Positions 1 to 64,000 of a stretch of 64,000 nt of DNA are shown one piece after another. The notes under the pieces are model-generated. The model saw nothing but the letters and a program-made list of their open reading frames with translations, searched no databases and was not told where the DNA came from. Source of the stretch: an uncultured Marinoscillum sp. (GTDB taxonomy: Bacteria > Bacteroidota > Bacteroidia > Cytophagales > MED-G16); NCBI GenBank assembly GCA_902529805.1, contig CABZXU010000006.1:18243-82242 (forward strand), read 5' to 3'. Within the stretch, counting starts at the first letter, position 1. Every line of letters starts with the position of its first letter. Both the position numbers and the translations under genes were made by a program.

Positions 1-93
1 TTTCATGTCATATGGTAAACTCCAGGCAAGCTTGTTGTCTTTACCAATTACTTGATTACTAGATACAGCTACAATTATTGAGATATTCTTCAT
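1..93 (-). CDS. folA: Dihydrofolate reductase, N-terminal part (runs off the window)
   Basis: Too short for the ORF track. Reading the minus strand from the ATG at 93-91 gives 31 residues, MKNISIIVAVSSNQVIGK followed by DNKLAWSLP. This is the characteristic DHFR N-terminus: first beta strand, then the nicotinamide/substrate loop with the conserved Trp and L-P. DHFR reduces dihydrofolate to tetrahydrofolate with NADPH. The start overlaps the fmt stop by 4 nt (ATGA), so the two are translationally coupled. This makes sense because Fmt uses 10-formyl-tetrahydrofolate. The catalytic acidic residue and the rest of the fold lie beyond the left edge. Confidence 0.88.
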   Translation of the reverse strand, partial: MKNISIIVAVSSNQVIGKDNKLAWSLPYDMK

Positions 94-1001
94 AATTTGT
101 TTCCTTTTAAATATTCTTTAACATTTAAGATTTTTTTCCCTTCTTCTTGAATTTTTGTAATTTGAATACTTTCCCTATCATTATTATTTAGAATAATTTT
201 ATCTTCAATTTGATTTAATCCTATTTCAGCTACGTAATTATTTGTATTTTTTGCATCAATGATTTTAAATACTTTTTTATTATGAATAATTCTAGCTCCA
301 GGGTAGGGGCTTAATCCTTTAATAAGTTGGATTATATTTTTATCATCTAAATCAAAATCAATAAAACAATCCTTTTTTTGAATTTTGGGAGCTTTTATAT
401 CTTTTATAGTTATTTTTTGAATTTCTCTTTTAATATTTTTAGTAAAAATATTTTTAATTGAATCTTTTAAAAGTTCAGCTCCTTCTTTCATTAGTTTATC
501 ATGAAGACTACCTGCTGTTTCATCTTCACTAATACTAATTTTTTTTTTATTTATAATATCTCCCTCGTCAATTTTTTTATTTATAAAAAAAACAGTAACT
601 CCAGTTTCTCTTTCTCCATTTATTATAACCCAATTAATAGGTGCAGCACCTCGATAATTTGGTAATAAAGAAGCATGTAAATTAATTGAGCCATATTTAG
701 GAATATTTATAAGTATTTCAGGTAACATTCTAAATGCAACAACTACAAGAAGGTCAGGTTTAATCTTTTTCATAAGATTAATAAATTCTTTGCTTTTTAA
801 GTTTTTAGGTTGATAAATAGGTATATTATTTTTAATAGCAAAATTTTTTATAGGTGAAAATGATATTTTTTTTCCTCTACCTCTTTTTTTGTCAGTAGCA
901 GTTACAACTCCTAATATGTTATAGTTAGATTTTATTAGAACTTTTAAACTTTCAACAGCAAAATCTGGGGTGCCCATGAAAATAATATTGTTTTTTTTCA
1001 T
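90..1001 (-). CDS. fmt: Methionyl-tRNA formyltransferase
   Basis: Transfers a formyl group from 10-formyl-tetrahydrofolate to initiator Met-tRNA. The N-terminal formyltransferase fold starts MKKNNIIFMGTPDFA. The family signature HASLLPNYRGAAPINW is at about 109-124. The catalytic triad is visible as N107, H109 and D145 (KKIDEGDII). A C-terminal OB-like domain follows from about residue 205. At 303 aa it is slightly short but complete. It starts one base before the upstream DUF1343 stop (TAATG) and overlaps folA by 4 nt, so DUF1343-fmt-folA reads as one transcription unit. Confidence 0.96.
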   Translation of the reverse strand: MKKNNIIFMGTPDFAVESLKVLIKSNYNILGVVTATDKKRGRGKKISFSPIKNFAIKNNIPIYQPKNLKSKEFINLMKKIKPDLLVVVAFRMLPEILINIPKYGSINLHASLLPNYRGAAPINWVIINGERETGVTVFFINKKIDEGDIINKKKISISEDETAGSLHDKLMKEGAELLKDSIKNIFTKNIKREIQKITIKDIKAPKIQKKDCFIDFDLDDKNIIQLIKGLSPYPGARIIHNKKVFKIIDAKNTNNYVAEIGLNQIEDKIILNNNDRESIQITKIQEEGKKILNVKEYLKGNKL

Positions 1002-2176
1002 TATTCAAAGTCTTTATATAACAAATACTTTTTTCTAATTACTTTGTAAGAATCAATTTTTTCTTTCCATGAAGCTCTTATTTCATTTTCTGACAGACCA
1101 GATATAATTTGATTTTCCAAAGTTTTATTTCCTGCAATTCTAAAAAAATATTTACCAAAAAAACTATTATCTATTTTTTTTAAATCATTATAAAAATCAA
1201 TTAAATATTTTAAATTAATTTTTTTGTCAACTTTTACTTTTCTAAGATCAATTCCATATGAAGTTTTGTTTTCAAATTTTGGTTTTGATTCTTCTTTAAC
1301 ACTCTTAGGAGTAAAGTTATAATCTTTAATAGACGATTGTGGATGTCCTATTATTTGAAAAGGAAATTTGGTTCCTCTTCCAATGCTAACTATCGTTTGC
1401 TCGAATAAACATAAAGAGGGGTAAAGAAGAATAGATTGATGATTTGGAAGATTAGGGGAAGGTTTAACTGGTAAAATATAATTCTTAGTATGATCCCAAT
1501 TTTTTACTTTTATAATATTAAGTTTTAAATCTTGGCTATTTTCAATCCATTTTTCACCTTTAATCATTTTTGCTAATTCACCTACGGTACATCCATGTAC
1601 AATAGGAATTTCATGCATTCCAACATATGATTTAAATTCTTTTTCAAGAACTGGTCCATCAATATAATTTCCATTAGGGTTTGGCCTATCTAATATCAAA
1701 AATTCAATTTTAAGCTTAGCACATTTTACCATCATATTGTGCATTGCGCTTATATAGGTATAAAATCTAGCACCAACATCTTGAATATCAAATATTACTA
1801 TATCAATCCCTAACATACTTTCATCAGATGGAATTCTATTTAAACCATACATTGATATTATTGGAATTTTTTTATTTTTTATTTTTAGTGTATCATTTTC
1901 TATTTTTTTCCCTCTTTCTATAGCGCCTTTAAATCCATGTTCTGGAGTAAATATTTTTTTTATATCAAACCCAAGGTTAACCAATGTGTCTATTAGATGT
2001 TTATTTTTTACCATTGATGTTTGATTTACTAATAAACCAATTGATTTATTTGAAATAACTTTCTCATATTCTAATATTCTTTCAGCTCCTACAACAACAT
2101 GTTTGTTGTTTTGAAAACCAAATAATTGAATTGACAAAAAATAAAATAATAGACAGGTTTTATAAAATTTATTCAT
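1001..2176 (-). CDS. namZ: DUF1343 / NamZ-like exo-beta-N-acetylmuramidase
   Basis: A 391-aa secreted protein with a hydrophobic signal peptide (LLFYFLSIQLFGF) followed by a full-length DUF1343 domain. Visible family motifs are GLLVNQTS, FTPEHGF, DIQDVGARFYTY, DRPNPNG and SIGRGTKFPFQIIGHP. DUF1343 members characterised in Tannerella and Bacillus (NamZ, GH171) remove non-reducing-end N-acetylmuramic acid from peptidoglycan fragments, so periplasmic wall turnover or recycling is the likely role. It shares the TAATG junction with fmt. The GH3 gene upstream is of the beta-glucosidase type, not NagZ, so a NagZ-NamZ pathway is not supported here. The symbol is assigned by family only. Confidence 0.82.
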   Translation of the reverse strand: MNKFYKTCLLFYFLSIQLFGFQNNKHVVVGAERILEYEKVISNKSIGLLVNQTSMVKNKHLIDTLVNLGFDIKKIFTPEHGFKGAIERGKKIENDTLKIKNKKIPIISMYGLNRIPSDESMLGIDIVIFDIQDVGARFYTYISAMHNMMVKCAKLKIEFLILDRPNPNGNYIDGPVLEKEFKSYVGMHEIPIVHGCTVGELAKMIKGEKWIENSQDLKLNIIKVKNWDHTKNYILPVKPSPNLPNHQSILLYPSLCLFEQTIVSIGRGTKFPFQIIGHPQSSIKDYNFTPKSVKEESKPKFENKTSYGIDLRKVKVDKKINLKYLIDFYNDLKKIDNSFFGKYFFRIAGNKTLENQIISGLSENEIRASWKEKIDSYKVIRKKYLLYKDFE

Positions 2177-2253
2177 TTGTTATTGTACTTTTCTATAAAA
2201 GTAAAATATTTAAAACAAATAAGTTGATGAATTAGTTTAAAGAAAAATATTTG

Positions 2254-4449
2254 TTATTCTAACGATATATATGAATGAATTAAATCATTTTTCCTTGAAG
2301 AGCTGCCAACTAAAATTTTGTATTTAATTTCCTCAATTTCCCATTTTTTTTTCTCAGGGTTATACCATGACAAATCATTAATATTTAATTTGAAAGAAAC
2401 ATTTTTTGTTTCTTTAGAAGGAATCAATATCTTTTTAAATCCTCTTAACAATTTGATAGGTCTATCAACTTTTGATTCGTTAAAGCCAACATATAATTGA
2501 GCAACTTCTTTACCATTATAGTTACTAATATTTTCTATATCAAATGATATTTGATATGTTGAATCTTTTGTATTTAACTCTGATATAATAAGGTTTTTAT
2601 AATTAAACTTACTGTAACTTAATCCAAATCCAAATGGATATGATATTGCTTTTCCAAGTTTTTCAAATAAGGTATAACCATGATAATATCCGTAAGTAAT
2701 TGTATCAGTGAATGGATTAAAATATGGATAATCAGAAATGTTTTTTGGAATTGAAAATGGTAATTTGCCACTTGGATTAACATCTCCATAAAGTATTTTT
2801 GCTAGTGCTTTGCCTCCTTCCATTCCTGAATACCATGAAAATAAAATTGAAGGAACTTTACTTTCCCAATTATTCATATCTATAGCACTTCCCCCTACAT
2901 AAACTACAACGAGGTTTTTATTATAATTAGATAATTCTTGAATTAATTTTTCATCATTTTCTGGAAGTTTCAGATTTATTCTGTCGCCACCTATTTTATA
3001 TCCAGGTGAATCGATAAATTCGCCTTCATCTTTATAAGTATATCCTACAACAATAATTAGTTGATCCACATTTTTTGCAATCTCAATTGCATCCTTAATA
3101 TTTGAGGCATCACTATATATAACTTTATTTTTACTATTTCTGTGATAATCTTTTACACCTTCTAAAGGAGTTATTACATAAGGAGCACGAGAATCACTAC
3201 TTCCCCTGTCTCCAGTATTCTTTACATTTGCAAGTCTACCAACAACTCCAATCTTTAGATTAGAATCTTTTTTAAATGGTAAAATTTTATCATTTTTAAT
3301 TAAAACCATACTTTCTTCAGCAGCTTTTCTTGCTAAATTTATATGAGATGAATCTAAAATTAAATTATCATTATATTCAATACTATCGTAAGAAAAAGCA
3401 TATTTTAATCTAGTTTTTAATGTATTTAAAACTAATTTATCAATATCAGAAATTGATATTTCTCCAGATTTAATTAATGATTTTATGTTATTATAACTAT
3501 ACTCGTCTTGCCAAGGCATTTCTACATTTAATCCAGCCTTTATTGCTTTTTTAGCATCATAAATACCCCATATCCAATCTGTACTTACAAATCCTTCAAA
3601 CCCCCAATCTTCTCGTAAAATTTTAGTTAGTAATTCATAATTACTACCACAATATTCTCCTCTAACTTGGTTGTATGCAGACATTAATGAAGCAGGTTTC
3701 CCTTTTTGAATTACTTTTTTAAAATGAGGAAGATAAACTTCTCTTAATGTTCTTTCATCGACAGATACATCAATTTCCCATCTAGAGTTTTCAATACTGT
3801 TAAGTGCAAAATGTTTTGGACAAGCCATCACATTATGTTTTTGAATTCCTTTTACTGCTGCAAATCCAAACTCTCCAAGTAACCATGGATCTTCTCCATA
3901 TGTTTCTTGAGCTCTTCCCCAACCTGGATGTCTTAAGAGGTTTATGCATGGTGTAGCTGCATAATTAGTTTTATTAGCTCTCATTTCTTTTGCTATAACT
4001 TCATGCACTTTATATTCTAAATCAACATTCCATGATGATGCTCTTGCCATACCAACAGGAAAAGTTGTGACAGCATTTTTTTTATCAAGGACTCTTGCTC
4101 CTCTTGGCCCATCAGATAAAACCCATGGAGGAATGTTTAATCTATCATTTTTTCCAGCATAAATATGAGCAAATCTGTTTTTGAATAAATAATTTCCTAA
4201 AAATTTTGGTATAGACTCTATCATTTTTTCTCCATACATTTGATCAATTTTTTCTTCAAGTGACATTTGAGATAAAATTTTTTCAGATAAACTATCAGTA
4301 TTAATTTCCCAAATTTTTTTTGAATATAAATTTTGATTTGCTTTTAGTGAAATTGTTTTATAATTTTTATTTATATATAAAACAAAAAAGATTAGAGTTG
4401 TAAAAAGAATTAAAAAGGATATGATTACTTTTAAAAGTTTATAAAACAT
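2254..4449 (-). CDS. Glycoside hydrolase family 3 (beta-glucosidase/beta-xylosidase type)
   Basis: A 731-aa exo-acting glycosidase. An N-terminal hydrophobic segment (residues 7-26) is a signal peptide or anchor without a lipobox. The GH3 barrel follows at about 55-350, with LSDGPRGAR, the KHFALN motif and the nucleophile D291 in VSTDW. Then come the GH3 C-terminal alpha/beta sandwich (about 375-600; SGMEGGKALAKILYGDVNPSGKLP is recognisable) and a Fn3-like domain (about 630-715, EVAQLYVGF). This is the BglX-like architecture. The exact substrate (beta-glucoside or beta-xyloside) cannot be read from sequence. It starts 2 nt after the CotH-like gene, so the two are probably cotranscribed. Confidence 0.92.
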   Translation of the reverse strand: MFYKLLKVIISFLILFTTLIFFVLYINKNYKTISLKANQNLYSKKIWEINTDSLSEKILSQMSLEEKIDQMYGEKMIESIPKFLGNYLFKNRFAHIYAGKNDRLNIPPWVLSDGPRGARVLDKKNAVTTFPVGMARASSWNVDLEYKVHEVIAKEMRANKTNYAATPCINLLRHPGWGRAQETYGEDPWLLGEFGFAAVKGIQKHNVMACPKHFALNSIENSRWEIDVSVDERTLREVYLPHFKKVIQKGKPASLMSAYNQVRGEYCGSNYELLTKILREDWGFEGFVSTDWIWGIYDAKKAIKAGLNVEMPWQDEYSYNNIKSLIKSGEISISDIDKLVLNTLKTRLKYAFSYDSIEYNDNLILDSSHINLARKAAEESMVLIKNDKILPFKKDSNLKIGVVGRLANVKNTGDRGSSDSRAPYVITPLEGVKDYHRNSKNKVIYSDASNIKDAIEIAKNVDQLIIVVGYTYKDEGEFIDSPGYKIGGDRINLKLPENDEKLIQELSNYNKNLVVVYVGGSAIDMNNWESKVPSILFSWYSGMEGGKALAKILYGDVNPSGKLPFSIPKNISDYPYFNPFTDTITYGYYHGYTLFEKLGKAISYPFGFGLSYSKFNYKNLIISELNTKDSTYQISFDIENISNYNGKEVAQLYVGFNESKVDRPIKLLRGFKKILIPSKETKNVSFKLNINDLSWYNPEKKKWEIEEIKYKILVGSSSRKNDLIHSYISLE

Positions 4450-4451
4450 TT

Positions 4452-5804
4452 TTATAATTCATTGATTGACTTATCTAGCCAATTGTTTCTTTTAGTTATC
4501 CATTTAATCAAATAATCTATTTCAGATTCATAACTATTTCCTACATAATTATTTGGCCATAAATATTTGCCAAGTACATTCCATTTCGAATAATTTCTAT
4601 ATACAGCACCAGATTCATTTTTTAAAATAGAAATATAATTTTGAATCATTTGAAATATATTTTCATCAGAAAGTTCCTTTTTTCTAAGTTCGTTCCATCT
4701 TTCTTTTAATTTATTTACAAAATACTCATCTTTTAAAAGTTTTTCCCACCAAAAAGGTATTAACCAAAAATCATCCGAGCATTTTTCATTGAATTTGTAT
4801 GTCCATGTATCATATTTTTCTCCACTGCAGTAATTTCCATTTCCAAAAGAAAGGTTAAAATCCCATATTGGTCCAATTTTTAATTTTTCATTTCTATTTT
4901 TATGTAAGAAAGTGCTTAATCTATACCCATCTAAATTATTAGACAATTCATTTAAGATAAAAAAATCTATAAAACTTTCTATATCAATATATTTTCTATA
5001 ACCGATTAATGAATCTTTAAAATTTATTCCAGAAAGTGCTTCTTCAAAGCTGTGAAAATAATTCTGAATATATTTTTTTTGTTCGTTGTGAATGTCTTTA
5101 GCTTTTGGATACTCATAATTAAACCAAATAGACTGATATGTCCCGGAATTGGGTTGATAATTTGATTTAAAAGCATTAAAATCATTATAAACTTGTTCTC
5201 CATTATCATCATCACTTTTATCTATTTTAATGATGTAACCACCAGAAATATTAATTGAATCCAGATCACTATTTTCAAGTTTTTTAATAGCTATTCTATT
5301 TTTATCTCTCTTTAATTTTTCCATAAAAACATATACACCCATATATTCATTGTTTATTGTTAATTCACAAAACTTTGTTCTACTTGCATATCTTCCTATC
5401 TGATTTGATAAATCATAAATTAATTTATTTCTAACAAGTGTTTTATCACTGTAAGGACCATAAAAAATCCAATCTTCTTCCTCTGGGAATCCTAACAATG
5501 TATAATCCATATCCTCATTATTATTATCCCAAGTTTCAAACCCATAAGATTTTTTATCAAATAGCTGGGAGCTTGATCCTCTATATTCAATGCCGATATT
5601 ACCATCATACAAAATGGTGCTATCTTTTAGAATTATCATTTTTGAGGGTATTTTTGGTTCATCAACAATTTGTTTGTTTAAGGTATTTATTTTAACATGA
5701 GGAATAATTTTACCTATTTCCGGATATTCTACTAAAGAATTAGGTAAATCTTCAATTTTATTACAAGCAAATAATATAAAAAATAATAAGTATATTTTTT
5801 TCAT
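4452..5804 (-). CDS. CotH-family lipoprotein (protein-kinase-like fold)
   Basis: A 450-aa lipoprotein with signal FFILFACNK (lipobox Cys14). It carries the CotH domain. Visible motifs are GIEYRGSSS, KKSYGFE, the RNKLIYDLSNQIGR helix, NNEYMGVYVFMEKLKRDKNRI and IWDFNLSFGNG, the metal-binding motif of the family. Bacillus CotH is an atypical spore-coat protein kinase. Bacteroidota homologues are surface or periplasmic proteins of unknown target, and their kinase activity is inferred. It directly precedes the GH3 gene. Its own upstream region is shared divergently with the LolE-like gene and contains a perfect 12-bp palindrome. Confidence 0.85.
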   Translation of the reverse strand: MKKIYLLFFILFACNKIEDLPNSLVEYPEIGKIIPHVKINTLNKQIVDEPKIPSKMIILKDSTILYDGNIGIEYRGSSSQLFDKKSYGFETWDNNNEDMDYTLLGFPEEEDWIFYGPYSDKTLVRNKLIYDLSNQIGRYASRTKFCELTINNEYMGVYVFMEKLKRDKNRIAIKKLENSDLDSINISGGYIIKIDKSDDDNGEQVYNDFNAFKSNYQPNSGTYQSIWFNYEYPKAKDIHNEQKKYIQNYFHSFEEALSGINFKDSLIGYRKYIDIESFIDFFILNELSNNLDGYRLSTFLHKNRNEKLKIGPIWDFNLSFGNGNYCSGEKYDTWTYKFNEKCSDDFWLIPFWWEKLLKDEYFVNKLKERWNELRKKELSDENIFQMIQNYISILKNESGAVYRNYSKWNVLGKYLWPNNYVGNSYESEIDYLIKWITKRNNWLDKSINEL

Positions 5805-5819
5805 AAAAAATATTAGAAT

Positions 5820-5831
5820 TCAAATATTTGA
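5820..5831. promoter_or_regulatory. Palindrome TCAAATATTTGA in a divergent intergenic region
   Basis: A perfect 12-bp inverted repeat lies in the 98-bp gap between the divergently read CotH-like gene and the LolE-like gene. It contains ATTTG in both directions, close to the Bacteroidota -7 element TAnnTTTG with one mismatch. It may be overlapping divergent promoters or an operator. Chance is also possible in such AT-rich DNA. Confidence 0.25.
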
Positions 5832-5902
5832 TAGCCGGTAAAATTATTTATTTTTTAATTACTATATCCAAATTAATGTTTTAAAATGAATTAATTTTAA
5901 AT

Positions 5903-7126
5903 ATGAACTTTTCTAGATTTATCTCAAAAAGAATATGGAATAATAATTTTTCAAGTTTTTCATCGCTAATAAGTAAAATAGCAATTGGGGGAATTGTTTT
6001 AGGAGTGACCATAATTTTATTATCTTTTTTTATTTTAAATGGTTTTAAAAATGAAATAAAAAATAATGTATATTCTTTTTCTGGTCATTTTAATATTTCT
6101 AAATACACAGGTAAATTTAGTTATAAAGATAATCCTCTTAATTTAAATGTTGGTTTAAGTTCTCATTTAGAAAAATTGAATTACGTAAAATATTTTCAGC
6201 CATATATTTTGTCACCAATTTTGATCAAATCAAACTCTGATGATATAGAAGGGGTATTATTTAAAGGAGTTGATAAAAACTTCAATTCTGATCTATTTAA
6301 TAGTAAAATAATAAATGGTAATTGGTTAGATTTTAAAAAAAACAATGAATATTCTAATGAAATTATAATTAGTAAAAATTTACAAAAAGTTTTAAATGCC
6401 AAAATTGGTGATGACGTATATTTATATTTTGCAAATAATCCTCCAGTTTATAGAAAATTAAAATTAAAGGGAGTATTTGAAACGGGTATGCAAGAATTTG
6501 ATAATAATTTCATATTTGGAGATATTCTTCTTTTAAGAAAAATTTATAATTGGAATGACAGTTTAGTCTCTGGAGTTGAAGTTTTTGTTGAGAATCAAAA
6601 TAATTTAGAATCAATTTATAATGATTTAAAAACCAAAACTGCTTTTGATGAATTTATTGAAAAAACTGATACTAAGTATATTCAAGTTTTTGATTGGTTA
6701 AAACTTTTAGATAGAAATATATTAATATTTTTTACTTTAATTTTATTTGTAGCATCATTTAATATGATTTCAATTTTATTAATTCTAATTATGGAGAGAA
6801 TTAGAATGATTGGTATTCTTAAGGCATTAGGTTCAAATAACAATCAAATAAAAAATATTTTCTTATATAATGGTCTAAGGTTGATCTTTTTAGGTTTATT
6901 TTTAGGAAATTTAATCAGTATTATATTTGCTGTTTTTCAAGATAAATTTAAAATATTAAAACTTGATAAAACTAGTTACTATATGGATTATGTTCCTATA
7001 GGATGGGATTTATATGCTCTTTCTAAATTAAATTTATTGATATTAATTGTAATTTTTTTAGTGATTTTTTTACCTATACTTGTTATAAATAGAATAAAGA
7101 TTTTAGACTCAATTAAATTTAGTTGA
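5903..7126 (+). CDS. LolC/LolE-like ABC transporter permease (FtsX-like)
   Basis: A 407-aa inner-membrane protein. A cytoplasmic N-terminus precedes TM1 (about 26-48, IGGIVLGVTIILLSFFIL). A long periplasmic MacB/LolE-type domain follows (about 55-260), then three C-terminal TM helices (about 275-300, 320-345, 375-400) typical of FtsX permeases. LERIRMIGILKALG-like text (MERIRMIGILKALGSN) is the permease/ATPase coupling region. The family extracts lipoproteins from the inner membrane with LolD. A LolD-like ATPase is encoded at 14.6 kb, not adjacent. It ends with an 8-nt convergent overlap with the glycosyltransferase. Confidence 0.87.
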   Translation: MNFSRFISKRIWNNNFSSFSSLISKIAIGGIVLGVTIILLSFFILNGFKNEIKNNVYSFSGHFNISKYTGKFSYKDNPLNLNVGLSSHLEKLNYVKYFQPYILSPILIKSNSDDIEGVLFKGVDKNFNSDLFNSKIINGNWLDFKKNNEYSNEIIISKNLQKVLNAKIGDDVYLYFANNPPVYRKLKLKGVFETGMQEFDNNFIFGDILLLRKIYNWNDSLVSGVEVFVENQNNLESIYNDLKTKTAFDEFIEKTDTKYIQVFDWLKLLDRNILIFFTLILFVASFNMISILLILIMERIRMIGILKALGSNNNQIKNIFLYNGLRLIFLGLFLGNLISIIFAVFQDKFKILKLDKTSYYMDYVPIGWDLYALSKLNLLILIVIFLVIFLPILVINRIKILDSIKFS

Positions 7127-7859
7127 TTTTATAATTTGTAAAAAAACTTAAAATTTTCATTTTTATTATTCCAAATATTGCTTCACCAAATATTGAAAAT
7201 GACATTTTTGACTTTCCTCTTACTCTGTCCTTAAAAATTATAGGAATTTCTTTTATTATAAAATTTAATTTTGTTGCAATAAATTTTAATTGAATTTGAA
7301 ATGCATAACCTTCAAACATTATATTATATTTTAAAATATTTTTTAATGCAAACAAAGAATATCCATTAAACCCTCCAGTTGTATCTTTAACTCTAATTCC
7401 TGTAACTATATTTACATATCTATTCGCAAAATAGGACAACAATACTCTTTCAATTGGCCAGTTTACAACAGTAATTCCTTTTATATATCTTGAACCAATA
7501 ACTACATCTAATTTATTTTTTGAAATTTGATTTTGTAAGACTTCAAGATCTTTTGGATTGTGTGATCCATCAGCATCTAGCTGGAAAATATAAGAATATT
7601 TTTTTGATATAGCATAATTAAAACCTTCTATATAAGCTGATCCTAAACCTTTTTTATTACTTCTTTCTAAAAGATGAATATTAAAATTATACTTTTTACT
7701 TTCAATAATTTTTTTTACAATTTCTCCAGTTTTGTCAGGGGAGTTATCATCTACAACTATAATATCAAATTTTGTTTTAAGACTAGATATTTCATCTATT
7801 GTAATGGTTATATTCTCTTTTTCATTGAATGTAGGAATAATTACAACATTTTCATTCAT
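7119..7859 (-). CDS. Polyprenol-phosphate mannosyltransferase-like GT2 (DPM1 type)
   Basis: A 246-aa GT-A glycosyltransferase of the dolichyl/polyprenyl-phosphate mannose synthase group. The N-terminus VVIIPTFNEKENI and VVDDNSPDKTG bind the nucleotide-sugar. QLDADGSH is the DXD metal motif, GSRYIKGI and the DTTGGFNGY acceptor region follow, and the C-terminal FKDRVRGKSKMS is diagnostic of DPM1-type enzymes. It makes a lipid-linked sugar (probably polyprenyl-phosphate mannose or glucose) at the cytoplasmic membrane face for glycan or protein glycosylation. There are no long C-terminal TM helices, unlike GtrB proteins. The donor sugar is not determinable. Confidence 0.88.
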   Translation of the reverse strand: MNENVVIIPTFNEKENITITIDEISSLKTKFDIIVVDDNSPDKTGEIVKKIIESKKYNFNIHLLERSNKKGLGSAYIEGFNYAISKKYSYIFQLDADGSHNPKDLEVLQNQISKNKLDVVIGSRYIKGITVVNWPIERVLLSYFANRYVNIVTGIRVKDTTGGFNGYSLFALKNILKYNIMFEGYAFQIQLKFIATKLNFIIKEIPIIFKDRVRGKSKMSFSIFGEAIFGIIKMKILSFFTNYKIN

Positions 7860-7889
7860 ATTAAAATGTATTTTAAATCAATTTATTAA

Positions 7890-7897
7890 TAAATTTG
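7890..7897 (+). promoter_or_regulatory. Candidate -7 box TAAATTTG upstream of argS
   Basis: An exact match to the Bacteroidota -7 consensus TAnnTTTG, 62 nt before the argS ATG. No clear -33 TTTG lies 18-20 nt upstream, so support is moderate. Confidence 0.4.
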
Positions 7898-7959
7898 TTA
7901 AACCAAAATATAACTTTTTTAAAAAGAGTTAAATTCCTTTAATTTGTTCATTATTTTTT

Positions 7960-9753
7960 ATGAATATAGAAAAAAAGCTTAAAACATCAGTATCATCAGC
8001 AATACACTCTATTTATAGTCATAAAATAAAAAGTGATGATATTCAAATTCAATCTACATCAAATGAATATGAAGGTTATTATACTATCCTTTTATTTTTT
8101 CTTTCAAAAATTTTTAGTGAAAACCCAGCTAAAATTGGAGAAAAAATCGGAAATCATTTAATTGAAAATGAAGATTTTATAGAATCATTTAATGTTGAAA
8201 AAGGATTTCTAAATATTGATATTAATAAAATTTCTTGGTTAAAATTATTTTTTAATATTTATTCTGAAAAGGATTGGGGATTTAAAATGAATATTGGAAA
8301 AGAATTAATGGTTGAATTTTCTTCCCCAAATACAAATAAACCACTTCATTTAGGTCATTTAAGAAATATTTTTCTTGGAGATTCAATTTCTAGAATATTA
8401 AAAGCTGTTGGCTATAAAGTTCATAGAGTTCAAATTATCAACGATAGAGGAATACATATATGTAAATCTATGGTAGCATGGATAAAATTTGGCAAGGGAG
8501 ATTCACCTGAGAAATCTGGAATTAAAGGTGATCACTTTGTTGGTAAATATTACGTTTTATATCAAGAAGAACTTAATAAAGAAATTAATCAAAAAATTAA
8601 AAAAGGAGTAACTAAAGAAGAAGCAGAAAAGAATGCTCAAATATTTAATGAGGCGAAGAATCTTTTAATTAAATGGGAGAATAGAGATCCTGAAACTATT
8701 AAGCTATGGAAAAAAATGAATAAATGGGTATATGAAGGTTTTGATAAAACTTATGAGACATTGGGTGTTGATTTTGATAAAATATATTATGAGTCAGAAA
8801 CCTATTTGTATGGAAAAAAAGAAGTTGAAAAGGGACTTAAAAAGAAAATATTTTTCCAAAAAAATGATAATTCTATTTGGGTAGATTTAAATAAATATGG
8901 ACTAGATAATAAATTATTGGTTAGAAGTGATGGAACTTCTGTCTATATAACTCAAGATATTGGTACAGCAATATTAAGGTTTAGAGATTTCCCAAAAATT
9001 GAAAAACAGATTTATACAGTTGGAAATGAACAAGAATATCATTTTAAGGTATTATTTAAAATATTAGAAATTCAAGGTTTTGATTGGGCAAAAGAATGTT
9101 ACCATCTTTCTTATGGTATGATTGATTTACCTTCCGGTAAAATGAAGTCAAGAGAAGGTACAGTTGTCGATGCTGACAAATTACTTGAAGAAATGGTTCA
9201 TATCTCTGAGAAAAGAACTAAGGAATTAGGTAAGATTAAAGATTTTAATAAAAATGAACAAAAATTATTATTTGATAAAATTGCACTGTCTGCTATTAAA
9301 TATTTTTTATTAAAAATCGATCCAAAAAAACCCATGTTATTTGATCCTAATGAATCTATAGATTTTCAAGGAAATACTGGTCCTTTTATCCAATATACTT
9401 ATGCTAGAATTATATCTATTTTAGAAAGAGCAAAAAATAAAGGAATTAAAGAAGACTTTAATACAAATTTAAATGTTAAAAGTATTAATGAATTTGAAAA
9501 AAAAATAGTCTATTTATTAAGTATTTTTCCTGATAAAATATTAGTTGCTGCATCTGATTTTTCTCCTTCAACAATAGCAAACTATATTTACGACCTATCA
9601 AAAGCCTACAATAGGTTTTATCAAGAAATTTCAATTTTTAAGGAAGAAGATAATGAAACAATTCTTTTTAGAATATCGTTATCTAAATCTGTCAGTAAAA
9701 TTATATCTAGTGCTATGAAACTTTTAGGTATTAATATGACTAGCAAAATGTAA
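7960..9753 (+). CDS. argS: Arginyl-tRNA synthetase
   Basis: A class I synthetase that charges tRNA-Arg. Its 597 aa match the family length. The N-terminal additional domain (about 1-115) is followed by VEFSSPNTNKPLHLGHLRN with the HIGH motif (HLGH, residues 130-133). INDRGIHICKSM and the ArgRS signature IDLPSGKMKSREG replace a canonical KMSKS. The C-terminal DALR anticodon-binding domain starts near NTGPFIQYTYAR. Glutathione peroxidase follows 3 nt after the stop and is probably cotranscribed. A tRNA-Arg(TCG) substrate gene lies at 13.2 kb. Confidence 0.97.
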   Translation: MNIEKKLKTSVSSAIHSIYSHKIKSDDIQIQSTSNEYEGYYTILLFFLSKIFSENPAKIGEKIGNHLIENEDFIESFNVEKGFLNIDINKISWLKLFFNIYSEKDWGFKMNIGKELMVEFSSPNTNKPLHLGHLRNIFLGDSISRILKAVGYKVHRVQIINDRGIHICKSMVAWIKFGKGDSPEKSGIKGDHFVGKYYVLYQEELNKEINQKIKKGVTKEEAEKNAQIFNEAKNLLIKWENRDPETIKLWKKMNKWVYEGFDKTYETLGVDFDKIYYESETYLYGKKEVEKGLKKKIFFQKNDNSIWVDLNKYGLDNKLLVRSDGTSVYITQDIGTAILRFRDFPKIEKQIYTVGNEQEYHFKVLFKILEIQGFDWAKECYHLSYGMIDLPSGKMKSREGTVVDADKLLEEMVHISEKRTKELGKIKDFNKNEQKLLFDKIALSAIKYFLLKIDPKKPMLFDPNESIDFQGNTGPFIQYTYARIISILERAKNKGIKEDFNTNLNVKSINEFEKKIVYLLSIFPDKILVAASDFSPSTIANYIYDLSKAYNRFYQEISIFKEEDNETILFRISLSKSVSKIISSAMKLLGINMTSKM

Positions 9754-9756
9754 TAT

Positions 9757-10356
9757 ATGAAGTGGTTTATTATAATTTCTGCATTTTTTTCTATTATTAT
9801 GGTTTTTAATTCATTTTATAGTTTCGTCTTTAATAGTGTTTCGGAAATAAAACCGAATTATAAAAGTGATTTTAATTCTGATTCATTTTATAATTTACAT
9901 GCTATATCAATTGATGGCGATAAAATTGATTTTAAAACGTTTAAAGGTAAGAAAGTTCTAATTGTAAATGTTGCTTCAGAATGTGGGTATACAAATCAAT
10001 ATGATGATCTACAATACCTTCACAGAAAATATTCTAATCGTCTTGTAATTTTAGGTTTTCCTTCTAACAATTTTGGCAAACAAGAACCTGGTTCTAATGT
10101 TAATATTCTTGAATTTTGTCAATCAAACTTTGGTGTTGAGTTTCAAATGTTTCAAAAAACTGATGTAATAGGTGAAAACTCTCACCCTGTATATAAGTGG
10201 CTTTCGTCATCAACTTTAAATGGTTGGAATGATAAGTCACCAAAATGGAATTTTTATAAATATTTAATTGATGAAAAAGGAAAATTATCTAAAGTTCTTG
10301 CCTCATCAATAAATCCAAGAGATTCAATAATAACTGACTTCATTGAATCTGACTAA
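9757..10356 (+). CDS. Glutathione peroxidase family protein (thiol peroxidase)
   Basis: A 199-aa thioredoxin-fold peroxidase with an N-terminal hydrophobic segment (residues 3-27), so likely membrane-anchored or periplasmic. NVASECGYTNQY carries the peroxidatic Cys76, in the position of selenocysteine in animal enzymes. GFPSNNFGKQEPG supplies the active-site Gln and WNFYKYLIDEKG the Trp/Asn pair. Bacterial members usually use thioredoxin rather than glutathione. Its stop region overlaps the convergent small membrane protein by 4 nt. Confidence 0.93.
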   Translation: MKWFIIISAFFSIIMVFNSFYSFVFNSVSEIKPNYKSDFNSDSFYNLHAISIDGDKIDFKTFKGKKVLIVNVASECGYTNQYDDLQYLHRKYSNRLVILGFPSNNFGKQEPGSNVNILEFCQSNFGVEFQMFQKTDVIGENSHPVYKWLSSSTLNGWNDKSPKWNFYKYLIDEKGKLSKVLASSINPRDSIITDFIESD

Positions 10357-10727
10357 TCTAAGTACGGATCTTGATTTAAATTCTTTATAAATATTTTTCT
10401 TATTGATTGTCCAAAGGATGAACCTATTCCACCTAAAAAACCTCCTATTGAGCTGGAAATACTTAAAAGAACAATACTATTATTTAAAAATAAAATATTA
10501 GCTACTTTTTGAGAGATAATGGAATTAGTTTGAACATCTAATTGAAACAATAATATAAGCCATGCTAAAAATATCCCCAGAAACCCACTTATAAAATGGC
10601 TAAGTAAATTATCTATAAAAATTAACCCTACAATTATTGGATAAATAACGATTAACCACCAATGATTATCAAATCCAAAAAAATATGTAAAAAGAAAAAT
10701 TATAAATACTCTAAAAAGAAAATTCAT
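10353..10727 (-). CDS. Small hypothetical membrane protein
   Basis: A 124-aa protein with about four hydrophobic segments (6-18, 25-38, 45-64, 80-105) and a polar C-terminal tail. The Gly-rich GGFLGGIGSSFGQS sits near the end of the last helix. I do not recognise a family. It overlaps the penicillin-acylase-like gene by 4 nt, so it is translated from the same mRNA. An accessory or membrane role for that operon is inference. Confidence 0.6.
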   Translation of the reverse strand: MNFLFRVFIIFLFTYFFGFDNHWWLIVIYPIIVGLIFIDNLLSHFISGFLGIFLAWLILLFQLDVQTNSIISQKVANILFLNNSIVLLSISSSIGGFLGGIGSSFGQSIRKIFIKNLNQDPYLD

Positions 10728-13135
10728 TTTTTAAATTTTTTGTTAAATAACATTTGATTCTCAATTTTTTCTGAAAATTTATCAAATAATAGTTTGTTGT
10801 ATTTTCCTAATGACCAATCTTTAATCATGGAGCTATAGTTAATATTTCCTGGGTTTCCACTTTGACCACCTGGATATACCCCCCATGCTTTAGTTCCACC
10901 TGGATCCAATTCAACTATCATTCTCCATGATGGACCGTGATATTTGCTTGCTGCATTAAGAATATTTCTATTTCCTCCAATACTTATATTCGAAACACTA
11001 AAATCCTCTATTCCTAAAATATGTCTTAAGGTGGTATTTTTATAATTTTTCCATGAAATATCATTAGAATTTACTTCTTTCCAAGCTTCAATAGAGTCCT
11101 TTGTAAGTTCAAATGATAAATTAATTATATCGTTTAGGTCTTCAGTTTTTTCTGTTGAAATAATATCATAATACTTTAATTCTGGATAATTTTTAATCAG
11201 ATAGAAAGTGTTATATTTTGTTGGTTTTCTATACTCAAATTTCATAGTATCAAATTCATCCCATATTGTTTTTCTTAAAAAATGATGCCAAGTTTCAAAA
11301 ATAGATTCTTCAGTACTTTTTGGATTTGAAAAATAATCCCATTTTTTTAGATTTTCAAAGTATAATTTTTTATTATCATCAAAATTTATTGTATCAATTT
11401 TTTCAAGCAAAATAGGTAGAATTTCATATGCTATGTAATTAAAGTTATCATTTTGAATATTTTTAACATCCTCGATTGTTGCATTTAAAATAGTTTCTAA
11501 TCTATCATTAAGTCTTCTACCTCTGTAGTATTCATAATTATGGCTATATGTATAATACGGATAAGATTTATCTGATGGGTGTTGATTTGCCGAACTCACA
11601 TAATTTCTTTCTGGATTTAACATTGATAATGCATGATCAAAAGGTATATATCCTGACCATTCATGATCTCTTTTACTTCCATCCAATAGAAATTTACCTT
11701 GTTCTTCCCATTTTATTGGAAATTTACCAGCAATTGTTATTCCTATGTCACCTGAAGTTGTAGCATAAGCAAAATTTTGAGCAGGTCCATCAAAATAAGA
11801 TAAAGCTTCTTTAATCTCATTTATATTTTTTGCTCTATTAAGCTTAAAGAAGGTTTTATATTCAATAGATGCATCATGTGCAATCCATCTCATAGCCAAA
11901 TCAACTTTATCATTATTACCTAAAAAATTTCTATCATATGATACAGGTCCATGATGGGTAAAAATGATAGTATCATAAAAAGGATTTGAGTTTTTAACAA
12001 TGAATTTTTCTATAATTTTTTCTGTTTTTAACCATTTTCCATCAAAAAAATATTCTTTTCTATTATTATCCTTAAATTTAATTTTGTAAAAATCAACCAC
12101 ATCTCTTGTTGCATTTGTTTCTCCCCACGCAATGGAATCATTAAAGCCAATAATTATTCCGGGGGCACCTGGAAGACTAACGCCCATAGTATTTACAGTT
12201 GGGGAATTTAAGTGAATTGCATACCATATAGATGGAAGATTTAAGGATAAATCTGGCTGACTACCTAGTATAGGGTATCCATTTTTTGTTCTTTTCCCAG
12301 ATATTGCAAAATTATTACTGCCATTATCTGGATCAGGCTTTTTAAAAGTTTTATCAATTAAAATTTTAGGATAAATAGTATCTCTTTTTCTAGTTAACTT
12401 TTGAGGAGAAAATTTAAAACTTGTATTTCTAGGAATAATCGGATCAACTGCTTGATGAATTTCGGGAAAAAGAAAATCATATTCTTCCTTTCCTAATAAT
12501 TCTAATAAATAAGTGTCTTCAATATCTTGATTTCTTCTAGAAAGCATATCTGACATTTGTTCCATCAAAAGAAATGATTTCAAAATAGTCCACTTCTCAG
12601 GTTTATAATTTAATAATTTATATTCTATAGGTAAATTTTTAATATCATTTGATGATATAAAATCATTAATTCCTTTTGTATATGCTTGAATAAACTTCAA
12701 GGTTTCTTTATCTTTTTTTGAAACTTCTAGAGTGTTTTTTGCTGCATACAAAAGACCTTTTCTTCTTGATTCTCTATCCCTTGAAAGTGCTCTTTCACCA
12801 AAAATTTCTGATAATCTTCCGGACGTTGACATAATTTGAAATTCCATTTGCCAAAGCCTATGAAATGCATGCATATATCCTTGAACATAATAAAGGTCTT
12901 CATCATTTTTTGCATAAATATGAGGTATTAAAAGGCTATCAATTTGAAGAGTGACTTCATCTTTAATTCCTGGTAGATCAATATCATAAAATTTATTAAC
13001 CATTCCATTTTGTATAAAACCAGAATATGGATTTAAAAATTTTCCAAGAGGTGGGAGGTTAAAAACAGATGAGTTTAATAAGTAGATAAATATTATTAAA
13101 ATAAAAAATAGAACTATAGATTTTATTGTTTTCAA
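10724..13135 (-). CDS. Penicillin acylase family protein (Ntn hydrolase, S45)
   Basis: A proenzyme of the penicillin-amidase family. An N-terminal membrane segment is followed by the alpha-chain region, a spacer, and the N-terminal nucleophile of the beta chain at GSNNFAISG (Ser279 in the ORF-track numbering). GAPGIIIGFNDSIAWGETN, just after, is the conserved oxyanion/substrate region. The enzymes are autocatalytically cleaved amidases acting on acyl amides, including quorum-sensing acyl-homoserine lactones in some species; the substrate here is unknown. The ORF track begins at a TTG (13153) lying inside a strong -7 box. I prefer the TTG at 13135, giving MKTIKSIVLFF and 803 aa. Confidence 0.9.
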   Translation of the reverse strand: MKTIKSIVLFFILIIFIYLLNSSVFNLPPLGKFLNPYSGFIQNGMVNKFYDIDLPGIKDEVTLQIDSLLIPHIYAKNDEDLYYVQGYMHAFHRLWQMEFQIMSTSGRLSEIFGERALSRDRESRRKGLLYAAKNTLEVSKKDKETLKFIQAYTKGINDFISSNDIKNLPIEYKLLNYKPEKWTILKSFLLMEQMSDMLSRRNQDIEDTYLLELLGKEEYDFLFPEIHQAVDPIIPRNTSFKFSPQKLTRKRDTIYPKILIDKTFKKPDPDNGSNNFAISGKRTKNGYPILGSQPDLSLNLPSIWYAIHLNSPTVNTMGVSLPGAPGIIIGFNDSIAWGETNATRDVVDFYKIKFKDNNRKEYFFDGKWLKTEKIIEKFIVKNSNPFYDTIIFTHHGPVSYDRNFLGNNDKVDLAMRWIAHDASIEYKTFFKLNRAKNINEIKEALSYFDGPAQNFAYATTSGDIGITIAGKFPIKWEEQGKFLLDGSKRDHEWSGYIPFDHALSMLNPERNYVSSANQHPSDKSYPYYTYSHNYEYYRGRRLNDRLETILNATIEDVKNIQNDNFNYIAYEILPILLEKIDTINFDDNKKLYFENLKKWDYFSNPKSTEESIFETWHHFLRKTIWDEFDTMKFEYRKPTKYNTFYLIKNYPELKYYDIISTEKTEDLNDIINLSFELTKDSIEAWKEVNSNDISWKNYKNTTLRHILGIEDFSVSNISIGGNRNILNAASKYHGPSWRMIVELDPGGTKAWGVYPGGQSGNPGNINYSSMIKDWSLGKYNKLLFDKFSEKIENQMLFNKKFKK

Positions 13136-13150
13136 AGGAATTATTTTTTG

Positions 13151-13180
13151 CAAATTTATTTATTGAAATAGAAAAACAAA
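13151..13180 (-). promoter_or_regulatory. Promoter of the penicillin-acylase-like operon
   Basis: On the minus strand TTTG (13180-13177), an 18-nt spacer and TAAATTTGC (13158-13150) match the Bacteroidota -33/-7 consensus. The -7 box covers the TTG used as start in the ORF track, so transcription should begin just downstream. This is why the start is moved to 13135. Confidence 0.65.
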
Positions 13181-13198
13181 TTATTTTAATGATTTTTG

Positions 13199-13272
13199 TG
13201 CGTTCGGAAGGATTCGAACCCTCAACCCCCAGAGCCGAAATCTGGTATTCTATCCAGTTGAACTACGAACGC
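13199..13272 (-). tRNA. tRNA-Arg (anticodon TCG)
   Basis: A 74-nt cloverleaf on the minus strand. The acceptor GCGTTCG pairs with CGAACGC, with discriminator A and no encoded CCA. The D-arm is GTTC/GAAT. The anticodon stem CCAGA/TCTGG has loop TTTCGGC, giving anticodon TCG (reads CGA and related CGN codons). The T-arm GAGGG-TTCGAAT-CCTTC has one G-T pair. It lies 21 nt downstream of the sucC stop on the same strand and may be processed from that transcript. Confidence 0.95.
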
Positions 13273-13293
13273 TAAAATTAATTTATTATAATC

Positions 13294-14502
13294 TTAGAGA
13301 ATTTCGTTTACTTTTTCAGCGGCTTCTTTTAATGTTATTGCAGAAAAAACTTTAAGACCAGAATTATCAATAATTTTTGCTCCCTCTTTGGAATTTGTGC
13401 CTTGAAGTCTTACAATTATTGGAATATTAATATCACCAATATTTTTATAAGCTTCAACAACTCCATTAGCTACTCTATCACACCGAACTATACCACCAAA
13501 GATATTTAATAAAATAGCTTTTACATTTTTATCTTTAAGTATGATTCTAAAGCCAGTTTCTACGGTTTCAGCACTAGCATTACCACCTACATCAAGAAAA
13601 TTTGCTGGATCCCCTCCTGAAAGTTTTATAATATCCATAGTAGCCATAGCTAATCCTGCTCCATTTACCATACAACCTACATTTCCATCAAGTTTTACAT
13701 AACTTAATCCAACTTTATTAGCTTCAACTTCTGCTGGATCTTCTTCTGATAAATCTCTTAATTCTTCAATATTTTTATGCCTAAATAGAGCGTTATCATC
13801 GATATTTACTTTTGCATCAACAGCAAGAATTTTATTATCTGATGTTTTAAGTACTGGGTTTATTTCAAACATAGATGAATCGATGCTTTCATATGCTTTG
13901 TATAAAGAAAAAATAAAATTAATCATTTCTTTAAGACCTTGACCTTTTAAACCAAGAGCAAAAGCAATTTTTCTAGCTTGAAAACCTTGAAGTCCAACAT
14001 TTGGATCTATCCATTCTTTAATTATTTTTTCTGGGGTTTCTTCCGCAACTGTTTCAATATCCATTCCACCTTCAGATGAAGCCATAATTACGTTGCAGCC
14101 TTTTACTCTATCAAGTAGTATACCTAAATAAAATTCTTTTGGATCCTCTTCTCCAGGATAATATACATCTTCAGCTATAAGAACCTTATTTACAGTTTTA
14201 CCAGATGGACCTGTTTGATGAGTTATAAGTGTTCCATTTAATATATTTTTAGCTTTTTCTTCTACCTCATCAATATTTTTTGTAATCACAACCCCTTTTG
14301 ATCCTGTTTCTTTTATGGTTCCCTTTCCTCTTCCACCAGCATGAATTTGAGCTTTTATAACAAAAATATTAGAATTACCATTTTTAGAAAGTTTTAAAGC
14401 AGCATCTTTTGCTTCTTTTGGTGAGTTGGCTACATGACCTTCCTGAATCCTAACACCAAAAGATTTAAGGACTTCTTTAGCTTGATATTCGTGAATATTC
14501 AT
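13294..14502 (-). CDS. sucC: Succinyl-CoA ligase (ADP-forming) beta subunit
   Basis: The TCA-cycle enzyme subunit that, with SucD, interconverts succinyl-CoA and succinate with nucleotide phosphorylation. Its 402 aa match the family. The start [17 protein letters not shown] is canonical. The ATP-grasp domain (about 1-240; [10 protein letters not shown] binds ATP) is followed by the CoA-ligase domain with [25 protein letters not shown] and [12 protein letters not shown]. sucD is not adjacent, which is common in Bacteroidota. Confidence 0.97.
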
Positions 14503-14583
14503 ATATAATTTTTTGTATAAAATAAATGATTAATAATTAATAATACTAGTATAATTAGCTTATTTATTAGTTAATTTAGATTT

Positions 14584-15237
14584 ATGTTATTACAGGGAAA
14601 CAAAATCTCTAAATCTTATAATAAAATCAATGTTTTAAACAATATTGACATTTCTGTTTCTTCTGGTGAAATAGTTTCTATTGTCGGGAAGTCAGGTGCT
14701 GGAAAGTCTACATTATTATATATACTAAGTTCCTTAGAGAACCCAGACAAAGGTGATGTATTGGTAGATGGAATTAATTTAAAATCTTTATCAAAAAATC
14801 AATTAGCACATTTTAGAAATCAAAATATTGGATTTATTTTCCAATTTCATAATTTATTACCAGAATTTGATGCTTTAGAAAATGTTTGTATACCAGGATA
14901 TATTTCAGAAAATAATAGAAAAGATGTTGAACGTCAAGGTAGATATCTTTTAGACTTTTTAGATCTTTCAGAAAGGATTCACCATAGGCCAGATGAATTA
15001 TCTGGTGGAGAACAACAAAGGGTTGCTGTAGCCAGATCATTAATTAATAATCCTTCAATTATTTTTGCTGATGAACCTTCAGGTAATCTTGATTCTAAAA
15101 ACTCTAAACAACTATTTAATTTAATAAAAAAATTAAATCGAGAACTCAACAATACATTTGTATTGGTTACCCATAATTTAGAATTTGCATCAATAGCGAA
15201 AAGAATTCTTAAAATAGAAGATGGAAAAATTAAGTAA
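14584..15237 (+). CDS. lolD: LolD-like ABC transporter ATP-binding protein
   Basis: A 217-aa ABC ATPase of the LolD/MacB group. Walker A is GKSGAGKST, the Q-loop is FIFQFHNLLPEFDALENV (the LLPEF/LENV wording is LolD-like), the signature is LSGGEQQRVAVARSL, Walker B is IIFADEPSGNLD, and the H-loop is LVTHN. It probably energises lipoprotein release from the inner membrane with the LolE-like permease at 5.9 kb. No permease is adjacent; the next gene, 17 nt downstream, is an EamA transporter. Confidence 0.9.
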   Translation: MLLQGNKISKSYNKINVLNNIDISVSSGEIVSIVGKSGAGKSTLLYILSSLENPDKGDVLVDGINLKSLSKNQLAHFRNQNIGFIFQFHNLLPEFDALENVCIPGYISENNRKDVERQGRYLLDFLDLSERIHHRPDELSGGEQQRVAVARSLINNPSIIFADEPSGNLDSKNSKQLFNLIKKLNRELNNTFVLVTHNLEFASIAKRILKIEDGKIK

Positions 15238-15254
15238 TTTCTAATAATTCAAAA

Positions 15255-16106
15255 TTGAAAAAAGGAATTTATTTTATGTTTATCTCTACAATATTTTTTC
15301 TTATTGTAAAGATAGGAGTTAAACTTTTACCTCATATTCCAGCTATAGAGGTAGTTTTTTTTAGATGTATTATTTCTTTTTTTATTAGTTACATTATACT
15401 TAAAACCCAAAGGATATACGTTTTTGGCAAAAATAAACCCTTACTATTTATAAGAGGTGTATTTGGCACAATTGGTTTGTATTGTTACTTTGAAATAATA
15501 CAAAACATTCCTCTTGCTACAGCATCAACAATAATTTACTTAACTCCAATTTTTACTTCTCTTATTGGGGTATTTATATTAAGAGAAAAAATTACTTTTT
15601 TACAATCATTGTGTATATTATTTGCATTTCTTGGTATTATTTTAATTCAAGGATATGATTATAGAGTTACATCAAATTATCTGATATTAGGTTTATTAGG
15701 AAGTTTTTGTGCTGGATGTGCTTATAACATCATTAGATATTTACGAAAAAAAGAACATCCTTTAGTTCTTATTTTATATTTTCCTATGATTGCCTTTCCA
15801 GTAGCTGGTGTTATAAGTTATTTTAGTTGGGTAGCACCAAGTATCCATGATTTAATTATACTGTTTGGTATAGGGGTTGTAACACAATTTGGTCAGTATT
15901 TTATGACCAAAGCCTTTCAAAATGAAAAAGTTTCAACCGTTTCGATTATTAGTTATTCCGAAATATTATTAGTAATAGCAATTGGGTACGAATTTTTTGA
16001 TGAGTCATTCAATTTTATAACTTACTTAGGTATGCTTATTGTTGTAATTAGTGTTATGACAAGCATTATTTTTTCTTCCAACAAAACAGATCAAATTGAT
16101 AAGTGA
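15255..16106 (+). CDS. EamA-family (DMT superfamily) transporter
   Basis: A 283-aa protein with ten predicted TM helices in two EamA repeats (about 1-135 and 140-275). Typical family text includes FFRCIISFFISYIILK, ASTIIYLTPIFTSLIGVFILREKI and the matching second-repeat segment. It probably exports or imports a small metabolite; the substrate cannot be inferred. The start is TTG at 15255, giving MKKGIYFMFISTIFF, which aligns with the usual EamA N-terminus better than the later ATG at 15276 that would remove part of TM1. It follows lolD by 17 nt. Confidence 0.88.
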   Translation: MKKGIYFMFISTIFFLIVKIGVKLLPHIPAIEVVFFRCIISFFISYIILKTQRIYVFGKNKPLLFIRGVFGTIGLYCYFEIIQNIPLATASTIIYLTPIFTSLIGVFILREKITFLQSLCILFAFLGIILIQGYDYRVTSNYLILGLLGSFCAGCAYNIIRYLRKKEHPLVLILYFPMIAFPVAGVISYFSWVAPSIHDLIILFGIGVVTQFGQYFMTKAFQNEKVSTVSIISYSEILLVIAIGYEFFDESFNFITYLGMLIVVISVMTSIIFSSNKTDQIDK

Positions 16107-16119
16107 ATTTTTTTTTTAT

Positions 16120-16127
16120 TATATTTG
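16120..16127 (+). promoter_or_regulatory. Candidate -7 box TATATTTG before the DTVS-repeat lipoprotein
   Basis: An exact TAnnTTTG match 19 nt upstream of the ATG at 16147, just after the EamA stop. The -33 region has only a weak TTG (16096-16098, 21-nt spacer). Confidence 0.45.
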
Positions 16128-16146
16128 TTGAAAAAATAATCATATC

Positions 16147-16743
16147 ATGAATAAATTATTCTCTTACTTCCAACACTCAATTCTAATAATGTTTGTAGTA
16201 CTTGCTGGTATACTTTCTTGTGAAGAATTAGAAGATGGTATAGCTAATAGTCTTAGCGATACAGTTTCTGTTTTTGATACAGTTAGTGTTTCTGATACCG
16301 TTAGCATTCTTGATACACTTTTTTATGTGGATAGTATGGGTTATGATGCGGTTGGAGATTGGGAGGGAATTTATTTTATTGAGGAAAATGATACTTTTAA
16401 TCATATTGATGATGATTCATCATGGGTTGGACTTACTTTAACGACACCTACTATTCTAAAACCTTTACATGAGTTTTATTTTAGAGATTGGGAATATGGA
16501 GAGGATACTTTTAAATCTAGAGGAGTTTGGGCTATCTTGGGAGATACTATGTATGTATATCAACTTTGGAATAATGAAGATGGAGGTCCAGGTCCAGATG
16601 AAGACGATTGGGATTTAATGAGATTGGGATATGATTTAAATGCATCAAAAGATACCGTTACTCTGTACCAACAATGGATGGAAGATTCTGGACCAGATTC
16701 TGGTACAGTATATAATGATAAATATGTATTCAAAAGGTTATAA
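16147..16743 (+). CDS. Lipoprotein with acidic DTVS repeats, function unknown
   Basis: A 198-aa protein with a signal peptide ending in the lipobox AGILSCEE. It is followed by a low-complexity linker of imperfect DTVSV-type repeats (about 38-62) that may act as a surface stalk. The C-terminal region (about 65-198) is rich in D, W and Y, with GDWEGIYFI and repeated DTMYVYQLW / DTVTLYQQW strands suggesting a small beta-barrel or sandwich. No family is recognised. It has its own -7-like box, so it is probably monocistronic. Confidence 0.7.
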   Translation: MNKLFSYFQHSILIMFVVLAGILSCEELEDGIANSLSDTVSVFDTVSVSDTVSILDTLFYVDSMGYDAVGDWEGIYFIEENDTFNHIDDDSSWVGLTLTTPTILKPLHEFYFRDWEYGEDTFKSRGVWAILGDTMYVYQLWNNEDGGPGPDEDDWDLMRLGYDLNASKDTVTLYQQWMEDSGPDSGTVYNDKYVFKRL

Positions 16744-16877
16744 TTTAAAAATCTATATAACAAGAGATTAATTTCTTTTTCATTACTATATAATTTATTG
16801 TAACTCAACTAAATCTTTTTTAAAATTTCTTTTATTTTAGATTTCTTATTTAGAATTGCTTTCTATAATTTCATTTA

Positions 16878-18334
16878 ATGATAAAAAAAATTTATTCTGA
16901 TTCTCTAGGACTACTTACTGACCTTTATCAATTAACGATGTGTTATGGGTACTGGAAAAAAGGAATTCATCAAAAGCAATCTTCTTTTAATCTTTTTTTT
17001 AGAAATAACCCATTTAAAGGAGCTTATTCTGTTACATGTGGACTTGATTATGTGATAGATTATTTAAATAATTTTAAATTCTCAAATGAAGATATTAGCT
17101 ACCTATCTAGTTTAAAAACAGAAAATGGAAAGAAATTATTTGAAAAAAAATTTTTAGAATTTTTAAAAAAATTTAAATTTGAATGTGATTTAGATGCAAT
17201 AGAGGAGGGGAGAGTCGTTTTTCCTAACGAACCTCTTCTAAGAATAACGGGCCCTCTCTATCAGTGTCAGCTTCTTGAAACATCACTTGTAAATATTATT
17301 AACTTTCAGTCTCTTATTGCTACAAAATCATCTAGGATGTATTTGGCAGCCAATGGTGATCCCATCTTAGAATTTGGTTTAAGAAGGGCTCAAGGTATTG
17401 ATGGTGCCCTTTCTGCTAGTAGAGCTTCTTATGTTGGAGGATGTTCTAAAACCTCTAATGTTTTAGCTGGAAAACTTTTTGATATTCCTGTAAGTGGAAC
17501 TCATTCACATAGCTGGGTTTTATCTTTTGATTCAGAAGAAGAAGCTTTCAGATCCTATGCAGAAGTAATGCCAAATAATTGTGTTCTTTTAGTTGATACC
17601 TATGATACTTTACAAGGAGTGATAAATGCTACAAAAATAGGTAAAGAACTTAAAGAAAAAGGGAAAAGCTTAGCTGGAATACGAATTGATTCTGGAGATC
17701 TTGCATATCTAAGTAAAAAAGCAAGAAAACTACTTGATAAAGAGGGTCTTGAAGATGTTAAAATCGTTGCTAGTAATGATTTAGATGAGTTTCTTTTGAC
17801 TAGTTTGAAGTATCAAAAATCTAAGATATCTGTTTGGGGGATAGGGACAAAACTAATTACCGCTTACGATAACCCATCATTAGGTGCCGTTTATAAACTT
17901 TCTGCTTTACAAGATGAAAATGGACAATGGATAAATAAACTTAAACTTTCTGAACAAAAAATAAAGATAAATAATCCAGGAATGCATCAAGTAAGACGTT
18001 TTTTTAGAAATGATAAATTTTTAGGTGACATGATTTATGATATTAACTACAAAACCAATTCTAGTATTATGATTGATCCAAATGATTCTACCAAATCAAA
18101 GAGATTTTTAAATAATAATATAAAACATGAAGATTTACTCAAATCTATTTTTAAAAAAGGAAAACTTGTTTATAAATCCGATTCAATTCATAATATCAGA
18201 GCTAAATTGATTAGTGATTTAATTTATCTTGACAATACTCATAAAAGACTAGAAAACCCTCATAATTATCCTGTTGGACTTGAAAAATCACTTTTTGAAG
18301 AAAAAAATAAGATGATTTTAGAGTTAAGAAAAAA

Positions 18335-18338
<4 letters not shown>
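16878..18338 (+). CDS. pncB: Nicotinate phosphoribosyltransferase
   Basis: Converts nicotinate and PRPP to nicotinate mononucleotide in the Preiss-Handler NAD salvage route. Its 486 aa match the longer bacterial NAPRTase form. The N-terminal LLTDLYQLTMCYGY, EFGLRRAQG, the active-site SGTHSHSWVLSF (phosphorylatable His) and IRIDSGDL of the barrel are all visible, followed by GIGTKLITAYDNPSLGAVYKL. It overlaps pncA by 4 nt (ATGA), so nicotinamide deamidation and nicotinate ribosylation are coupled in one operon. Confidence 0.95.
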
Positions 18339-19944
<1,606 letters not shown>

Positions 19945-19956
19945 TTAAATCTTCGG

Positions 19957-19988
19957 CAAATCTAGTAAATGAATTTTTTTAATTCAAA
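19957..19988 (-). promoter_or_regulatory. gapA promoter
   Basis: On the minus strand TTTG (19988-19985), a 20-nt spacer and TAGATTTGC (19964-19956) match the Bacteroidota -33/-7 consensus, 21 nt before the gapA ATG. This is one of the best promoter matches in the window. Confidence 0.65.
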
Positions 19989-20024
19989 TTATATTAATAT
20001 ATCAATTTTTTATCTTATAATATT

Positions 20025-20054
20025 TTTGTAATTATTTGTGTCCTAATATATTTG
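20025..20054 (+). promoter_or_regulatory. Promoter of tRNA-Glu
   Basis: TTTG (20025-20028), an 18-nt spacer and TATATTTGC (20047-20055), ending 11 nt before the mature tRNA. This fits the TTTG-N19-TAnnTTTG rule. Confidence 0.65.
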
Positions 20055-20065
20055 CACTTTAAAAT

Positions 20066-20137
20066 GGTCCCTTCGTCTAGGGGTTAGGACGCCAGGTTTT
20101 CATCCTGGAAACAGGGGTTCGATTCCCCTAGGGACTG
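20066..20137 (+). tRNA. tRNA-Glu (anticodon TTC)
   Basis: A 72-nt cloverleaf. The acceptor GGTCCCT pairs with AGGGACT (one G-T pair), with discriminator G and no encoded CCA. The anticodon stem CCAGG/CCTGG with loop TTTTCAT gives TTC. The T-loop is TTCGATT. It is monocistronic, with its own promoter and a palindromic terminator 8 nt downstream. Confidence 0.96.
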
Positions 20138-20145
20138 CAACCTTT

Positions 20146-20169
20146 AAAACCCATCATATGATGGGTTTT
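20146..20169. terminator. Bidirectional rho-independent terminator after tRNA-Glu
   Basis: AAAACCCATCAT and ATGATGGGTTTT form a perfect 12-bp inverted repeat ending in a T run. It serves tRNA-Glu on plus and can also terminate the convergent ABM-like gene, whose stop codon begins at the next base. Confidence 0.85.
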
Positions 20170-20577
20170 TTAGTATCTAGTATAACCTCCAATACTTGAA
20201 CGGAAGTCTACATCTAAGCCATGATCCTTTATGTAAGATCTCAGTTCATCTGAAACATCTCCTAAGTATATTATACTTTCAAATGTGTAGATGTTTGAAA
20301 ACTTCCCAAACTCCTCTTGAAGATCTCCCCCCTCTGCTAATATTCTGTTGAGATGGTTTTTAAAAGCGTTCTCATCACTATACCTCTCATAAAGTGTTAC
20401 TTTTTTCTCATTCTCAGAGATCAAAAATCTCCAAGATATTGTATTCTCCTCTGTTTCTGATATAAGTTTGGCATAACTATCACTCCATTCTCTTGTATCA
20501 ATTGTTCTGTCATCGTTCACAGATAGTTCGCAAACAATTATTACTTCTTTATTTTGTTTATCGTTTATTGTCTTCAT
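20170..20577 (-). CDS. ABM-like dimeric alpha-beta barrel protein
   Basis: A 135-aa protein resembling the antibiotic-biosynthesis-monooxygenase/ferredoxin-like fold: an N-terminal strand (EVIIVCELSV), a helix, strand ISWRFLISENEKKVTLYERYSDENAFKNHL and a helix, then a C-terminal extension with ESIIYLGDVSDELRSYIKDHG. The pattern of strand, YERY, Asp and helix with a His is typical of ABM proteins. The biochemical role is unknown. It lies 22 nt downstream of the FGE-like fusion gene on the same strand and may be cotranscribed with it. Confidence 0.65.
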   Translation of the reverse strand: MKTINDKQNKEVIIVCELSVNDDRTIDTREWSDSYAKLISETEENTISWRFLISENEKKVTLYERYSDENAFKNHLNRILAEGGDLQEEFGKFSNIYTFESIIYLGDVSDELRSYIKDHGLDVDFRSSIGGYTRY

Positions 20578-20599
20578 AATTCAATCTTTTCATATAAAT

Positions 20600-22852
20600 T
20601 TATTCGTATTTTGCTAACCATTCAAGATGTAATTTTATTAATTCATCTCTTGGAACATAATGTCCAGTTTCATAAACATAATGTTTTTTGTCTTTTTCAG
20701 GAGTTCCTAATAGTTTAAACATAGGAATTTGAGATGTTTCTAGTGGAAAAAAATGATCAAATTTACCATTTAACATTAAAACTGGTATTTTAATTCTTGA
20801 AGTATAATAGAATTTATCCACCTCCTTTTTACAAGTCTGAAATTCAATACCAGCTACATATAATACTGAATTTTTAACTCTATCATCAATAGCTAACAAT
20901 ATGTTTGCAATTGATCCTCCCCAACTTATTCCATAATAAGATAAGCTATTAATATCCATATCATCTCTTGATTGTATATAATCAATAGCTCTTTTATAAT
21001 CTTTTCCCCATCTAATAACTGCATTTTTGTATTCATCAGTTTCATCTGGATAATCGCTTTTAATATTATCTCTTCTTTCAAATGTACTTTTATATATTGG
21101 GTGTATTAAAGCATACCCCTCTGATAATAGATAAGAAAATTGTTTCATTCTATTTTCTATACCATTTTCAAAAGAATCAGTATTGATAGACCCTGAACCA
21201 GGAAAGAAAATAATAGGTTTATATGGTTTTTTAATGTTTTTGTCATAAAAAACATATCCTGGCAATCTTTCATTATTGTATGCAGCATCAATATAAAATT
21301 GATCAACTGCAAATGAAGAAAAACTATAATCAAGAGTTTTTTCTTCTTTATTTAATTCTGAAATATCATAATCATATTGTGATTTAAATATTTCAAATAC
21401 ATCATCAGAAACATTTTTCTCATTGAGAAAATCTCTTACTTTTACATAGTATTGATCATTTGCAGTAATATCAGTTTTAAATTCACTTTCTAGGTTTTTA
21501 ACTAATCTTAATCCATTTCCTAAACTTCTATCCATTGAATTTTGACCAAAGTAATCATTAAAGTAATAAGGTTCATCATTGAAGCTTCCTCCTAAAATAC
21601 CTTTTATTGAACTATCATCACTTAAAGAATTTACAATCCATTCTCTAACATTCCCTGCAATATCATATAAACCGTTAAAGTTTGAATTATCTTGAGAACC
21701 AACATTAATTAATTGATTTTGTGAAAAGTTGCTATTATACATAAATGAACTTGAACTGCTTAATGTTGCAGCAGTAGCCCACTGATAAACATTGGGTAAA
21801 GATAAATTCCTATAATTAGCATAAGCCATTGCTTCAAACCACGAAATGCCTGTAACAGGAAAATTTTCTTGTCCCTCTGGGTACATCCCGTAAGACCAAT
21901 TTGAAGGACCTGGTTTTCCAAATTTTCCAACAAACTTTTTTATTTCATTTTCCATAAATTTAGGATTATCATTATTTCCAGCTTCCCAATAAATAGGATT
22001 TTCATATCCTCCATCTTGAACAAATTCTAAAAACTCAACATTTGTTACCTCTAGTTTTGAAATTAAATAAGGACCTATTTGTATTGAAGAATAATGATCT
22101 AAACCAGGGAATGAAAGGCTTCTTTTAGCACCTAAAATAATTTTAAATTCATCTTTATTGTAATCAATTGATGATGGTAAAGCATAAAGTCTACCTCGAT
22201 TTAATATCCTATAATTTGATCTCTCAGTAAACTCATTGTCATTTGATTTAAATTTTAAATTAAAACGAACATTAGGAACTCTTACTTTTGACACTGGTGA
22301 TTTTCCTAGGTATATCCAGTTTTCAATAGAATCATTTAATAAATCCAAATAAACCTCATAGTTTAGAGGACTAGTATTTATATTAACTTCTGTTGTTACT
22401 TTCTCGAAATAATTATCTAAAATAGGATTTGAAACTTTATTGTTTTTTAATAAACTAATTTCATTGTAAACTTTTGAGTATTGATTATTTTCAAATGCAT
22501 CAATAATTTCTGGAAGCTTTATTTCAAAGAGTTCGTCTTTCGATGTACTTTTATTATAGTAATAAACAAAAAACCCCCCAATTAGAATGGTAACACCAAT
22601 ATTTAGATATGATAAATATCCTTTATAATTAATTTTTTTTGTATTCTTCTGAGTATTTGTTTTTGTTATTGATATAACAAATTGATATGCTAATATACCA
22701 AAAAACCCTATTACTAATACTAATAAAGTATAATCAAGGATCTTAGAGTTGAATTGATAATTATCAATTAAAAAACTTAAACCCTCTAGAATAGAAAATG
22801 AAAATGCAATGTACCCAATGACAAACTGTAAGTACTTATTTGAAAAATTCAT
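20600..22852 (-). CDS. Membrane protein fusing an FGE/SUMF1-like domain to an alpha/beta hydrolase
   Basis: About 750 aa. Three hydrophobic N-terminal helices (about 10-30, 40-62, 85-102) resemble the module found in front of TolB/TPR proteins. A linker with a PEGA-like strand region (about 185-250) is followed by an FGE-sulfatase (SUMF1) domain at about 255-470 (KLEVTNVEFLEFV, GISWFEAMAYANY, GNVREWI, GGSFNDEP). A prolyl-oligopeptidase-like hydrolase occupies about 530-750, with nucleophile motif GISWGG, Asp in LNGKFDHFFP and His in YETGHY. The SUMF1 domain has no cysteine, so it cannot be a copper FGE. I take the ATG at 22852, because the track's TTG (22858) lies in a -7-like box. Confidence 0.8.
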   Translation of the reverse strand: MNFSNKYLQFVIGYIAFSFSILEGLSFLIDNYQFNSKILDYTLLVLVIGFFGILAYQFVISITKTNTQKNTKKINYKGYLSYLNIGVTILIGGFFVYYYNKSTSKDELFEIKLPEIIDAFENNQYSKVYNEISLLKNNKVSNPILDNYFEKVTTEVNINTSPLNYEVYLDLLNDSIENWIYLGKSPVSKVRVPNVRFNLKFKSNDNEFTERSNYRILNRGRLYALPSSIDYNKDEFKIILGAKRSLSFPGLDHYSSIQIGPYLISKLEVTNVEFLEFVQDGGYENPIYWEAGNNDNPKFMENEIKKFVGKFGKPGPSNWSYGMYPEGQENFPVTGISWFEAMAYANYRNLSLPNVYQWATAATLSSSSSFMYNSNFSQNQLINVGSQDNSNFNGLYDIAGNVREWIVNSLSDDSSIKGILGGSFNDEPYYFNDYFGQNSMDRSLGNGLRLVKNLESEFKTDITANDQYYVKVRDFLNEKNVSDDVFEIFKSQYDYDISELNKEEKTLDYSFSSFAVDQFYIDAAYNNERLPGYVFYDKNIKKPYKPIIFFPGSGSINTDSFENGIENRMKQFSYLLSEGYALIHPIYKSTFERRDNIKSDYPDETDEYKNAVIRWGKDYKRAIDYIQSRDDMDINSLSYYGISWGGSIANILLAIDDRVKNSVLYVAGIEFQTCKKEVDKFYYTSRIKIPVLMLNGKFDHFFPLETSQIPMFKLLGTPEKDKKHYVYETGHYVPRDELIKLHLEWLAKYE

Positions 22853-22855
22853 TAT

Positions 22856-22863
22856 CAAACCTA
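22856..22863 (-). promoter_or_regulatory. Candidate -7 box TAGGTTTG immediately before the fusion-protein ATG
   Basis: An exact TAnnTTTG match on the minus strand, separated from the ATG (22852) by 3 nt. If real, the mRNA would be leaderless or nearly so. No good -33 TTTG is seen. Confidence 0.35.
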
Positions 22864-22968
22864 CATATAACTAATTATAATTAAAAGAATAAAATTAATT
22901 GAAATGATAAATTAGATTTATTTATCTATAATTTATCTAAATTTAAAATGATCTAATACTCATAAAAT

Positions 22969-23763
22969 ATGATAAGGGTTTTAAAGCAAAGAATCACGAA
23001 TCTTGCTAAAATATTATTACCATTTGAAATAAGGATTTTTTTAAGAAAACTTAACTGGAAAAGATTGTATTTTCAACAATATATTTTAAATAGAAAAAGA
23101 TTCAATTATTACTGTCCAATAGCTAAAAGAGAATTTAAATTATTTATAAAAGTACGTAATAATCTTCTTTCCCCATCAAATGGGGCTAATGCAAGACAAA
23201 GGTTGGTATGGCACTATTTAGAAAATAAATTAAATATTTTAGAGAAAAAGTTTACTTTGCTCCATATAGCACCGGAATTATCCTATTATGAAAAATTATC
23301 TAAGTGTAAAAACTTAACTTATGTAGCAGGAGATAAAATGGTATCTGGATATTCAAATCAAAAGGGAATTATAAATATAGATTTAACTGATCTTAATTTT
23401 GAAACTAATTTTTTTGATCTTATAATTTGTAATCATGTTTTAGAACATATTCAAGATGATAAAAAAGCTATTTTTGAAATGTTCAGAGTATTGAAAAAAG
23501 GAGGGAAGGCAGTCATAACAGTTCCAATCAATGAAAAACTAAATAGTACATATGAGGATTCTTCTATAACAAAAGCTAGTGATAGAATCAAACATTTTGG
23601 CCAATGGGATCATGTAAGGTGGTATGGGTTAGACATAAAAGAAAGAATATCTAAAGTTGGATTTGATGTAGAAATGAATAGATATTCAAATAATTTTTCT
23701 AAAAAAGATTATATCAGATATGGTTTTTCAGATAGTTTAATAATTATAGCCAATAAATCATAA
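22969..23763 (+). CDS. Class I SAM-dependent methyltransferase
   Basis: A 264-aa protein with a basic N-terminal extension followed by a Methyltransf_11 core: LLHIAPELS (degenerate motif I), YVAGDKMVSG, NIDLTDLNFETNFFDLIICNHVLEHI, and FEMFRVLKKGGKAVITVPI. The core resembles small methyltransferases in surface-glycan clusters. The substrate is unknown and no sugar-biosynthesis neighbours support a specific role. Its stop is 3 nt from the end of the convergent GH32 gene. Confidence 0.85.
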   Translation: MIRVLKQRITNLAKILLPFEIRIFLRKLNWKRLYFQQYILNRKRFNYYCPIAKREFKLFIKVRNNLLSPSNGANARQRLVWHYLENKLNILEKKFTLLHIAPELSYYEKLSKCKNLTYVAGDKMVSGYSNQKGIINIDLTDLNFETNFFDLIICNHVLEHIQDDKKAIFEMFRVLKKGGKAVITVPINEKLNSTYEDSSITKASDRIKHFGQWDHVRWYGLDIKERISKVGFDVEMNRYSNNFSKKDYIRYGFSDSLIIIANKS

Positions 23764-23765
23764 TT

Positions 23766-25310
23766 CTACCAAATAGATTTTAGAATTTTATAATTTATAA
23801 TGGAATTATTTAATCCACTAAATTCAACCACATCAAATTTAGAGTCATAAAAAAATACATCGGACATCACAAGTTCACCATCGTTTACAAATAGTTCAAT
23901 TGAACTATTATCTAATAATAACTCTAATGATGATACTTTAGAATTAAACTTGGCTTTTTGTTTATTTATAAACCTTTTTCTAAAGGTTTCAACCTCTAAA
24001 GTTCTTTTTTTATCATTGAAATTTTTATCAGTTAGATAGTTTCCTCTATTTATTTCAAAAGTTTCAGATGAAAATTTTATTATTAAATTTTCTGAGTTAT
24101 TTTTTAGATTAATCTCGAATGAATCTGTTGAAATTTCAGTAAGAAGAATTCTATTTAAGTTTTCATCAAGTTTTAATTCATCAACAATTTTACCTTTATA
24201 TGATTCTGATTCTATCTTTTGAAGATCTATCGAACTAAATTTTAACCTATACTTATCAGAATTTTTAATTAAAGTAATATCCCTAGGTATTGTCATTGCG
24301 CTTCTCCATTTTGATGTTGGTACCATTTGACCATACTTCCAATTACTCATCCAACCAATAAATTTTCTAGATTTTAAATTATCTGATGTATTATTCCAAG
24401 TTACCCCAGCATAATTATCACTTCCATAGTCAATCCATATAGACTTTTCATCTCCTAAAAAATTATCATCTACAATAAAATCTTTACCATTAAAATCCCC
24501 TATAAAATATTGAGTTCCACTGCCTCCATTTGGTGAACTTTTATTTATACTAACAAAAAGAACCCATTTTTTATTTCCTTCTTCATCTACCAATGGAAAC
24601 AAGTCAGGACATTCCCAAACGCCATTCATTTCACCTATCCCAGTAAACTCTGATATAAATTCCCAATCTATCAGGTTTTCAGATGAATAAAATATTATTC
24701 TATCTCTAGCTGCTAGAGTTATAAACCACTTTTTATATTCTTCTGACCAAGTTACTTTAGGATCTCTGTAATCTCTAAACCCAGGATTGTCAATTATAGG
24801 ATTTTTATCATATTTTATCCATGTTTTTCCTAAATCTTGACTATATGCAATATGTTGAGTCTCAACGTGTATGTATCTATCTTCTTTTGTTTCATTCCAC
24901 ATCCTTTCTAAAAACATATCATGATTTGTATAAAAAGCTAATATAGGAGGATTATTTCCATCTCCTAATCCAGATTTATTATTTTTATCAACTATAGCTG
25001 ATCCAGAGAAAATATAGTTATTTCCATCAGGATAAATCGCAATTGGTTTATTTTCCCAATGTATTAAATCTTTTGAAATTGCATGAGCCCAGTGCATTGG
25101 CCCCCAAACATTATCATCAGGGTAATGTTGATAAAATAAATGATAATTTCCATTAAGGTAAAACATTCCATTTGGATCATTCATCCAACCAGAGGGAGGA
25201 GAAAAATGAAATTGAGGTCTGTACTTTTCTTTGTAGGAATTTTGAATATCATTTTCAACTGCATTACAAGAAGAAAATAATACAATTAAAATAATTATAA
25301 AATTTTTCAT
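23766..25310 (-). CDS. GH32 beta-fructosidase lipoprotein (levanase/inulinase type)
   Basis: A 514-aa lipoprotein (LFSSCNA, Cys15) with a five-bladed GH32 propeller and a C-terminal beta-sandwich. The three catalytic carboxylates are visible: nucleophile Asp45 in GWMNDPNGM, the stabiliser Asp in DYRDPKVTW, and the acid/base Glu in VWECPDLF. It releases fructose from levan, inulin or sucrose-like substrates at the cell surface or periplasm. Extracellular tethering favours a polymer or oligomer substrate over sucrose-6-phosphate. No fructokinase or SusC/D lies nearby. Confidence 0.93.
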   Translation of the reverse strand: MKNFIIILIVLFSSCNAVENDIQNSYKEKYRPQFHFSPPSGWMNDPNGMFYLNGNYHLFYQHYPDDNVWGPMHWAHAISKDLIHWENKPIAIYPDGNNYIFSGSAIVDKNNKSGLGDGNNPPILAFYTNHDMFLERMWNETKEDRYIHVETQHIAYSQDLGKTWIKYDKNPIIDNPGFRDYRDPKVTWSEEYKKWFITLAARDRIIFYSSENLIDWEFISEFTGIGEMNGVWECPDLFPLVDEEGNKKWVLFVSINKSSPNGGSGTQYFIGDFNGKDFIVDDNFLGDEKSIWIDYGSDNYAGVTWNNTSDNLKSRKFIGWMSNWKYGQMVPTSKWRSAMTIPRDITLIKNSDKYRLKFSSIDLQKIESESYKGKIVDELKLDENLNRILLTEISTDSFEINLKNNSENLIIKFSSETFEINRGNYLTDKNFNDKKRTLEVETFRKRFINKQKAKFNSKVSSLELLLDNSSIELFVNDGELVMSDVFFYDSKFDVVEFSGLNNSIINYKILKSIW

Positions 25311-25332
25311 TTTTTTTAGGGTTATGTTTATT

Positions 25333-25340
25333 CAAATATA
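25333..25340 (-). promoter_or_regulatory. Candidate -7 box TATATTTG of the GH32 gene
   Basis: An exact TAnnTTTG on the minus strand, 22 nt before the GH32 ATG and just downstream of the preceding gene's terminator, as expected for an independent transcript. No clear -33 element. Confidence 0.45.
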
Positions 25341-25350
25341 CTAAGCAACT

Positions 25351-25385
25351 AAAAAAAAAACCTATCTAATTAGATAGGTTTTTTT
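25351..25385 (-). terminator. Rho-independent terminator of the 25.4-25.9 kb lipoprotein gene
   Basis: CCTATCTAA/TTAGATAGG form a perfect inverted repeat flanked by A10 and T7, so on the minus strand the hairpin is followed by ten U. It separates this gene from GH32 and is nearly symmetrical. Confidence 0.85.
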
Positions 25386-25405
25386 AATTTATTCTATTTC
25401 AATGA

Positions 25406-25870
25406 TTATGGTAAACAAGTTACACTAGGAAGTGCATCAGTTGTTTTTGTATAAGTTATTGATTCTGTAAAAGTTGGATGTGTTATTTTCACAATCATTG
25501 TATTTCCATTAACTACCATCAAAACATTTTCATCTGCCATAGTAGTACTACCATAAATAATATCCATGTGAAGGCTATCTCCTTTATTGACCAACATTCT
25601 GTTAGTATAACTATACCCATCACAATCTGTATGGGTTCCAGTGGCTGTACTCCATGTACAACAATTAGAATCTGAATCATCAACTATATAGTCATGAATT
25701 TTATCCATATCAATATGTAACCACTCTGTTGTATCTGCTTCTGTAAATTTCCATTTTGTATCTGCATGAGTCAACATAAAGCTATCTTTTGCTGCATCAT
25801 CATCATCTTCACAACTTATTAAAAATAATAAGCCAAGAATTGGGAATAAATAGTAAATTATATTTTTCAT
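25406..25870 (-). CDS. Small lipoprotein, function unknown
   Basis: A 154-aa lipoprotein with signal LLFLISCEDDDDA (the acidic run after Cys is common in exported Bacteroidota lipoproteins). The mature part is rich in T, D and short beta-strand patterns, with a SNCCTWSTATGTHTDC cysteine cluster near the middle and a final Cys. No family is recognised. It has its own -7-like box and a strong terminator, so it is monocistronic. Confidence 0.7.
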   Translation of the reverse strand: MKNIIYYLFPILGLLFLISCEDDDDAAKDSFMLTHADTKWKFTEADTTEWLHIDMDKIHDYIVDDSDSNCCTWSTATGTHTDCDGYSYTNRMLVNKGDSLHMDIIYGSTTMADENVLMVVNGNTMIVKITHPTFTESITYTKTTDALPSVTCLP

Positions 25871-25899
25871 AATATTTTAATTTATAATTAAATTATATA

Positions 25900-25907
25900 C
25901 AAAATTA
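25900..25907 (-). promoter_or_regulatory. Candidate -7 box TAATTTTG of the small lipoprotein gene
   Basis: TAnnTTTG on the minus strand, 29 nt before the ATG at 25870. No good -33 match. Confidence 0.4.
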
Positions 25908-25993
25908 CTAAAATTTAATAAATTATGATTTTTAGCACTCATTTTGAGGTTAATTTATCATTTTTGTTGCATGTTTAATTTAAAAGTTTATTT

Positions 25994-26548
25994 ATGAAAA
26001 AAAAATATTTTATTATCATCCAATTACTTGTAAGCTTTAGTTTATTTGCTCAAACAAAATCAATAAATACCGAAACCAGTAAAATAAAATGGACTGGTAG
26101 AGAAATAACTACTAAAATACATTATGGTTCTTTAAAATTTTTAGATGGAAATATTTCAATATCAGAAAATGAGGTCAAAGGAAAAGTTATAGTTGATATG
26201 GAATCTTTAAATGTAGAAGATTTAAGTGGTGGATCTAAACAAAGACTAGAAGGTCATTTAAAGTCAGATGACTTTTTTTCTGTAGATAAACATAAAACTG
26301 CTAAACTTGAAATAGTTTCTTCTGAAAAGAAAGGTGAAGTTTTTATGGTAGATGGAACACTCACAATTAAAGATATTACTCATCCTATTAAATTTAATCT
26401 TGATATTGAGAGCAATAAAGTAACTACCAAATTAGCATTTGATAGATCAAAATATAATGTAAAATTTAGATCAGGTAATTTTTTTGAAAATTTAGGAGAT
26501 AAGTTGATTTTAGATGATATAGATTTAGAAGTAGAATTATACTTTTAA
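25994..26548 (+). CDS. YceI-family periplasmic lipid-binding protein
   Basis: A 184-aa protein with a cleavable signal peptide (LLVSFSLFAQ). The mature YceI lipocalin-like barrel is recognisable from SKIKWTGREITTKIHYGSLKF, the LEGHLKSDDFF motif, GTLTIKDITHPIKFN and FDRSKYNVKFRSGNFF. YceI proteins bind polyprenoid or quinone-like lipids, and some respond to stress. The in vivo ligand is unknown here. It ends with a 4-nt convergent overlap with the next gene. Confidence 0.93.
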   Translation: MKKKYFIIIQLLVSFSLFAQTKSINTETSKIKWTGREITTKIHYGSLKFLDGNISISENEVKGKVIVDMESLNVEDLSGGSKQRLEGHLKSDDFFSVDKHKTAKLEIVSSEKKGEVFMVDGTLTIKDITHPIKFNLDIESNKVTTKLAFDRSKYNVKFRSGNFFENLGDKLILDDIDLEVELYF

Positions 26549-26964
26549 ATAAATTTATCCTCTAAAAACAATGCTTTTTGTTTAGATAGTTTTTTAAAAA
26601 ACTTATGATCAGATTCATTTTTTACTTTCAGTTTTAAAAAAAAATGATCATATGAAATTGTATAATTTATTTCATTAATTTTAAATAAGACTAATTTATA
26701 GTAAGGTATTGATAAACAATAGGTTTCTAATTTTGAATTAATAAATAAAATAACACCTTTTGGCCTTAATTCAATATTACATCTATTTAATGTAAAATCA
26801 TTTTTAAGAATATCATATATTGTATTATCACTTTTTTTAATTAATAAATTTTGAGATCCAACTCCATTTAATTTTATTTTATCGATTATACTATATTCTT
26901 TTCCTACTAGATTTATGATTTGCTTTTCAATTTCAGGATTTTTATGTGTGATATTATTTAACAT
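26545..26964 (-). CDS. Conserved-looking cytoplasmic protein, function unknown
   Basis: A 139-aa protein with no signal or TM segment. The predicted alternating strands (NRCNIELRPKGVILFIN, YCLSIPYYKLVLFKI, INYTISYDHFFLKLKV) suggest a PH-like or beta-sandwich fold. I do not recognise a Pfam family. It is divergent from the TIGR02757 gene, with only 18 nt between their starts. Confidence 0.6.
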   Translation of the reverse strand: MLNNITHKNPEIEKQIINLVGKEYSIIDKIKLNGVGSQNLLIKKSDNTIYDILKNDFTLNRCNIELRPKGVILFINSKLETYCLSIPYYKLVLFKINEINYTISYDHFFLKLKVKNESDHKFFKKLSKQKALFLEDKFI

Positions 26965-26982
26965 TTCTTGTAATATAATTAT

Positions 26983-27756
26983 ATGAAACGATTCAATTCA
27001 GAAAAAGATTTAAAAGAATTTTTAGAAGAAAAATATTTAAAGTACAACAATAAAAATTTTATTGAATTTGACCCAATAAAAATACCGCACTCTTTCACAA
27101 AAAAAGAAGATATAGAAATTTCTGCATTTTTAACTTCAATAATTTCTTGGGGAAACAGAAAAATGATAATTAAAAATGCTGAAGAACTTATGATAAAAAT
27201 GCATTCATCTCCATATGATTTTATAATTAACTCAAATCAAAAAGATATAGAATCAATTGATTTTTGTCATAGAACATTTAATTCTATTGACTTACATTTT
27301 TTTATAAAATCATTAAAAAATATATACAAAAACCATGGTGGTCTTGAAAAAATATTTTCTGTTAATTATGATGATAAATGGTTATTTAAAAATATAAAAA
27401 ATTTAAAAGAAATTTTTTTTTCAATTGATCACCCAATTAGAACCAAAAAACATATATCAGATCCATCTAAAGGCTCTGCATGTAAAAGAATAAATATGTT
27501 TTTAAGATGGATGGTAAGAAAAGATACCCATGGTATTGATTTTGGTATTTGGAACAAAATAAGTCCATCGAAGTTATCTTGTCCATTAGATACACATACC
27601 AATAGAATAGGAAGGAAATTAGGTTTAATAAAAAGAAAACAAAACGATATAAAAACATTAAAAGAGCTGGATGTTAAATTAAGAAAATTTGATGAAAAGG
27701 ATCCAGTAAAATACGATTATGCCTTATTTAGTATTGGAATAAATGATGATATTTAA
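26983..27756 (+). CDS. TIGR02757 / DUF2400 family protein
   Basis: A 257-aa protein of a conserved but uncharacterised Bacteroidota/Spirochaetes family. Recognisable segments are EKYLKYNN, FDPIKIPHSF, AFLTSIISWGNRKMI, FCHRTFNSIDLHFF, GSACKRINMFLRWMVRKD and LSCPLDTHTNRIGRKLGL. The last part resembles helix-hairpin-helix DNA-glycosylase folds, so a nucleic-acid role is possible but unproven. The start of this gene and that of the 26.5 kb gene almost abut. Confidence 0.82.
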   Translation: MKRFNSEKDLKEFLEEKYLKYNNKNFIEFDPIKIPHSFTKKEDIEISAFLTSIISWGNRKMIIKNAEELMIKMHSSPYDFIINSNQKDIESIDFCHRTFNSIDLHFFIKSLKNIYKNHGGLEKIFSVNYDDKWLFKNIKNLKEIFFSIDHPIRTKKHISDPSKGSACKRINMFLRWMVRKDTHGIDFGIWNKISPSKLSCPLDTHTNRIGRKLGLIKRKQNDIKTLKELDVKLRKFDEKDPVKYDYALFSIGINDDI

Positions 27757-28391
27757 CCACCACCGTCACCGCCACCGGCGTCACCACCACCACCACCAAC
27801 ATCACCACCTCCCATTGCACCATACATAACAGCATCACCACCTGTATTATGGTTAACATATGAATTAACAGCAATATTATATACATCACTCATTGAATCA
27901 ACATCTTTTAAGTCATGATTTCTAAAAATAAAGTCTTCTAAATCATTGTTTGAGTTGTTAATTTTTACAGCATTTTTTTTATTGTAGGCAATAACTTTCC
28001 CATCATAAATAACAAGTTTTGGATAAACGCTTGTGTACCATTTTTTATATGGGAACTTTTTCTTAAAAACTTCTTCGCATGATTCTAATTCTAAAGAAAT
28101 TATTTCAAATGATTTATTAATAAAATAAATATGATTCTTAAATATCAATACATTTGATGAACTATATAATTTTTTATTAATCCAAAAATAATCTCCACTT
28201 TCAAGGTGTAATAATGAACTATATATGTATCCCATTCCCCATTTTGACATAGTATAAAGAAACAAATATTTACCAACTCTATATGTTCCTAAAATATTTT
28301 TATCTAGTTCTTTTTTCCAAATTGTTTTCTTTTCTTTAGAATCAAATAACGATAGTATTTTTTTCTCTGAAATAATCACTACTTTATTCAT
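27753..28391 (-). CDS. Protein of unknown function with propeller-like strands and a Gly/Asp-rich tail
   Basis: A 212-aa protein. Residues 1-170 show repeated strand pairs (VVIISEKKILSLFDSKEKK, YLFLYTM, ESGDYFWINKKLY, KLVIYDGKVIAYNKKN) like a partial PQQ/WD-type propeller. The last 25 residues (GGGDVGGGGGDAGGGDGGG) are extremely glycine-rich and encoded by locally GC-rich DNA. It overlaps the DUF885 gene by 8 nt and the stop of TIGR02757 by 4 nt. No signal peptide. Function unknown. Confidence 0.65.
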   Translation of the reverse strand: MNKVVIISEKKILSLFDSKEKKTIWKKELDKNILGTYRVGKYLFLYTMSKWGMGYIYSSLLHLESGDYFWINKKLYSSSNVLIFKNHIYFINKSFEIISLELESCEEVFKKKFPYKKWYTSVYPKLVIYDGKVIAYNKKNAVKINNSNNDLEDFIFRNHDLKDVDSMSDVYNIAVNSYVNHNTGGDAVMYGAMGGGDVGGGGGDAGGGDGGG

Positions 28392-30033
28392 AATTTTTTG
28401 GTTTATTTCCTGTCATTTCCCAACGTACTAATTCTACAGGAATATTTCCTGTATCGTTGAACGCATCAAAAAAGTTTTTTAATGAAAAAATTTTTCCTTC
28501 TTTTTCTAATTTTTCAGCGTATTCAGTCATGATTCTCTCAATAAGATACTTGCCTGTAATATAAGAGGTTCCATATCCGGGTTGTCTTAAATAAAGATGT
28601 TGTTCAAACTGTAAAAGATGAGGTTCTCTATTCATCCAACCTCTAGGTGTCCATTTTACATGTACGTTACCAGCTTCAGCCATTGTCATTTCATTAGCAT
28701 GGGCATATAAAGATCCTAATCCCCTCGCAGCTCTTTGGGCAATCATTATCCATACAATCTCTTTTGATCTAGGAGAATCCTCATATAACCCCGCATGCAT
28801 AAACATTTCTTCAGCTCCTGTAGCATAACCTTCGTTTTTTGAGTCAAAAATATTATATAAAAGAGCTTCTCGTCTAATTGGACTCTTATGAGGTTCGTCT
28901 CTCATCGTTGCAAGATCAAACCAATGAACAAAATGAGAATACAATGGAAGCGGATCAAGATGAAGACCTATATTAAAAAAGTTTCTAGTTTCTTTTGGTA
29001 CAAATTTACCCATATGTTCCCTTAATGCTGGCTCCATATTATCTTTTACAGTCATAATATCTTTTTCCTTTAAAAACTTCATAAATCTTTTCACTCCGTT
29101 TTCTGTTAGTTTTTTAAATTCTTCGGGGTTATCTGCAGCAATCAATTCTGGTAAATTTCTATTATTATGTTCTTCTAATTTTAAAGAAGCCCATGCTCTA
29201 TCTAATTCTCTCTGTAATAGTCTAACCTCATCTTCCCAAGTTAAAGGTACTAAATGAACATTTTGTTGGTACCAAGTATAATTATCTTTACCAATACCAG
29301 AAGGACCTGTTTTATTTTTTGATTCGTTTTCTAACCATTCTATAAAATTTTGAGTGGCAATTTTAGATTCTTCAATTGCTACACTTATATTATCATCTCT
29401 TTTTAAATTCAATTTAGACTTGATAGTATTCAGATTATTATATTGTTTTCTAAAATTTTCAATTCCCGCAACCCATAAATCTTTAGCATTTCCTTTTAAA
29501 TTATCTCTTGCTTGTATTAAAAAAGATGGAATACTCATCATTTCATGTAGAAATTTTTTCTTAGAATCTCCATTTAATGGAAGATCATACATCCAAAATT
29601 CTAAAACTCCATGATTAGTTGGTCCTTCATGTGCAGGAACATCGCTTTGATTCATCCAAATAGTTTGATAAAATGCAGGATCTCTTTCCCATGGTTTTAA
29701 AATAGAATAGTTAAATTCATAACCACTCATTTCAGCTTTAATTATATACCAATCAATTTGATCACTTATGCTCCAACTGCTAATGTCAAAATTGTAAAGT
29801 TTATTTTTTAGATTTAAAAAATTATCTTGATCTTCTTTAAATCTTTTTTTTGTATAATCAGGAGCACCATTTAAAAGAGGAGGTTTTTCAAATTCTCTCC
29901 AATCATAAAATAAATTAACTAATTCTTCGTATTTGGAAAATTTTTCATCTACTGAATCAGCATTTTTTTCAGTTTTAGGGTTATTACTAGCATTACAGCT
30001 AATAAGAAATAGAAATATTAATAATTTTTTCAT
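28384..30033 (-). CDS. DUF885 family lipoprotein (probable metallopeptidase fold)
   Basis: A 549-aa lipoprotein (LFLISCNAS). Nearly the whole mature chain matches DUF885, a helical family related to M3/M32-type peptidases. Recognisable segments are WYIIKAEMSGYEF, EEMFMHAGLYEDSPRSKEIVWIMIAQRAARGLGSLY and LRQPGYGTSYITGKYLIERI. I do not see an intact HExxH motif in this copy (the EEMFMHAGL region occupies its place), so catalysis is uncertain. Its ATG overlaps the cupin stop (TAATG). Confidence 0.8.
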   Translation of the reverse strand: MKKLLIFLFLISCNASNNPKTEKNADSVDEKFSKYEELVNLFYDWREFEKPPLLNGAPDYTKKRFKEDQDNFLNLKNKLYNFDISSWSISDQIDWYIIKAEMSGYEFNYSILKPWERDPAFYQTIWMNQSDVPAHEGPTNHGVLEFWMYDLPLNGDSKKKFLHEMMSIPSFLIQARDNLKGNAKDLWVAGIENFRKQYNNLNTIKSKLNLKRDDNISVAIEESKIATQNFIEWLENESKNKTGPSGIGKDNYTWYQQNVHLVPLTWEDEVRLLQRELDRAWASLKLEEHNNRNLPELIAADNPEEFKKLTENGVKRFMKFLKEKDIMTVKDNMEPALREHMGKFVPKETRNFFNIGLHLDPLPLYSHFVHWFDLATMRDEPHKSPIRREALLYNIFDSKNEGYATGAEEMFMHAGLYEDSPRSKEIVWIMIAQRAARGLGSLYAHANEMTMAEAGNVHVKWTPRGWMNREPHLLQFEQHLYLRQPGYGTSYITGKYLIERIMTEYAEKLEKEGKIFSLKNFFDAFNDTGNIPVELVRWEMTGNKPKNYE

Positions 30034-30392
30034 TATATTTTTTCGTATTTATCAACGGTTAAATTACTAATAACATCGCCAGTATGTTTTATGTTATTTG
30101 GTTCAAAAAGTAATAGCCAAACTTCTTCTTTTGCAATAGGTTTATGGTCAACTCCTTTTGGTACAATCAACATTTCACCTTCATTTAATTCAACTTTTTT
30201 ATCGTGGAATTCTATAATCAATTTTCCTTTTATGATAAAAAATAACTCGTCTTCATTTTTATGATTATGCCATACAAACTCTCCCTTTACTTTTGCAAGC
30301 TTTACATCATGGTTATTAATGCTTCCAATTATTTTAGGATTCCAATAATCATTAAATAAATCAAATTTATTTTTAATAATAATTTTCTTCAC
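30033..30392 (-). CDS. Cupin-domain protein
   Basis: A 119-aa single cupin-2 barrel. Motif 1 is FVWHNHKNEDELFFIIKGKL (metal ligands H, H, E) and motif 2 is GEMLIVPKGVDHKPIA with the last His. The metal site is intact; whether it is an enzyme or a sensor is unknown. The start is GTG (30392). No internal ATG precedes motif 1. It is coupled to DUF885 by TAATG. Confidence 0.88.
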   Translation of the reverse strand: MKKIIIKNKFDLFNDYWNPKIIGSINNHDVKLAKVKGEFVWHNHKNEDELFFIIKGKLIIEFHDKKVELNEGEMLIVPKGVDHKPIAKEEVWLLLFEPNNIKHTGDVISNLTVDKYEKI

Positions 30393-30414
30393 TAATTAAA
30401 ATATTGAAAATTGA

Positions 30415-30900
30415 TTAATTAATAGGTCTTTGAAACTGATTCATTCCTATTATTTTCCCATCTTTAATTTGAAAACTTTCTTGAGCAAATAGACTTGTGG
30501 TGTCACTAGAAGATATTAAATCTTCTTTAGTCCATAAAATTACCCAATCATGATCCAAATCATTTACGTGAATTGAAAACCATGCATTAGGAACTATATT
30601 AAACTTTGTGGTTTCAAAAATAGGTTTGTAAAGTGCTATTACATCCTCTTTTTTTGCTACAGAGCCATCTGCTAAAGTGCCTTCGAAGTCATCATGAAGA
30701 AATGACATTGTTTTTTCAAAATCTCCCTCATTAGCTGCTTTTTGTAAATCTAGTACAATATTAGATAGACTTGGATCTCCCATACTAATATCACTTGAAT
30801 AAGATGCTTTAAATGGATATTCAATTGTTTTATTTTCTTCTTGTTTAGTTTCACATGAGATGAAAAGTAATATAAATGTTGTATATAGTAAGTTTTTCAT
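30415..30900 (-). CDS. SnoaL/NTF2-like lipoprotein
   Basis: A 161-aa lipoprotein (LLFISCETK) with an NTF2-like alpha-beta cone: helix IVLDLQKAANEGDFEKTMSFL, HDDFEGTLADGSVAKKEDVIALY, then strands NAWFSIHVNDLDHDWVILWTKE and ESFQIKDGKIIGMNQFQRP. Such proteins bind small hydrophobic ligands or act as isomerases. No ligand can be named. It is the first gene of the SnoaL-cupin-DUF885-propeller run. Confidence 0.8.
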   Translation of the reverse strand: MKNLLYTTFILLFISCETKQEENKTIEYPFKASYSSDISMGDPSLSNIVLDLQKAANEGDFEKTMSFLHDDFEGTLADGSVAKKEDVIALYKPIFETTKFNIVPNAWFSIHVNDLDHDWVILWTKEDLISSSDTTSLFAQESFQIKDGKIIGMNQFQRPIN

Positions 30901-30960
30901 TATTTTGTATTTTTATTTAATCAAATTATATATTATCTAAATTATTAATTTAATACTAAA

Positions 30961-31560
30961 GTGAGAAAATTAATTTGCATTTTATTTTTAATTCAATTAA
31001 TTCAATTTTCAGGAGTTTCTCAAAATAATGAAATCTTATTTAATGGAAAAAACCTAAACGGTTGGAATATTCATGGTTCTGAATTATGGTATGTTGAAAA
31101 TGGAGAATTAGTTTCTGAGAGTGGTCCAAATAAAGAATATGGTTATATTTTAACAGAAAAAAATTATGATAATTTTTTGCTCCATTTAGAGTTTAAACAA
31201 GAATCTAATGGTAATAGCGGAGTATTTTTTAGATCTACAATTGATGGGGTTAAAATTTCTGGATGGCAAGTTGAAGTTGCACCAACAAATCTTTTTACTG
31301 GAGGAATTTATGAATCATATGGAAGAGGATGGTTGATTAAACCAGATGCTTCTGTCCCTGATAATTTAATTGAAGGAGATTGGAATATCTTGGAAATTAA
31401 AGTTTTAAATTCTGAAGTTACAACTTGGTTGAATGGAAAACAGTCAGTTTATTTAAATGATAATAAAATTAAAAATGGGGTAGGAGGTATTGCTTTACAA
31501 ATTCATGATGGAGGAGGTATAAAGGTAAGATGGAAAAATATTTATTTACAAAATTTATAA
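30961..31560 (+). CDS. DUF1080 (3-keto-disaccharide hydrolase / LamG-like) secreted protein
   Basis: A 199-aa protein with a signal peptide (LFLIQLIQFSGVSQ). The mature jelly-roll matches DUF1080: LFNGKNLNGWNIHGSELWYVENGEL, NFLLHLEFKQESNGNSGVFFRS, GWQVEVAPTN, EGDWNILEIKV, VTTWLNGKQS and GGIALQIHDGGGIKVRWKNIYLQ. Some members hydrolyse 3-keto-glycosides; others may only bind glycans. The GTG start at 30961 is chosen because it begins the signal peptide. Confidence 0.88.
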   Translation: MRKLICILFLIQLIQFSGVSQNNEILFNGKNLNGWNIHGSELWYVENGELVSESGPNKEYGYILTEKNYDNFLLHLEFKQESNGNSGVFFRSTIDGVKISGWQVEVAPTNLFTGGIYESYGRGWLIKPDASVPDNLIEGDWNILEIKVLNSEVTTWLNGKQSVYLNDNKIKNGVGGIALQIHDGGGIKVRWKNIYLQNL

Positions 31561-31572
31561 ACTACTTTAAAA

Positions 31573-32712
31573 TTATTTTTTAATAGTATTAATTCCATTT
31601 TCAATTGATATTCCAATGGGTGTAAGTTTTTTTTGAAATTTATTTAAATATTTTTCTGAAACCAACTTAATATAGGGTTTAATATTATCTTCTTTAATTA
31701 AGTTAATAGTACATCCGCCAAATCCACCTCCCATCATTCTAGAACCTAAAACATAATTGTATTTTTTTGAATGATCAACTAAAAAATCTAACTCTTTACA
31801 ACTTACTTCATATAAGTTTTTTAAACCTTCATGTGACTTATACATCAGTTTACCAAATTCTACAAAATTTAATGCTTTTATAAGTTTAGTTGATTTTAAA
31901 ACCCTTGTATTTTCTTGAGAAACATATAAAGCTCTTTTAAATTCATTTTTTGTAAACAAAGATTCATTATTAATAATAAAACCTTCAGAAGCATTAGCTA
32001 AGCATGTTAATCTTTTATCTATATTTTTTGCTTTTTTTAAAGCACTTTTACACTCATTAACCCTTTTATTATAATCGCTAGAAGATAATGTGTGATTAAC
32101 ATTTGTATTTAACAATAAAAACTTATAGGGTGATAGTTTACTATTAATCATTTCTAATTTCAAAGAATTACAATTCAGAAGAATAATTTTATCTTTTTCT
32201 CCAAAAAAAATTGCAAATTGATCCATAAAACCTCCTTTTACTCCAATAAAATTATGCTCCACTTTTTGTGAAATATTTATCATTTCATGATTTGAAATTT
32301 TAAGTTCGAATAGATCATTTAATCCTTTAATTAACCCACAAACTAGTGCAGAGGAAGAACTTATTCCGGATCCTACTGGAAGGTTAGAATCAATTACACA
32401 TTCAAAACCATCTAATTGACTTCCTCTTGATCTTTTTAAGTAATAGACTACACCATTAATATAGTTTTTCCAATCTGAATTTATTTTTTTATTTTCTTTA
32501 TTTAATTCAAATGTTATTGATTCATTATAATGTATTGAAGTTACTTTACAAGTAGAATTTTCTAAACTTTTCTTGAAATACAGAAAGATTTTTTTATCTA
32601 TGGCTGCTGGTAATACATTTCCTCCATTATAATCGATGTGTTCTCCAATTAAATTTATTCTACCTGGAGATTCAACTAGAATTTTATAATTAAATTCTTT
32701 AATGTTTTTCAT
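31573..32712 (-). CDS. galK: Galactokinase
   Basis: A GHMP kinase that phosphorylates galactose to galactose-1-phosphate (Leloir pathway). Its 379 aa are full length. The GalK signature GRINLIGEHIDYNGG is followed by the ATP-binding PVGSGISSSSALVCGL, the catalytic Asp in GGFMDQFAIFFG, and motif 3 SRMMGGGFGGCTINL. It stands alone: galT, galE and galM are not in the window. It is divergent from the sulfatase with 62 nt between. Confidence 0.95.
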   Translation of the reverse strand: MKNIKEFNYKILVESPGRINLIGEHIDYNGGNVLPAAIDKKIFLYFKKSLENSTCKVTSIHYNESITFELNKENKKINSDWKNYINGVVYYLKRSRGSQLDGFECVIDSNLPVGSGISSSSALVCGLIKGLNDLFELKISNHEMINISQKVEHNFIGVKGGFMDQFAIFFGEKDKIILLNCNSLKLEMINSKLSPYKFLLLNTNVNHTLSSSDYNKRVNECKSALKKAKNIDKRLTCLANASEGFIINNESLFTKNEFKRALYVSQENTRVLKSTKLIKALNFVEFGKLMYKSHEGLKNLYEVSCKELDFLVDHSKKYNYVLGSRMMGGGFGGCTINLIKEDNIKPYIKLVSEKYLNKFQKKLTPIGISIENGINTIKK

Positions 32713-32774
32713 TTTTTAATTTATATCTAAATTTAGACAATATTATTTTTTTTAAAATTTATCATATTTAATAA

Positions 32775-34400
32775 ATGAATTTTTTTCTTAAAATTTTATT
32801 GATTTTAATTTCATTTTTTTTTTCGTGTTCATTCACAAAAAAAAATAAAGAATTAAAACCTAATATATTACTAATAGTTGCAGATGATCTTGGTTATACT
32901 GACCTTGGTTGTTTTGGTAGTGAAATTTCTACACCTAATATCAATAATTTATCCAAAAATGGAATAACATTTACTAATTTTCATACTTCACCACTATGTG
33001 CACCAACTAGAGCTATGCTTCTATCTGGAATGGATAATCATATTGCTGGGATTGGAATTCAAGGTTATAATTCAGACTTATTTGGGTATGAAGGAAAATT
33101 GTCAAATAGAATTAAAACTATTCCTTCAATTTTAAATACATCAGATTACTATACATTTATTTCTGGAAAATGGCATTTAGGTGGTGATTTAGAATCTGAT
33201 CCAATCAAGAAAGGCTTTGATGAATCATATGTATTACTTCCTGGTGCTGGAAATCATTATTCTAATAGAAAAGTAATAGAAGCTTATCCAGATTCTTCAT
33301 ATTCTGAAAATGGAAAAAAAACAGTATGGAAACTGGGGAATTATTCAACAGATTATTTTACAGATAAGATTATTGAATATATATCTAATAGTAAAACTAA
33401 TAATAAGCCCTTTTTTGCTTTTGCTACATACACTTCTCCTCACTGGCCACTACAAGTTGATGAAAAATTTACTGATAAATATGAGGGAATTTATAATTCT
33501 GGTTATGATAAGTTAAAAGAAGAAAGATTTAAAAATCTTAAAAAATTAAATATTATATCAAGTTCGGCAAGTTTGCCAAAAAGTCATCAAAGGTTAAAAC
33601 CTTGGAATGACTTATCTAATTCGGATAAAAAAATAGAATCAAAGAAAATGGAATTGTATGCTGGTATGATAGAAAACCTTGATTTCAATATTGGAAGAAT
33701 AATAAATTATTTAAAAAAAATAGATGAATATGAAAATACATTAATAGTATTTATGTCTGATAATGGTGCAGCTGCGGAAGATTTTTATAATAATCCAATT
33801 TATGGACCATATTTAAAAAATAATTTTAGTGTAGAGTATGATGATATGGGAAAAGAAAATTCATTTATTTCGTTAGGTACTGGTTGGGCAGAAGCAAGTA
33901 GTGCTCCTTTTAAATTTTTTAAAGGACTACCAACACAAGGAGGTATTGTTTCACCATTAATCATTAGTGGATATGGAGTTGGTAGAAAAGATTATTTTTC
34001 TAAAAAGTTTATTACATTATTAGATATTGCACCTACTTTATATGATTTTGGTAAAATTGATTTTAAGAATAATAATTTTGATCTTTCATTACAAGGCTCT
34101 TCTTTAAAGAAATATTTGAGCGGTAAAAATAATTATATTCATAAAAAAGGATATGTTTTTGGGTTTGAACATAGTGGTTATTCTTTTATAATGAAGGATA
34201 ATTGGAAACTTGTTAACTATGAATCACCTTTTGATATTAATAATTTTGAATTATATAATTTAAAAAATGATCCAATTGAGGAAATTAATTTGAAAGAAAA
34301 AGAAGTTGAAATTTTCAATGATCTTCTTTATGAATGGAATGTTTTTTCAAAGAAAAATAAATTGATATTACCAACACCATATATTGATAATATCAATTAA
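32775..34400 (+). CDS. Type I sulfatase lipoprotein
   Basis: A 541-aa lipoprotein (FFFSCSFTK, Cys18). The alkaline-phosphatase-superfamily start NILLIVADDLGYTDLGCFG holds metal Asp residues. The sulfatase motif LCAPTRAMLLSG carries Cys75, which must be converted to formylglycine. SGKWHLGG and MSDNGAA complete the active site. It desulfates a glycan or aryl sulfate outside the cytoplasm; the substrate is unknown. The Cys-type motif requires a maturase (anSME or FGE), and none is in the window. Confidence 0.93.
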   Translation: MNFFLKILLILISFFFSCSFTKKNKELKPNILLIVADDLGYTDLGCFGSEISTPNINNLSKNGITFTNFHTSPLCAPTRAMLLSGMDNHIAGIGIQGYNSDLFGYEGKLSNRIKTIPSILNTSDYYTFISGKWHLGGDLESDPIKKGFDESYVLLPGAGNHYSNRKVIEAYPDSSYSENGKKTVWKLGNYSTDYFTDKIIEYISNSKTNNKPFFAFATYTSPHWPLQVDEKFTDKYEGIYNSGYDKLKEERFKNLKKLNIISSSASLPKSHQRLKPWNDLSNSDKKIESKKMELYAGMIENLDFNIGRIINYLKKIDEYENTLIVFMSDNGAAAEDFYNNPIYGPYLKNNFSVEYDDMGKENSFISLGTGWAEASSAPFKFFKGLPTQGGIVSPLIISGYGVGRKDYFSKKFITLLDIAPTLYDFGKIDFKNNNFDLSLQGSSLKKYLSGKNNYIHKKGYVFGFEHSGYSFIMKDNWKLVNYESPFDINNFELYNLKNDPIEEINLKEKEVEIFNDLLYEWNVFSKKNKLILPTPYIDNIN

Positions 34401-35068
34401 AAGTTGAAATCAAAACTGTTATTTTTAAAATAATTTTTAAAAATTCTTTCAACCTCATGCACATCATCAGTTAATTGAATAAGATCAATATCTTCTTTAG
34501 ATATCAAATTATTTTTCAGTAATGTTTCTTTTATCCAATTGAATAATGGTTCATAATGCTCCTTACCAAACATTATGATAGGGAATGGTTTTGATTTATT
34601 ACATTGAATTAATGTAAGTGCATTGAAAAGTTCATCAAGTGTACCAAAACCTCCTGGCATAATTACAAACCCCTTTGAATATTTTTGAAACATTAATTTT
34701 CTTATAAAGAAATAATCAAATCGTAACAGATAATCTTCATCAACATATTTATTAGTGTACTGTTCAAAAGGCAGGTTAATTCTTAATCCAACTGAAGTTC
34801 CATTACTTTCTTTTGCTCCTTTATTACCTGCTTCCATTATTCCTGGTCCTGCTCCTGTAATTACCCCAAAACCTAATTTTGTTAACATTTTCGCTATATC
34901 AACTGTCAATTTATAATATTTATTATTTTCTTTTATTCTAGCTGAACCAAATATTGAAACGGACGGACCTAATTTCAATAACTTTTCAAAACCACCGACC
35001 GTTTCAGAATTATACTTTAAAATTCTCCACGAATCTTCTGTTATTTTTTTATTCCATTTTAATTTCAT
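34397..35068 (-). CDS. LOG-family protein (TIGR00730, Rossmann fold)
   Basis: A 223-aa protein. VSIFGSARIKENN, the Rossmann loop GVITGAGPGIMEAGNKGAKE, and the PGGFGTLDELFNALT motif are the LOG-family phosphoribohydrolase (cytokinin-riboside-phosphate/nucleotide) signature. In bacteria these enzymes hydrolyse nucleoside monophosphates, though physiology is often unclear. The track starts at TTG (35074); the ATG at 35068 is preferred. It overlaps the convergent sulfatase stop by 4 nt. Confidence 0.9.
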   Translation of the reverse strand: MKLKWNKKITEDSWRILKYNSETVGGFEKLLKLGPSVSIFGSARIKENNKYYKLTVDIAKMLTKLGFGVITGAGPGIMEAGNKGAKESNGTSVGLRINLPFEQYTNKYVDEDYLLRFDYFFIRKLMFQKYSKGFVIMPGGFGTLDELFNALTLIQCNKSKPFPIIMFGKEHYEPLFNWIKETLLKNNLISKEDIDLIQLTDDVHEVERIFKNYFKNNSFDFNF

Positions 35069-35135
35069 AATCAAATAGTTTAAAACATTTTTTTATAAAA
35101 ATCGTTATATTTATAGTTCAATTAAATAATTTTTT

Positions 35136-35984
35136 ATGAAAAAGTTTAAATTTTATCAATATTTTTCTATTCTAAGTATGTTCTTTTTGGCTATTTCTTG
35201 TAATGAGACTAACGACATGTTTGTCTTAGATGGAGAAGATCCAAAAGATTTAATTGTTTTTGAGTTAGATAATGAATATTTAGCTGAAGAAGCACATGAC
35301 TATATTGATTTTAATTACCCTTCAATTGGATTAGATAAATCCTATATATTGATTGGTAAAAAATCTTTTGGTTTTGAAGCTGTATTATCAAATACAGAAA
35401 GCCTTTCTTTTGATGAAGGAGGTGAATATAAATACAATAGAAAAGAAAAATCATCCAAAGAAAACTTAAAAAACGGCAAAAACGGGAAATGTGACTCTAA
35501 ATGTAAACCACCACGAGATAAAGTTGATTGGATTAAAATGTCTGATCTACCTAATGGTGTTATTGATTTCCTTCATAAAGAGTATTTAGATAGTATGTTT
35601 ATCGGAAGCTATGTTTTAGATTCTGTTGCTAAAGCTGGAGAAATTACTGGATTAAAAGATAAAGACGCTGATAATAAGTCAACATATTATATAGTTCACA
35701 TCAGAGGTTTGAAAGGTGTATTATATTTTAATGATAAAGGTGTGTTTGTCAAAATTCATAAACCTAAGTTTAAGAGACATTGTAAAAAATTACGTCACTT
35801 AGACTTATTAAAATCTATTAAATTATATATTGAGGAAAATCACCCTGATCATTTTATTGCTCATGCTAGGAAAGTGAGAACAAAAGATGGAAAGGTTTTC
35901 TTCTTAGTTAAATTAGTTTCATCAGACAAACAGAATTTCGTAGTATTGAAATTTGATAAAGATGGAGCTTTAGTTACAAGTTAA
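35136..35984 (+). CDS. Lipoprotein with PepSY-like repeats
   Basis: A 282-aa lipoprotein (LFFLAISCNET). After the signal, segments such as AHDYIDFNYPSIGLDKS followed by FGFEAVLSNTESLSFDEGG are repeated in looser form at about 130-205 (VIDFLHKEYL, YYIVHIRGLKGVLYFNDKG) and 215-282 (KLYIEENHPDH, VFFLVKLVSSDKQNFVVLKFDKDG). This helix-strand-strand-FDxxG pattern is that of PepSY-like (BLIP-like) domains, giving three copies. A basic, Cys-containing linker (KNGKCDSKCKPPRDK) separates repeats 1 and 2. Function unknown. Confidence 0.7.
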   Translation: MKKFKFYQYFSILSMFFLAISCNETNDMFVLDGEDPKDLIVFELDNEYLAEEAHDYIDFNYPSIGLDKSYILIGKKSFGFEAVLSNTESLSFDEGGEYKYNRKEKSSKENLKNGKNGKCDSKCKPPRDKVDWIKMSDLPNGVIDFLHKEYLDSMFIGSYVLDSVAKAGEITGLKDKDADNKSTYYIVHIRGLKGVLYFNDKGVFVKIHKPKFKRHCKKLRHLDLLKSIKLYIEENHPDHFIAHARKVRTKDGKVFFLVKLVSSDKQNFVVLKFDKDGALVTS

Positions 35985-36000
35985 AACATATATAATTTTT

Positions 36001-36038
36001 AAAAAAAACTCTAACTAATTAGGTTAGAGTTTTTTTTT
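36001..36038 (+). terminator. Terminator of the PepSY-like lipoprotein gene
   Basis: ACTCTAAC and GTTAGAGT pair around a 7-nt loop, with an A8 upstream arm and T8 tail. The next ATG is only 8 nt after the T run. Confidence 0.85.
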
Positions 36039-36046
36039 ATACCCTT

Positions 36047-36466
36047 ATGAATTGGAATTGTAAAAACACATGGAATAGAGCTTCAATAAACACATTATGG
36101 TGTTTATTAGGTTGTTCGATTGGTGATTTTGGGACCATTTTATTTTTTCAGTATTCTGAATATGATTTGGCAGTTCAGTATATTATGATTCTTGCAATAA
36201 TAAATGGAATTATAACTTCAATTATTTTAGAAACGATTATTCTTAGTTTCACACAACCATTAAATATAGCATTTAAAACTGCAATTGGTATGTCAATAAT
36301 TAGTATGATTGGAATGGAGTTTGCTATGAATTTAGTAGATTATCTAATGACTGGAGGTGCTATGATTACTTTTTACACCATTATTCCTATGTTGTTAGCA
36401 GGTTTTTTTACACCTTTACCATACAACTATTATAGGCTTAAGAAATTCAATCAATCTTGTCACTAA
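36047..36466 (+). CDS. DUF4396 small membrane protein
   Basis: A 139-aa protein with four TM segments (about 14-32, 42-64, 74-95, 100-122). Family features are NTLWCLLGCSIGDFGTILFFQ, FKTAIGMSIISMIGMEFAMNLVDYLMTGG and the C-terminal FFTPLPYNYYRLKK. DUF4396 proteins are found with copper or redox genes in some bacteria, but function is not established. Its ATG sits 8 nt after a strong terminator, so its promoter must overlap that hairpin or it depends on read-through. Confidence 0.82.
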   Translation: MNWNCKNTWNRASINTLWCLLGCSIGDFGTILFFQYSEYDLAVQYIMILAIINGIITSIILETIILSFTQPLNIAFKTAIGMSIISMIGMEFAMNLVDYLMTGGAMITFYTIIPMLLAGFFTPLPYNYYRLKKFNQSCH

Positions 36467-36467
36467 A

Positions 36468-38582
36468 TTAATCTACTATCTCTTTAAATTGAACTGCACC
36501 TCCTCCTCCTTTTGCTAAAAAAAGATCTAGATTTGAGTTTTTATTTACCTCTATTGATTTAATACTGTATTCCATTTGATTTTTTTTCCAATTTGTATTT
36601 TTTGTGTCACTATAAATTGTAGCTAAATATTTTTTGTTTTCATTTAAAAAATCAAGAGAAATATTAAAATATCTTTCATTTTCATTTGTAATACTACCTA
36701 AATACCAATCTTCAGAATTTAAGTCTTTTCTTACTATTGTAACATATTCTCCAATTTTACTATTTATTATTTTTTTCTTTTCCCATACAACAGGTACTTT
36801 TTTAATAAACTCAAATGCATCTGGATGATTTTGATAGTGTTTTGGTAAGTCTGCGGCCATTTGCATTGGCGAATAATATACTACATATAACGCAAGCTCT
36901 TTAGCTATTGTAGATGGTATTATAGCATTCTTATCAATTGTATTGGATCCTGGAGTTACATATCTAAAATTGTTTAATTTAAATACCCCTGGAGTATAGT
37001 CCATTGGGCCTGATAACAATCTAGTAAATGGAAGTATAGAAGCATGATTTACTCCATTAGAAGAAAATCCATTAAATTCTTGACCTTTTGCCCCTTCTCT
37101 GGAAATATAGTTTGGATACTTTCTTCTGATACCAGTATCTTTAATAGGTTCATGTGTTATAATATTTAATTTATATTTTGCAGCTAATTGAATAACTTTT
37201 CTAAAGTGTCTTATCATATATTGTCCATGGTGCCATTCTTTAACTATTTCTCCTTTCTTATTTTTTCTTTTTATGTTTTTACTAACATCGTTAACATATC
37301 CAGTTTTAATATTTTTAATTCCATATTTATTATAAAATTTAAATGCATTTTCAAGTTGATCCTCATAGTTTTCTATTTGACCACCAGTTTCATGATGTCC
37401 AACTAAATATACATTTTTTTCTTTTCCATATTTATATATTTTATCTATATCAAAATCAGGCTGAGTTTCAGTAAAACTAAACTTTTTGCCATCTCCACTA
37501 CAACACCATTCTGGATGCCACCCTTTATTCCATCCTTCAACTAATAAACCTTCAAAACCATTTTCAGAAGCAAAATCAATATATTCTAATACTTTTTTAG
37601 TATTAGCACCATGATTATCTGATGGCCACCAAGTAGATTCATTTGTTCCAATCATTTCCCACCAGATACCCATATATTTTCCAGGTTTTACCCATGAAAA
37701 ATCTTCCAAACTATCAGGATCATCATTTAAATTAAGTATTAAATTGGAATCTAGTAAATCGGAACTATTATCAGATATTTGAATAGTCCTCCATGGAGAA
37801 ATAATTTTTTCATCTGATTTTACTTTAATTCCATCTGACCAAGGGTACAATTCTGCTTCAATTAGTCCATTTCCAAGAGGAGCAAGAGTCATGCTCGAAT
37901 AATCATTAAGATCAGCTTCATGAATGCTAATAAAAATACCATTTTCTTTTTTAATTGTTAAAGGTGTATGAGCAGCATCTATTCCTAAAGTATCATATCG
38001 TATATCTTCTACTTCTTTTGAATATATGTTTTTAGAAATATCATCAATTGGTGTTTTAGCATATAAAAATTCATATCTTCTATATGAAAAAGCAGGAATC
38101 CACCACGCCGTATCATTTTTTGAAAGTTTAAATTCAGTTTTTTCATCAACTATATTATAATCATTAATATTTTCCTGATTTTCAATTTTATATCGAAATC
38201 CAATACCATCATCAAATACTCTGAATGTAATATTTAATTTTTTATTTTCTTGATCTAATATTACTTCTAGTTCATTATAATTATTTATAATTTCTTTTTG
38301 TTCCCCAAATAATGTTTTCCATGAAGTATTATGAGTTTTTCTATTTGTATTAATTATCTTAAAGTCCTTATCTAAATCAGTTTTTCCATTTAAAATAATT
38401 CCTAATTTTGAGTAGTCTATTATAAGATTATCATTTTTAGATATTTTATATAATGGAACTCCATTTTTAAGATTAAATTCTAATTTGATTTCACCATCTG
38501 GTGAATTTAAATAGTAAGAATTTTTATTATTCTTACAAGAGAATATTATTAAAATGAATAGTGATAGAATATATTTTCTCAA
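36468..38582 (-). CDS. GH97 alpha-glucosidase-like lipoprotein (SusB type)
   Basis: A 704-aa lipoprotein (LIIFSCKNN). The N-terminal beta-super-sandwich (about 20-270) is followed by the barrel (about 275-590; GLLVEGWNKGWHPEW) and a C-terminal beta domain. VGHHETGG (Glu), IKTGYVND in place of a retaining-type KVDFMD segment, and THEPIKDTGIRRKYPN plus the later REGAKGQEFNG Glu match the inverting, SusB-like subgroup, so an alpha-glucosidase acting on maltooligosaccharides is predicted. The start is TTG (38582). It lies 1 nt from the convergent DUF4396 gene. Confidence 0.92.
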   Translation of the reverse strand: MRKYILSLFILIIFSCKNNKNSYYLNSPDGEIKLEFNLKNGVPLYKISKNDNLIIDYSKLGIILNGKTDLDKDFKIINTNRKTHNTSWKTLFGEQKEIINNYNELEVILDQENKKLNITFRVFDDGIGFRYKIENQENINDYNIVDEKTEFKLSKNDTAWWIPAFSYRRYEFLYAKTPIDDISKNIYSKEVEDIRYDTLGIDAAHTPLTIKKENGIFISIHEADLNDYSSMTLAPLGNGLIEAELYPWSDGIKVKSDEKIISPWRTIQISDNSSDLLDSNLILNLNDDPDSLEDFSWVKPGKYMGIWWEMIGTNESTWWPSDNHGANTKKVLEYIDFASENGFEGLLVEGWNKGWHPEWCCSGDGKKFSFTETQPDFDIDKIYKYGKEKNVYLVGHHETGGQIENYEDQLENAFKFYNKYGIKNIKTGYVNDVSKNIKRKNKKGEIVKEWHHGQYMIRHFRKVIQLAAKYKLNIITHEPIKDTGIRRKYPNYISREGAKGQEFNGFSSNGVNHASILPFTRLLSGPMDYTPGVFKLNNFRYVTPGSNTIDKNAIIPSTIAKELALYVVYYSPMQMAADLPKHYQNHPDAFEFIKKVPVVWEKKKIINSKIGEYVTIVRKDLNSEDWYLGSITNENERYFNISLDFLNENKKYLATIYSDTKNTNWKKNQMEYSIKSIEVNKNSNLDLFLAKGGGGAVQFKEIVD

Positions 38583-38623
38583 TTTTTCTTAATTATAATT
38601 GTAGATTAAATTCCTTAAAGCTA

Positions 38624-39115
38624 ATGAAAATTTATTTTATATTATTTATGTTTTTTTATACAATCCCATGTTATTCACAGAATTATCTTGAATTAAAAAA
38701 ATTAGGAAAAAAAAGAAAAATTGAATTTTTTCCAGGTGAAGAAATTAGATTTAAAATTAAAAATGATGAGAATTTTTCTTCAGCTAGAATTACTGGAATT
38801 TATGAAGACTATATTAATTTTAATAATATTAAAGTTGACCTTAATAATATTGAATTGATTGATATAAGAAATAAAAGTTCTGATACATTTAAAGGTGTTG
38901 GATATATAGTTTCTGGTGCTAGTTTAGGTTATTTTTCAATAGATATTTTTAATATGACTGTAGTTCAAGGAAATACATTAAAGAAGTCATTCAATGAAAA
39001 AATTGGAATATCTTCTTTAACTGGTATTTTTATGGGTATATCAATTACCTTTATCAAAAAAAAATATTTTAAAAATCAAGGTATGAATAGGATAAGGTCA
39101 AAAAAAATTTTTTAA
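38624..39115 (+). CDS. Secreted or anchored protein of unknown function
   Basis: The track ORF starts at 38561, but residue Met22 (38624) begins a clear signal peptide MKIYFILFMFFYTIPCYSQ, so 163 aa are likely. The mature part has a strand-rich segment (RKIEFFPGEEIRFKIKND, ARITGIYEDYINFNNI) followed by a probable TM or hairpin region (FKGVGYIVSGASLGYFSIDIF, GISSLTGIFMGISITFI). This resembles small Bacteroidota envelope proteins with FPGxxIxFK text, but I cannot name a family. It is followed by DUF1295 after 1 nt. Confidence 0.6.
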   Translation: MKIYFILFMFFYTIPCYSQNYLELKKLGKKRKIEFFPGEEIRFKIKNDENFSSARITGIYEDYINFNNIKVDLNNIELIDIRNKSSDTFKGVGYIVSGASLGYFSIDIFNMTVVQGNTLKKSFNEKIGISSLTGIFMGISITFIKKKYFKNQGMNRIRSKKIF

Positions 39116-39116
39116 A

Positions 39117-39986
39117 ATGAAAAACTATTTAATTATTTTTTCAATATTATTTGTGTCTTTTTTTATTTCATCGTTGGTCTCCGATAATACTATAATGATT
39201 GATGGAGTTTATGCGATTTATTATAGTTGTTTTATTATTTACACTATGCAGTGGCTTGGTTTTTTCCCTTCTTTTTATTTTAAAACAGAACATTATTATG
39301 ATCTAATTGGATCTTTTTCTTTTATTGCTACTATATTATTCTCTTTTATAATTAGCATCAATGATTTTAATTTAGAGATTGATAAAAGAAATATATTTTT
39401 TTTATTTGCTATTTTATTTTGGACATTACGGTTAGGGCTATTTCTTTTTTTAAGAGTTAAAAGAGATAAAAAAGACGTAAGATTTATTCATATAAAAAAA
39501 TCATTTTCAACTTTTTTAATGGTATGGCATTTACAAGGATTATGGGTTTTTATTTGTTGCTTACCTGCCATAATTTCTATGTACTCAAATACATTTGTAG
39601 AACTTGGTTTATTTTTCTATTTAGGATCTATTTTGTGGATTTGCGGATTTTTACTTGAAACCATTGCTGATCATCAAAAATATGTTTTTAAGAAAAATAA
39701 ATTAAATAAAGATAAATTTATTTCTGAGGGTCTTTGGTCTATTTCCAGACACCCTAATTATTTTGGAGAAATTATATTATGGTTGGGACTCTATATAGTA
39801 TCCTTTCCAGTACTAACTGGATTACAACATTTAGCTATTATTTCACCTTTATTTGTATATATCCTTTTAACAAGAATTTCAGGAATAAATTTATTAGAAG
39901 AAATAGGAGATAAGAGGTGGGGAAGTAATATTGATTATAAGAACTATAAGAAAAATACTCCAATTCTTTTTCCTAAATTATTTTAA
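39117..39986 (+). CDS. DUF1295 / steroid 5-alpha-reductase-like membrane protein
   Basis: A 289-aa polytopic protein with about seven TM helices. Family motifs are ILFWTLRLGLFLFLRVKRDKKDVRF, MVWHLQGLWVF, FLLETIADHQKYVFK, the signature EGLWSISRHPNYFGEIILWLG, and a C-terminal LLEEIGDKRWG. The fold is shared with 5-alpha-reductases and isoprenylcysteine methyltransferases; the lipid or NADPH substrate is unknown here. It starts 1 nt after the preceding gene and overlaps the convergent plug-domain gene by 9 nt. Confidence 0.88.
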   Translation: MKNYLIIFSILFVSFFISSLVSDNTIMIDGVYAIYYSCFIIYTMQWLGFFPSFYFKTEHYYDLIGSFSFIATILFSFIISINDFNLEIDKRNIFFLFAILFWTLRLGLFLFLRVKRDKKDVRFIHIKKSFSTFLMVWHLQGLWVFICCLPAIISMYSNTFVELGLFFYLGSILWICGFLLETIADHQKYVFKKNKLNKDKFISEGLWSISRHPNYFGEIILWLGLYIVSFPVLTGLQHLAIISPLFVYILLTRISGINLLEEIGDKRWGSNIDYKNYKKNTPILFPKLF

Positions 39987-40370
39987 TTTAATTATTATAA
40001 CTCCATTACTACCTCTAAACCCATATCTTTGTAGCTCTGTTGGTTCTTTTAATACTTTAATTGTCTTTATATCATTTGGATCTACCATATTATAAATCAA
40101 AGAATAATCATTTCCTACAGGTGAATTATTTATATAAAATAATGGTCCTTGTTGATTAAACATACTATTTATTCCTCTAATGGATATTTTTGCATTACTA
40201 TCATTTCCAGTAATTTGAACACCTGGAAATTTTCTTAATTGATTTGTAAGACTAATACTCTCACTTCTATATTTTAATATTTTTTTTTCATCATCAATAT
40301 TTTTATATGTATTTATTTGATACGTTGAAGAACATGAAAATAAAAAAACAATTAAAAATAAATTTCTCAT
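39978..40370 (-). CDS. TonB-dependent-receptor plug-domain-only lipoprotein
   Basis: A 130-aa lipoprotein (FLFSCSSTY). The mature part is a stand-alone plug domain: LTNQLRKFPGVQITG, AKISIRGINSMFNQQGPLFYIN, VDPNDIKTIKVLKEPTELQRYGFRGSNGVIIIKLK, i.e. the box used by SusC-type receptors but with no barrel. It is the last gene of a YfhO-oxidoreductase-plug operon (4-nt overlap). It is complete at both ends rather than a degraded receptor. Role unknown; interaction with a periplasmic or outer-membrane partner is inference. Confidence 0.85.
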   Translation of the reverse strand: MRNLFLIVFLFSCSSTYQINTYKNIDDEKKILKYRSESISLTNQLRKFPGVQITGNDSNAKISIRGINSMFNQQGPLFYINNSPVGNDYSLIYNMVDPNDIKTIKVLKEPTELQRYGFRGSNGVIIIKLK

Positions 40371-41341
40371 GGAATTAATAATATTTTTCCTTTTACTTTT
40401 CTATTAATTATATACTCTAAAGCTTTATTAGCATCTTTTAAAGAAAATTTTTTATCAATATGTACATTTATTTTTTTATTTTTTATCCAGCTTAATATAG
40501 TCTTAAAATTTTTAGCATTTGCTTTAGGATTTTTTCTGAAAAATAGACCCCAAAATACTCCAATTATTTGACAACCTTTTAATAAAGTTAAATTTAGAGG
40601 TATTTTTGGTATTTCTCCTGCAGCAAATCCAACAACTAAATATCTACCTTCCCAAGCTATAGATCTTAAAGCAGGTTCTGAAAATTTATCTCCAACTGGA
40701 TCATAAATAACATTTGCACCCATTCCTTTTGTATAATTTTTTACTTTTTCTTTAATATTCTCTTTAGTATAATTGATGCAATAATCTGCATCCATTTTTT
40801 TACAATAATCTAATTTTTCTTTTGATGAAGCTGCTGCTATAACAATTGCGCCAATTTCCTTTGCGATTTGAATAGCAGCTGTACCCACACCTCCAGAAGC
40901 TCCCAATATAAGAATCACCTCATTTTTTTTAATTTTTGCCCTATCTACTAATGCATGATATGATGTTCCATAATTAACCATTGATGCTGCAGCATCTTCA
41001 TAACTAATTTCCTTAGGTATTTTGAAGGTATTTGAGCTCATTACTATTGCTTCTTCAGAAAACCCACCCCATGTTGATCCTGCAAAAACTTTATCCCCAA
41101 CATTTAAATTTTTAACATTTCTACCAACTTTTTTTACTATTCCTGAAACTTCCCCACCAGGAGAAAAAGGTAACTCAGGTTTGAATTGGTATTTACCTTG
41201 AACTATTAAAACATCTGGAAAATTAACTCCTGCAACTTTGACCGATATTAATACTTCATCTTTTTTTGGTATTGGTGATTTTATTTTTTCATATTTCAGT
41301 GAAATCGATGATGAATATTTATGACATAAAATAGCTTTCAT
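40367..41341 (-). CDS. NADPH:quinone oxidoreductase-like (zinc-free MDR family)
   Basis: A 324-aa medium-chain reductase. The GroES-like N-terminus GVNFPDVLIVQGKYQFKPELPFSPGGEVSG is followed by the NADPH-binding Rossmann motif LGASGGVGTAAIQIAKEIGA and AAASSKEKLDYCKKMDADYCINY. The catalytic-zinc cysteine and histidine of alcohol dehydrogenases are absent, as in Qor/zeta-crystallin enzymes. Substrate unknown. It has 4-nt overlaps with both neighbours in a three-gene operon. Confidence 0.93.
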   Translation of the reverse strand: MKAILCHKYSSSISLKYEKIKSPIPKKDEVLISVKVAGVNFPDVLIVQGKYQFKPELPFSPGGEVSGIVKKVGRNVKNLNVGDKVFAGSTWGGFSEEAIVMSSNTFKIPKEISYEDAAASMVNYGTSYHALVDRAKIKKNEVILILGASGGVGTAAIQIAKEIGAIVIAAASSKEKLDYCKKMDADYCINYTKENIKEKVKNYTKGMGANVIYDPVGDKFSEPALRSIAWEGRYLVVGFAAGEIPKIPLNLTLLKGCQIIGVFWGLFFRKNPKANAKNFKTILSWIKNKKINVHIDKKFSLKDANKALEYIINRKVKGKILLIP

Positions 41342-43755
41342 TTTTTTCGATTATATTCAAATAATAATATTATTGGAATTAATAAAATTAAAATTAAAGA
41401 AGAATATTTAGTGATTAGATTTCCATAAACAAATGAGTTTGGTTTAAACTTTATTTCAATTGTATTTTCTCCAGCCGGAATTTCTAACCCCCTTAAAATA
41501 TAGTTAACCCTAACAAAATTGGAAGGTTGATTATTTATATATACTTCCCATCCTTTTGGATAAAAAATTTCAGAAAAAACAAGAAAAGAGACTTCCAAAT
41601 TAGAAGTTTTATATATCATCTGATATGGTTTATATGATTCAGTAATTATTGTTCCATCAGAGTTATATTCATTTTTTAAATTTGGAAATTTCGAATTATC
41701 TACGATTGCTGTATTTTTTAAATTTTCATTTCTTAATTTTTCAATTTCTTCTTTTGGGTTTTTAACCTTTTCTAGTTTACTTACATACCAAGCTTTTCCA
41801 AATTGAAAATTATTCTTTATTACTCCATTTGATGTATTATTAAATTTAAAATACCCTACATTTAACATATTAATAATATTTAGTTTACTAAAATCATTTG
41901 ATCGATTTTGAATTGTTTTAATTACATCATTTATTTCATTTGAAATCCCAAATTCAATCAAATCTTGATACCTTCTTAACTTTGCTCCATGATATCCACC
42001 TACAGATTGATGATGATAGGAGGTAGTTGCTTCATTAAATGGGTTTTGTAGATTTAAAACCCTTTCTTTTGATAAGTTGTTATTTAATATTTTTTTATCT
42101 GCTTCAGTTAGGGTAAAATTTTCTTTATTCTTTCTCATAAATGAATTTTCTTTTATAAACCTATTATTTATCAAATTCATATCAATAATTGAAAGAAAAA
42201 TTAATATTAACATTAAAAATATTGATTTTAATTTTCCAATTAAATGTAAGTATATACATCCAGTGAAAATTAAAACAAAAATTAAATTTCTAATTGTATC
42301 ATAAATCAACATATCTTTTCTATCAGCAATAAGGTTATTTATAAACCAATTAGGAAGGTTTTTTAAATTTTCATCTACAGCTCCTGAATAGCTCAAAAAG
42401 TTTGAAATAATTAAAATTATAATAAAAAAGAGTCCGGTTAATAAAACAGATTTTTTAAATAAATCTATATTTTTTTTAGTAGGTTTTAATAACAACTTTT
42501 CAAGAGAAATCATTCCCATAAGTACTATGGAAAAGATTGAAATTATAATAATAAATGTAACAGATCTGAATTTATTATATCCTGGAAAGTATTCAAATAA
42601 AAATGAGTTTAAAACCTCAAAATTATTTCCCCAACTTAAAATTATACCTAATGATGTTAAAATAATTAACCAAACTTTTTCTTTTGAATTAAGAATAAAT
42701 AGTCCTAATAATATAAAGAATAGTGATAGCGCACTAGCATAATATGGAGCTGTGAATGGTTGATTACCCCAATAAGTTGGAATATTTTTAAGTTGCTCTT
42801 TGGTTTGTTGTCTCCCAATATTATTATTTAAAAATGCCTTCCCAAGATTTGAGTTTATATTTAATTCCTGTTGACTGGGCCCTCCTAAAATATTAGGAAT
42901 AACTAAAGTTAATGGTTCAAAAATGCCATTACTATATTGAAAAGCATAGTCTTTACTCAATCCTTTTTCATTAGTCTGTATTTCTGATGGGCCTCTTATT
43001 GAATATTTACTGTACTCAGCTATTGACCATAATTCACCAAAAAAAGTACCAATTGAAATCAAAGCAGCAACAGAAAGAATTCCAATATTAATTAAGTCCC
43101 TTTTTAAATTATTTTCTTTATATGAATATATCAAAAAGCTAATTCCATATATAAGAAGTATAAGTAATGTATAATATGTGATTTGAAGATGATTAACTCT
43201 TATTTGTAATGCTAGAGAGGTCATTGTAATTAAAAATCCTATTTTAATATTTCTTGTTAACCCAAGATGAACTCCAGCTAGAATTAGTGGAATAAATGCT
43301 ATTGATCCAATTCTTGCATTATGTCCAGCTAATATTCCAATAATCATATATGACGATAGAGTGAATATTATTGAGCCAATAATAGAAAGAGGAATCCTTA
43401 CTTTAAAAACTATAAGCATTATATAAAAGGAAATGAAAGAAATAAAAATATAATTTATTGGATGAGGAATTCCCAAACTAACAATTTTATGAATCCCTAA
43501 TATTAAGTTATTGTCCCATTTAACATCGATTAAATAAGCCGGCATTCCAGAAAACATTGAATTTGTCCAAAGAGGTTCATCTCCAGTTTTTTCCCTAAAA
43601 TCTTTAACTTCTTTTGATGAACCTTTCCATTGTTCAATATCATGTTGATTGACTATTTTATCTTCAAAAAATATAGGATTAAATAAATAGACAGTAATTG
43701 ATAGAAATAAAACAATAGATAGAAAATGATATAAAATTTCTTTTTTTTTTATCAT
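41338..43755 (-). CDS. YfhO-family large membrane protein
   Basis: An 805-aa polytopic protein with about 12 TM helices in residues 8-540, a periplasmic C-terminal domain (about 560-770) and a final TM (about 775-800). Typical Bacteroidota YfhO text includes FEDKIVNQHDIEQWKG, PLWTNSMFSGMPAYLI, IGILAGHNARIGSIAFIPLILAGVHLG, YHHQSVGGYHGAKLRRYQDLIE and EIFYPKGWEVYIN. The family is GT-C-like and thought to transfer glycosyl groups onto envelope polymers; the acceptor is unknown. First gene of its operon. Confidence 0.9.
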   Translation of the reverse strand: MIKKKEILYHFLSIVLFLSITVYLFNPIFFEDKIVNQHDIEQWKGSSKEVKDFREKTGDEPLWTNSMFSGMPAYLIDVKWDNNLILGIHKIVSLGIPHPINYIFISFISFYIMLIVFKVRIPLSIIGSIIFTLSSYMIIGILAGHNARIGSIAFIPLILAGVHLGLTRNIKIGFLITMTSLALQIRVNHLQITYYTLLILLIYGISFLIYSYKENNLKRDLINIGILSVAALISIGTFFGELWSIAEYSKYSIRGPSEIQTNEKGLSKDYAFQYSNGIFEPLTLVIPNILGGPSQQELNINSNLGKAFLNNNIGRQQTKEQLKNIPTYWGNQPFTAPYYASALSLFFILLGLFILNSKEKVWLIILTSLGIILSWGNNFEVLNSFLFEYFPGYNKFRSVTFIIIISIFSIVLMGMISLEKLLLKPTKKNIDLFKKSVLLTGLFFIIILIISNFLSYSGAVDENLKNLPNWFINNLIADRKDMLIYDTIRNLIFVLIFTGCIYLHLIGKLKSIFLMLILIFLSIIDMNLINNRFIKENSFMRKNKENFTLTEADKKILNNNLSKERVLNLQNPFNEATTSYHHQSVGGYHGAKLRRYQDLIEFGISNEINDVIKTIQNRSNDFSKLNIINMLNVGYFKFNNTSNGVIKNNFQFGKAWYVSKLEKVKNPKEEIEKLRNENLKNTAIVDNSKFPNLKNEYNSDGTIITESYKPYQMIYKTSNLEVSFLVFSEIFYPKGWEVYINNQPSNFVRVNYILRGLEIPAGENTIEIKFKPNSFVYGNLITKYSSLILILLIPIILLFEYNRKK

Positions 43756-43862
43756 AATTACTTTCTTGTGAATATCTTAAATAATTAATAATAATAAAAA
43801 TTCTATCTAATTTAAATCCAATAGAAAAGCATCAATTATTATGATTATTACTATTTTTACAT

Positions 43863-45188
43863 ATGTTTGAGAATTTAAGCAATAAATTAAATAGAGCCTT
43901 TAAAGTACTAAAGGGACAAGGTAAAATTACGGAGGTTAATGTTGCATCGACAGTAAAAGAAATAAGACGTGCATTAATCGATGCTGATGTTAGTTATAAA
44001 GTAGCTAAAGAAATTACTTCAAACATTAAAGAAAAAGCTTTAGGTCAAGATGTTTTAATATCAGTATCACCCGGTCAATTAATGACTAAAATTGTAGCTG
44101 ATGAGCTATCAATTTTAATGGGTAAGGAATCTGTTGAGATTAATCTAAAAGGAAATCCAAATATTATTTTAATTTCTGGTCTTCAAGGATCAGGTAAAAC
44201 TACTTTTTCGGGTAAACTTGCTTATTATCTAAAAAAACAAAATAAAAAATCTCTACTTGTTGCATGTGATGTATATAGACCAGCCGCTATTGAACAATTA
44301 CATGTTTTAGGAAAGCAGATAGGTGTTGAAGTTTTTTCTGATGAAAAATCTAAATCCCCTTTAAATATTGCAAAAAAAGCAATACAACATGCAAAAAAAT
44401 CTGGAATTAAATCTGTTATAGTAGATACTGCAGGTCGTTTAGCAATTGATGAAAAAATGATGAAAGAAATTGAAAGTTTAAAGAAAAACCTTAATCCTTC
44501 TGAAACTTTATTTGTTGTTGATTCAATGATAGGTCAGGATGCTGTAATTACTGCAAAAACTTTTAATGAAAGAATAGATTATGATGGCGTGATCTTAACA
44601 AAATTAGATGGAGATTCAAGAGGTGGAGCTGCTTTGTCAATCAGAAGAGTAGTAGATAAACCAATTAAGTTTATTAGTACAGGAGAAAAAATGGATGCTT
44701 TAAATATTTTTCATCCTGATAGAATGGCAAAAAGAATCCTTGGAATGGGAGATGTTTTGAGTTTAGTTGAAAGAGCACAACAAAATTTTGATGAAGATGA
44801 GGCAAGAAGAATGCAAAAAAAAATGCTTCAAAACACATTCGGCCTTGATGATTTTTTGTCCCAATTACAAAAAATTAAAAAGATGGGAAATATTAAAGAT
44901 TTAGTTGGTATGATTCCTGGAATGAGCAATAAAATTAAAGATGTAGAAATGGATAATGAATCTTTTAAGCCAATTGAAGCAATCATTAATTCAATGACGC
45001 CAGGTGAAAGATCTAATCCTGAAATATTGAATGGTATAAGAAAAAAAAGAATTGCTTTAGGTAGTGGCAGTACAGTTCAAGAAGTTAATCAATTACTAAA
45101 ACAATTTAATCAAATGAAAAAAATGATGAAAATAATGAAAAAAAGTGGGCCTTCTGGTATGATGTCAGCTTTAGGTATGAATAAATAA
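43863..45188 (+). CDS. ffh: Signal recognition particle protein
   Basis: The SRP GTPase (Ffh/SRP54) that targets membrane proteins cotranslationally. Its 441 aa are full length. The N domain (1-85) is followed by the G domain with GLQGSGKTTFSGKLA (G1), DTAGR and TKLDGDSRGG, and the Met-rich M domain from about 300 (GMIPGMSNKIK, FNQMKKMMKIMKK) that binds SRP RNA and signal peptides. Single gene, convergent with pdhB at 2 nt. Confidence 0.97.
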   Translation: MFENLSNKLNRAFKVLKGQGKITEVNVASTVKEIRRALIDADVSYKVAKEITSNIKEKALGQDVLISVSPGQLMTKIVADELSILMGKESVEINLKGNPNIILISGLQGSGKTTFSGKLAYYLKKQNKKSLLVACDVYRPAAIEQLHVLGKQIGVEVFSDEKSKSPLNIAKKAIQHAKKSGIKSVIVDTAGRLAIDEKMMKEIESLKKNLNPSETLFVVDSMIGQDAVITAKTFNERIDYDGVILTKLDGDSRGGAALSIRRVVDKPIKFISTGEKMDALNIFHPDRMAKRILGMGDVLSLVERAQQNFDEDEARRMQKKMLQNTFGLDDFLSQLQKIKKMGNIKDLVGMIPGMSNKIKDVEMDNESFKPIEAIINSMTPGERSNPEILNGIRKKRIALGSGSTVQEVNQLLKQFNQMKKMMKIMKKSGPSGMMSALGMNK

Positions 45189-45190
45189 AT

Positions 45191-46168
45191 TTACAGATAC
45201 ATTACTTTTTTTATTGCTTTTATAGTTTTTTCAACATTTGGAACAATTTCTTCAATTAGGGTAGGAGCATAGTGAAAAGGAACATCTTCAGAAGTAATTC
45301 TATGAATAGGTGCATCTAAATAATCAAAAGCAAATCTTTGTATATGATGACTCAATTCTGAGGATATAGAAGCTAATGGCCATGCTTCTTCAATGATTAC
45401 TACTCTATTTGTTTTTTTTACTGAGTTAATTATAGTAGAATAATCAATTGGTCTAACAGATCTTAAATCAATTAATTCTACACTTATATTTATTTTTTTT
45501 GCTTCATTAGAAGCTTTTTCAGCTACTTTCATCATTTTACCAAAAGAAATTAATGTTAAATCATTTCCTTCTTTAACAATATTACATTTACCGATAGGTA
45601 AAACATATTCTTCTTCAGGAACATTACCTTTATCTGAATACATTAATTCAGATTCCATAAATATTACTGGATCATTATCTCTTATTGAAGATTTTAATAA
45701 CCCTTTTGCATCATATGGATTGGAGGGTACAACAACTTTTAATCCAGGAGTATTTGCAAACCAATTTTCAAAATTTTGAGAATGTTGAGATCCTAATTGA
45801 CCAGCATTACCAGTAGGGCCTCTGAATACTATTGGTACATTAATTTGTCCACCAGACATTTGCATCATTTTTGCGGCGCCATTAATTATTTGATCAATTG
45901 CGACTAAAGAAAAATTAAACGTCATAAACTCTATAATAGGTCTAAGTCCATTCATTGCAGAACCAACACCAATTCCAGTAAATCCAGTTTCAGCAATAGG
46001 GGTGTCAATAACTCTTTTATTACCAAACTCTTCAAGCATACCTTGACTTACTTTATAAGCTCCATTGTATTCAGCTACTTCTTCACCCATTAAATATACA
46101 TTTTTATCTTTTCTCATTTCCTCACTCATTGCTTCATTTAAAGCTTGTCTAAACTGAATTTCTCTCAT
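45191..46168 (-). CDS. pdhB: Pyruvate dehydrogenase E1 component, beta subunit
   Basis: A 325-aa transketolase-like beta chain. MREIQFRQALNEAMSEEMRKD, MGEEVAEYNGAYKVSQGM, TPIAETGFTGIGVGSAM, EFMTFNFSLVAIDQIINGAAK and the C-terminal SEDVPFHYAPTLIE are typical of PdhB rather than branched-chain E1-beta. With PdhA and E2/E3 it oxidises pyruvate to acetyl-CoA. pdhA is not adjacent. It has its own TATTTTTG -7 box. Confidence 0.95.
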   Translation of the reverse strand: MREIQFRQALNEAMSEEMRKDKNVYLMGEEVAEYNGAYKVSQGMLEEFGNKRVIDTPIAETGFTGIGVGSAMNGLRPIIEFMTFNFSLVAIDQIINGAAKMMQMSGGQINVPIVFRGPTGNAGQLGSQHSQNFENWFANTPGLKVVVPSNPYDAKGLLKSSIRDNDPVIFMESELMYSDKGNVPEEEYVLPIGKCNIVKEGNDLTLISFGKMMKVAEKASNEAKKINISVELIDLRSVRPIDYSTIINSVKKTNRVVIIEEAWPLASISSELSHHIQRFAFDYLDAPIHRITSEDVPFHYAPTLIEEIVPNVEKTIKAIKKVMYL

Positions 46169-46188
46169 ATCTTAAAACATTATTAAAA

Positions 46189-46196
46189 CAAAAATA
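46189..46196 (-). promoter_or_regulatory. Candidate -7 box TATTTTTG of pdhB
   Basis: An exact TAnnTTTG on the minus strand, 20 nt before the pdhB ATG. The identical octamer precedes the OmpA/TPR gene at 48186. Confidence 0.45.
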
Positions 46197-46222
46197 AAAT
46201 ATTATCATCAATTTAAGAGGGG

Positions 46223-46270
46223 TTATATAATAAAAAAGCACTCCAAATGGAATGCTTTTTTATTATATAA
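46223..46270 (-). terminator. Long-stem terminator of the OmpA/TPR lipoprotein gene
   Basis: Arms 46223-46244 and 46249-46270 are 22 nt each and complementary except one position. On the minus strand that position is a G-U pair; on plus it would be a C-A mismatch. The core GCATTCC/GGAGTGC is followed by six U. It lies 17 nt after the gene's stop. Confidence 0.85.
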
Positions 46271-46286
46271 TAATGTTGTTTAAAAC

Positions 46287-48164
46287 TTACAATGCTTCTT
46301 TAACAGCATCTTGAACATCTCTAAATTCTAAATCATCAACAACTCTTTCTTTCCAATAATCGTTGATAGCAATTGCTTCTTTTAAATAATTGGTTACATT
46401 ATTAGAGTCCCCATCTCTTGCAGCACAAATAGCTAAGGCATAAGCATTTCCTCCATTACTTTTATGTTCAGCTTTTATCATCTGTTCAGCTTCTAAAATT
46501 AGAGCTGCTCTTGCATTATCAATATTTCCTAACATTATATGGGCTATAGCTTTTTTCCATGATACTCCCCAATAATCTTTATTTGACATAGCAAGATTTT
46601 TCAAAGCTAAATCATAATTACCTCTTGCAATATCTAATGTTCCTAATGAATATTGGACTCTTGTATTCATTCTATCGTTATTTAATCCTTTAGCTTTTTC
46701 AACATGTTCATAAGCTAAATCGTGATTTCCTCTATGGCTGTGAATAGCTGCTAAATTTAAATGAGTTTCAGCAGATTCGTTTTTGTTTAAAGCAATCTGT
46801 AATTGGGTTTCAGCAGCATCCATAAGTTTATTTTGAGCTTCAGAATTTTCTTCTTCTTCCCTTGCTAAATTTATATGAATTGATCCGAAATCATTATGTG
46901 CTCTCCATGAACCAGTTTTTTTAACTGCAGCTTCATAAATTGCTGCTTTTTCACTTAGAGAAGGTGTTAAAGTAGCAGAAAATAATAGTTCATCTTCTGA
47001 TAATGCATCTGCTGAGGCTTCTCCAGAAACTATTTTCTTAGAAATTGAAGCTATTTCATTATTAGGTTTTTTCACTATAATTGTCATAACTTCTGTTTTT
47101 GATATTCTTAGTTCAGGATAAACAGATTTCATTAATTTCTTATAGCTAGAAAGTTTAGATAATGATTTTTCTTTATCAACAAAGCTTCCTCCACCATTAA
47201 TTACTCTTGAAATTTCACTTTTTTCATTTTGATCTAAAGCATCAGTACTATTTAATGCGTCTCTTAAAGATGACCAGTTTTCAACTACAGGACGAATATT
47301 AAACTTGATTTTATTTGCCTCATCTTTATAATCATATTTGTCCATTTGTTGTCTATAATAATTTTCAATCATTTTTGCTCTTCTATTAGAAAGATCATCA
47401 TTAACTTTAGTTGATCCCTCTGGAGAGTGAGAACCTAAAATGTCAACACTTTTAGTTGGGTTTCTTTCGGCAACAAATGCAGAAAATCTTTCACCTCTGT
47501 CACTTAGTTTTTCCGATCTTTTAAGCATTGATCTACCTTGATCAAAAAAGAAATCTACGTTGAATGGTGTGAGTTCTTCACCTTCATTATATCCATGATC
47601 AGATTTAGGAATAGAAAGATTTCTAGTTCCTAAAAAAGCAGTCTCAATAACACCATCTGCAACATCCACAGATTTAGTTGAAGCTGTTTGACCTGAATTA
47701 AGAAGTTTTGCTACTCCTACAGCTTTAAACTTTCCAGGATTTAAATCTTCATTATAATCTAAACAAAATGTTTTTAAATCTGCAGGAACAAGTTTCATAC
47801 TTACAGTTTTAGTAGTTGTATTTCTACCACTTACTCTATAATTTGAAGTCGAATCAGAAATGTTAGTAGTTGTTGTATTTGAACTAACTCTGGTAGCATA
47901 AATTTCATCTAAAAACTCAATAGAACCAACTTCTATATCATTATAAGTAAAGTTTACAGTATAACTTGTACCTTTTTTTATCATTCCAGTAGGTAAAGAT
48001 ACCTTGGCTTCAACACATACTTTTCCTCCATTTACAACTAAAGGACTAGGTGTGGCAGTAATTTTCTGTTTTTCTTCAGCTAATTTTATCATTTTTTTCA
48101 ATGGATTACAACCAAAGAAAATAATTGCACTTAATAAAATAACTATAGCATTTGATGATTTCAT
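46287..48164 (-). CDS. OmpA-like/TPR lipoprotein
   Basis: A 625-aa lipoprotein (AIIFFGCNPLKK). The N-terminal beta domain (about 35-185) is followed by an OmpA-like segment with NVDFFFDQGRSML, SVDILGSHSPEGSTKVNDDLSNRRAKMIENYY (about 205-290) and a region with PVVENW that resembles OmpA insertions in T9SS-associated proteins. TPR-like helices occupy about 395-625 (AETHLNLAAIHSHRGNHDLAYEHVEKAKGL, YSLGTLDIARGNYDLALKNLAMS). Peptidoglycan binding plus a protein scaffold in the envelope is likely; the partner is unknown. Monocistronic, with its own -7 box and terminator. Confidence 0.85.
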   Translation of the reverse strand: MKSSNAIVILLSAIIFFGCNPLKKMIKLAEEKQKITATPSPLVVNGGKVCVEAKVSLPTGMIKKGTSYTVNFTYNDIEVGSIEFLDEIYATRVSSNTTTTNISDSTSNYRVSGRNTTTKTVSMKLVPADLKTFCLDYNEDLNPGKFKAVGVAKLLNSGQTASTKSVDVADGVIETAFLGTRNLSIPKSDHGYNEGEELTPFNVDFFFDQGRSMLKRSEKLSDRGERFSAFVAERNPTKSVDILGSHSPEGSTKVNDDLSNRRAKMIENYYRQQMDKYDYKDEANKIKFNIRPVVENWSSLRDALNSTDALDQNEKSEISRVINGGGSFVDKEKSLSKLSSYKKLMKSVYPELRISKTEVMTIIVKKPNNEIASISKKIVSGEASADALSEDELLFSATLTPSLSEKAAIYEAAVKKTGSWRAHNDFGSIHINLAREEEENSEAQNKLMDAAETQLQIALNKNESAETHLNLAAIHSHRGNHDLAYEHVEKAKGLNNDRMNTRVQYSLGTLDIARGNYDLALKNLAMSNKDYWGVSWKKAIAHIMLGNIDNARAALILEAEQMIKAEHKSNGGNAYALAICAARDGDSNNVTNYLKEAIAINDYWKERVVDDLEFRDVQDAVKEAL

Positions 48165-48185
48165 ATCTTAAAATTTAAGTTTTTA

Positions 48186-48193
48186 CAAAAATA
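48186..48193 (-). promoter_or_regulatory. Candidate -7 box TATTTTTG of the OmpA/TPR gene
   Basis: An exact TAnnTTTG on the minus strand, 21 nt before the ATG. -33 region weak. Confidence 0.45.
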
Positions 48194-48229
48194 AGGTTTT
48201 TTTTTAATTGAAATGATTTTTTTTAAAAA

Positions 48230-49246
48230 TTATAAATCAGTGTATTTTTTTATTTTTTGAAGATAATATTTCATAGGTATTATATTTTTATACATAATTG
48301 ATGGTTCGCCTTTATTTTTATTTCTTTTTGAAAAATTAAATTTAAAATTAAGGATAAAGTCTTTATAAGCTTTCAAAACTGAAATTCCGTGATATCTTGA
48401 GTTTTTTTTCATTAAAAGTCTTATGAAAGCAAAAAAATCTAAAATAAACCTTAATGGTAATTTCCATAATAAATTAATAAATAAATCATTTTTTAGAATC
48501 ATTATTAAATTATTTCTAAAATTTAAATATGTTTTTTTAGGATCTGATTCTTTAAGAGTTTGGCTACCTAAGTGATAAATTTTACTTTTTGGTTCACAAT
48601 AAACTTTTAAATTAAGATTATTTATTCTCCAACACAAATCAATTTCTTCCATATGAGCAAAAAAATAATTATCAAATCCATCTAGCTTTTGAAATACATC
48701 ACTTCTAATCATTAGGCAACATCCTGATGCCCAAAAGATTTCAATTTTATCATCATATTGTCCATAATCTCTTTCAGTGGTTTCAAAAATTCTTCCTCTA
48801 CAAAATGGATATCCTAATCTATCTATAAAACCTCCAGAGGCACCAGCATATTCAAAATAATCTTTTTTTTTATATGAAAGTATTTTTGGTTGACATGCAA
48901 CAATATTTTTATCACTTTCCATAAGATCAAAAAGAGGATTTAACCAATTTTTGGTGACTTCTACATCTGAGTTTAATAAAATATAATAATCGGACTTAAT
49001 TGATTTAAGAGCTTCATTATAACCTTTAGAATAACCTAAATTAATTTTATTTTTAATTATTGTGATTGATGGATATCTGTTTTTTACATATTCAACAGAT
49101 TTATCACTTGAAAAATTATCAACTAAATATATTGATGAGATTTTTTTATCTGAAAAATTAATTACTGATCCTAAAAACTTTTTAAGAAGTTTTATTCCAT
49201 TATAATTTAATATAACTATTGCTATTCTTTTATTCTTTTGAATCAT
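48230..49246 (-). CDS. Family 2 glycosyltransferase (rhamnosyltransferase-like)
   Basis: A 338-aa GT2 enzyme. IAIVILNYNGIKLLKKFL, YLVDNFSSDKSVEYVK, NLGYSKGYNEAL and YYILLNSDVEVTKNWL (DXD-equivalent S-D-V) form the GT-A fold. GCCLMIRSDVFQKLDGFDNYFFAHMEEIDLCWR is the acceptor/EDxDL region of the WcaA/RfbF-like subgroup. It probably adds a sugar to a surface glycan at the inner membrane. It is last in the hisS operon, overlapping ybaB by 4 nt; there is no glycan cluster around it. Confidence 0.9.
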   Translation of the reverse strand: MIQKNKRIAIVILNYNGIKLLKKFLGSVINFSDKKISSIYLVDNFSSDKSVEYVKNRYPSITIIKNKINLGYSKGYNEALKSIKSDYYILLNSDVEVTKNWLNPLFDLMESDKNIVACQPKILSYKKKDYFEYAGASGGFIDRLGYPFCRGRIFETTERDYGQYDDKIEIFWASGCCLMIRSDVFQKLDGFDNYFFAHMEEIDLCWRINNLNLKVYCEPKSKIYHLGSQTLKESDPKKTYLNFRNNLIMILKNDLFINLLWKLPLRFILDFFAFIRLLMKKNSRYHGISVLKAYKDFILNFKFNFSKRNKNKGEPSIMYKNIIPMKYYLQKIKKYTDL

Positions 49247-49578
49247 TTAAATATATTTCCAATGTCAAAACCAGGAATATCAGGAATGATATCTTTTGTT
49301 TTACTTTTAATATATTCTTTAGATTTAAAATCAACATCTTTTAAAGCCTTATTAATTGCAGCAACTATTAAATCTTGAGTTATTTTTTTATCTTTTTTAT
49401 TTATAATACTATCATTAATTTCAATTGATATTACCTCTTTTTTACCATTTACAGTAGCTTTAACTAAACCAGCTCCAGATTCAGATGTTTCACTAATATT
49501 TTTCAATTCCTCTTGAGCTTTTTTAACTAATTCCTGGGTTTTTTTAATTTGACCCATCATTTTCATCATGTCAAACAT
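49243..49578 (-). CDS. ybaB: YbaB/EbfC family nucleoid-associated protein
   Basis: A 111-aa DNA-binding dimer. The N-terminal helix MMKMMGQIKKTQELVKKAQEELKNI and the strands GLVKATVNGKKEVISIEINDSII are the YbaB fold, followed by DLIVAAINKALKDVDFKSKE. The C-terminal tail is DIPGFDIGN. It binds DNA and influences nucleoid structure. In many bacteria ybaB is with dnaX-recR; here it is in a hisS-CHU_C-ybaB-GT2 unit. Confidence 0.92.
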   Translation of the reverse strand: MFDMMKMMGQIKKTQELVKKAQEELKNISETSESGAGLVKATVNGKKEVISIEINDSIINKKDKKITQDLIVAAINKALKDVDFKSKEYIKSKTKDIIPDIPGFDIGNIFK

Positions 49579-49588
49579 TTTATATAAT

Positions 49589-50977
49589 TTATTTGATTAA
49601 TACAAATTTACCAGTTTGTGTAATCAATTTTCCATTTTTATTAAATTCAATTTTGTAAAAATAAGTATCCTGGATAATTTTATTCTTATAATTCCCATCC
49701 CATCCAACCTTTATATCACCACTTACAAATACTAATTCTCCAAATCTATTAAATATATACATTTTATAATCTTCAACTTCTTTTTTTATAGGTAAAAAAT
49801 AATCATTTAACCCATCAGAATTAGGTGTAAATGCATTTGGTATAGGTAATGGGTTATAATTTTTATTTGCATTAATACATTTATTATTAGAAATAGAAAC
49901 TTTTCCATTAATGAATCCTTTTATTAAATAACAATAGTTTTCACCAGAAATTATTTCTTGATTATCAAGCATATTATAGCTTTTTTCAATAAAAGAATTA
50001 ATCAACTTTTCATTTTTATAAATTAATAATGAATCAAAATCCATATCATAATTCCATTCCAATAAATGTCCGTTAACTTCGGTAATATTATTTAAATAAA
50101 TTAAGCAAATATCATCTTTAATGGATGAAGAATTACAATAATCTATTTTCTCCAATTCTAAACATTTGAAATTAAAATTATTAGAAATATTAATAACTTC
50201 ATCACCAGTATTAATTGTTGGTGATGTTAAATATGATGAATCTATTTTACCATCAACAATAATATTATAATTGCTACTTTTTTGAGGGTTATAATACAAA
50301 TTTATTTCAAGTATATCATCTGAAAGTTTAATAGAATCAATTTTAGTTTCATTTTCTTCTTCAATTGCTACTAAATTAATAGGGTATTGATAACATCCAT
50401 CAAAATTTTTTCCACCATCTGATATAATGAAACCGCCAATTATATAACCCTCTAGCTTATTTCCTGGTAATAAGAAAGAAGAATAATTTACAGAGTTTTC
50501 ACCTTTAGCTAATTCTTGAAATTGTATATATGGTGGATTAGGATCTTTATTGTTTTTAAAATACAAATTATATATATCATAATATTCATCCTCTATATTT
50601 ATTTGCAATTCATTATAACTGCAATTATAAATATTAACGTCAATTTTTTTTGGTTCATAAACATTAATGTCTATTAAATCAATTTTTTCTATACCATCTT
50701 GATTTATTGCTTGAGCAACAGTATAATTTCCTGGAGATTTATATTTAAAAGATTTGCTTGAAGAGGGACTAAAAATACCGGTAGTTCTAGAATATTCAAA
50801 GTCATATTGGATAACTGAAACATTAGGCCCAACATTTTCTTTTATAATCTTAACTTCAAATGGATTACATCCAACATCACTATTTACCCAAAATCTATTT
50901 AATTCACTAACTTGAGATAATAGGGAGTTTGAAAAGAGAGAAAAAAATAATATTAAAACATATTTAGAACTAAACAT
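49589..50977 (-). CDS. Secreted PKD-like protein with gliding-motility/T9SS C-terminal domain (CHU_C)
   Basis: A 462-aa protein. The signal peptide (LFFSLFSNSLLSQ) is followed by an N-terminal PKD-like beta domain (SKSFKYKSPGNYTVAQAINQDG, about 75-105), beta-rich repeats, and a C-terminal CHU_C domain (about 380-462: IPNAFTPNSDGLNDYFLP, MYIFNRFGELVF, GWDGNYKNKIIQDTYFYKI). CHU_C is a type-B-like C-terminal signal for type IX secretion, so surface exposure or secretion is expected. It lies between hisS and ybaB with 13 and 10 nt gaps. Confidence 0.9.
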   Translation of the reverse strand: MFSSKYVLILFFSLFSNSLLSQVSELNRFWVNSDVGCNPFEVKIIKENVGPNVSVIQYDFEYSRTTGIFSPSSSKSFKYKSPGNYTVAQAINQDGIEKIDLIDINVYEPKKIDVNIYNCSYNELQINIEDEYYDIYNLYFKNNKDPNPPYIQFQELAKGENSVNYSSFLLPGNKLEGYIIGGFIISDGGKNFDGCYQYPINLVAIEEENETKIDSIKLSDDILEINLYYNPQKSSNYNIIVDGKIDSSYLTSPTINTGDEVINISNNFNFKCLELEKIDYCNSSSIKDDICLIYLNNITEVNGHLLEWNYDMDFDSLLIYKNEKLINSFIEKSYNMLDNQEIISGENYCYLIKGFINGKVSISNNKCINANKNYNPLPIPNAFTPNSDGLNDYFLPIKKEVEDYKMYIFNRFGELVFVSGDIKVGWDGNYKNKIIQDTYFYKIEFNKNGKLITQTGKFVLIK

Positions 50978-50990
50978 AAGAACAATCTCT

Positions 50991-52337
50991 TTAAAGATTA
51001 ATAATGTTTAATATTTTATTGATTTCAACTAGTTCTTGATTTCCTGAAATCATATTTTTTACAGTAACTTTTTTTTCTTTTTTTTCATCTTCACCAATAA
51101 TTATAACGAAAGGGATCTTTTTATTGTTTGCATATTGAAGTTGTTTTTTTAGTTTGCTTGTAGTAAGATACATTTCAGTTGGAATATTATTTTCTCTTAA
51201 CATTTTACAAATATTTAAAGAATAATTTAACAAATCCTTTCCTAAGTTGGTAACCATAACTTTTATTGAATTTTTAAAATCTTTTGGAAATAATTCATTT
51301 TCTTCTAAAAGATTAAAAATCCTTTCCAATCCAAATGAAACTCCAATTCCAGAAGTGTTTTTTAAACCAAAAATTTCTGTTAGGTTATCATATCTTCCAC
51401 CCCCTGCAAGACTTCCTTGATTACTATCATCAGGAATAACCTCAAAAATAGAAGAGGTATAATATGATAATCCTCTTGCTAATGAAAAATCAATTATTAT
51501 ATTTTTTCTATAATTTAAAATTTTTTCCAATTCATCAATTCCTTCAAGACCTATTTTAGAGTTTAAAACAAACTTTTTAATAAAATTGATTTTTTCCTCA
51601 TTGTTACCATTAAATTCAAAAATTTTGATAATCTCATCAATATTTTTTTTATCAAAATTTTGTTTTAATAGCTCTTTGTTTAATCCTGATATACCAATTT
51701 TATCAATTTTATCTATTGAAATGCATAAATCTGTAAATCTTTCTTTTATATTAAGTTGTTCTACAATTCCTGCTAAGACTTTTCTGTTATTTAATTTTAT
51801 ACTGAATTTGTCATAATTTAATTTAAGGAAAACCTCTGTAATTATATCTATTATTTCTATTTCGCATAGAATAGAATTACTTCCAATGTAATCAATATCA
51901 CATTGGTAGAACTCTCTATATCTACCTTTCTGTGGTCTATCTGCTCTCCATACTTTTTGGATTTGATATCTTTTGAATGGAAAAGATATTTTATCCCTAT
52001 TCATACTAACATACCTTGCTAATGGTACAGTTAAATCATATATCAGACCTTTTTTTGAAATTTTTGATTTAATATTTTTATAACTTGTTCTTGAATCAAT
52101 TTTTACATTTTTTAAAAAATCTCCAGAATCAAGGATATTATATAATAATTTGTCACCTTCTTCACCGTAATTTCCTTTGAGAATATCAATATTTTCAAAA
52201 CTTGGTGTTTCTATATTTTGAAAACCATAATTTGAAAATATTTTTTTAACTATTGAAAAAATATATTCTCTTTTTATCATTTCATTTGAGCCAAAGTCTC
52301 TTGTTCCTCTAGGAACAGAAGGTTTTATTTTTTTCAT
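50991..52337 (-). CDS. hisS: Histidyl-tRNA synthetase
   Basis: A class II synthetase of 448 aa. Motif 1 is in the N-terminal IKPSVPRGTRDF; motif 2 is KRYQIQKVWRADRPQKGRYREFYQCDID. The HisRS-specific LARGLSYYTSSIFEVI and GGGRYDNLTEIFG follow, with motif 3 GIGVSFGLERI and a C-terminal anticodon-binding domain (IKVMVTNLG onward). Head of the operon with CHU_C, ybaB and GT2, and divergent from the small basic protein gene with 80 nt between. Confidence 0.97.
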   Translation of the reverse strand: MKKIKPSVPRGTRDFGSNEMIKREYIFSIVKKIFSNYGFQNIETPSFENIDILKGNYGEEGDKLLYNILDSGDFLKNVKIDSRTSYKNIKSKISKKGLIYDLTVPLARYVSMNRDKISFPFKRYQIQKVWRADRPQKGRYREFYQCDIDYIGSNSILCEIEIIDIITEVFLKLNYDKFSIKLNNRKVLAGIVEQLNIKERFTDLCISIDKIDKIGISGLNKELLKQNFDKKNIDEIIKIFEFNGNNEEKINFIKKFVLNSKIGLEGIDELEKILNYRKNIIIDFSLARGLSYYTSSIFEVIPDDSNQGSLAGGGRYDNLTEIFGLKNTSGIGVSFGLERIFNLLEENELFPKDFKNSIKVMVTNLGKDLLNYSLNICKMLRENNIPTEMYLTTSKLKKQLQYANNKKIPFVIIIGEDEKKEKKVTVKNMISGNQELVEINKILNIINL

Positions 52338-52417
52338 AATTTTAAATTTATTGTAAAGCTAGCAAATGATTTATATTATTTTTTATTTAATTTGCACTCG
52401 AATTAATTTTTTTTATT

Positions 52418-52633
52418 ATGACAATAACAAGATTAGAAAGAAAAGGCTTAAGAAATGTTTCTAGAGCTAAAAGAAAAAAGCAGATAATTAAGAGTTTATC
52501 AAAGATTCCCGTAATAAAAAATGTTGATGTTGATGCTATTAAAAAAGAGTTTGATTCGAAGTTGAAAACAAAATCAAAAAATAAAAAAGATACATCAAAA
52601 AAAACAGAAGAGAAACCTACTAAGAAAAAGTAA
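52418..52633 (+). CDS. Small, highly basic conserved protein
   Basis: A 71-aa protein. The N-terminal half (TRLERKGLRNVSRAKRKKQ, then SLSKIPVIKNVDVDAIKKEF) resembles a small Bacteroidota-specific family often met near translation genes; the C-terminal third is a Lys/Thr/Ser-rich low-complexity tail (KKTEEKPTKKK). The charge suggests RNA, ribosome or DNA binding, which is inference. It is divergent from hisS; TTAATTTGC, one mismatch from the -7 consensus, precedes it at 52389-52397. Confidence 0.75.
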   Translation: MTITRLERKGLRNVSRAKRKKQIIKSLSKIPVIKNVDVDAIKKEFDSKLKTKSKNKKDTSKKTEEKPTKKK

Positions 52634-52634
52634 A

Positions 52635-53117
52635 TTATAATTTTATAACTTCCATAGATTTAACATTATTTGAAGTTATTTCAAATCTTACTAAAGTACG
52701 ATATTTCTGAAAACCAACCTTTCCTGCAGCACCAGGATTAATATAAAGTAAATTCAAATTTTTATCTTTTGATATTTTTAGAATATGGCTATGGCCACAA
52801 ATAAAAATGTCGGGTTTAATTTTTTTTAACATATGAATAACTTCTTTATTATAATTTGGTGGTTTTCCACCTATATGTGTCATATATATAGTATGATTAT
52901 TGATTGAAAAAATTAATTCTTTTTTACAATAATTTTGGATCTTAAATTCATCAATATTTCCATAAACCGCTTTTGTTTTTTTAAATGCAATTAAATCGTC
53001 AAGAACTTTAATATTTCCAATATCTCCTGCATGCCAAATTTCATCTACATCTTTAAAATAATTATAAATTTTTTTATCAACAAAACCATGTGTGTCAGAT
53101 AACAATCCAATTTTCAT
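52635..53117 (-). CDS. YfcE/MJ0936-type metallophosphoesterase
   Basis: A 160-aa calcineurin-like phosphodiesterase. The metal motifs are intact: IGLLSDTHG, HAGDIGN, VYGNID, MTHIGG and ICGHSHILKI, followed by LYINPGA. The YfcE family hydrolyses phosphodiesters with Mn2+ in vitro; the physiological substrate is unknown. It is the last gene of the OMP-YHYH-MORN-Sco1 operon and overlaps the Sco1 gene by 4 nt. Confidence 0.93.
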   Translation of the reverse strand: MKIGLLSDTHGFVDKKIYNYFKDVDEIWHAGDIGNIKVLDDLIAFKKTKAVYGNIDEFKIQNYCKKELIFSINNHTIYMTHIGGKPPNYNKEVIHMLKKIKPDIFICGHSHILKISKDKNLNLLYINPGAAGKVGFQKYRTLVRFEITSNNVKSMEVIKL

Positions 53118-53755
53118 ATTTGTGATTCATTTTTTAAAATATGAATATCTTCCAATAATCTTTTAATTTCTAATTTTATGGTTCCATTGTAAATCCCTCT
53201 TATATGGCTATTTTTATCAAGTAGAAAAACCATTTCTGTATGCAAAAATTCATTATTATTTTTATTTAAGCCTAATTCTTCTTCAGCAAAATATGATTTT
53301 CTTGCTAAATCATAAATTTTGTCTTTATCACCAGTTATTAAATGCCAATTTTTTGAGTTTATGTTATGTAATTTTTGATAATTTTTAAGTCTTTTGACCG
53401 AATCTATCCATGGAGTAACACTATGAGATAAAATTATAACTTCTTCAGATTTATTAAAGTTCTCTTCAATTATTTTCAAGTTAGAGGTCATATTTGGACA
53501 AATACTTGGGCAGGTTGTAAAGAAAAAGTTTGATACTACGATTTTTTCTTTTATATAATCTTTATCAATAATTTCATTATTTTGATTTACAAAAGAAAAC
53601 TCTTCAATTTTATGTAAAGTATCTATTTTTGAATAATTATTTATCCAATATGGTGTGAAGTCTGGTGTTATAAAATATGGTAATTTTGAAACAGATAAAT
53701 TGTTACAACAGGTTAGTAGAAAAAATGTTATTAATTTAAAATATTTAAAATACAT
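53114..53755 (-). CDS. SCO1/SenC family copper-binding lipoprotein
   Basis: A 213-aa lipoprotein (FFLLTCCNN). The thioredoxin-like fold carries the copper site CxxxC in FFFTTCPSICPNM and the distal His in FLHTEMVFLLD. SCO proteins deliver copper to the CuA site of cytochrome c oxidase or handle thiol redox. No cox genes are in the window. It overlaps the MORN-repeat gene by 11 nt and YfcE by 4 nt, so these are translationally coupled. Confidence 0.93.
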   Translation of the reverse strand: MYFKYFKLITFFLLTCCNNLSVSKLPYFITPDFTPYWINNYSKIDTLHKIEEFSFVNQNNEIIDKDYIKEKIVVSNFFFTTCPSICPNMTSNLKIIEENFNKSEEVIILSHSVTPWIDSVKRLKNYQKLHNINSKNWHLITGDKDKIYDLARKSYFAEEELGLNKNNNEFLHTEMVFLLDKNSHIRGIYNGTIKLEIKRLLEDIHILKNESQI

Positions 53756-54308
53756 TGTTTACCGATTTACAATTTTTTATTCCTGTTAACCCATATCTTC
53801 TACCATTTACCACATCATAATTAGCTTTTAGAATACCTTTATTATTCCATATTTTTTGATTTCCCTCCTCAAATCCATTTTTGAAATTAAATTTTTTATA
53901 AATTTTACCATTTTGGTGCCATTGGATCATTTCACCATTATGTTCTCCATTTTTAAAATTTGCTACCATTTTTTTATTTCCATTATCCCAGAAAAGTTCA
54001 TGAATACCAACTTTCTTTCCTTGATTATAAAATCTTATTTCTGAAATTTTATTATTATCATGCCAAATTTTTTCAATCCCTTCTTTTCTTCCATTCAAAT
54101 AACCAGTTCTAGATATTTTAATTTTATTTGAATTTATTGCTTCTAAATACCCAGAAAATTTATTTTTTTTGTAGTGTAAAAATTTACCTTCAAATGTAAG
54201 TTTATAATTATTTGAAAAAATTAAATTATTAGGTATATCTGTATTTGATGAGTTATTACATGAAATAATAAAAAACACTAATAAAATTATAGAAAAAAAT
54301 TTAGACAA
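53745..54308 (-). CDS. MORN-repeat (MORN_2/YwqK-like) lipoprotein
   Basis: A 187-aa lipoprotein (LVFFIISCNNS). The mature chain is a run of MORN variants, about every 22 residues: GYLNGRKEGIEKIWHDN, FYNQGKKVGIHELFWDNG, NFKNGEHNGEMIQWHQNG, NFKNGFEEGNQKIWNNKG. Databases label this family 'YwqK antitoxin', but there is no toxin here and the lipoprotein signal argues for an envelope role. TTG start at 54308. It sits between the YHYH and Sco1 genes. Confidence 0.88.
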   Translation of the reverse strand: MSKFFSIILLVFFIISCNNSSNTDIPNNLIFSNNYKLTFEGKFLHYKKNKFSGYLEAINSNKIKISRTGYLNGRKEGIEKIWHDNNKISEIRFYNQGKKVGIHELFWDNGNKKMVANFKNGEHNGEMIQWHQNGKIYKKFNFKNGFEEGNQKIWNNKGILKANYDVVNGRRYGLTGIKNCKSVNNVF

Positions 54309-54311
54309 GAT

Positions 54312-55058
54312 TTATTGACTTATTGTACCAACTACTCCAAAGAATCCATCACCATTGATATATGGATTATCTTTTGTTATGTGATAATGATAAATTCCAT
54401 TTGGAAACTCTAATGTTTCATGAGAATGACCATGATAATCATCTAAATCATTGTTGCTTATTTCTTTTCCACTTTCTTCTGGTCCATATACTGGAAAGCC
54501 ATCATTCAAAAAACCTAAAAAAGCATCTTTTCCTAAATTCGAAGTTAACCATAGTGGTTCAATATGATAATGATATGCGCCCTGTGGTTGCGGATGCCCA
54601 TTGAACTGATCAAAACTATTAATTTCATTTGTTAGAGGTTGATTATTTGGCCCAGCATATTGATTATAAAAAACAACTCCATTAACAGCAATTCCAATTG
54701 CACCAAGTGGAGTAGCAATTTTTGTTTTTGATTCTTTTGGATCAGCAGGTACTTTCATAACAATATTTTGTTTTATTATTTTGTTAGGATTTAATCTAAA
54801 ATTTGAATTATTTCCATTGTATTCTTCATAAAGTAAATTATTTTGATCATAATATGGACTTTTATGATCAGGTAAATTATCAGTTTCAAAAACTATGTAA
54901 TCATTTTCTACATAAACCAAAACATTTTCTGAGAATTTTCTGTATGCATCTGACATTTTACTAAGTTCCCAATCTCCACTTCCTTGTGTTATAGAGTCAT
55001 CTTTTTTATTGCAAGATAAAATTGATAAAATTAAAAATAATGGAATAAGTTTTTTCAT
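54312..55058 (-). CDS. YHYH-domain lipoprotein
   Basis: A 248-aa lipoprotein (LILSILSCNKK). The YHYH domain (PF14240) is clear from KIATPLGAIGIAVNGVVFYNQYAGP, the name-giving GAYHYHIEPLW, GFLNDGFPVYGPEE and the second NGIYHYHIT. The paired His motifs suggest metal binding; copper is plausible given the Sco1 gene two positions downstream, but this is inference. The start follows the OMP gene by 31 nt. Confidence 0.9.
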   Translation of the reverse strand: MKKLIPLFLILSILSCNKKDDSITQGSGDWELSKMSDAYRKFSENVLVYVENDYIVFETDNLPDHKSPYYDQNNLLYEEYNGNNSNFRLNPNKIIKQNIVMKVPADPKESKTKIATPLGAIGIAVNGVVFYNQYAGPNNQPLTNEINSFDQFNGHPQPQGAYHYHIEPLWLTSNLGKDAFLGFLNDGFPVYGPEESGKEISNNDLDDYHGHSHETLEFPNGIYHYHITKDNPYINGDGFFGVVGTISQ

Positions 55059-55089
55059 ATCATATTTAATTATGTTAAAAATTAATAAA

Positions 55090-55872
55090 CTAGTTTTCAG
55101 ATATTTTTTCTTTTTTTGAAGTATTTAAAATAGTAAATTTTATTGAAAATTGCCATGAATTATTTTTCCAGGTTTGATTTTCAATTTTAGAAATATTATT
55201 TGTTCCAGAAAGATTTCTAATTGAAAATTTAAAATTATAAGGTAACTCCAACTCAAATCCAGTAACAAACATTACATCTTTATCTGAATATTGAGCCATA
55301 TCAAATTCAGCAACTGATCCTAAAGTATTAAAAGCAGATAAATTAGCCAAATTTTTTAAACTTAAATTTCCTAATCCTTTTGACCTATCATATGAACTTT
55401 CTTTATCCTGAATAAAACTCAATTGAGGTCCAAATAAAATGCTTACTTTTCCTATTTTAATATTTAATAAAATTGGAATACTTAAATAATATAATTTATT
55501 ATTCCAAGTACTATTATTTGAATCCATTATTTTTGTTCCATGTAATGAAAATTGAGATTCAGGTTGAATTCCTAAATAAATGGTTGATCCATCATTCCTC
55601 CAAGCAAAAGCGTCATCTTTAATTTTAAAGTTTAATAGAGTATATATACCAAAATTATATCCTTGAAGGTTTTTAACTTTAAAAGGAATTCCTTGAATCG
55701 TATTTTGAATAATTCCTTGTGGTTGACTGCTATAAAGACCTGCACCGTCAGTTCTTAATGATTGTTTAGAATTATTAAAACCAAAATTTAGTCCAAATTC
55801 AAAAGATTGTGAGAATGCAGAATTATAACTTAAAAAAATCAAAAATAATATTAACTTTTTAATTTTCAGCAT
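55090..55872 (-). CDS. Outer-membrane beta-barrel protein (OMP_b-brl_2/PorT-like)
   Basis: A 260-aa protein. The signal peptide (LFLIFLSYNSAFSQ) precedes a barrel of alternating amphipathic strands: FEFGLNFGFNNSKQ, YNFGIYTLLNFKI, KLYYLSIPILLNIKIGKVSILFGPQLSFI, FVTGFELELPYNFKFSIRNLSG and a final WQFSIKFTIL. The LSIPILLNIK-GPQLSF pairing is diagnostic of Bacteroidota OMP_b-brl_2 proteins. Its C-terminus (NTSKKEKISEN) is an unusual polar tail. First gene of the YHYH-MORN-Sco1-YfcE run. Confidence 0.85.
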   Translation of the reverse strand: MLKIKKLILFLIFLSYNSAFSQSFEFGLNFGFNNSKQSLRTDGAGLYSSQPQGIIQNTIQGIPFKVKNLQGYNFGIYTLLNFKIKDDAFAWRNDGSTIYLGIQPESQFSLHGTKIMDSNNSTWNNKLYYLSIPILLNIKIGKVSILFGPQLSFIQDKESSYDRSKGLGNLSLKNLANLSAFNTLGSVAEFDMAQYSDKDVMFVTGFELELPYNFKFSIRNLSGTNNISKIENQTWKNNSWQFSIKFTILNTSKKEKISEN

Positions 55873-55943
55873 TTAAAAAAAAATTAAATTATTTATCATA
55901 TACAAATATTTAAAATAAATGTTTTGTATAAATTTAAATCATA

Positions 55944-57017
55944 ATGTTAAATATTGAAAAACCTACCTTAATTATAAATAAAGATATTGTTTTAAATAAT
56001 ATTAAAACGTTGCTGAAATTATCTAAAAAACTTTCAGTTTCATTTAGACCTCATTTTAAAACTCATCAATCTTTGGAAGTAGGAAAATGGTTTAAGAAGT
56101 TAGGAATAAATAAAATAACAGTTTCATCTGTTTCCATGGCTGAATATTTTTCAAATCAATGGAATGATATAACAATAGCTTTTCCATTCAATATTTTAGA
56201 AATAAAAAAAGTTAATACTCTTCTAAAAAAAAGTAAAATAAACTTATTAGTTGATTCCATTGAAACAATTGAATTTTTGGAAAAAAATATAGATCATTTA
56301 ATACAAGTGTATATTAAAATTGATTTAGGTTATAATAGAGCAGGAATATTTTTTAAAGATATAAATAAGTTAAAGCTTACAATAGATAAAATTAAAAAGT
56401 CAAATAAACTCAATTTTGCAGGTTATTTATCTCATTTTGGTAATACATACAAATCAAAAAATAAGATAGATATTTTAAACACATATAATGATTCTATTAA
56501 TAATTTAGATACTTTAAATTCATATTTTAATCAAAAGATTAATGTATCAATTGGTGATACTCCATCAATATCAATTTTAAATAATATACCTAGTTATGTT
56601 AATGAAATTAGACCAGGAAATTTTGTTTTTTATGATTTATATCAATACAAAATTGGTTCCTGCAAATTTAAAAATATAGGTTTAAGAATGGTTTGTCCAA
56701 TAGTATCAGTTTATTCGAAAGAAAATAAAATATTAATTTATGGAGGTTCTGTTCATTTCTCTAAAGATGTTATTATTGAGAAAGGGAGAGAATGCTATGG
56801 GTATGTGTATTATGGAAATAATTTTTGGGATACATCTAATAAAATTGGTTATATAGAATCTTTATCACAAGAACATGGAATTATAAAGTTAGAAAAAAAA
56901 GGAAATTATAGGGTAGGAGATTTATTATCCATAATTCCAATTCATTCATGTTTAACTGCTGATAAGATGGGAGAATATTTTTGTGATAATAAAAATATTT
57001 CTATGATGAAAATTTAA
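55944..57017 (+). CDS. D-threonine aldolase / D-serine dehydratase-like PLP enzyme
   Basis: A 357-aa fold-type III PLP enzyme. The alanine-racemase-like N-terminal barrel has the PLP-lysine motif in RPHFKTHQS (Lys44), then IDLGYNRAG and IGDTPS. The C-terminal D-ser_dehydrat domain has EIRPGNFVFYD, LSQEHGIIKL and IIPIHSCLTADKM, where His and Cys bind the metal. It cleaves or deaminates a beta-hydroxy-D-amino acid; aldolase and dehydratase cannot be told apart by eye. Convergent 4-nt overlap with the POT transporter. Confidence 0.9.
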   Translation: MLNIEKPTLIINKDIVLNNIKTLLKLSKKLSVSFRPHFKTHQSLEVGKWFKKLGINKITVSSVSMAEYFSNQWNDITIAFPFNILEIKKVNTLLKKSKINLLVDSIETIEFLEKNIDHLIQVYIKIDLGYNRAGIFFKDINKLKLTIDKIKKSNKLNFAGYLSHFGNTYKSKNKIDILNTYNDSINNLDTLNSYFNQKINVSIGDTPSISILNNIPSYVNEIRPGNFVFYDLYQYKIGSCKFKNIGLRMVCPIVSVYSKENKILIYGGSVHFSKDVIIEKGRECYGYVYYGNNFWDTSNKIGYIESLSQEHGIIKLEKKGNYRVGDLLSIIPIHSCLTADKMGEYFCDNKNISMMKI

Positions 57018-58342
57018 TCTGCTCCATGAGTAAGTCTTTTCAATGGCTTTAGAAGTATGATTACCAAAAATCCAAAAACTGTACAAAAAACTGCTATTCC
57101 TGTGAAAATTTGGAATTCTCCAGCAGTTTGTGCCCATTCACCTAAATAAGCAGCAAGTTTATTTCCAAACCCAGTACATGCAAAGTAAGTTCCCATCATA
57201 ATAGATGCATATTTTAAAGGAGCAAGTTTAGTAATTAAAGCCATCGCAGTAGGAGATGTGCATAATTCTCCAAGTGTATGAAAAAGATATGCTAGAACTA
57301 ACCAATACATAGCACTAGATCCATTTTCTTTAAATTCGATAGAGGCTGCACTCATGAAAAAAAATCCAAAAGCCATAATGATAACACCAACAGCCATTTG
57401 AAATAGTAGTGCTGATTCTTTTCCTAATGATTTCCACCAAGACCAAAATTTTCCTACGGCTACAGCAAACAAAACAATAAAACCAGCATTTAAAGATTGA
57501 AACCATGTTGCAGGAACTTCAAAATTTATACTTTCAACAAATCTATTTGTTTTTTCAAAAGCATAAATATTCATAAGTCCCCCTGCTTGCTCAAAAGCTC
57601 CCCAAAATACTATTACTATTAAAAATGATAATAATAAAACAAGAACTCTATCTTTTTCAATTTTAGTAAGAGGTTTGTTCATCAAATCTTTTTCAGGATT
57701 ATCATTTTTGCCAATAAATTCCCCAACTCCTTTGAGATATTTTTGTCCCCACATAAATACTAATTGACCTAGTAGCATTCCAATTCCAGCTAATCCAAAT
57801 CCATAGTGCCATCCATAAACTTCACCAATTCCACCAATAATTAGTGCAGAAAAGAATGCTCCAATATTAATTCCCATATAAAATATTTTGAATCCTATAT
57901 CTCTTCTATCATCATCATTATCATAAAGTCCACCAACCATAGTTGAAATATTTGGTTTTAAACCACCAACTCCTAATATTATAAAACCTAAACCAGCGTA
58001 AAAAGCAGTGAGATTATCAATGGCAAGAATACTATGGCCTAAAACTAAAAGAAGACCACCTATCATTACTGTCTTTTTTTGACCTAAATATCTATCAGCA
58101 ATTATTCCTCCAGGAATACCAGCAACATATACTAACATTGTATACCAACCGTAAAGATATAGAGCATCTTCATTTGACCACCCATACCCTGGATTATCAC
58201 TATTTACCTCAGATATGAGAAAAAGAACTAGCAATGCTCTCATACCATAATATGAAAATCTTTCCCATAACTCAGTAAAAAACAATATATATAATCCATA
58301 TGGATGACCAAATAATGTTTTTTCTTTGTTTAGATTATTCAT
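57014..58342 (-). CDS. POT/PTR-family proton-dependent oligopeptide transporter
   Basis: A 442-aa MFS protein with about 12 TM helices. The POT signature ELWERFSYYGMRALLVLFL carries the ExxERFxYY proton-coupling motif, followed by GGIIADRYLGQKKTVMIGG and FKIFYMGINIGAFFSALIIG. It imports di- and tripeptides with protons. Some members are longer; this one matches the compact Bacteroidota form with an extra loop (FENTNRFVESINFEVPATWF-like). It is divergent from the acyl-CoA dehydrogenase gene. Confidence 0.95.
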   Translation of the reverse strand: MNNLNKEKTLFGHPYGLYILFFTELWERFSYYGMRALLVLFLISEVNSDNPGYGWSNEDALYLYGWYTMLVYVAGIPGGIIADRYLGQKKTVMIGGLLLVLGHSILAIDNLTAFYAGLGFIILGVGGLKPNISTMVGGLYDNDDDRRDIGFKIFYMGINIGAFFSALIIGGIGEVYGWHYGFGLAGIGMLLGQLVFMWGQKYLKGVGEFIGKNDNPEKDLMNKPLTKIEKDRVLVLLLSFLIVIVFWGAFEQAGGLMNIYAFEKTNRFVESINFEVPATWFQSLNAGFIVLFAVAVGKFWSWWKSLGKESALLFQMAVGVIIMAFGFFFMSAASIEFKENGSSAMYWLVLAYLFHTLGELCTSPTAMALITKLAPLKYASIMMGTYFACTGFGNKLAAYLGEWAQTAGEFQIFTGIAVFCTVFGFLVIILLKPLKRLTHGAD

Positions 58343-58420
58343 AATGAATTAGATTATGATAGTAATATAATTAATCAATATAAAATTATTAAATTTAATT
58401 TTAGATAAATTTTTCTTCAA

Positions 58421-59614
58421 ATGAATCATAAAGAGTTAGTTAAATTAAAAAAAGATATTCAATCTTTTCTTATTCATGAAGTTTACCCCTTAGAAAAAAA
58501 AGTATTAACTGAAGGTTATAATAAGTCTCTGGAAATGATAGAAAAAAAGAGAGATAAAGTGAAATCTTTAGGGTATTGGATTCCACAAATTTCAAAAAAA
58601 TATGGTGGCATGGGATTGAGTTTAATTGAATTTTCTGAAATAAGTTCTATTCTTGGTTCTAGTCCAATTGGATTGTATCTATTTAATTGTCAAGCACCTG
58701 ATGCTGGAAATATGGAAATTTTGATTGAATATGGGACTAATTATCAAAAAGATAAATTTTTAAAACCTTTGCTTGATGGGAAAATTAGATCTTGTTTTTC
58801 AATGACAGAACCTAATCATGCTGGATCAAATCCAGTTTTCATGAGTACTACTGCAATTAAAAAAAATGATTCTTACATAATAAATGGTAGAAAATGGTAT
58901 ACATCTTCTGCTGAGGGATCTTCCTTTGCTATAGTCATGGCAATCTCAAATCCTAATGAAAAAAATAAATATTTAACTGCAAGTCAAATTATTGTACCCA
59001 CAGACTCAAAAGGATTTAAATTAATAAGAAAAATTCCAGTTATGGGGGAGGAAGGAGAAGGATATTTTAGTCATTCTGAAATCAATTATAATGATGTTTT
59101 AGTACCAAAAGAAAATTTACTAGGAAAAGAAGGTTCTGGATTTAAAATAGCACAATCTAGACTTGGTCCTGGAAGAATTCATCATTGTATGAGGTGGATT
59201 GGCATATGCGAGCGGTCTTTTGATATGATGTGTAAAAGAGCTGCGTCAAGAGAATTGTCACCCGGTAAATTTTTAGGAGAAAAACAATTAATTCATAAAA
59301 TGATAGCTGAAAGAAGGGTAGAAATTAATGCTGCGAAGTTGTTAGTTATGGATGTTGGAAGAAAAATTGAAAAGGAAGGATCCAAAGAATCAAGGTTTGA
59401 TATTTCTATGATCAAATTCTATTGTGCTAATATTTTGAAAAGAGTAATTGATGATGCTATTCAAATTCATGGAGGTTTAGGAATGAGTGATGATATTATA
59501 TTATCTCACTTTTATAGACATGAGCGTGCAGCAAGAATTTATGATGGTGCTGATGAGGTTCACATTACAAATGTTGCTAAGGGTATTCTATCTAAATATG
59601 GATTAAAAATTTAA
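58421..59614 (+). CDS. Acyl-CoA dehydrogenase (ACAD10/11-type)
   Basis: A 397-aa FAD enzyme. The N-terminal helical domain is followed by CFSMTEPNHAGSNP (FAD/substrate loop), INGRKWYTSSA, and the C-terminal SRLGPGRIHHCMRWIG, then IQIHGGLGMSDD and RIYDGADEVHITNVAKGILSKYG. The LGPGRIHHCMRWIG and YDGADEVH motifs are those of the ACAD10/11 and LvaC group, whose members act on long-chain or 4-hydroxyacyl-CoAs. The next gene, 5 nt downstream, encodes the cognate-type kinase. Confidence 0.92.
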   Translation: MNHKELVKLKKDIQSFLIHEVYPLEKKVLTEGYNKSLEMIEKKRDKVKSLGYWIPQISKKYGGMGLSLIEFSEISSILGSSPIGLYLFNCQAPDAGNMEILIEYGTNYQKDKFLKPLLDGKIRSCFSMTEPNHAGSNPVFMSTTAIKKNDSYIINGRKWYTSSAEGSSFAIVMAISNPNEKNKYLTASQIIVPTDSKGFKLIRKIPVMGEEGEGYFSHSEINYNDVLVPKENLLGKEGSGFKIAQSRLGPGRIHHCMRWIGICERSFDMMCKRAASRELSPGKFLGEKQLIHKMIAERRVEINAAKLLVMDVGRKIEKEGSKESRFDISMIKFYCANILKRVIDDAIQIHGGLGMSDDIILSHFYRHERAARIYDGADEVHITNVAKGILSKYGLKI

Positions 59615-59619
59615 TATTT

Positions 59620-60693
59620 ATGCTTGAATTAGATGCTCCAGAAGAAGTAAGAAAGGAGGAAGCGATTGATATTAAAAAAATATCTAGTATTTTAAATAAA
59701 AATTTAGGTTTTTCCTCAAAAAAGCTTATCGTAAAACAATATAGAAAAGGTTTTTCTAATCTTACTTATAATATTTCTTGGAATAATAATGAGTTTATTT
59801 TAAGAAGACCACCTTTGGGTAAAGTAACTAAGGGTGGACATGATATGCAAAGAGAGTATGAGATTTTATCAAAACTATCAAAGCATTATGATAAGGTTCC
59901 TAAAACATATTTATATTTTAATGATAAAAAGTTTTTAGAATATGATTTCTATTTAATGGAAAAACTTGAAGGAATTATTTTAAGATCAAATACCCCAAAT
60001 GAATTAATGCCAGACAAAAGCTCAATGGAAAATGTTTCAAAAATATTTATCAAGACCTTATCTTCTCTTCATAAATTGGATTATAAAAAATTAGGTTTAG
60101 AAAATTTTAAAAAAGGAAATGGATATTCATCGAGACAGATTTTTGGTTGGTCAAAAAGGTATTTACAATCAAAAACAAATGAAATCAAAGAAATGGATTT
60201 CATTATAAATTGGCTTTCAAAAAACCAAAAATCTAAAGAAAAATTTTCTTTGATTCATAATGACTATAAATATGATAATATTGTTTTAAATAAAGATTAT
60301 TCTAAAATTTTAGGTATTCTTGATTGGGAAATGGCTACAATAGGTAATCCGATGTTTGATCTTGGAACAACTTTAGGTTATTGGGTTCAGAGTAATGATC
60401 ATCCACTTTTAAAAAAAATATCATTAAGTCCGACAACTACTATAGGAAACTTTTCTCGAATGGAAATTGTAAATTTTTATGAAAAATATTCTCAAATTGA
60501 AGTTAAAGACCCTGTTTATTATTATGTTTTTGGATTATTCAAGATATCTGTAATTGTTCAACAAATTTATTTTAGATACAAAAGTGGTTATTCAAAAGAT
60601 ATGAGATTTTCAAAATTAATTGAAGTTGTTAGAACATGTTCTATAGTTGCTTATCAGGCTATTAAAAAAAATAAAATTGATGACCTTTTTTGA
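59620..60693 (+). CDS. APH-type phosphotransferase (ACAD10/11 kinase-like)
   Basis: A 357-aa aminoglycoside-phosphotransferase-fold kinase. VKQYRKGFSNLTYNISWNNNEFILRRPP is the nucleotide-binding lobe, FSLIHNDYKYDNIVL contains the catalytic Asp (Brenner motif), and ILDWEMATIGNPMFDLGTTLGYWVQ has the metal Asp. The family includes the N-terminal kinase of animal ACAD10/11 and LvaA, which phosphorylate the 4-hydroxyl of 4-hydroxyacyl-CoA before the dehydrogenase removes it. It is separated from that dehydrogenase by 5 nt. The MscS gene follows after 45 nt. Confidence 0.92.
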   Translation: MLELDAPEEVRKEEAIDIKKISSILNKNLGFSSKKLIVKQYRKGFSNLTYNISWNNNEFILRRPPLGKVTKGGHDMQREYEILSKLSKHYDKVPKTYLYFNDKKFLEYDFYLMEKLEGIILRSNTPNELMPDKSSMENVSKIFIKTLSSLHKLDYKKLGLENFKKGNGYSSRQIFGWSKRYLQSKTNEIKEMDFIINWLSKNQKSKEKFSLIHNDYKYDNIVLNKDYSKILGILDWEMATIGNPMFDLGTTLGYWVQSNDHPLLKKISLSPTTTIGNFSRMEIVNFYEKYSQIEVKDPVYYYVFGLFKISVIVQQIYFRYKSGYSKDMRFSKLIEVVRTCSIVAYQAIKKNKIDDLF

Positions 60694-60738
60694 TTTTTAA
60701 TTTTTTTGATTAATAATTATTAAATTCGCTAAAATATT

Positions 60739-61620
60739 ATGGACTTTTTTTTAGAAATTTTTACTCAATTTCAGACCACAATTTCTGATATTCTTCAAAT
60801 TTTCAATAAACCAATATTTAAAATAGGAGAATCTGAAATTAATATTGGTACAATTATCATATTCTTTCTTAGTTTTTATATATTAATTTTTTCTTCAAAA
60901 AAAATTAGAAATCTTCTTCTATTTAAAATTTTAGCAAAATCTAATCTTAAAAAAACATTTAGAGAAACTATTGCTAATTCTGTTAGGGTTTTCATTTTAT
61001 TAATTGGTACAATAATTATTATTCAAGCTATTGGAATTGATTTAAGTGCCTTAAGCTTATTAGCTGGTGCTCTTGGTGTTGGTATAGGTTTTGGTTTTCA
61101 AAAGGTTACTGATAATTTAATTAGCGGGTTAACTATTTTAATTGAAGAACCTGTTAAAGTAGGGGATAGAGTAGAAGTAGGTGAGGTTACTGGTGATATA
61201 GTAAATATTTCTTTAAGATCAACAACTGTAGTTACAAATGATAATATTACTATAATAGTACCTAATTCTGAGTTTATTTCAACTAAAGTTATTAATTGGA
61301 GTCATAATAGTAGAGTTGTTAGATTCAGATATCCAATTGGAGTAAGCTATGGTGAGGATCCAGAAAAGATTAGAGCTTTGTTGTTAGAAGTTGCAGATGA
61401 AAATCCTAATGTACATAAAGAGCCAAAATCTAAAGTGTTTTTTGAAGGATTTGGTGATAGTGCATTAAATTTTAGTTTAGGTATTTGGACTTCTTCACAT
61501 GTAGATAAACCTGAAGTTATTAAAAGTGAAATATATTTTGCTGTTTTTAATAAATTTAAAAAGAATAATGTATCCATACCTTTTCCTCAAAGAGATGTGC
61601 ATATTAAATCAAAAGAATAA
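60739..61620 (+). CDS. MscS-family small-conductance mechanosensitive channel
   Basis: A 293-aa channel. Three predicted TM helices precede the pore helix LAGALGVGIGFGFQKVTDNLISGLTILIEEPVKVGDRVEV, where the Gly/Ala-rich TM3a lines the pore and the beta domain begins. IVPNSEFISTKVINWS and YGEDPEKIRALL follow in the cytoplasmic cage. It releases osmolytes during hypo-osmotic shock. The DinB-like gene starts on the last base of its stop (TAATG). Confidence 0.95.
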   Translation: MDFFLEIFTQFQTTISDILQIFNKPIFKIGESEINIGTIIIFFLSFYILIFSSKKIRNLLLFKILAKSNLKKTFRETIANSVRVFILLIGTIIIIQAIGIDLSALSLLAGALGVGIGFGFQKVTDNLISGLTILIEEPVKVGDRVEVGEVTGDIVNISLRSTTVVTNDNITIIVPNSEFISTKVINWSHNSRVVRFRYPIGVSYGEDPEKIRALLLEVADENPNVHKEPKSKVFFEGFGDSALNFSLGIWTSSHVDKPEVIKSEIYFAVFNKFKKNNVSIPFPQRDVHIKSKE

Positions 61621-62192
61621 TGTATCTATTATTTTATTTATTTTTATATTTTATAAACTTCAACATGTATTCACAAGAAAAAAACTACTTCTATGAAATA
61701 AAAAAATTTCATGAAAACTATTCTAAAAAGGCAATAGTCTCAAGATTTGTTCATAGCGTTGGTTTCAGATATTATTGGGCTACTCAAGGATTAAGGAGTG
61801 AAGATTTAAATTTTAAACCTTCTGATTCAGGTATTAATACAAGAGAAACTTTAGAACATATATATGGGTTATCTATTATGATTCATAATGGATTTCATAA
61901 TAAAGAGATAAAACGATCAAGATCTTATCCAGATCTATCTTATGATGAGTTAAGAAAAGGAACACTTGATTTTTTGGAAAATACTGTAATTCTTCTTGAG
62001 GATTATTCTGACGATGATTTTGAAAATTCTAAAGTTATTTTTGGAGAACAGAAATATGATATTTTTAATCTATTTCACGGACCTATATCAGATGCTTTAT
62101 ATCATATTGGTCAAGTAGTTTCATACAGAAGATCATCTGGTAATCCTATTCCTAAAGGCGTTAATCATTTTATGGGCATTAAAATGGATTAA
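61620..62192 (+). CDS. DinB-like domain protein with signal peptide
   Basis: A 190-aa protein. A hydrophobic N-terminus (LLFYLFLYFINFNMYSQ) looks like a signal peptide, followed by a DinB-like four-helix bundle: SRFVHSVGFRYYWATQGL, RETLEHIYGLSIMIHNGFH (His ligand), and DALYHIGQVVSYRRSSGNPIPKG (second His pair and the family C-terminal motif). The metal triad appears intact. The exported location is unusual for DinB proteins, which are mostly cytoplasmic. Its TAA stop merges with the left tRNA-end-like repeat. Confidence 0.82.
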   Translation: MYLLFYLFLYFINFNMYSQEKNYFYEIKKFHENYSKKAIVSRFVHSVGFRYYWATQGLRSEDLNFKPSDSGINTRETLEHIYGLSIMIHNGFHNKEIKRSRSYPDLSYDELRKGTLDFLENTVILLEDYSDDDFENSKVIFGEQKYDIFNLFHGPISDALYHIGQVVSYRRSSGNPIPKGVNHFMGIKMD

Positions 62193-62209
62193 GTGGGCCC
62201 ACCAGGACT
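62191..62209. repeat. Left tRNA-3'-end-like direct repeat (possible att site)
   Basis: AAGTGGGCCCACCAGGACT. Read on the minus strand it is AGTCCTGGTGGGCCCACTT, i.e. the last part of a T-arm, a TGGGCCC acceptor strand and discriminator A, like the 3' end of a GGGCCCA-type tRNA. The same 19-mer with one mismatch recurs at 63657 in the same orientation. It overlaps the DinB-like stop codon. Confidence 0.5.
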
Positions 62210-62226
62210 ATCACACACATTAGTAC

Positions 62227-62252
62227 TGCATAATGTACGATTGTACATTGCA
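62227..62252. other. Hairpin between two convergent genes
   Basis: AATGTAC and GTACATT pair around a 4-nt GATT loop, flanked by TGCA on both sides with a 2-nt bulge. It is not followed by a T tract, so it is not a typical terminator. It lies just inside the left att-like repeat. Confidence 0.45.
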
Positions 62253-62295
62253 ACTTTTAGTCAGTTCTCATCTCAAATTTCTCTACCTTATGGAG

Positions 62296-63054
62296 TTAAT
62301 TTATTATTTTAAACTCATTTCCACAACTAGTACAGAATTTTATTGAATATTTTGATTTTTTTCTTCCACAATTACCACAAAAAAGATTTTTATCATCTTT
62401 TTTTTCTGAACTATTATCAGTTTTTGACTTTTTTATCTGACTTGTTATTGGATTAAATATTTCTTCGACTGATTCTTTACCCCTTATACCTCTAAAAAAT
62501 CTTGCAATTGGGGTATTATATATCGTGTCTTTAATTGACCAATTTTTTAATTTTTCATTAGTTTTCTTATCATAATTTTCATTATTAGATTTTTCAAAAC
62601 CGACACTGACTGCAGACTTAAAAATAAATATAAGACCTAAAAAGAGGAAAGTTAATAACCAAGGCGGTAAATTTTTAGCATCACTAAAAAGAATAAATAT
62701 ACCAAATCCAATTACTATAAAAGGGCCAGTCCACCTTACAACATCATGAAGAAATTGTTCTTCCTTATTTATCATTATTCTTCTTTCACCAGAGAATAAA
62801 TTAACAATAGGTGAAAGTATAGGTTTAATAGACTCTATAATATCATTGAGAAATTTATTATGAAATAATTTAGTAATAGTTTTCTTAATTGACTGAATGT
62901 CATTAACATACTTCCATCCGTAATACATAGAAATTAAAGATAAAATCACTGCTAATTCCACAGAAGAAAACATCAAATATCCAATTACCCATGATGGGAT
63001 TGTGAAAAATATTAGGGATTGAATCTTAAAAAGTAATAAAAAAAAATTTTTCAT
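62296..63054 (-). CDS. Membrane protein with C-terminal zinc ribbon
   Basis: 252 aa from the ATG at 63054 (the track uses a TTG inside a -7 box). Hydrophobic segments at about 3-25, 28-46, 110-130 and 135-155 put a basic loop (FHNKFLNDIIESIKPILSPIVNLFSGERR) between TM pairs. The cytoplasmic C-terminus holds a treble-clef/zinc-ribbon motif, LFCGNCGRKKSKYSIKFCTSCGNEF (CxxC...CxxC). No family name is recognised. It is divergent from the HNH gene and convergent with the DinB-like gene, within the tRNA-repeat-bounded segment. Confidence 0.7.
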   Translation of the reverse strand: MKNFFLLLFKIQSLIFFTIPSWVIGYLMFSSVELAVILSLISMYYGWKYVNDIQSIKKTITKLFHNKFLNDIIESIKPILSPIVNLFSGERRIMINKEEQFLHDVVRWTGPFIVIGFGIFILFSDAKNLPPWLLTFLFLGLIFIFKSAVSVGFEKSNNENYDKKTNEKLKNWSIKDTIYNTPIARFFRGIRGKESVEEIFNPITSQIKKSKTDNSSEKKDDKNLFCGNCGRKKSKYSIKFCTSCGNEFKIIN

Positions 63055-63060
63055 TATCAA

Positions 63061-63089
63061 CAAATTTAAACATTTAATAATATTTCAAA
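63061..63089 (-). promoter_or_regulatory. Candidate promoter of the zinc-ribbon membrane protein
   Basis: On the minus strand TTTG (63089-63086), a 17-nt spacer and TAAATTTG (63068-63061). The ATG follows after 6 nt, implying a very short or absent leader. Confidence 0.5.
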
Positions 63090-63134
63090 ATCTCTCCACT
63101 TTTGAATTTTTCTTGGATAGTTGTAGGTTTGGTT

Positions 63135-63440
63135 ATGGACAACATAGTTTTAATGTATATAGGTATCGGCTTAATAACGATATTAAGTGTCTATTGGAAC
63201 ATTAGAACAAGAGAGAAAAACAGAATAGCAAGAAGAGATTATTATAGAGAATACTTAAAATCAAATGACTGGAAAAAGAAAAGATATGTTGTTTTAAAAA
63301 GGGATAACTGGAAATGCAGATATTGTGGGAAAAAAGCAACTCAAGTACACCATCTAAAATATGCTAAATATCAGATTGGCAAAGAGCCAATTAAATGGTT
63401 AGTATCAGTTTGTGAGCCTTGTCATAAATCTAAACATTAA
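63135..63440 (+). CDS. Membrane-anchored HNH endonuclease-like protein
   Basis: 101 aa from the ATG at 63135 (the track's TTG start at 63102 adds 11 residues and is less likely). A single N-terminal TM (about 4-21, VLMYIGIGLITILSVYW) is followed by a basic linker and an HNH domain typical of Bacteroidota: YLKSNDWKKKRYVVLKRDNWKCRYCGKKATQVHHLKYA, then LVSVCEPCHKSKH. The zinc cysteines (CxxC x2) and the catalytic His-His are intact. Membrane anchoring is unusual for HNH nucleases and could mean acting on DNA entering the cell; that is inference. Confidence 0.8.
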   Translation: MDNIVLMYIGIGLITILSVYWNIRTREKNRIARRDYYREYLKSNDWKKKRYVVLKRDNWKCRYCGKKATQVHHLKYAKYQIGKEPIKWLVSVCEPCHKSKH

Positions 63441-63656
63441 ACAAAAAACCGACTAATTTTCCTTTACTGTCGTAAATTTAAATGTTCAGTTTACTCTAAA
63501 TGAGTTTAAAAAGCATGTGATACAAAATATTTCAAAAAACCTTATTTCTGAAGGTTAAGTATTCATTTTAGGAATTGTTAATAGAATGGTAACACTTATT
63601 GATTTTATATCAAAATTGACACCATCGTGCATCCTCAGAGTCGGGATGAGGGGTAA

Positions 63657-63675
63657 AAGTGGGCCCACCAGGGCT
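63657..63675. repeat. Right tRNA-3'-end-like direct repeat (possible att site)
   Basis: AAGTGGGCCCACCAGGGCT, one mismatch from 62191-62209. The following TAAACC extends the similarity to a tRNA T-loop on the minus strand (GGTTTAAGCCCTGG then TGGGCCC-A). The two copies are 1466 bp apart in direct orientation and bracket the zinc-ribbon and HNH genes. Confidence 0.5.
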
Positions 63676-63801
63676 TAAACCTTCACTTGTTCATAATATT
63701 GAACCAATGTTCATTTTAACTACTTATTAATCTCAAAATTCAATTTACAAATTATCATTAAATATGTACCCAGTATTTTTAATTTAATTTCCCTTTCTGG
63801 T

Positions 63802-63835
63802 TTTGAAGTTCAATTTCTAGTTATTACTACATTTG
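63802..63835 (+). promoter_or_regulatory. Candidate promoter of the DUF4379-like gene
   Basis: TTTG (63802-63805), a 22-nt spacer and TACATTTG (63828-63835), ending 3 nt before the ATG. The spacer is a little long. The mRNA would be leaderless if this is used. Confidence 0.4.
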
Positions 63836-63838
63836 TTT

Positions 63839-64000
63839 ATGAGAAAAAAAAGTCTTACGGAAACTCACCCCGAAATTGCTAAACAATGGCATCCTACCAA
63901 AAATAGAGATTTAACCCCTAGTAATTTTACGTATGGATCAGGAAAAAAATTCTGGTGGAAATGTGATAAAGGCGAAGATCATGAATGGATCAGCACCATT
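63839..64000 (+). CDS. DUF4379-type zinc-ribbon protein, N-terminal part (runs off the window)
   Basis: Not in the ORF track. The ATG at 63839 opens 54 codons to the window end: MRKKSLTETHPEIAKQWHPTKN, then DLTPSNFTYGSGKKFWWKC. This is the PF14311 (DUF4379) repeat: a Trp-His-Pro-Thr-Lys-Asn motif, then WWKC with the first zinc Cys and HEW of the second half. The repeat is usually in tandem, followed by a restriction-endonuclease-like domain, so a nuclease is likely. The downstream part is needed to confirm this. Confidence 0.75.
   Translation, partial: MRKKSLTETHPEIAKQWHPTKNRDLTPSNFTYGSGKKFWWKCDKGEDHEWISTI

What the first reader, a model, noticed from the sequence alone, without database searches (positions are those of the whole stretch)
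62191..63675. tRNA-3'-end-like direct repeats bracket a 1.5-kb accessory module
AAGTGGGCCCACCAGGACT at 62191 and AAGTGGGCCCACCAGGGCT at 63657 are direct repeats. On the minus strand each reads as the tail of a GGGCCCA-acceptor tRNA (part of the T-arm plus TGGGCCC-A). Integrases of tRNA-targeting islands leave such fragments. Two in a row suggest nested or successive insertions, with the intact minus-strand tRNA expected beyond the right edge. Everything between them is absent from the housekeeping layout to the left.
Basis: partly seen in the sequence, partly recalled or inferred. Interest (0 to 1): 0.65.

Follow-up and report, generated by a model that had tools for sequence, protein, structure and literature searches.

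The report
tRNA-Met tail repeats bound inserted cassettes
Two copies of the last bases of a methionine tRNA gene mark where small foreign gene cassettes were inserted one after another beside that tRNA in a small-genomed marine flavobacterium; this is a known way for ocean bacteria to collect genes, seen here in another lineage and at two tRNA genes.

Summary
In detail: both repeats are present as stated (0 expected by chance). They are displaced 3' ends of an elongator tRNA-Met: 17 nt at 62193, and 24 nt with one mismatch at 63659. In ten genomes of the same family the identical core is the 3' end of an intact tRNA-Met; in six of them that gene lies on the opposite strand, 1.8-6.2 kb right of this dinB. 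The window ends at the contig end. The tRNA and its right-hand neighbours are missing from this 89%-complete assembly, so the intact gene probably lies just beyond the edge. Best reading: successive insertion of small cassettes (A 62210-63658; B from 63683, cut off) into the tRNA 3' end. Cassette A's end sequence recurs in one relative (MED-G19), there abutting the intact tRNA. The same genome has a clearer array at tRNA-His: three 47-nt tails with shared cassette ends. Relatives show the same arrangement beside intact tRNA-His, and two have an integrase next to a tail. No integrase lies in the window, and in relatives dinB is not directly adjacent to the tRNA. This is a new member of a known kind, the additive tRNA-cassette islands.

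The parts
   Evidence: ORF; 50-90% identical orthologues in 11 family genomes; same MscS-dinB order in relatives. No Pfam or NCBIfam match, so the DinB name is not confirmed here
62193..62209 (-). att1: 17-nt displaced 3' tail of tRNA-Met
   Evidence: identical to the tRNA-Met 3' end of G001
62210..63658 (.). cassette A
   Evidence: lies between the two tails; its two proteins are absent from the 14 other family genomes
62296..63063 (-). cassette A gene: hydrophobic protein of about 252-255 aa with a weak C-terminal zinc-ribbon pattern
   Evidence: ORF; sub-threshold zinc-ribbon matches
63099..63126 (+). promoter-like sequence shared with accessory genes on C17 and C20 and with G005
   Evidence: exact or near-exact copies
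63135..63440 (+). cassette A gene: 101-aa HNH-domain protein with hydrophobic N-terminus
   Evidence: Pfam HNH 3.5e-5 and several PHROG HNH families
63609..63658 (.). end arm of cassette A next to att2
   Evidence: homologous to the bases abutting the intact tRNA-Met in G005; 0 of 2000 shuffles score as high
63659..63682 (-). att2: 24-nt displaced 3' tail of tRNA-Met, one mismatch
   Evidence: alignment to G005 tRNA-Met
63683..64000 (.). start of cassette B, cut off by the contig end
   Evidence: contig C6 ends at window 64000
63839..64000 (+). 5' part of a gene with a DUF4379 treble-clef zinc finger, in cassette B
   Evidence: Pfam PF14311 1.6e-15

Best explanation
This is the left part of an additive cassette island at an elongator tRNA-Met gene. 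A tyrosine recombinase probably recombined incoming circular cassettes with the 3' end of the tRNA. Each insertion restores an intact tRNA using the cassette's own copy of the tail and leaves the old tail behind on the far side. Cassette A left att1; cassette B then inserted into the restored tRNA and left att2. The intact tRNA-Met would lie beyond the right edge, followed by the HAD-phosphatase/ddl/dnaG block. Shown: the tails and their identity with the tRNA 3' end, the conserved site in relatives, the shared cassette end beside an intact tRNA in G005, and the same architecture at tRNA-His in this genome and in relatives. Inferred: the enzyme, the order of events, circular intermediates, and the place of the intact tRNA. 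No integrase is in cassette A, so it is probably non-autonomous and moved in trans.
For: Only two copies of the core exist in the genome. The same core is the 3' end of intact tRNA-Met in ten family genomes. dinB and tRNA-Met share a contig in six relatives, with variable content between. The elongator tRNA-Met and the right flank are missing from the own assembly, as expected if the contig broke at the array. Cassette A's end arm abuts the intact tRNA in MED-G19. A tRNA-His array with three 47-nt tails and shared arms lies on C17; intact tRNA-His plus a nearby tail occurs in G003, G004 and G007; an integrase lies beside a tail in G006 and G011.
Against: The intact tRNA-Met of this genome was not seen. 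No integrase lies in the visible part, and the own genome's only integrase besides two XerC/XerD-like ones lies on another contig among housekeeping genes. The arms to the right of the two tails are not similar to each other, so A and B need not use the same recombinase. The acyl-CoA dehydrogenase and flavodoxin that lie between dinB and the tRNA in most relatives were not found in this assembly, and the model does not explain that.
Confidence: 0.85

Rival explanations
1. One composite element: a larger integrative element (tycheposon or phage-satellite type) entered the tRNA-Met once, already carrying an internal tRNA tail at 63659; its integrase lies beyond the contig end.
For: The right part is unseen. 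Integrase-bearing elements do exist at tRNA-His in relatives. Methylophilaceae tycheposons start at a tRNA-Met (PMC10872708).
Against: The arm left of 63659 matches an arm that abuts an intact tRNA in G005, so 63659 was probably itself the end of an inserted unit. Short units with tails at both ends recur at tRNA-His.
Confidence: 0.1
2. Assembly artefact: the two tails were brought together by a chimeric join near the contig end.
For: The genome is a draft in 55 contigs, and the module lies within 1.8 kb of a contig end.
Against: The two cores share only 16 exact bases, shorter than usual assembly k-mers (own knowledge). G+C content is even across the module. The MED-G19 assembly independently has the arm-core junction next to the tRNA.
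Confidence: 0.03
3. The repeats are not tRNA remnants but another palindromic GGGCCC element such as a terminator or a protein-binding site.
For: GGGCCC is a palindrome, and each repeat lies outside the annotated reading frames.
Against: The match extends over 17 and 24 nt into the T-arm, in the same orientation, and the core occurs once (G011: twice, on two contigs) in the other family genomes that have it, always as the end of tRNA-Met.
Confidence: 0.02

Closest known systems
Additive flexible genomic islands at tRNA genes (Alteromonas, PMC4119200; Ca. Actinomarinales, PMC7771536; Ca. Methylopumilus fGI-2 at tRNA-Lys, PMC10872708)
   Same: Small variable cassettes added at a tRNA gene, with direct repeats of part of the tRNA at cassette ends; the tRNA in question can be a single-copy essential gene.
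   Different: Different lineage (Flavobacteriales-level relatives, MED-G19 family) and tRNAs (Met and His). Conserved cassette end arms shared with integrase-bearing elements were seen here at tRNA-His; I did not check whether those papers report such arms.
Tycheposons (Prochlorococcus; Methylophilaceae, PMC10872708)
   Same: Insertion at tRNA genes, including tRNA-Met; cargo-carrying; marine bacteria with small genomes.
   Different: Described as 4-200 kbp with a tyrosine recombinase; cassette A is 1.45 kb with none. The original tycheposon paper was not available here.
Integron cassette arrays without an integrase (CALIN; PMC11389934)
   Same: Tandem short units without an integrase, with recombination sites between them, possibly moved in trans.
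   Different: The sites are tRNA 3' ends, not attC hairpins; no integron integrase was identified.
Integrative elements at tRNA genes using tyrosine recombinases in general
   Same: Displaced tRNA 3' tails as attachment-site remnants.
   Different: No integrase in the unit; two tails in series.

Membership tests
Additive tRNA-cassette genomic island | Direct repeat of the tRNA 3' part at cassette ends | tested here: met
   17- and 24-nt tails
Additive tRNA-cassette genomic island | Intact tRNA gene next to the array | tested here: inconclusive
   The contig ends first and the tRNA is missing from the assembly; it is present at the matching place in relatives
Additive tRNA-cassette genomic island | Content varies between relatives at a conserved position | tested here: met
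   Different genes between dinB or MscS and tRNA-Met in family genomes; cassette A proteins absent from the other 14
Tycheposon | Tyrosine recombinase within the element | tested here: not met
   None in 62193-64000; the part beyond the contig end is unseen
Tycheposon | Size of about 4-200 kbp (PMC10872708) | tested here: not met
   Cassette A is 1.45 kb; the whole island cannot be measured
Integron / CALIN | attC-type folded recombination sites | tested here: not met
   The repeats are tRNA tails; the stretch from att1 into cassette A (62191-62300) folds no better than shuffles
Site-specific integration by a tyrosine recombinase | Excision and integration at the core | not testable with these tools
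   Needs reads with junctions or an experiment

The most novel reading that the evidence does not exclude
In this small-genomed flavobacterial family, tRNA-Met and tRNA-His serve as capture sites for a shared pool of integrase-less cassettes with conserved end arms. They would be mobilised in trans by integrases of visiting tRNA-His-type elements or by a chromosomally fixed integrase: an integron-like system built on tRNA tails.
Probability: 0.25. Interest if true: 0.6.

Novelty: new member of a known kind. Interest (0 to 1): 0.33.

Why it matters
It places a marine flavobacterial lineage among the bacteria that collect genes at tRNA ends, and it offers a reason why the assembly breaks there. 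The tRNA-His arrays, with defined cassette ends and a candidate integrase in relatives, make trans-mobilisation of integrase-less cassettes testable in a laboratory host.

Tried and rejected
Looked for the intact tRNA in the window and in the whole own assembly: not present. Looked for the right flank in the assembly: absent, so no contig could be joined. Searched for the arm-core junction in viral contigs: none; in genome contigs: only MED-G19. Searched for relatives of the two cassette A proteins in viral contigs: none. Looked for 16-nt exact tails of the 29 tRNAs present in the own assembly: none elsewhere. Folding of the region after att1: no better than chance. Similarity of Met and His end arms: not convincing (30 of 1000 shuffles as good). 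The promoter-like repeat at 63099 was considered as a cassette site and rejected: it lies just upstream of start codons, and looser variants occur across the genome, which looks like the usual promoter of this phylum (the promoter type is own knowledge). A k-mer repeat survey of the whole genome gave mostly AT-rich chance repeats. Williams 2002 was not held; the tycheposon search returned only later papers that mention it.

Full report
Observation. The two 19-mers are present at 62191 and 63657 and nowhere else in the window within three mismatches; shuffles give none. In the draft genome (1,648,311 bases, 55 contigs, 89% complete) the 14-nt core GTGGGCCCACCAGG occurs only at these two places. 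The window's last base is the last base of contig C6. ARAGORN finds no tRNA at either site.

What the repeats are. In ten other genomes of the same family the identical core is the 3' end of an intact 75-nt tRNA-Met(CAT). Measured against those genes, the first copy is a 17-nt tail (62193-62209) identical to the tRNA of the same-genus genome G001. The second is a 24-nt tail (63659-63682) with one mismatch to the GGGCTT variant of the gene as in G005. The AA in front of each copy is not part of the tRNA; at 62191 it belongs to the dinB stop codon.

Where the intact gene should be. In G001, G003, G004, G005, G008 and G009 the same dinB lies on one contig with the tRNA-Met, which is on the opposite strand 1.8-6.2 kb to the right. 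Beyond it, where the contig reaches far enough, come a HAD-family phosphatase gene (not seen in G004), ddl, nifU, mrp and dnaG; these names are my reading of the sequences. The own assembly contains none of the right-flank genes tested, and its only tRNA-Met has the initiator-type CGCGGGG 5' end. An elongator tRNA-Met is essential, so the gene must be in the missing part, and the simplest place is beyond the window edge. The prediction that dinB is followed directly by the tRNA fails: most relatives have an acyl-CoA dehydrogenase and a flavodoxin between, and others have different genes. For the first the own assembly holds only a 51% identical copy elsewhere, and for the second no match. Their absence here is unexplained.

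Cassette A. Between the tails lie two genes: a hydrophobic protein of about 252 aa with a weak zinc-ribbon pattern, and a 101-aa HNH-domain protein with a hydrophobic N-terminus. Neither has a relative in the 14 other family genomes. The function of the cargo is unknown; an HNH protein suggests a nuclease. The 50 bases next to att2 on cassette A's side are homologous to the bases that abut the intact tRNA-Met in G005 (MED-G19, NTKI01000004.1). The arm-only alignment scores 35; 0 of 2000 shuffles reach it, and other relatives score 12-23. This is expected if att2 was the 3' end of the working tRNA after cassette A had inserted. Cassette B begins at 63683, with a DUF4379 zinc-finger gene cut off by the contig end.

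A clearer example in the same genome. Contig C17 carries three 47-nt tRNA-His tails in tandem (2414, 3547, 6037), and contig C31 starts inside the tRNA-His gene. Several units share a left arm (AATCTAAAATTTTTATACCAAAATGCAAAATGGAGGTAGGT, with variants) and right arms that start TTTTTTCTTACAATGCTTGCA and continue to TGACAGTTATTTGACAG or TTGGCACTTATTTGGCACC. In G003, G004 and G007 the intact tRNA-His is followed by a tail 1.2-1.5 kb away, which is the architecture proposed for the window. In G006 and G011 a tyrosine integrase (348 and 333 aa, 93% identical) lies next to a tRNA-His tail, and the intact tRNA-His of G006 carries the same right arm as the cassettes. Units with and without an integrase thus share ends at tRNA-His. 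That the same holds at tRNA-Met is inference; the Met and His arms are not convincingly similar.

Mechanism. The most likely mechanism is integration of circular cassettes by a tyrosine recombinase at the tRNA 3' end, with restoration of the tRNA by the incoming tail. This is established for tRNA-targeting integrases in general (own knowledge); here it is inferred from anatomy. Cassette A has no integrase, so an enzyme supplied in trans is likely.

Comparison with known systems. Additive flexible genomic islands in Alteromonas (PMC4119200), Ca. Actinomarinales (PMC7771536) and Ca. Methylopumilus (PMC10872708) are described in the same terms: cassettes at a tRNA gene with direct repeats of part of the tRNA. 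Methylophilaceae tycheposons also start at a tRNA-Met but are large and carry a recombinase. The window fits the additive type; the tycheposon features tested are not met in the visible part.

Verdict. The added value is the new lineage, two tRNA sites in one small genome, and shared cassette ends with a candidate integrase that can be tested.

Noticed in passing
own contig C17 2400-8300 (L167) and C31 1-57 (L147): Array of three 47-nt tRNA-His tails in tandem with shared cassette arms; the tRNA-His gene itself is cut at the start of C31. Further arm-like repeats without a tail lie at C17 7156, 7703 and 8244.
   Followed up: partly
own contig C18 7128-8333 (L165); L263 943-2079; L264 1366-2514: A tyrosine-integrase-like gene sits in the same gene neighbourhood in three family genomes, and nearly every family genome has one hit of similar length. 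The G000 copy keeps the HxxRH-type motif (HDTRHTF), but the G009 copy reads NDAVNTY there, so it may be inactive or repurposed.
   Followed up: partly
window 63099-63126; own C17 1336 and 8509; C20 22931, 23380, 27052, 30456; L076: A near-identical 28-nt promoter-like sequence (CTTTTGAATTTTTCTTGGATAGTTGTAG) precedes several unrelated accessory genes, including one in G005 beside tRNA-Met; possibly a shared promoter of imported genes.
   Followed up: partly
window 62227-62252: Imperfect inverted repeat TGCATAATGTAC-GATT-GTACATTGCA just inside cassette A, 17 bases after att1; it could be a recombinase arm site, but folding of the region is not better than chance.
   Followed up: partly
L076 (G005) and L082 (G013), between the left neighbours and tRNA-Met: Reading frames of 1433 and 1737 aa (one homology cluster) occupy the dinB to tRNA-Met interval or the DNA next to tRNA-Met in relatives; a shorter relative occurs in G009.
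   Followed up: no
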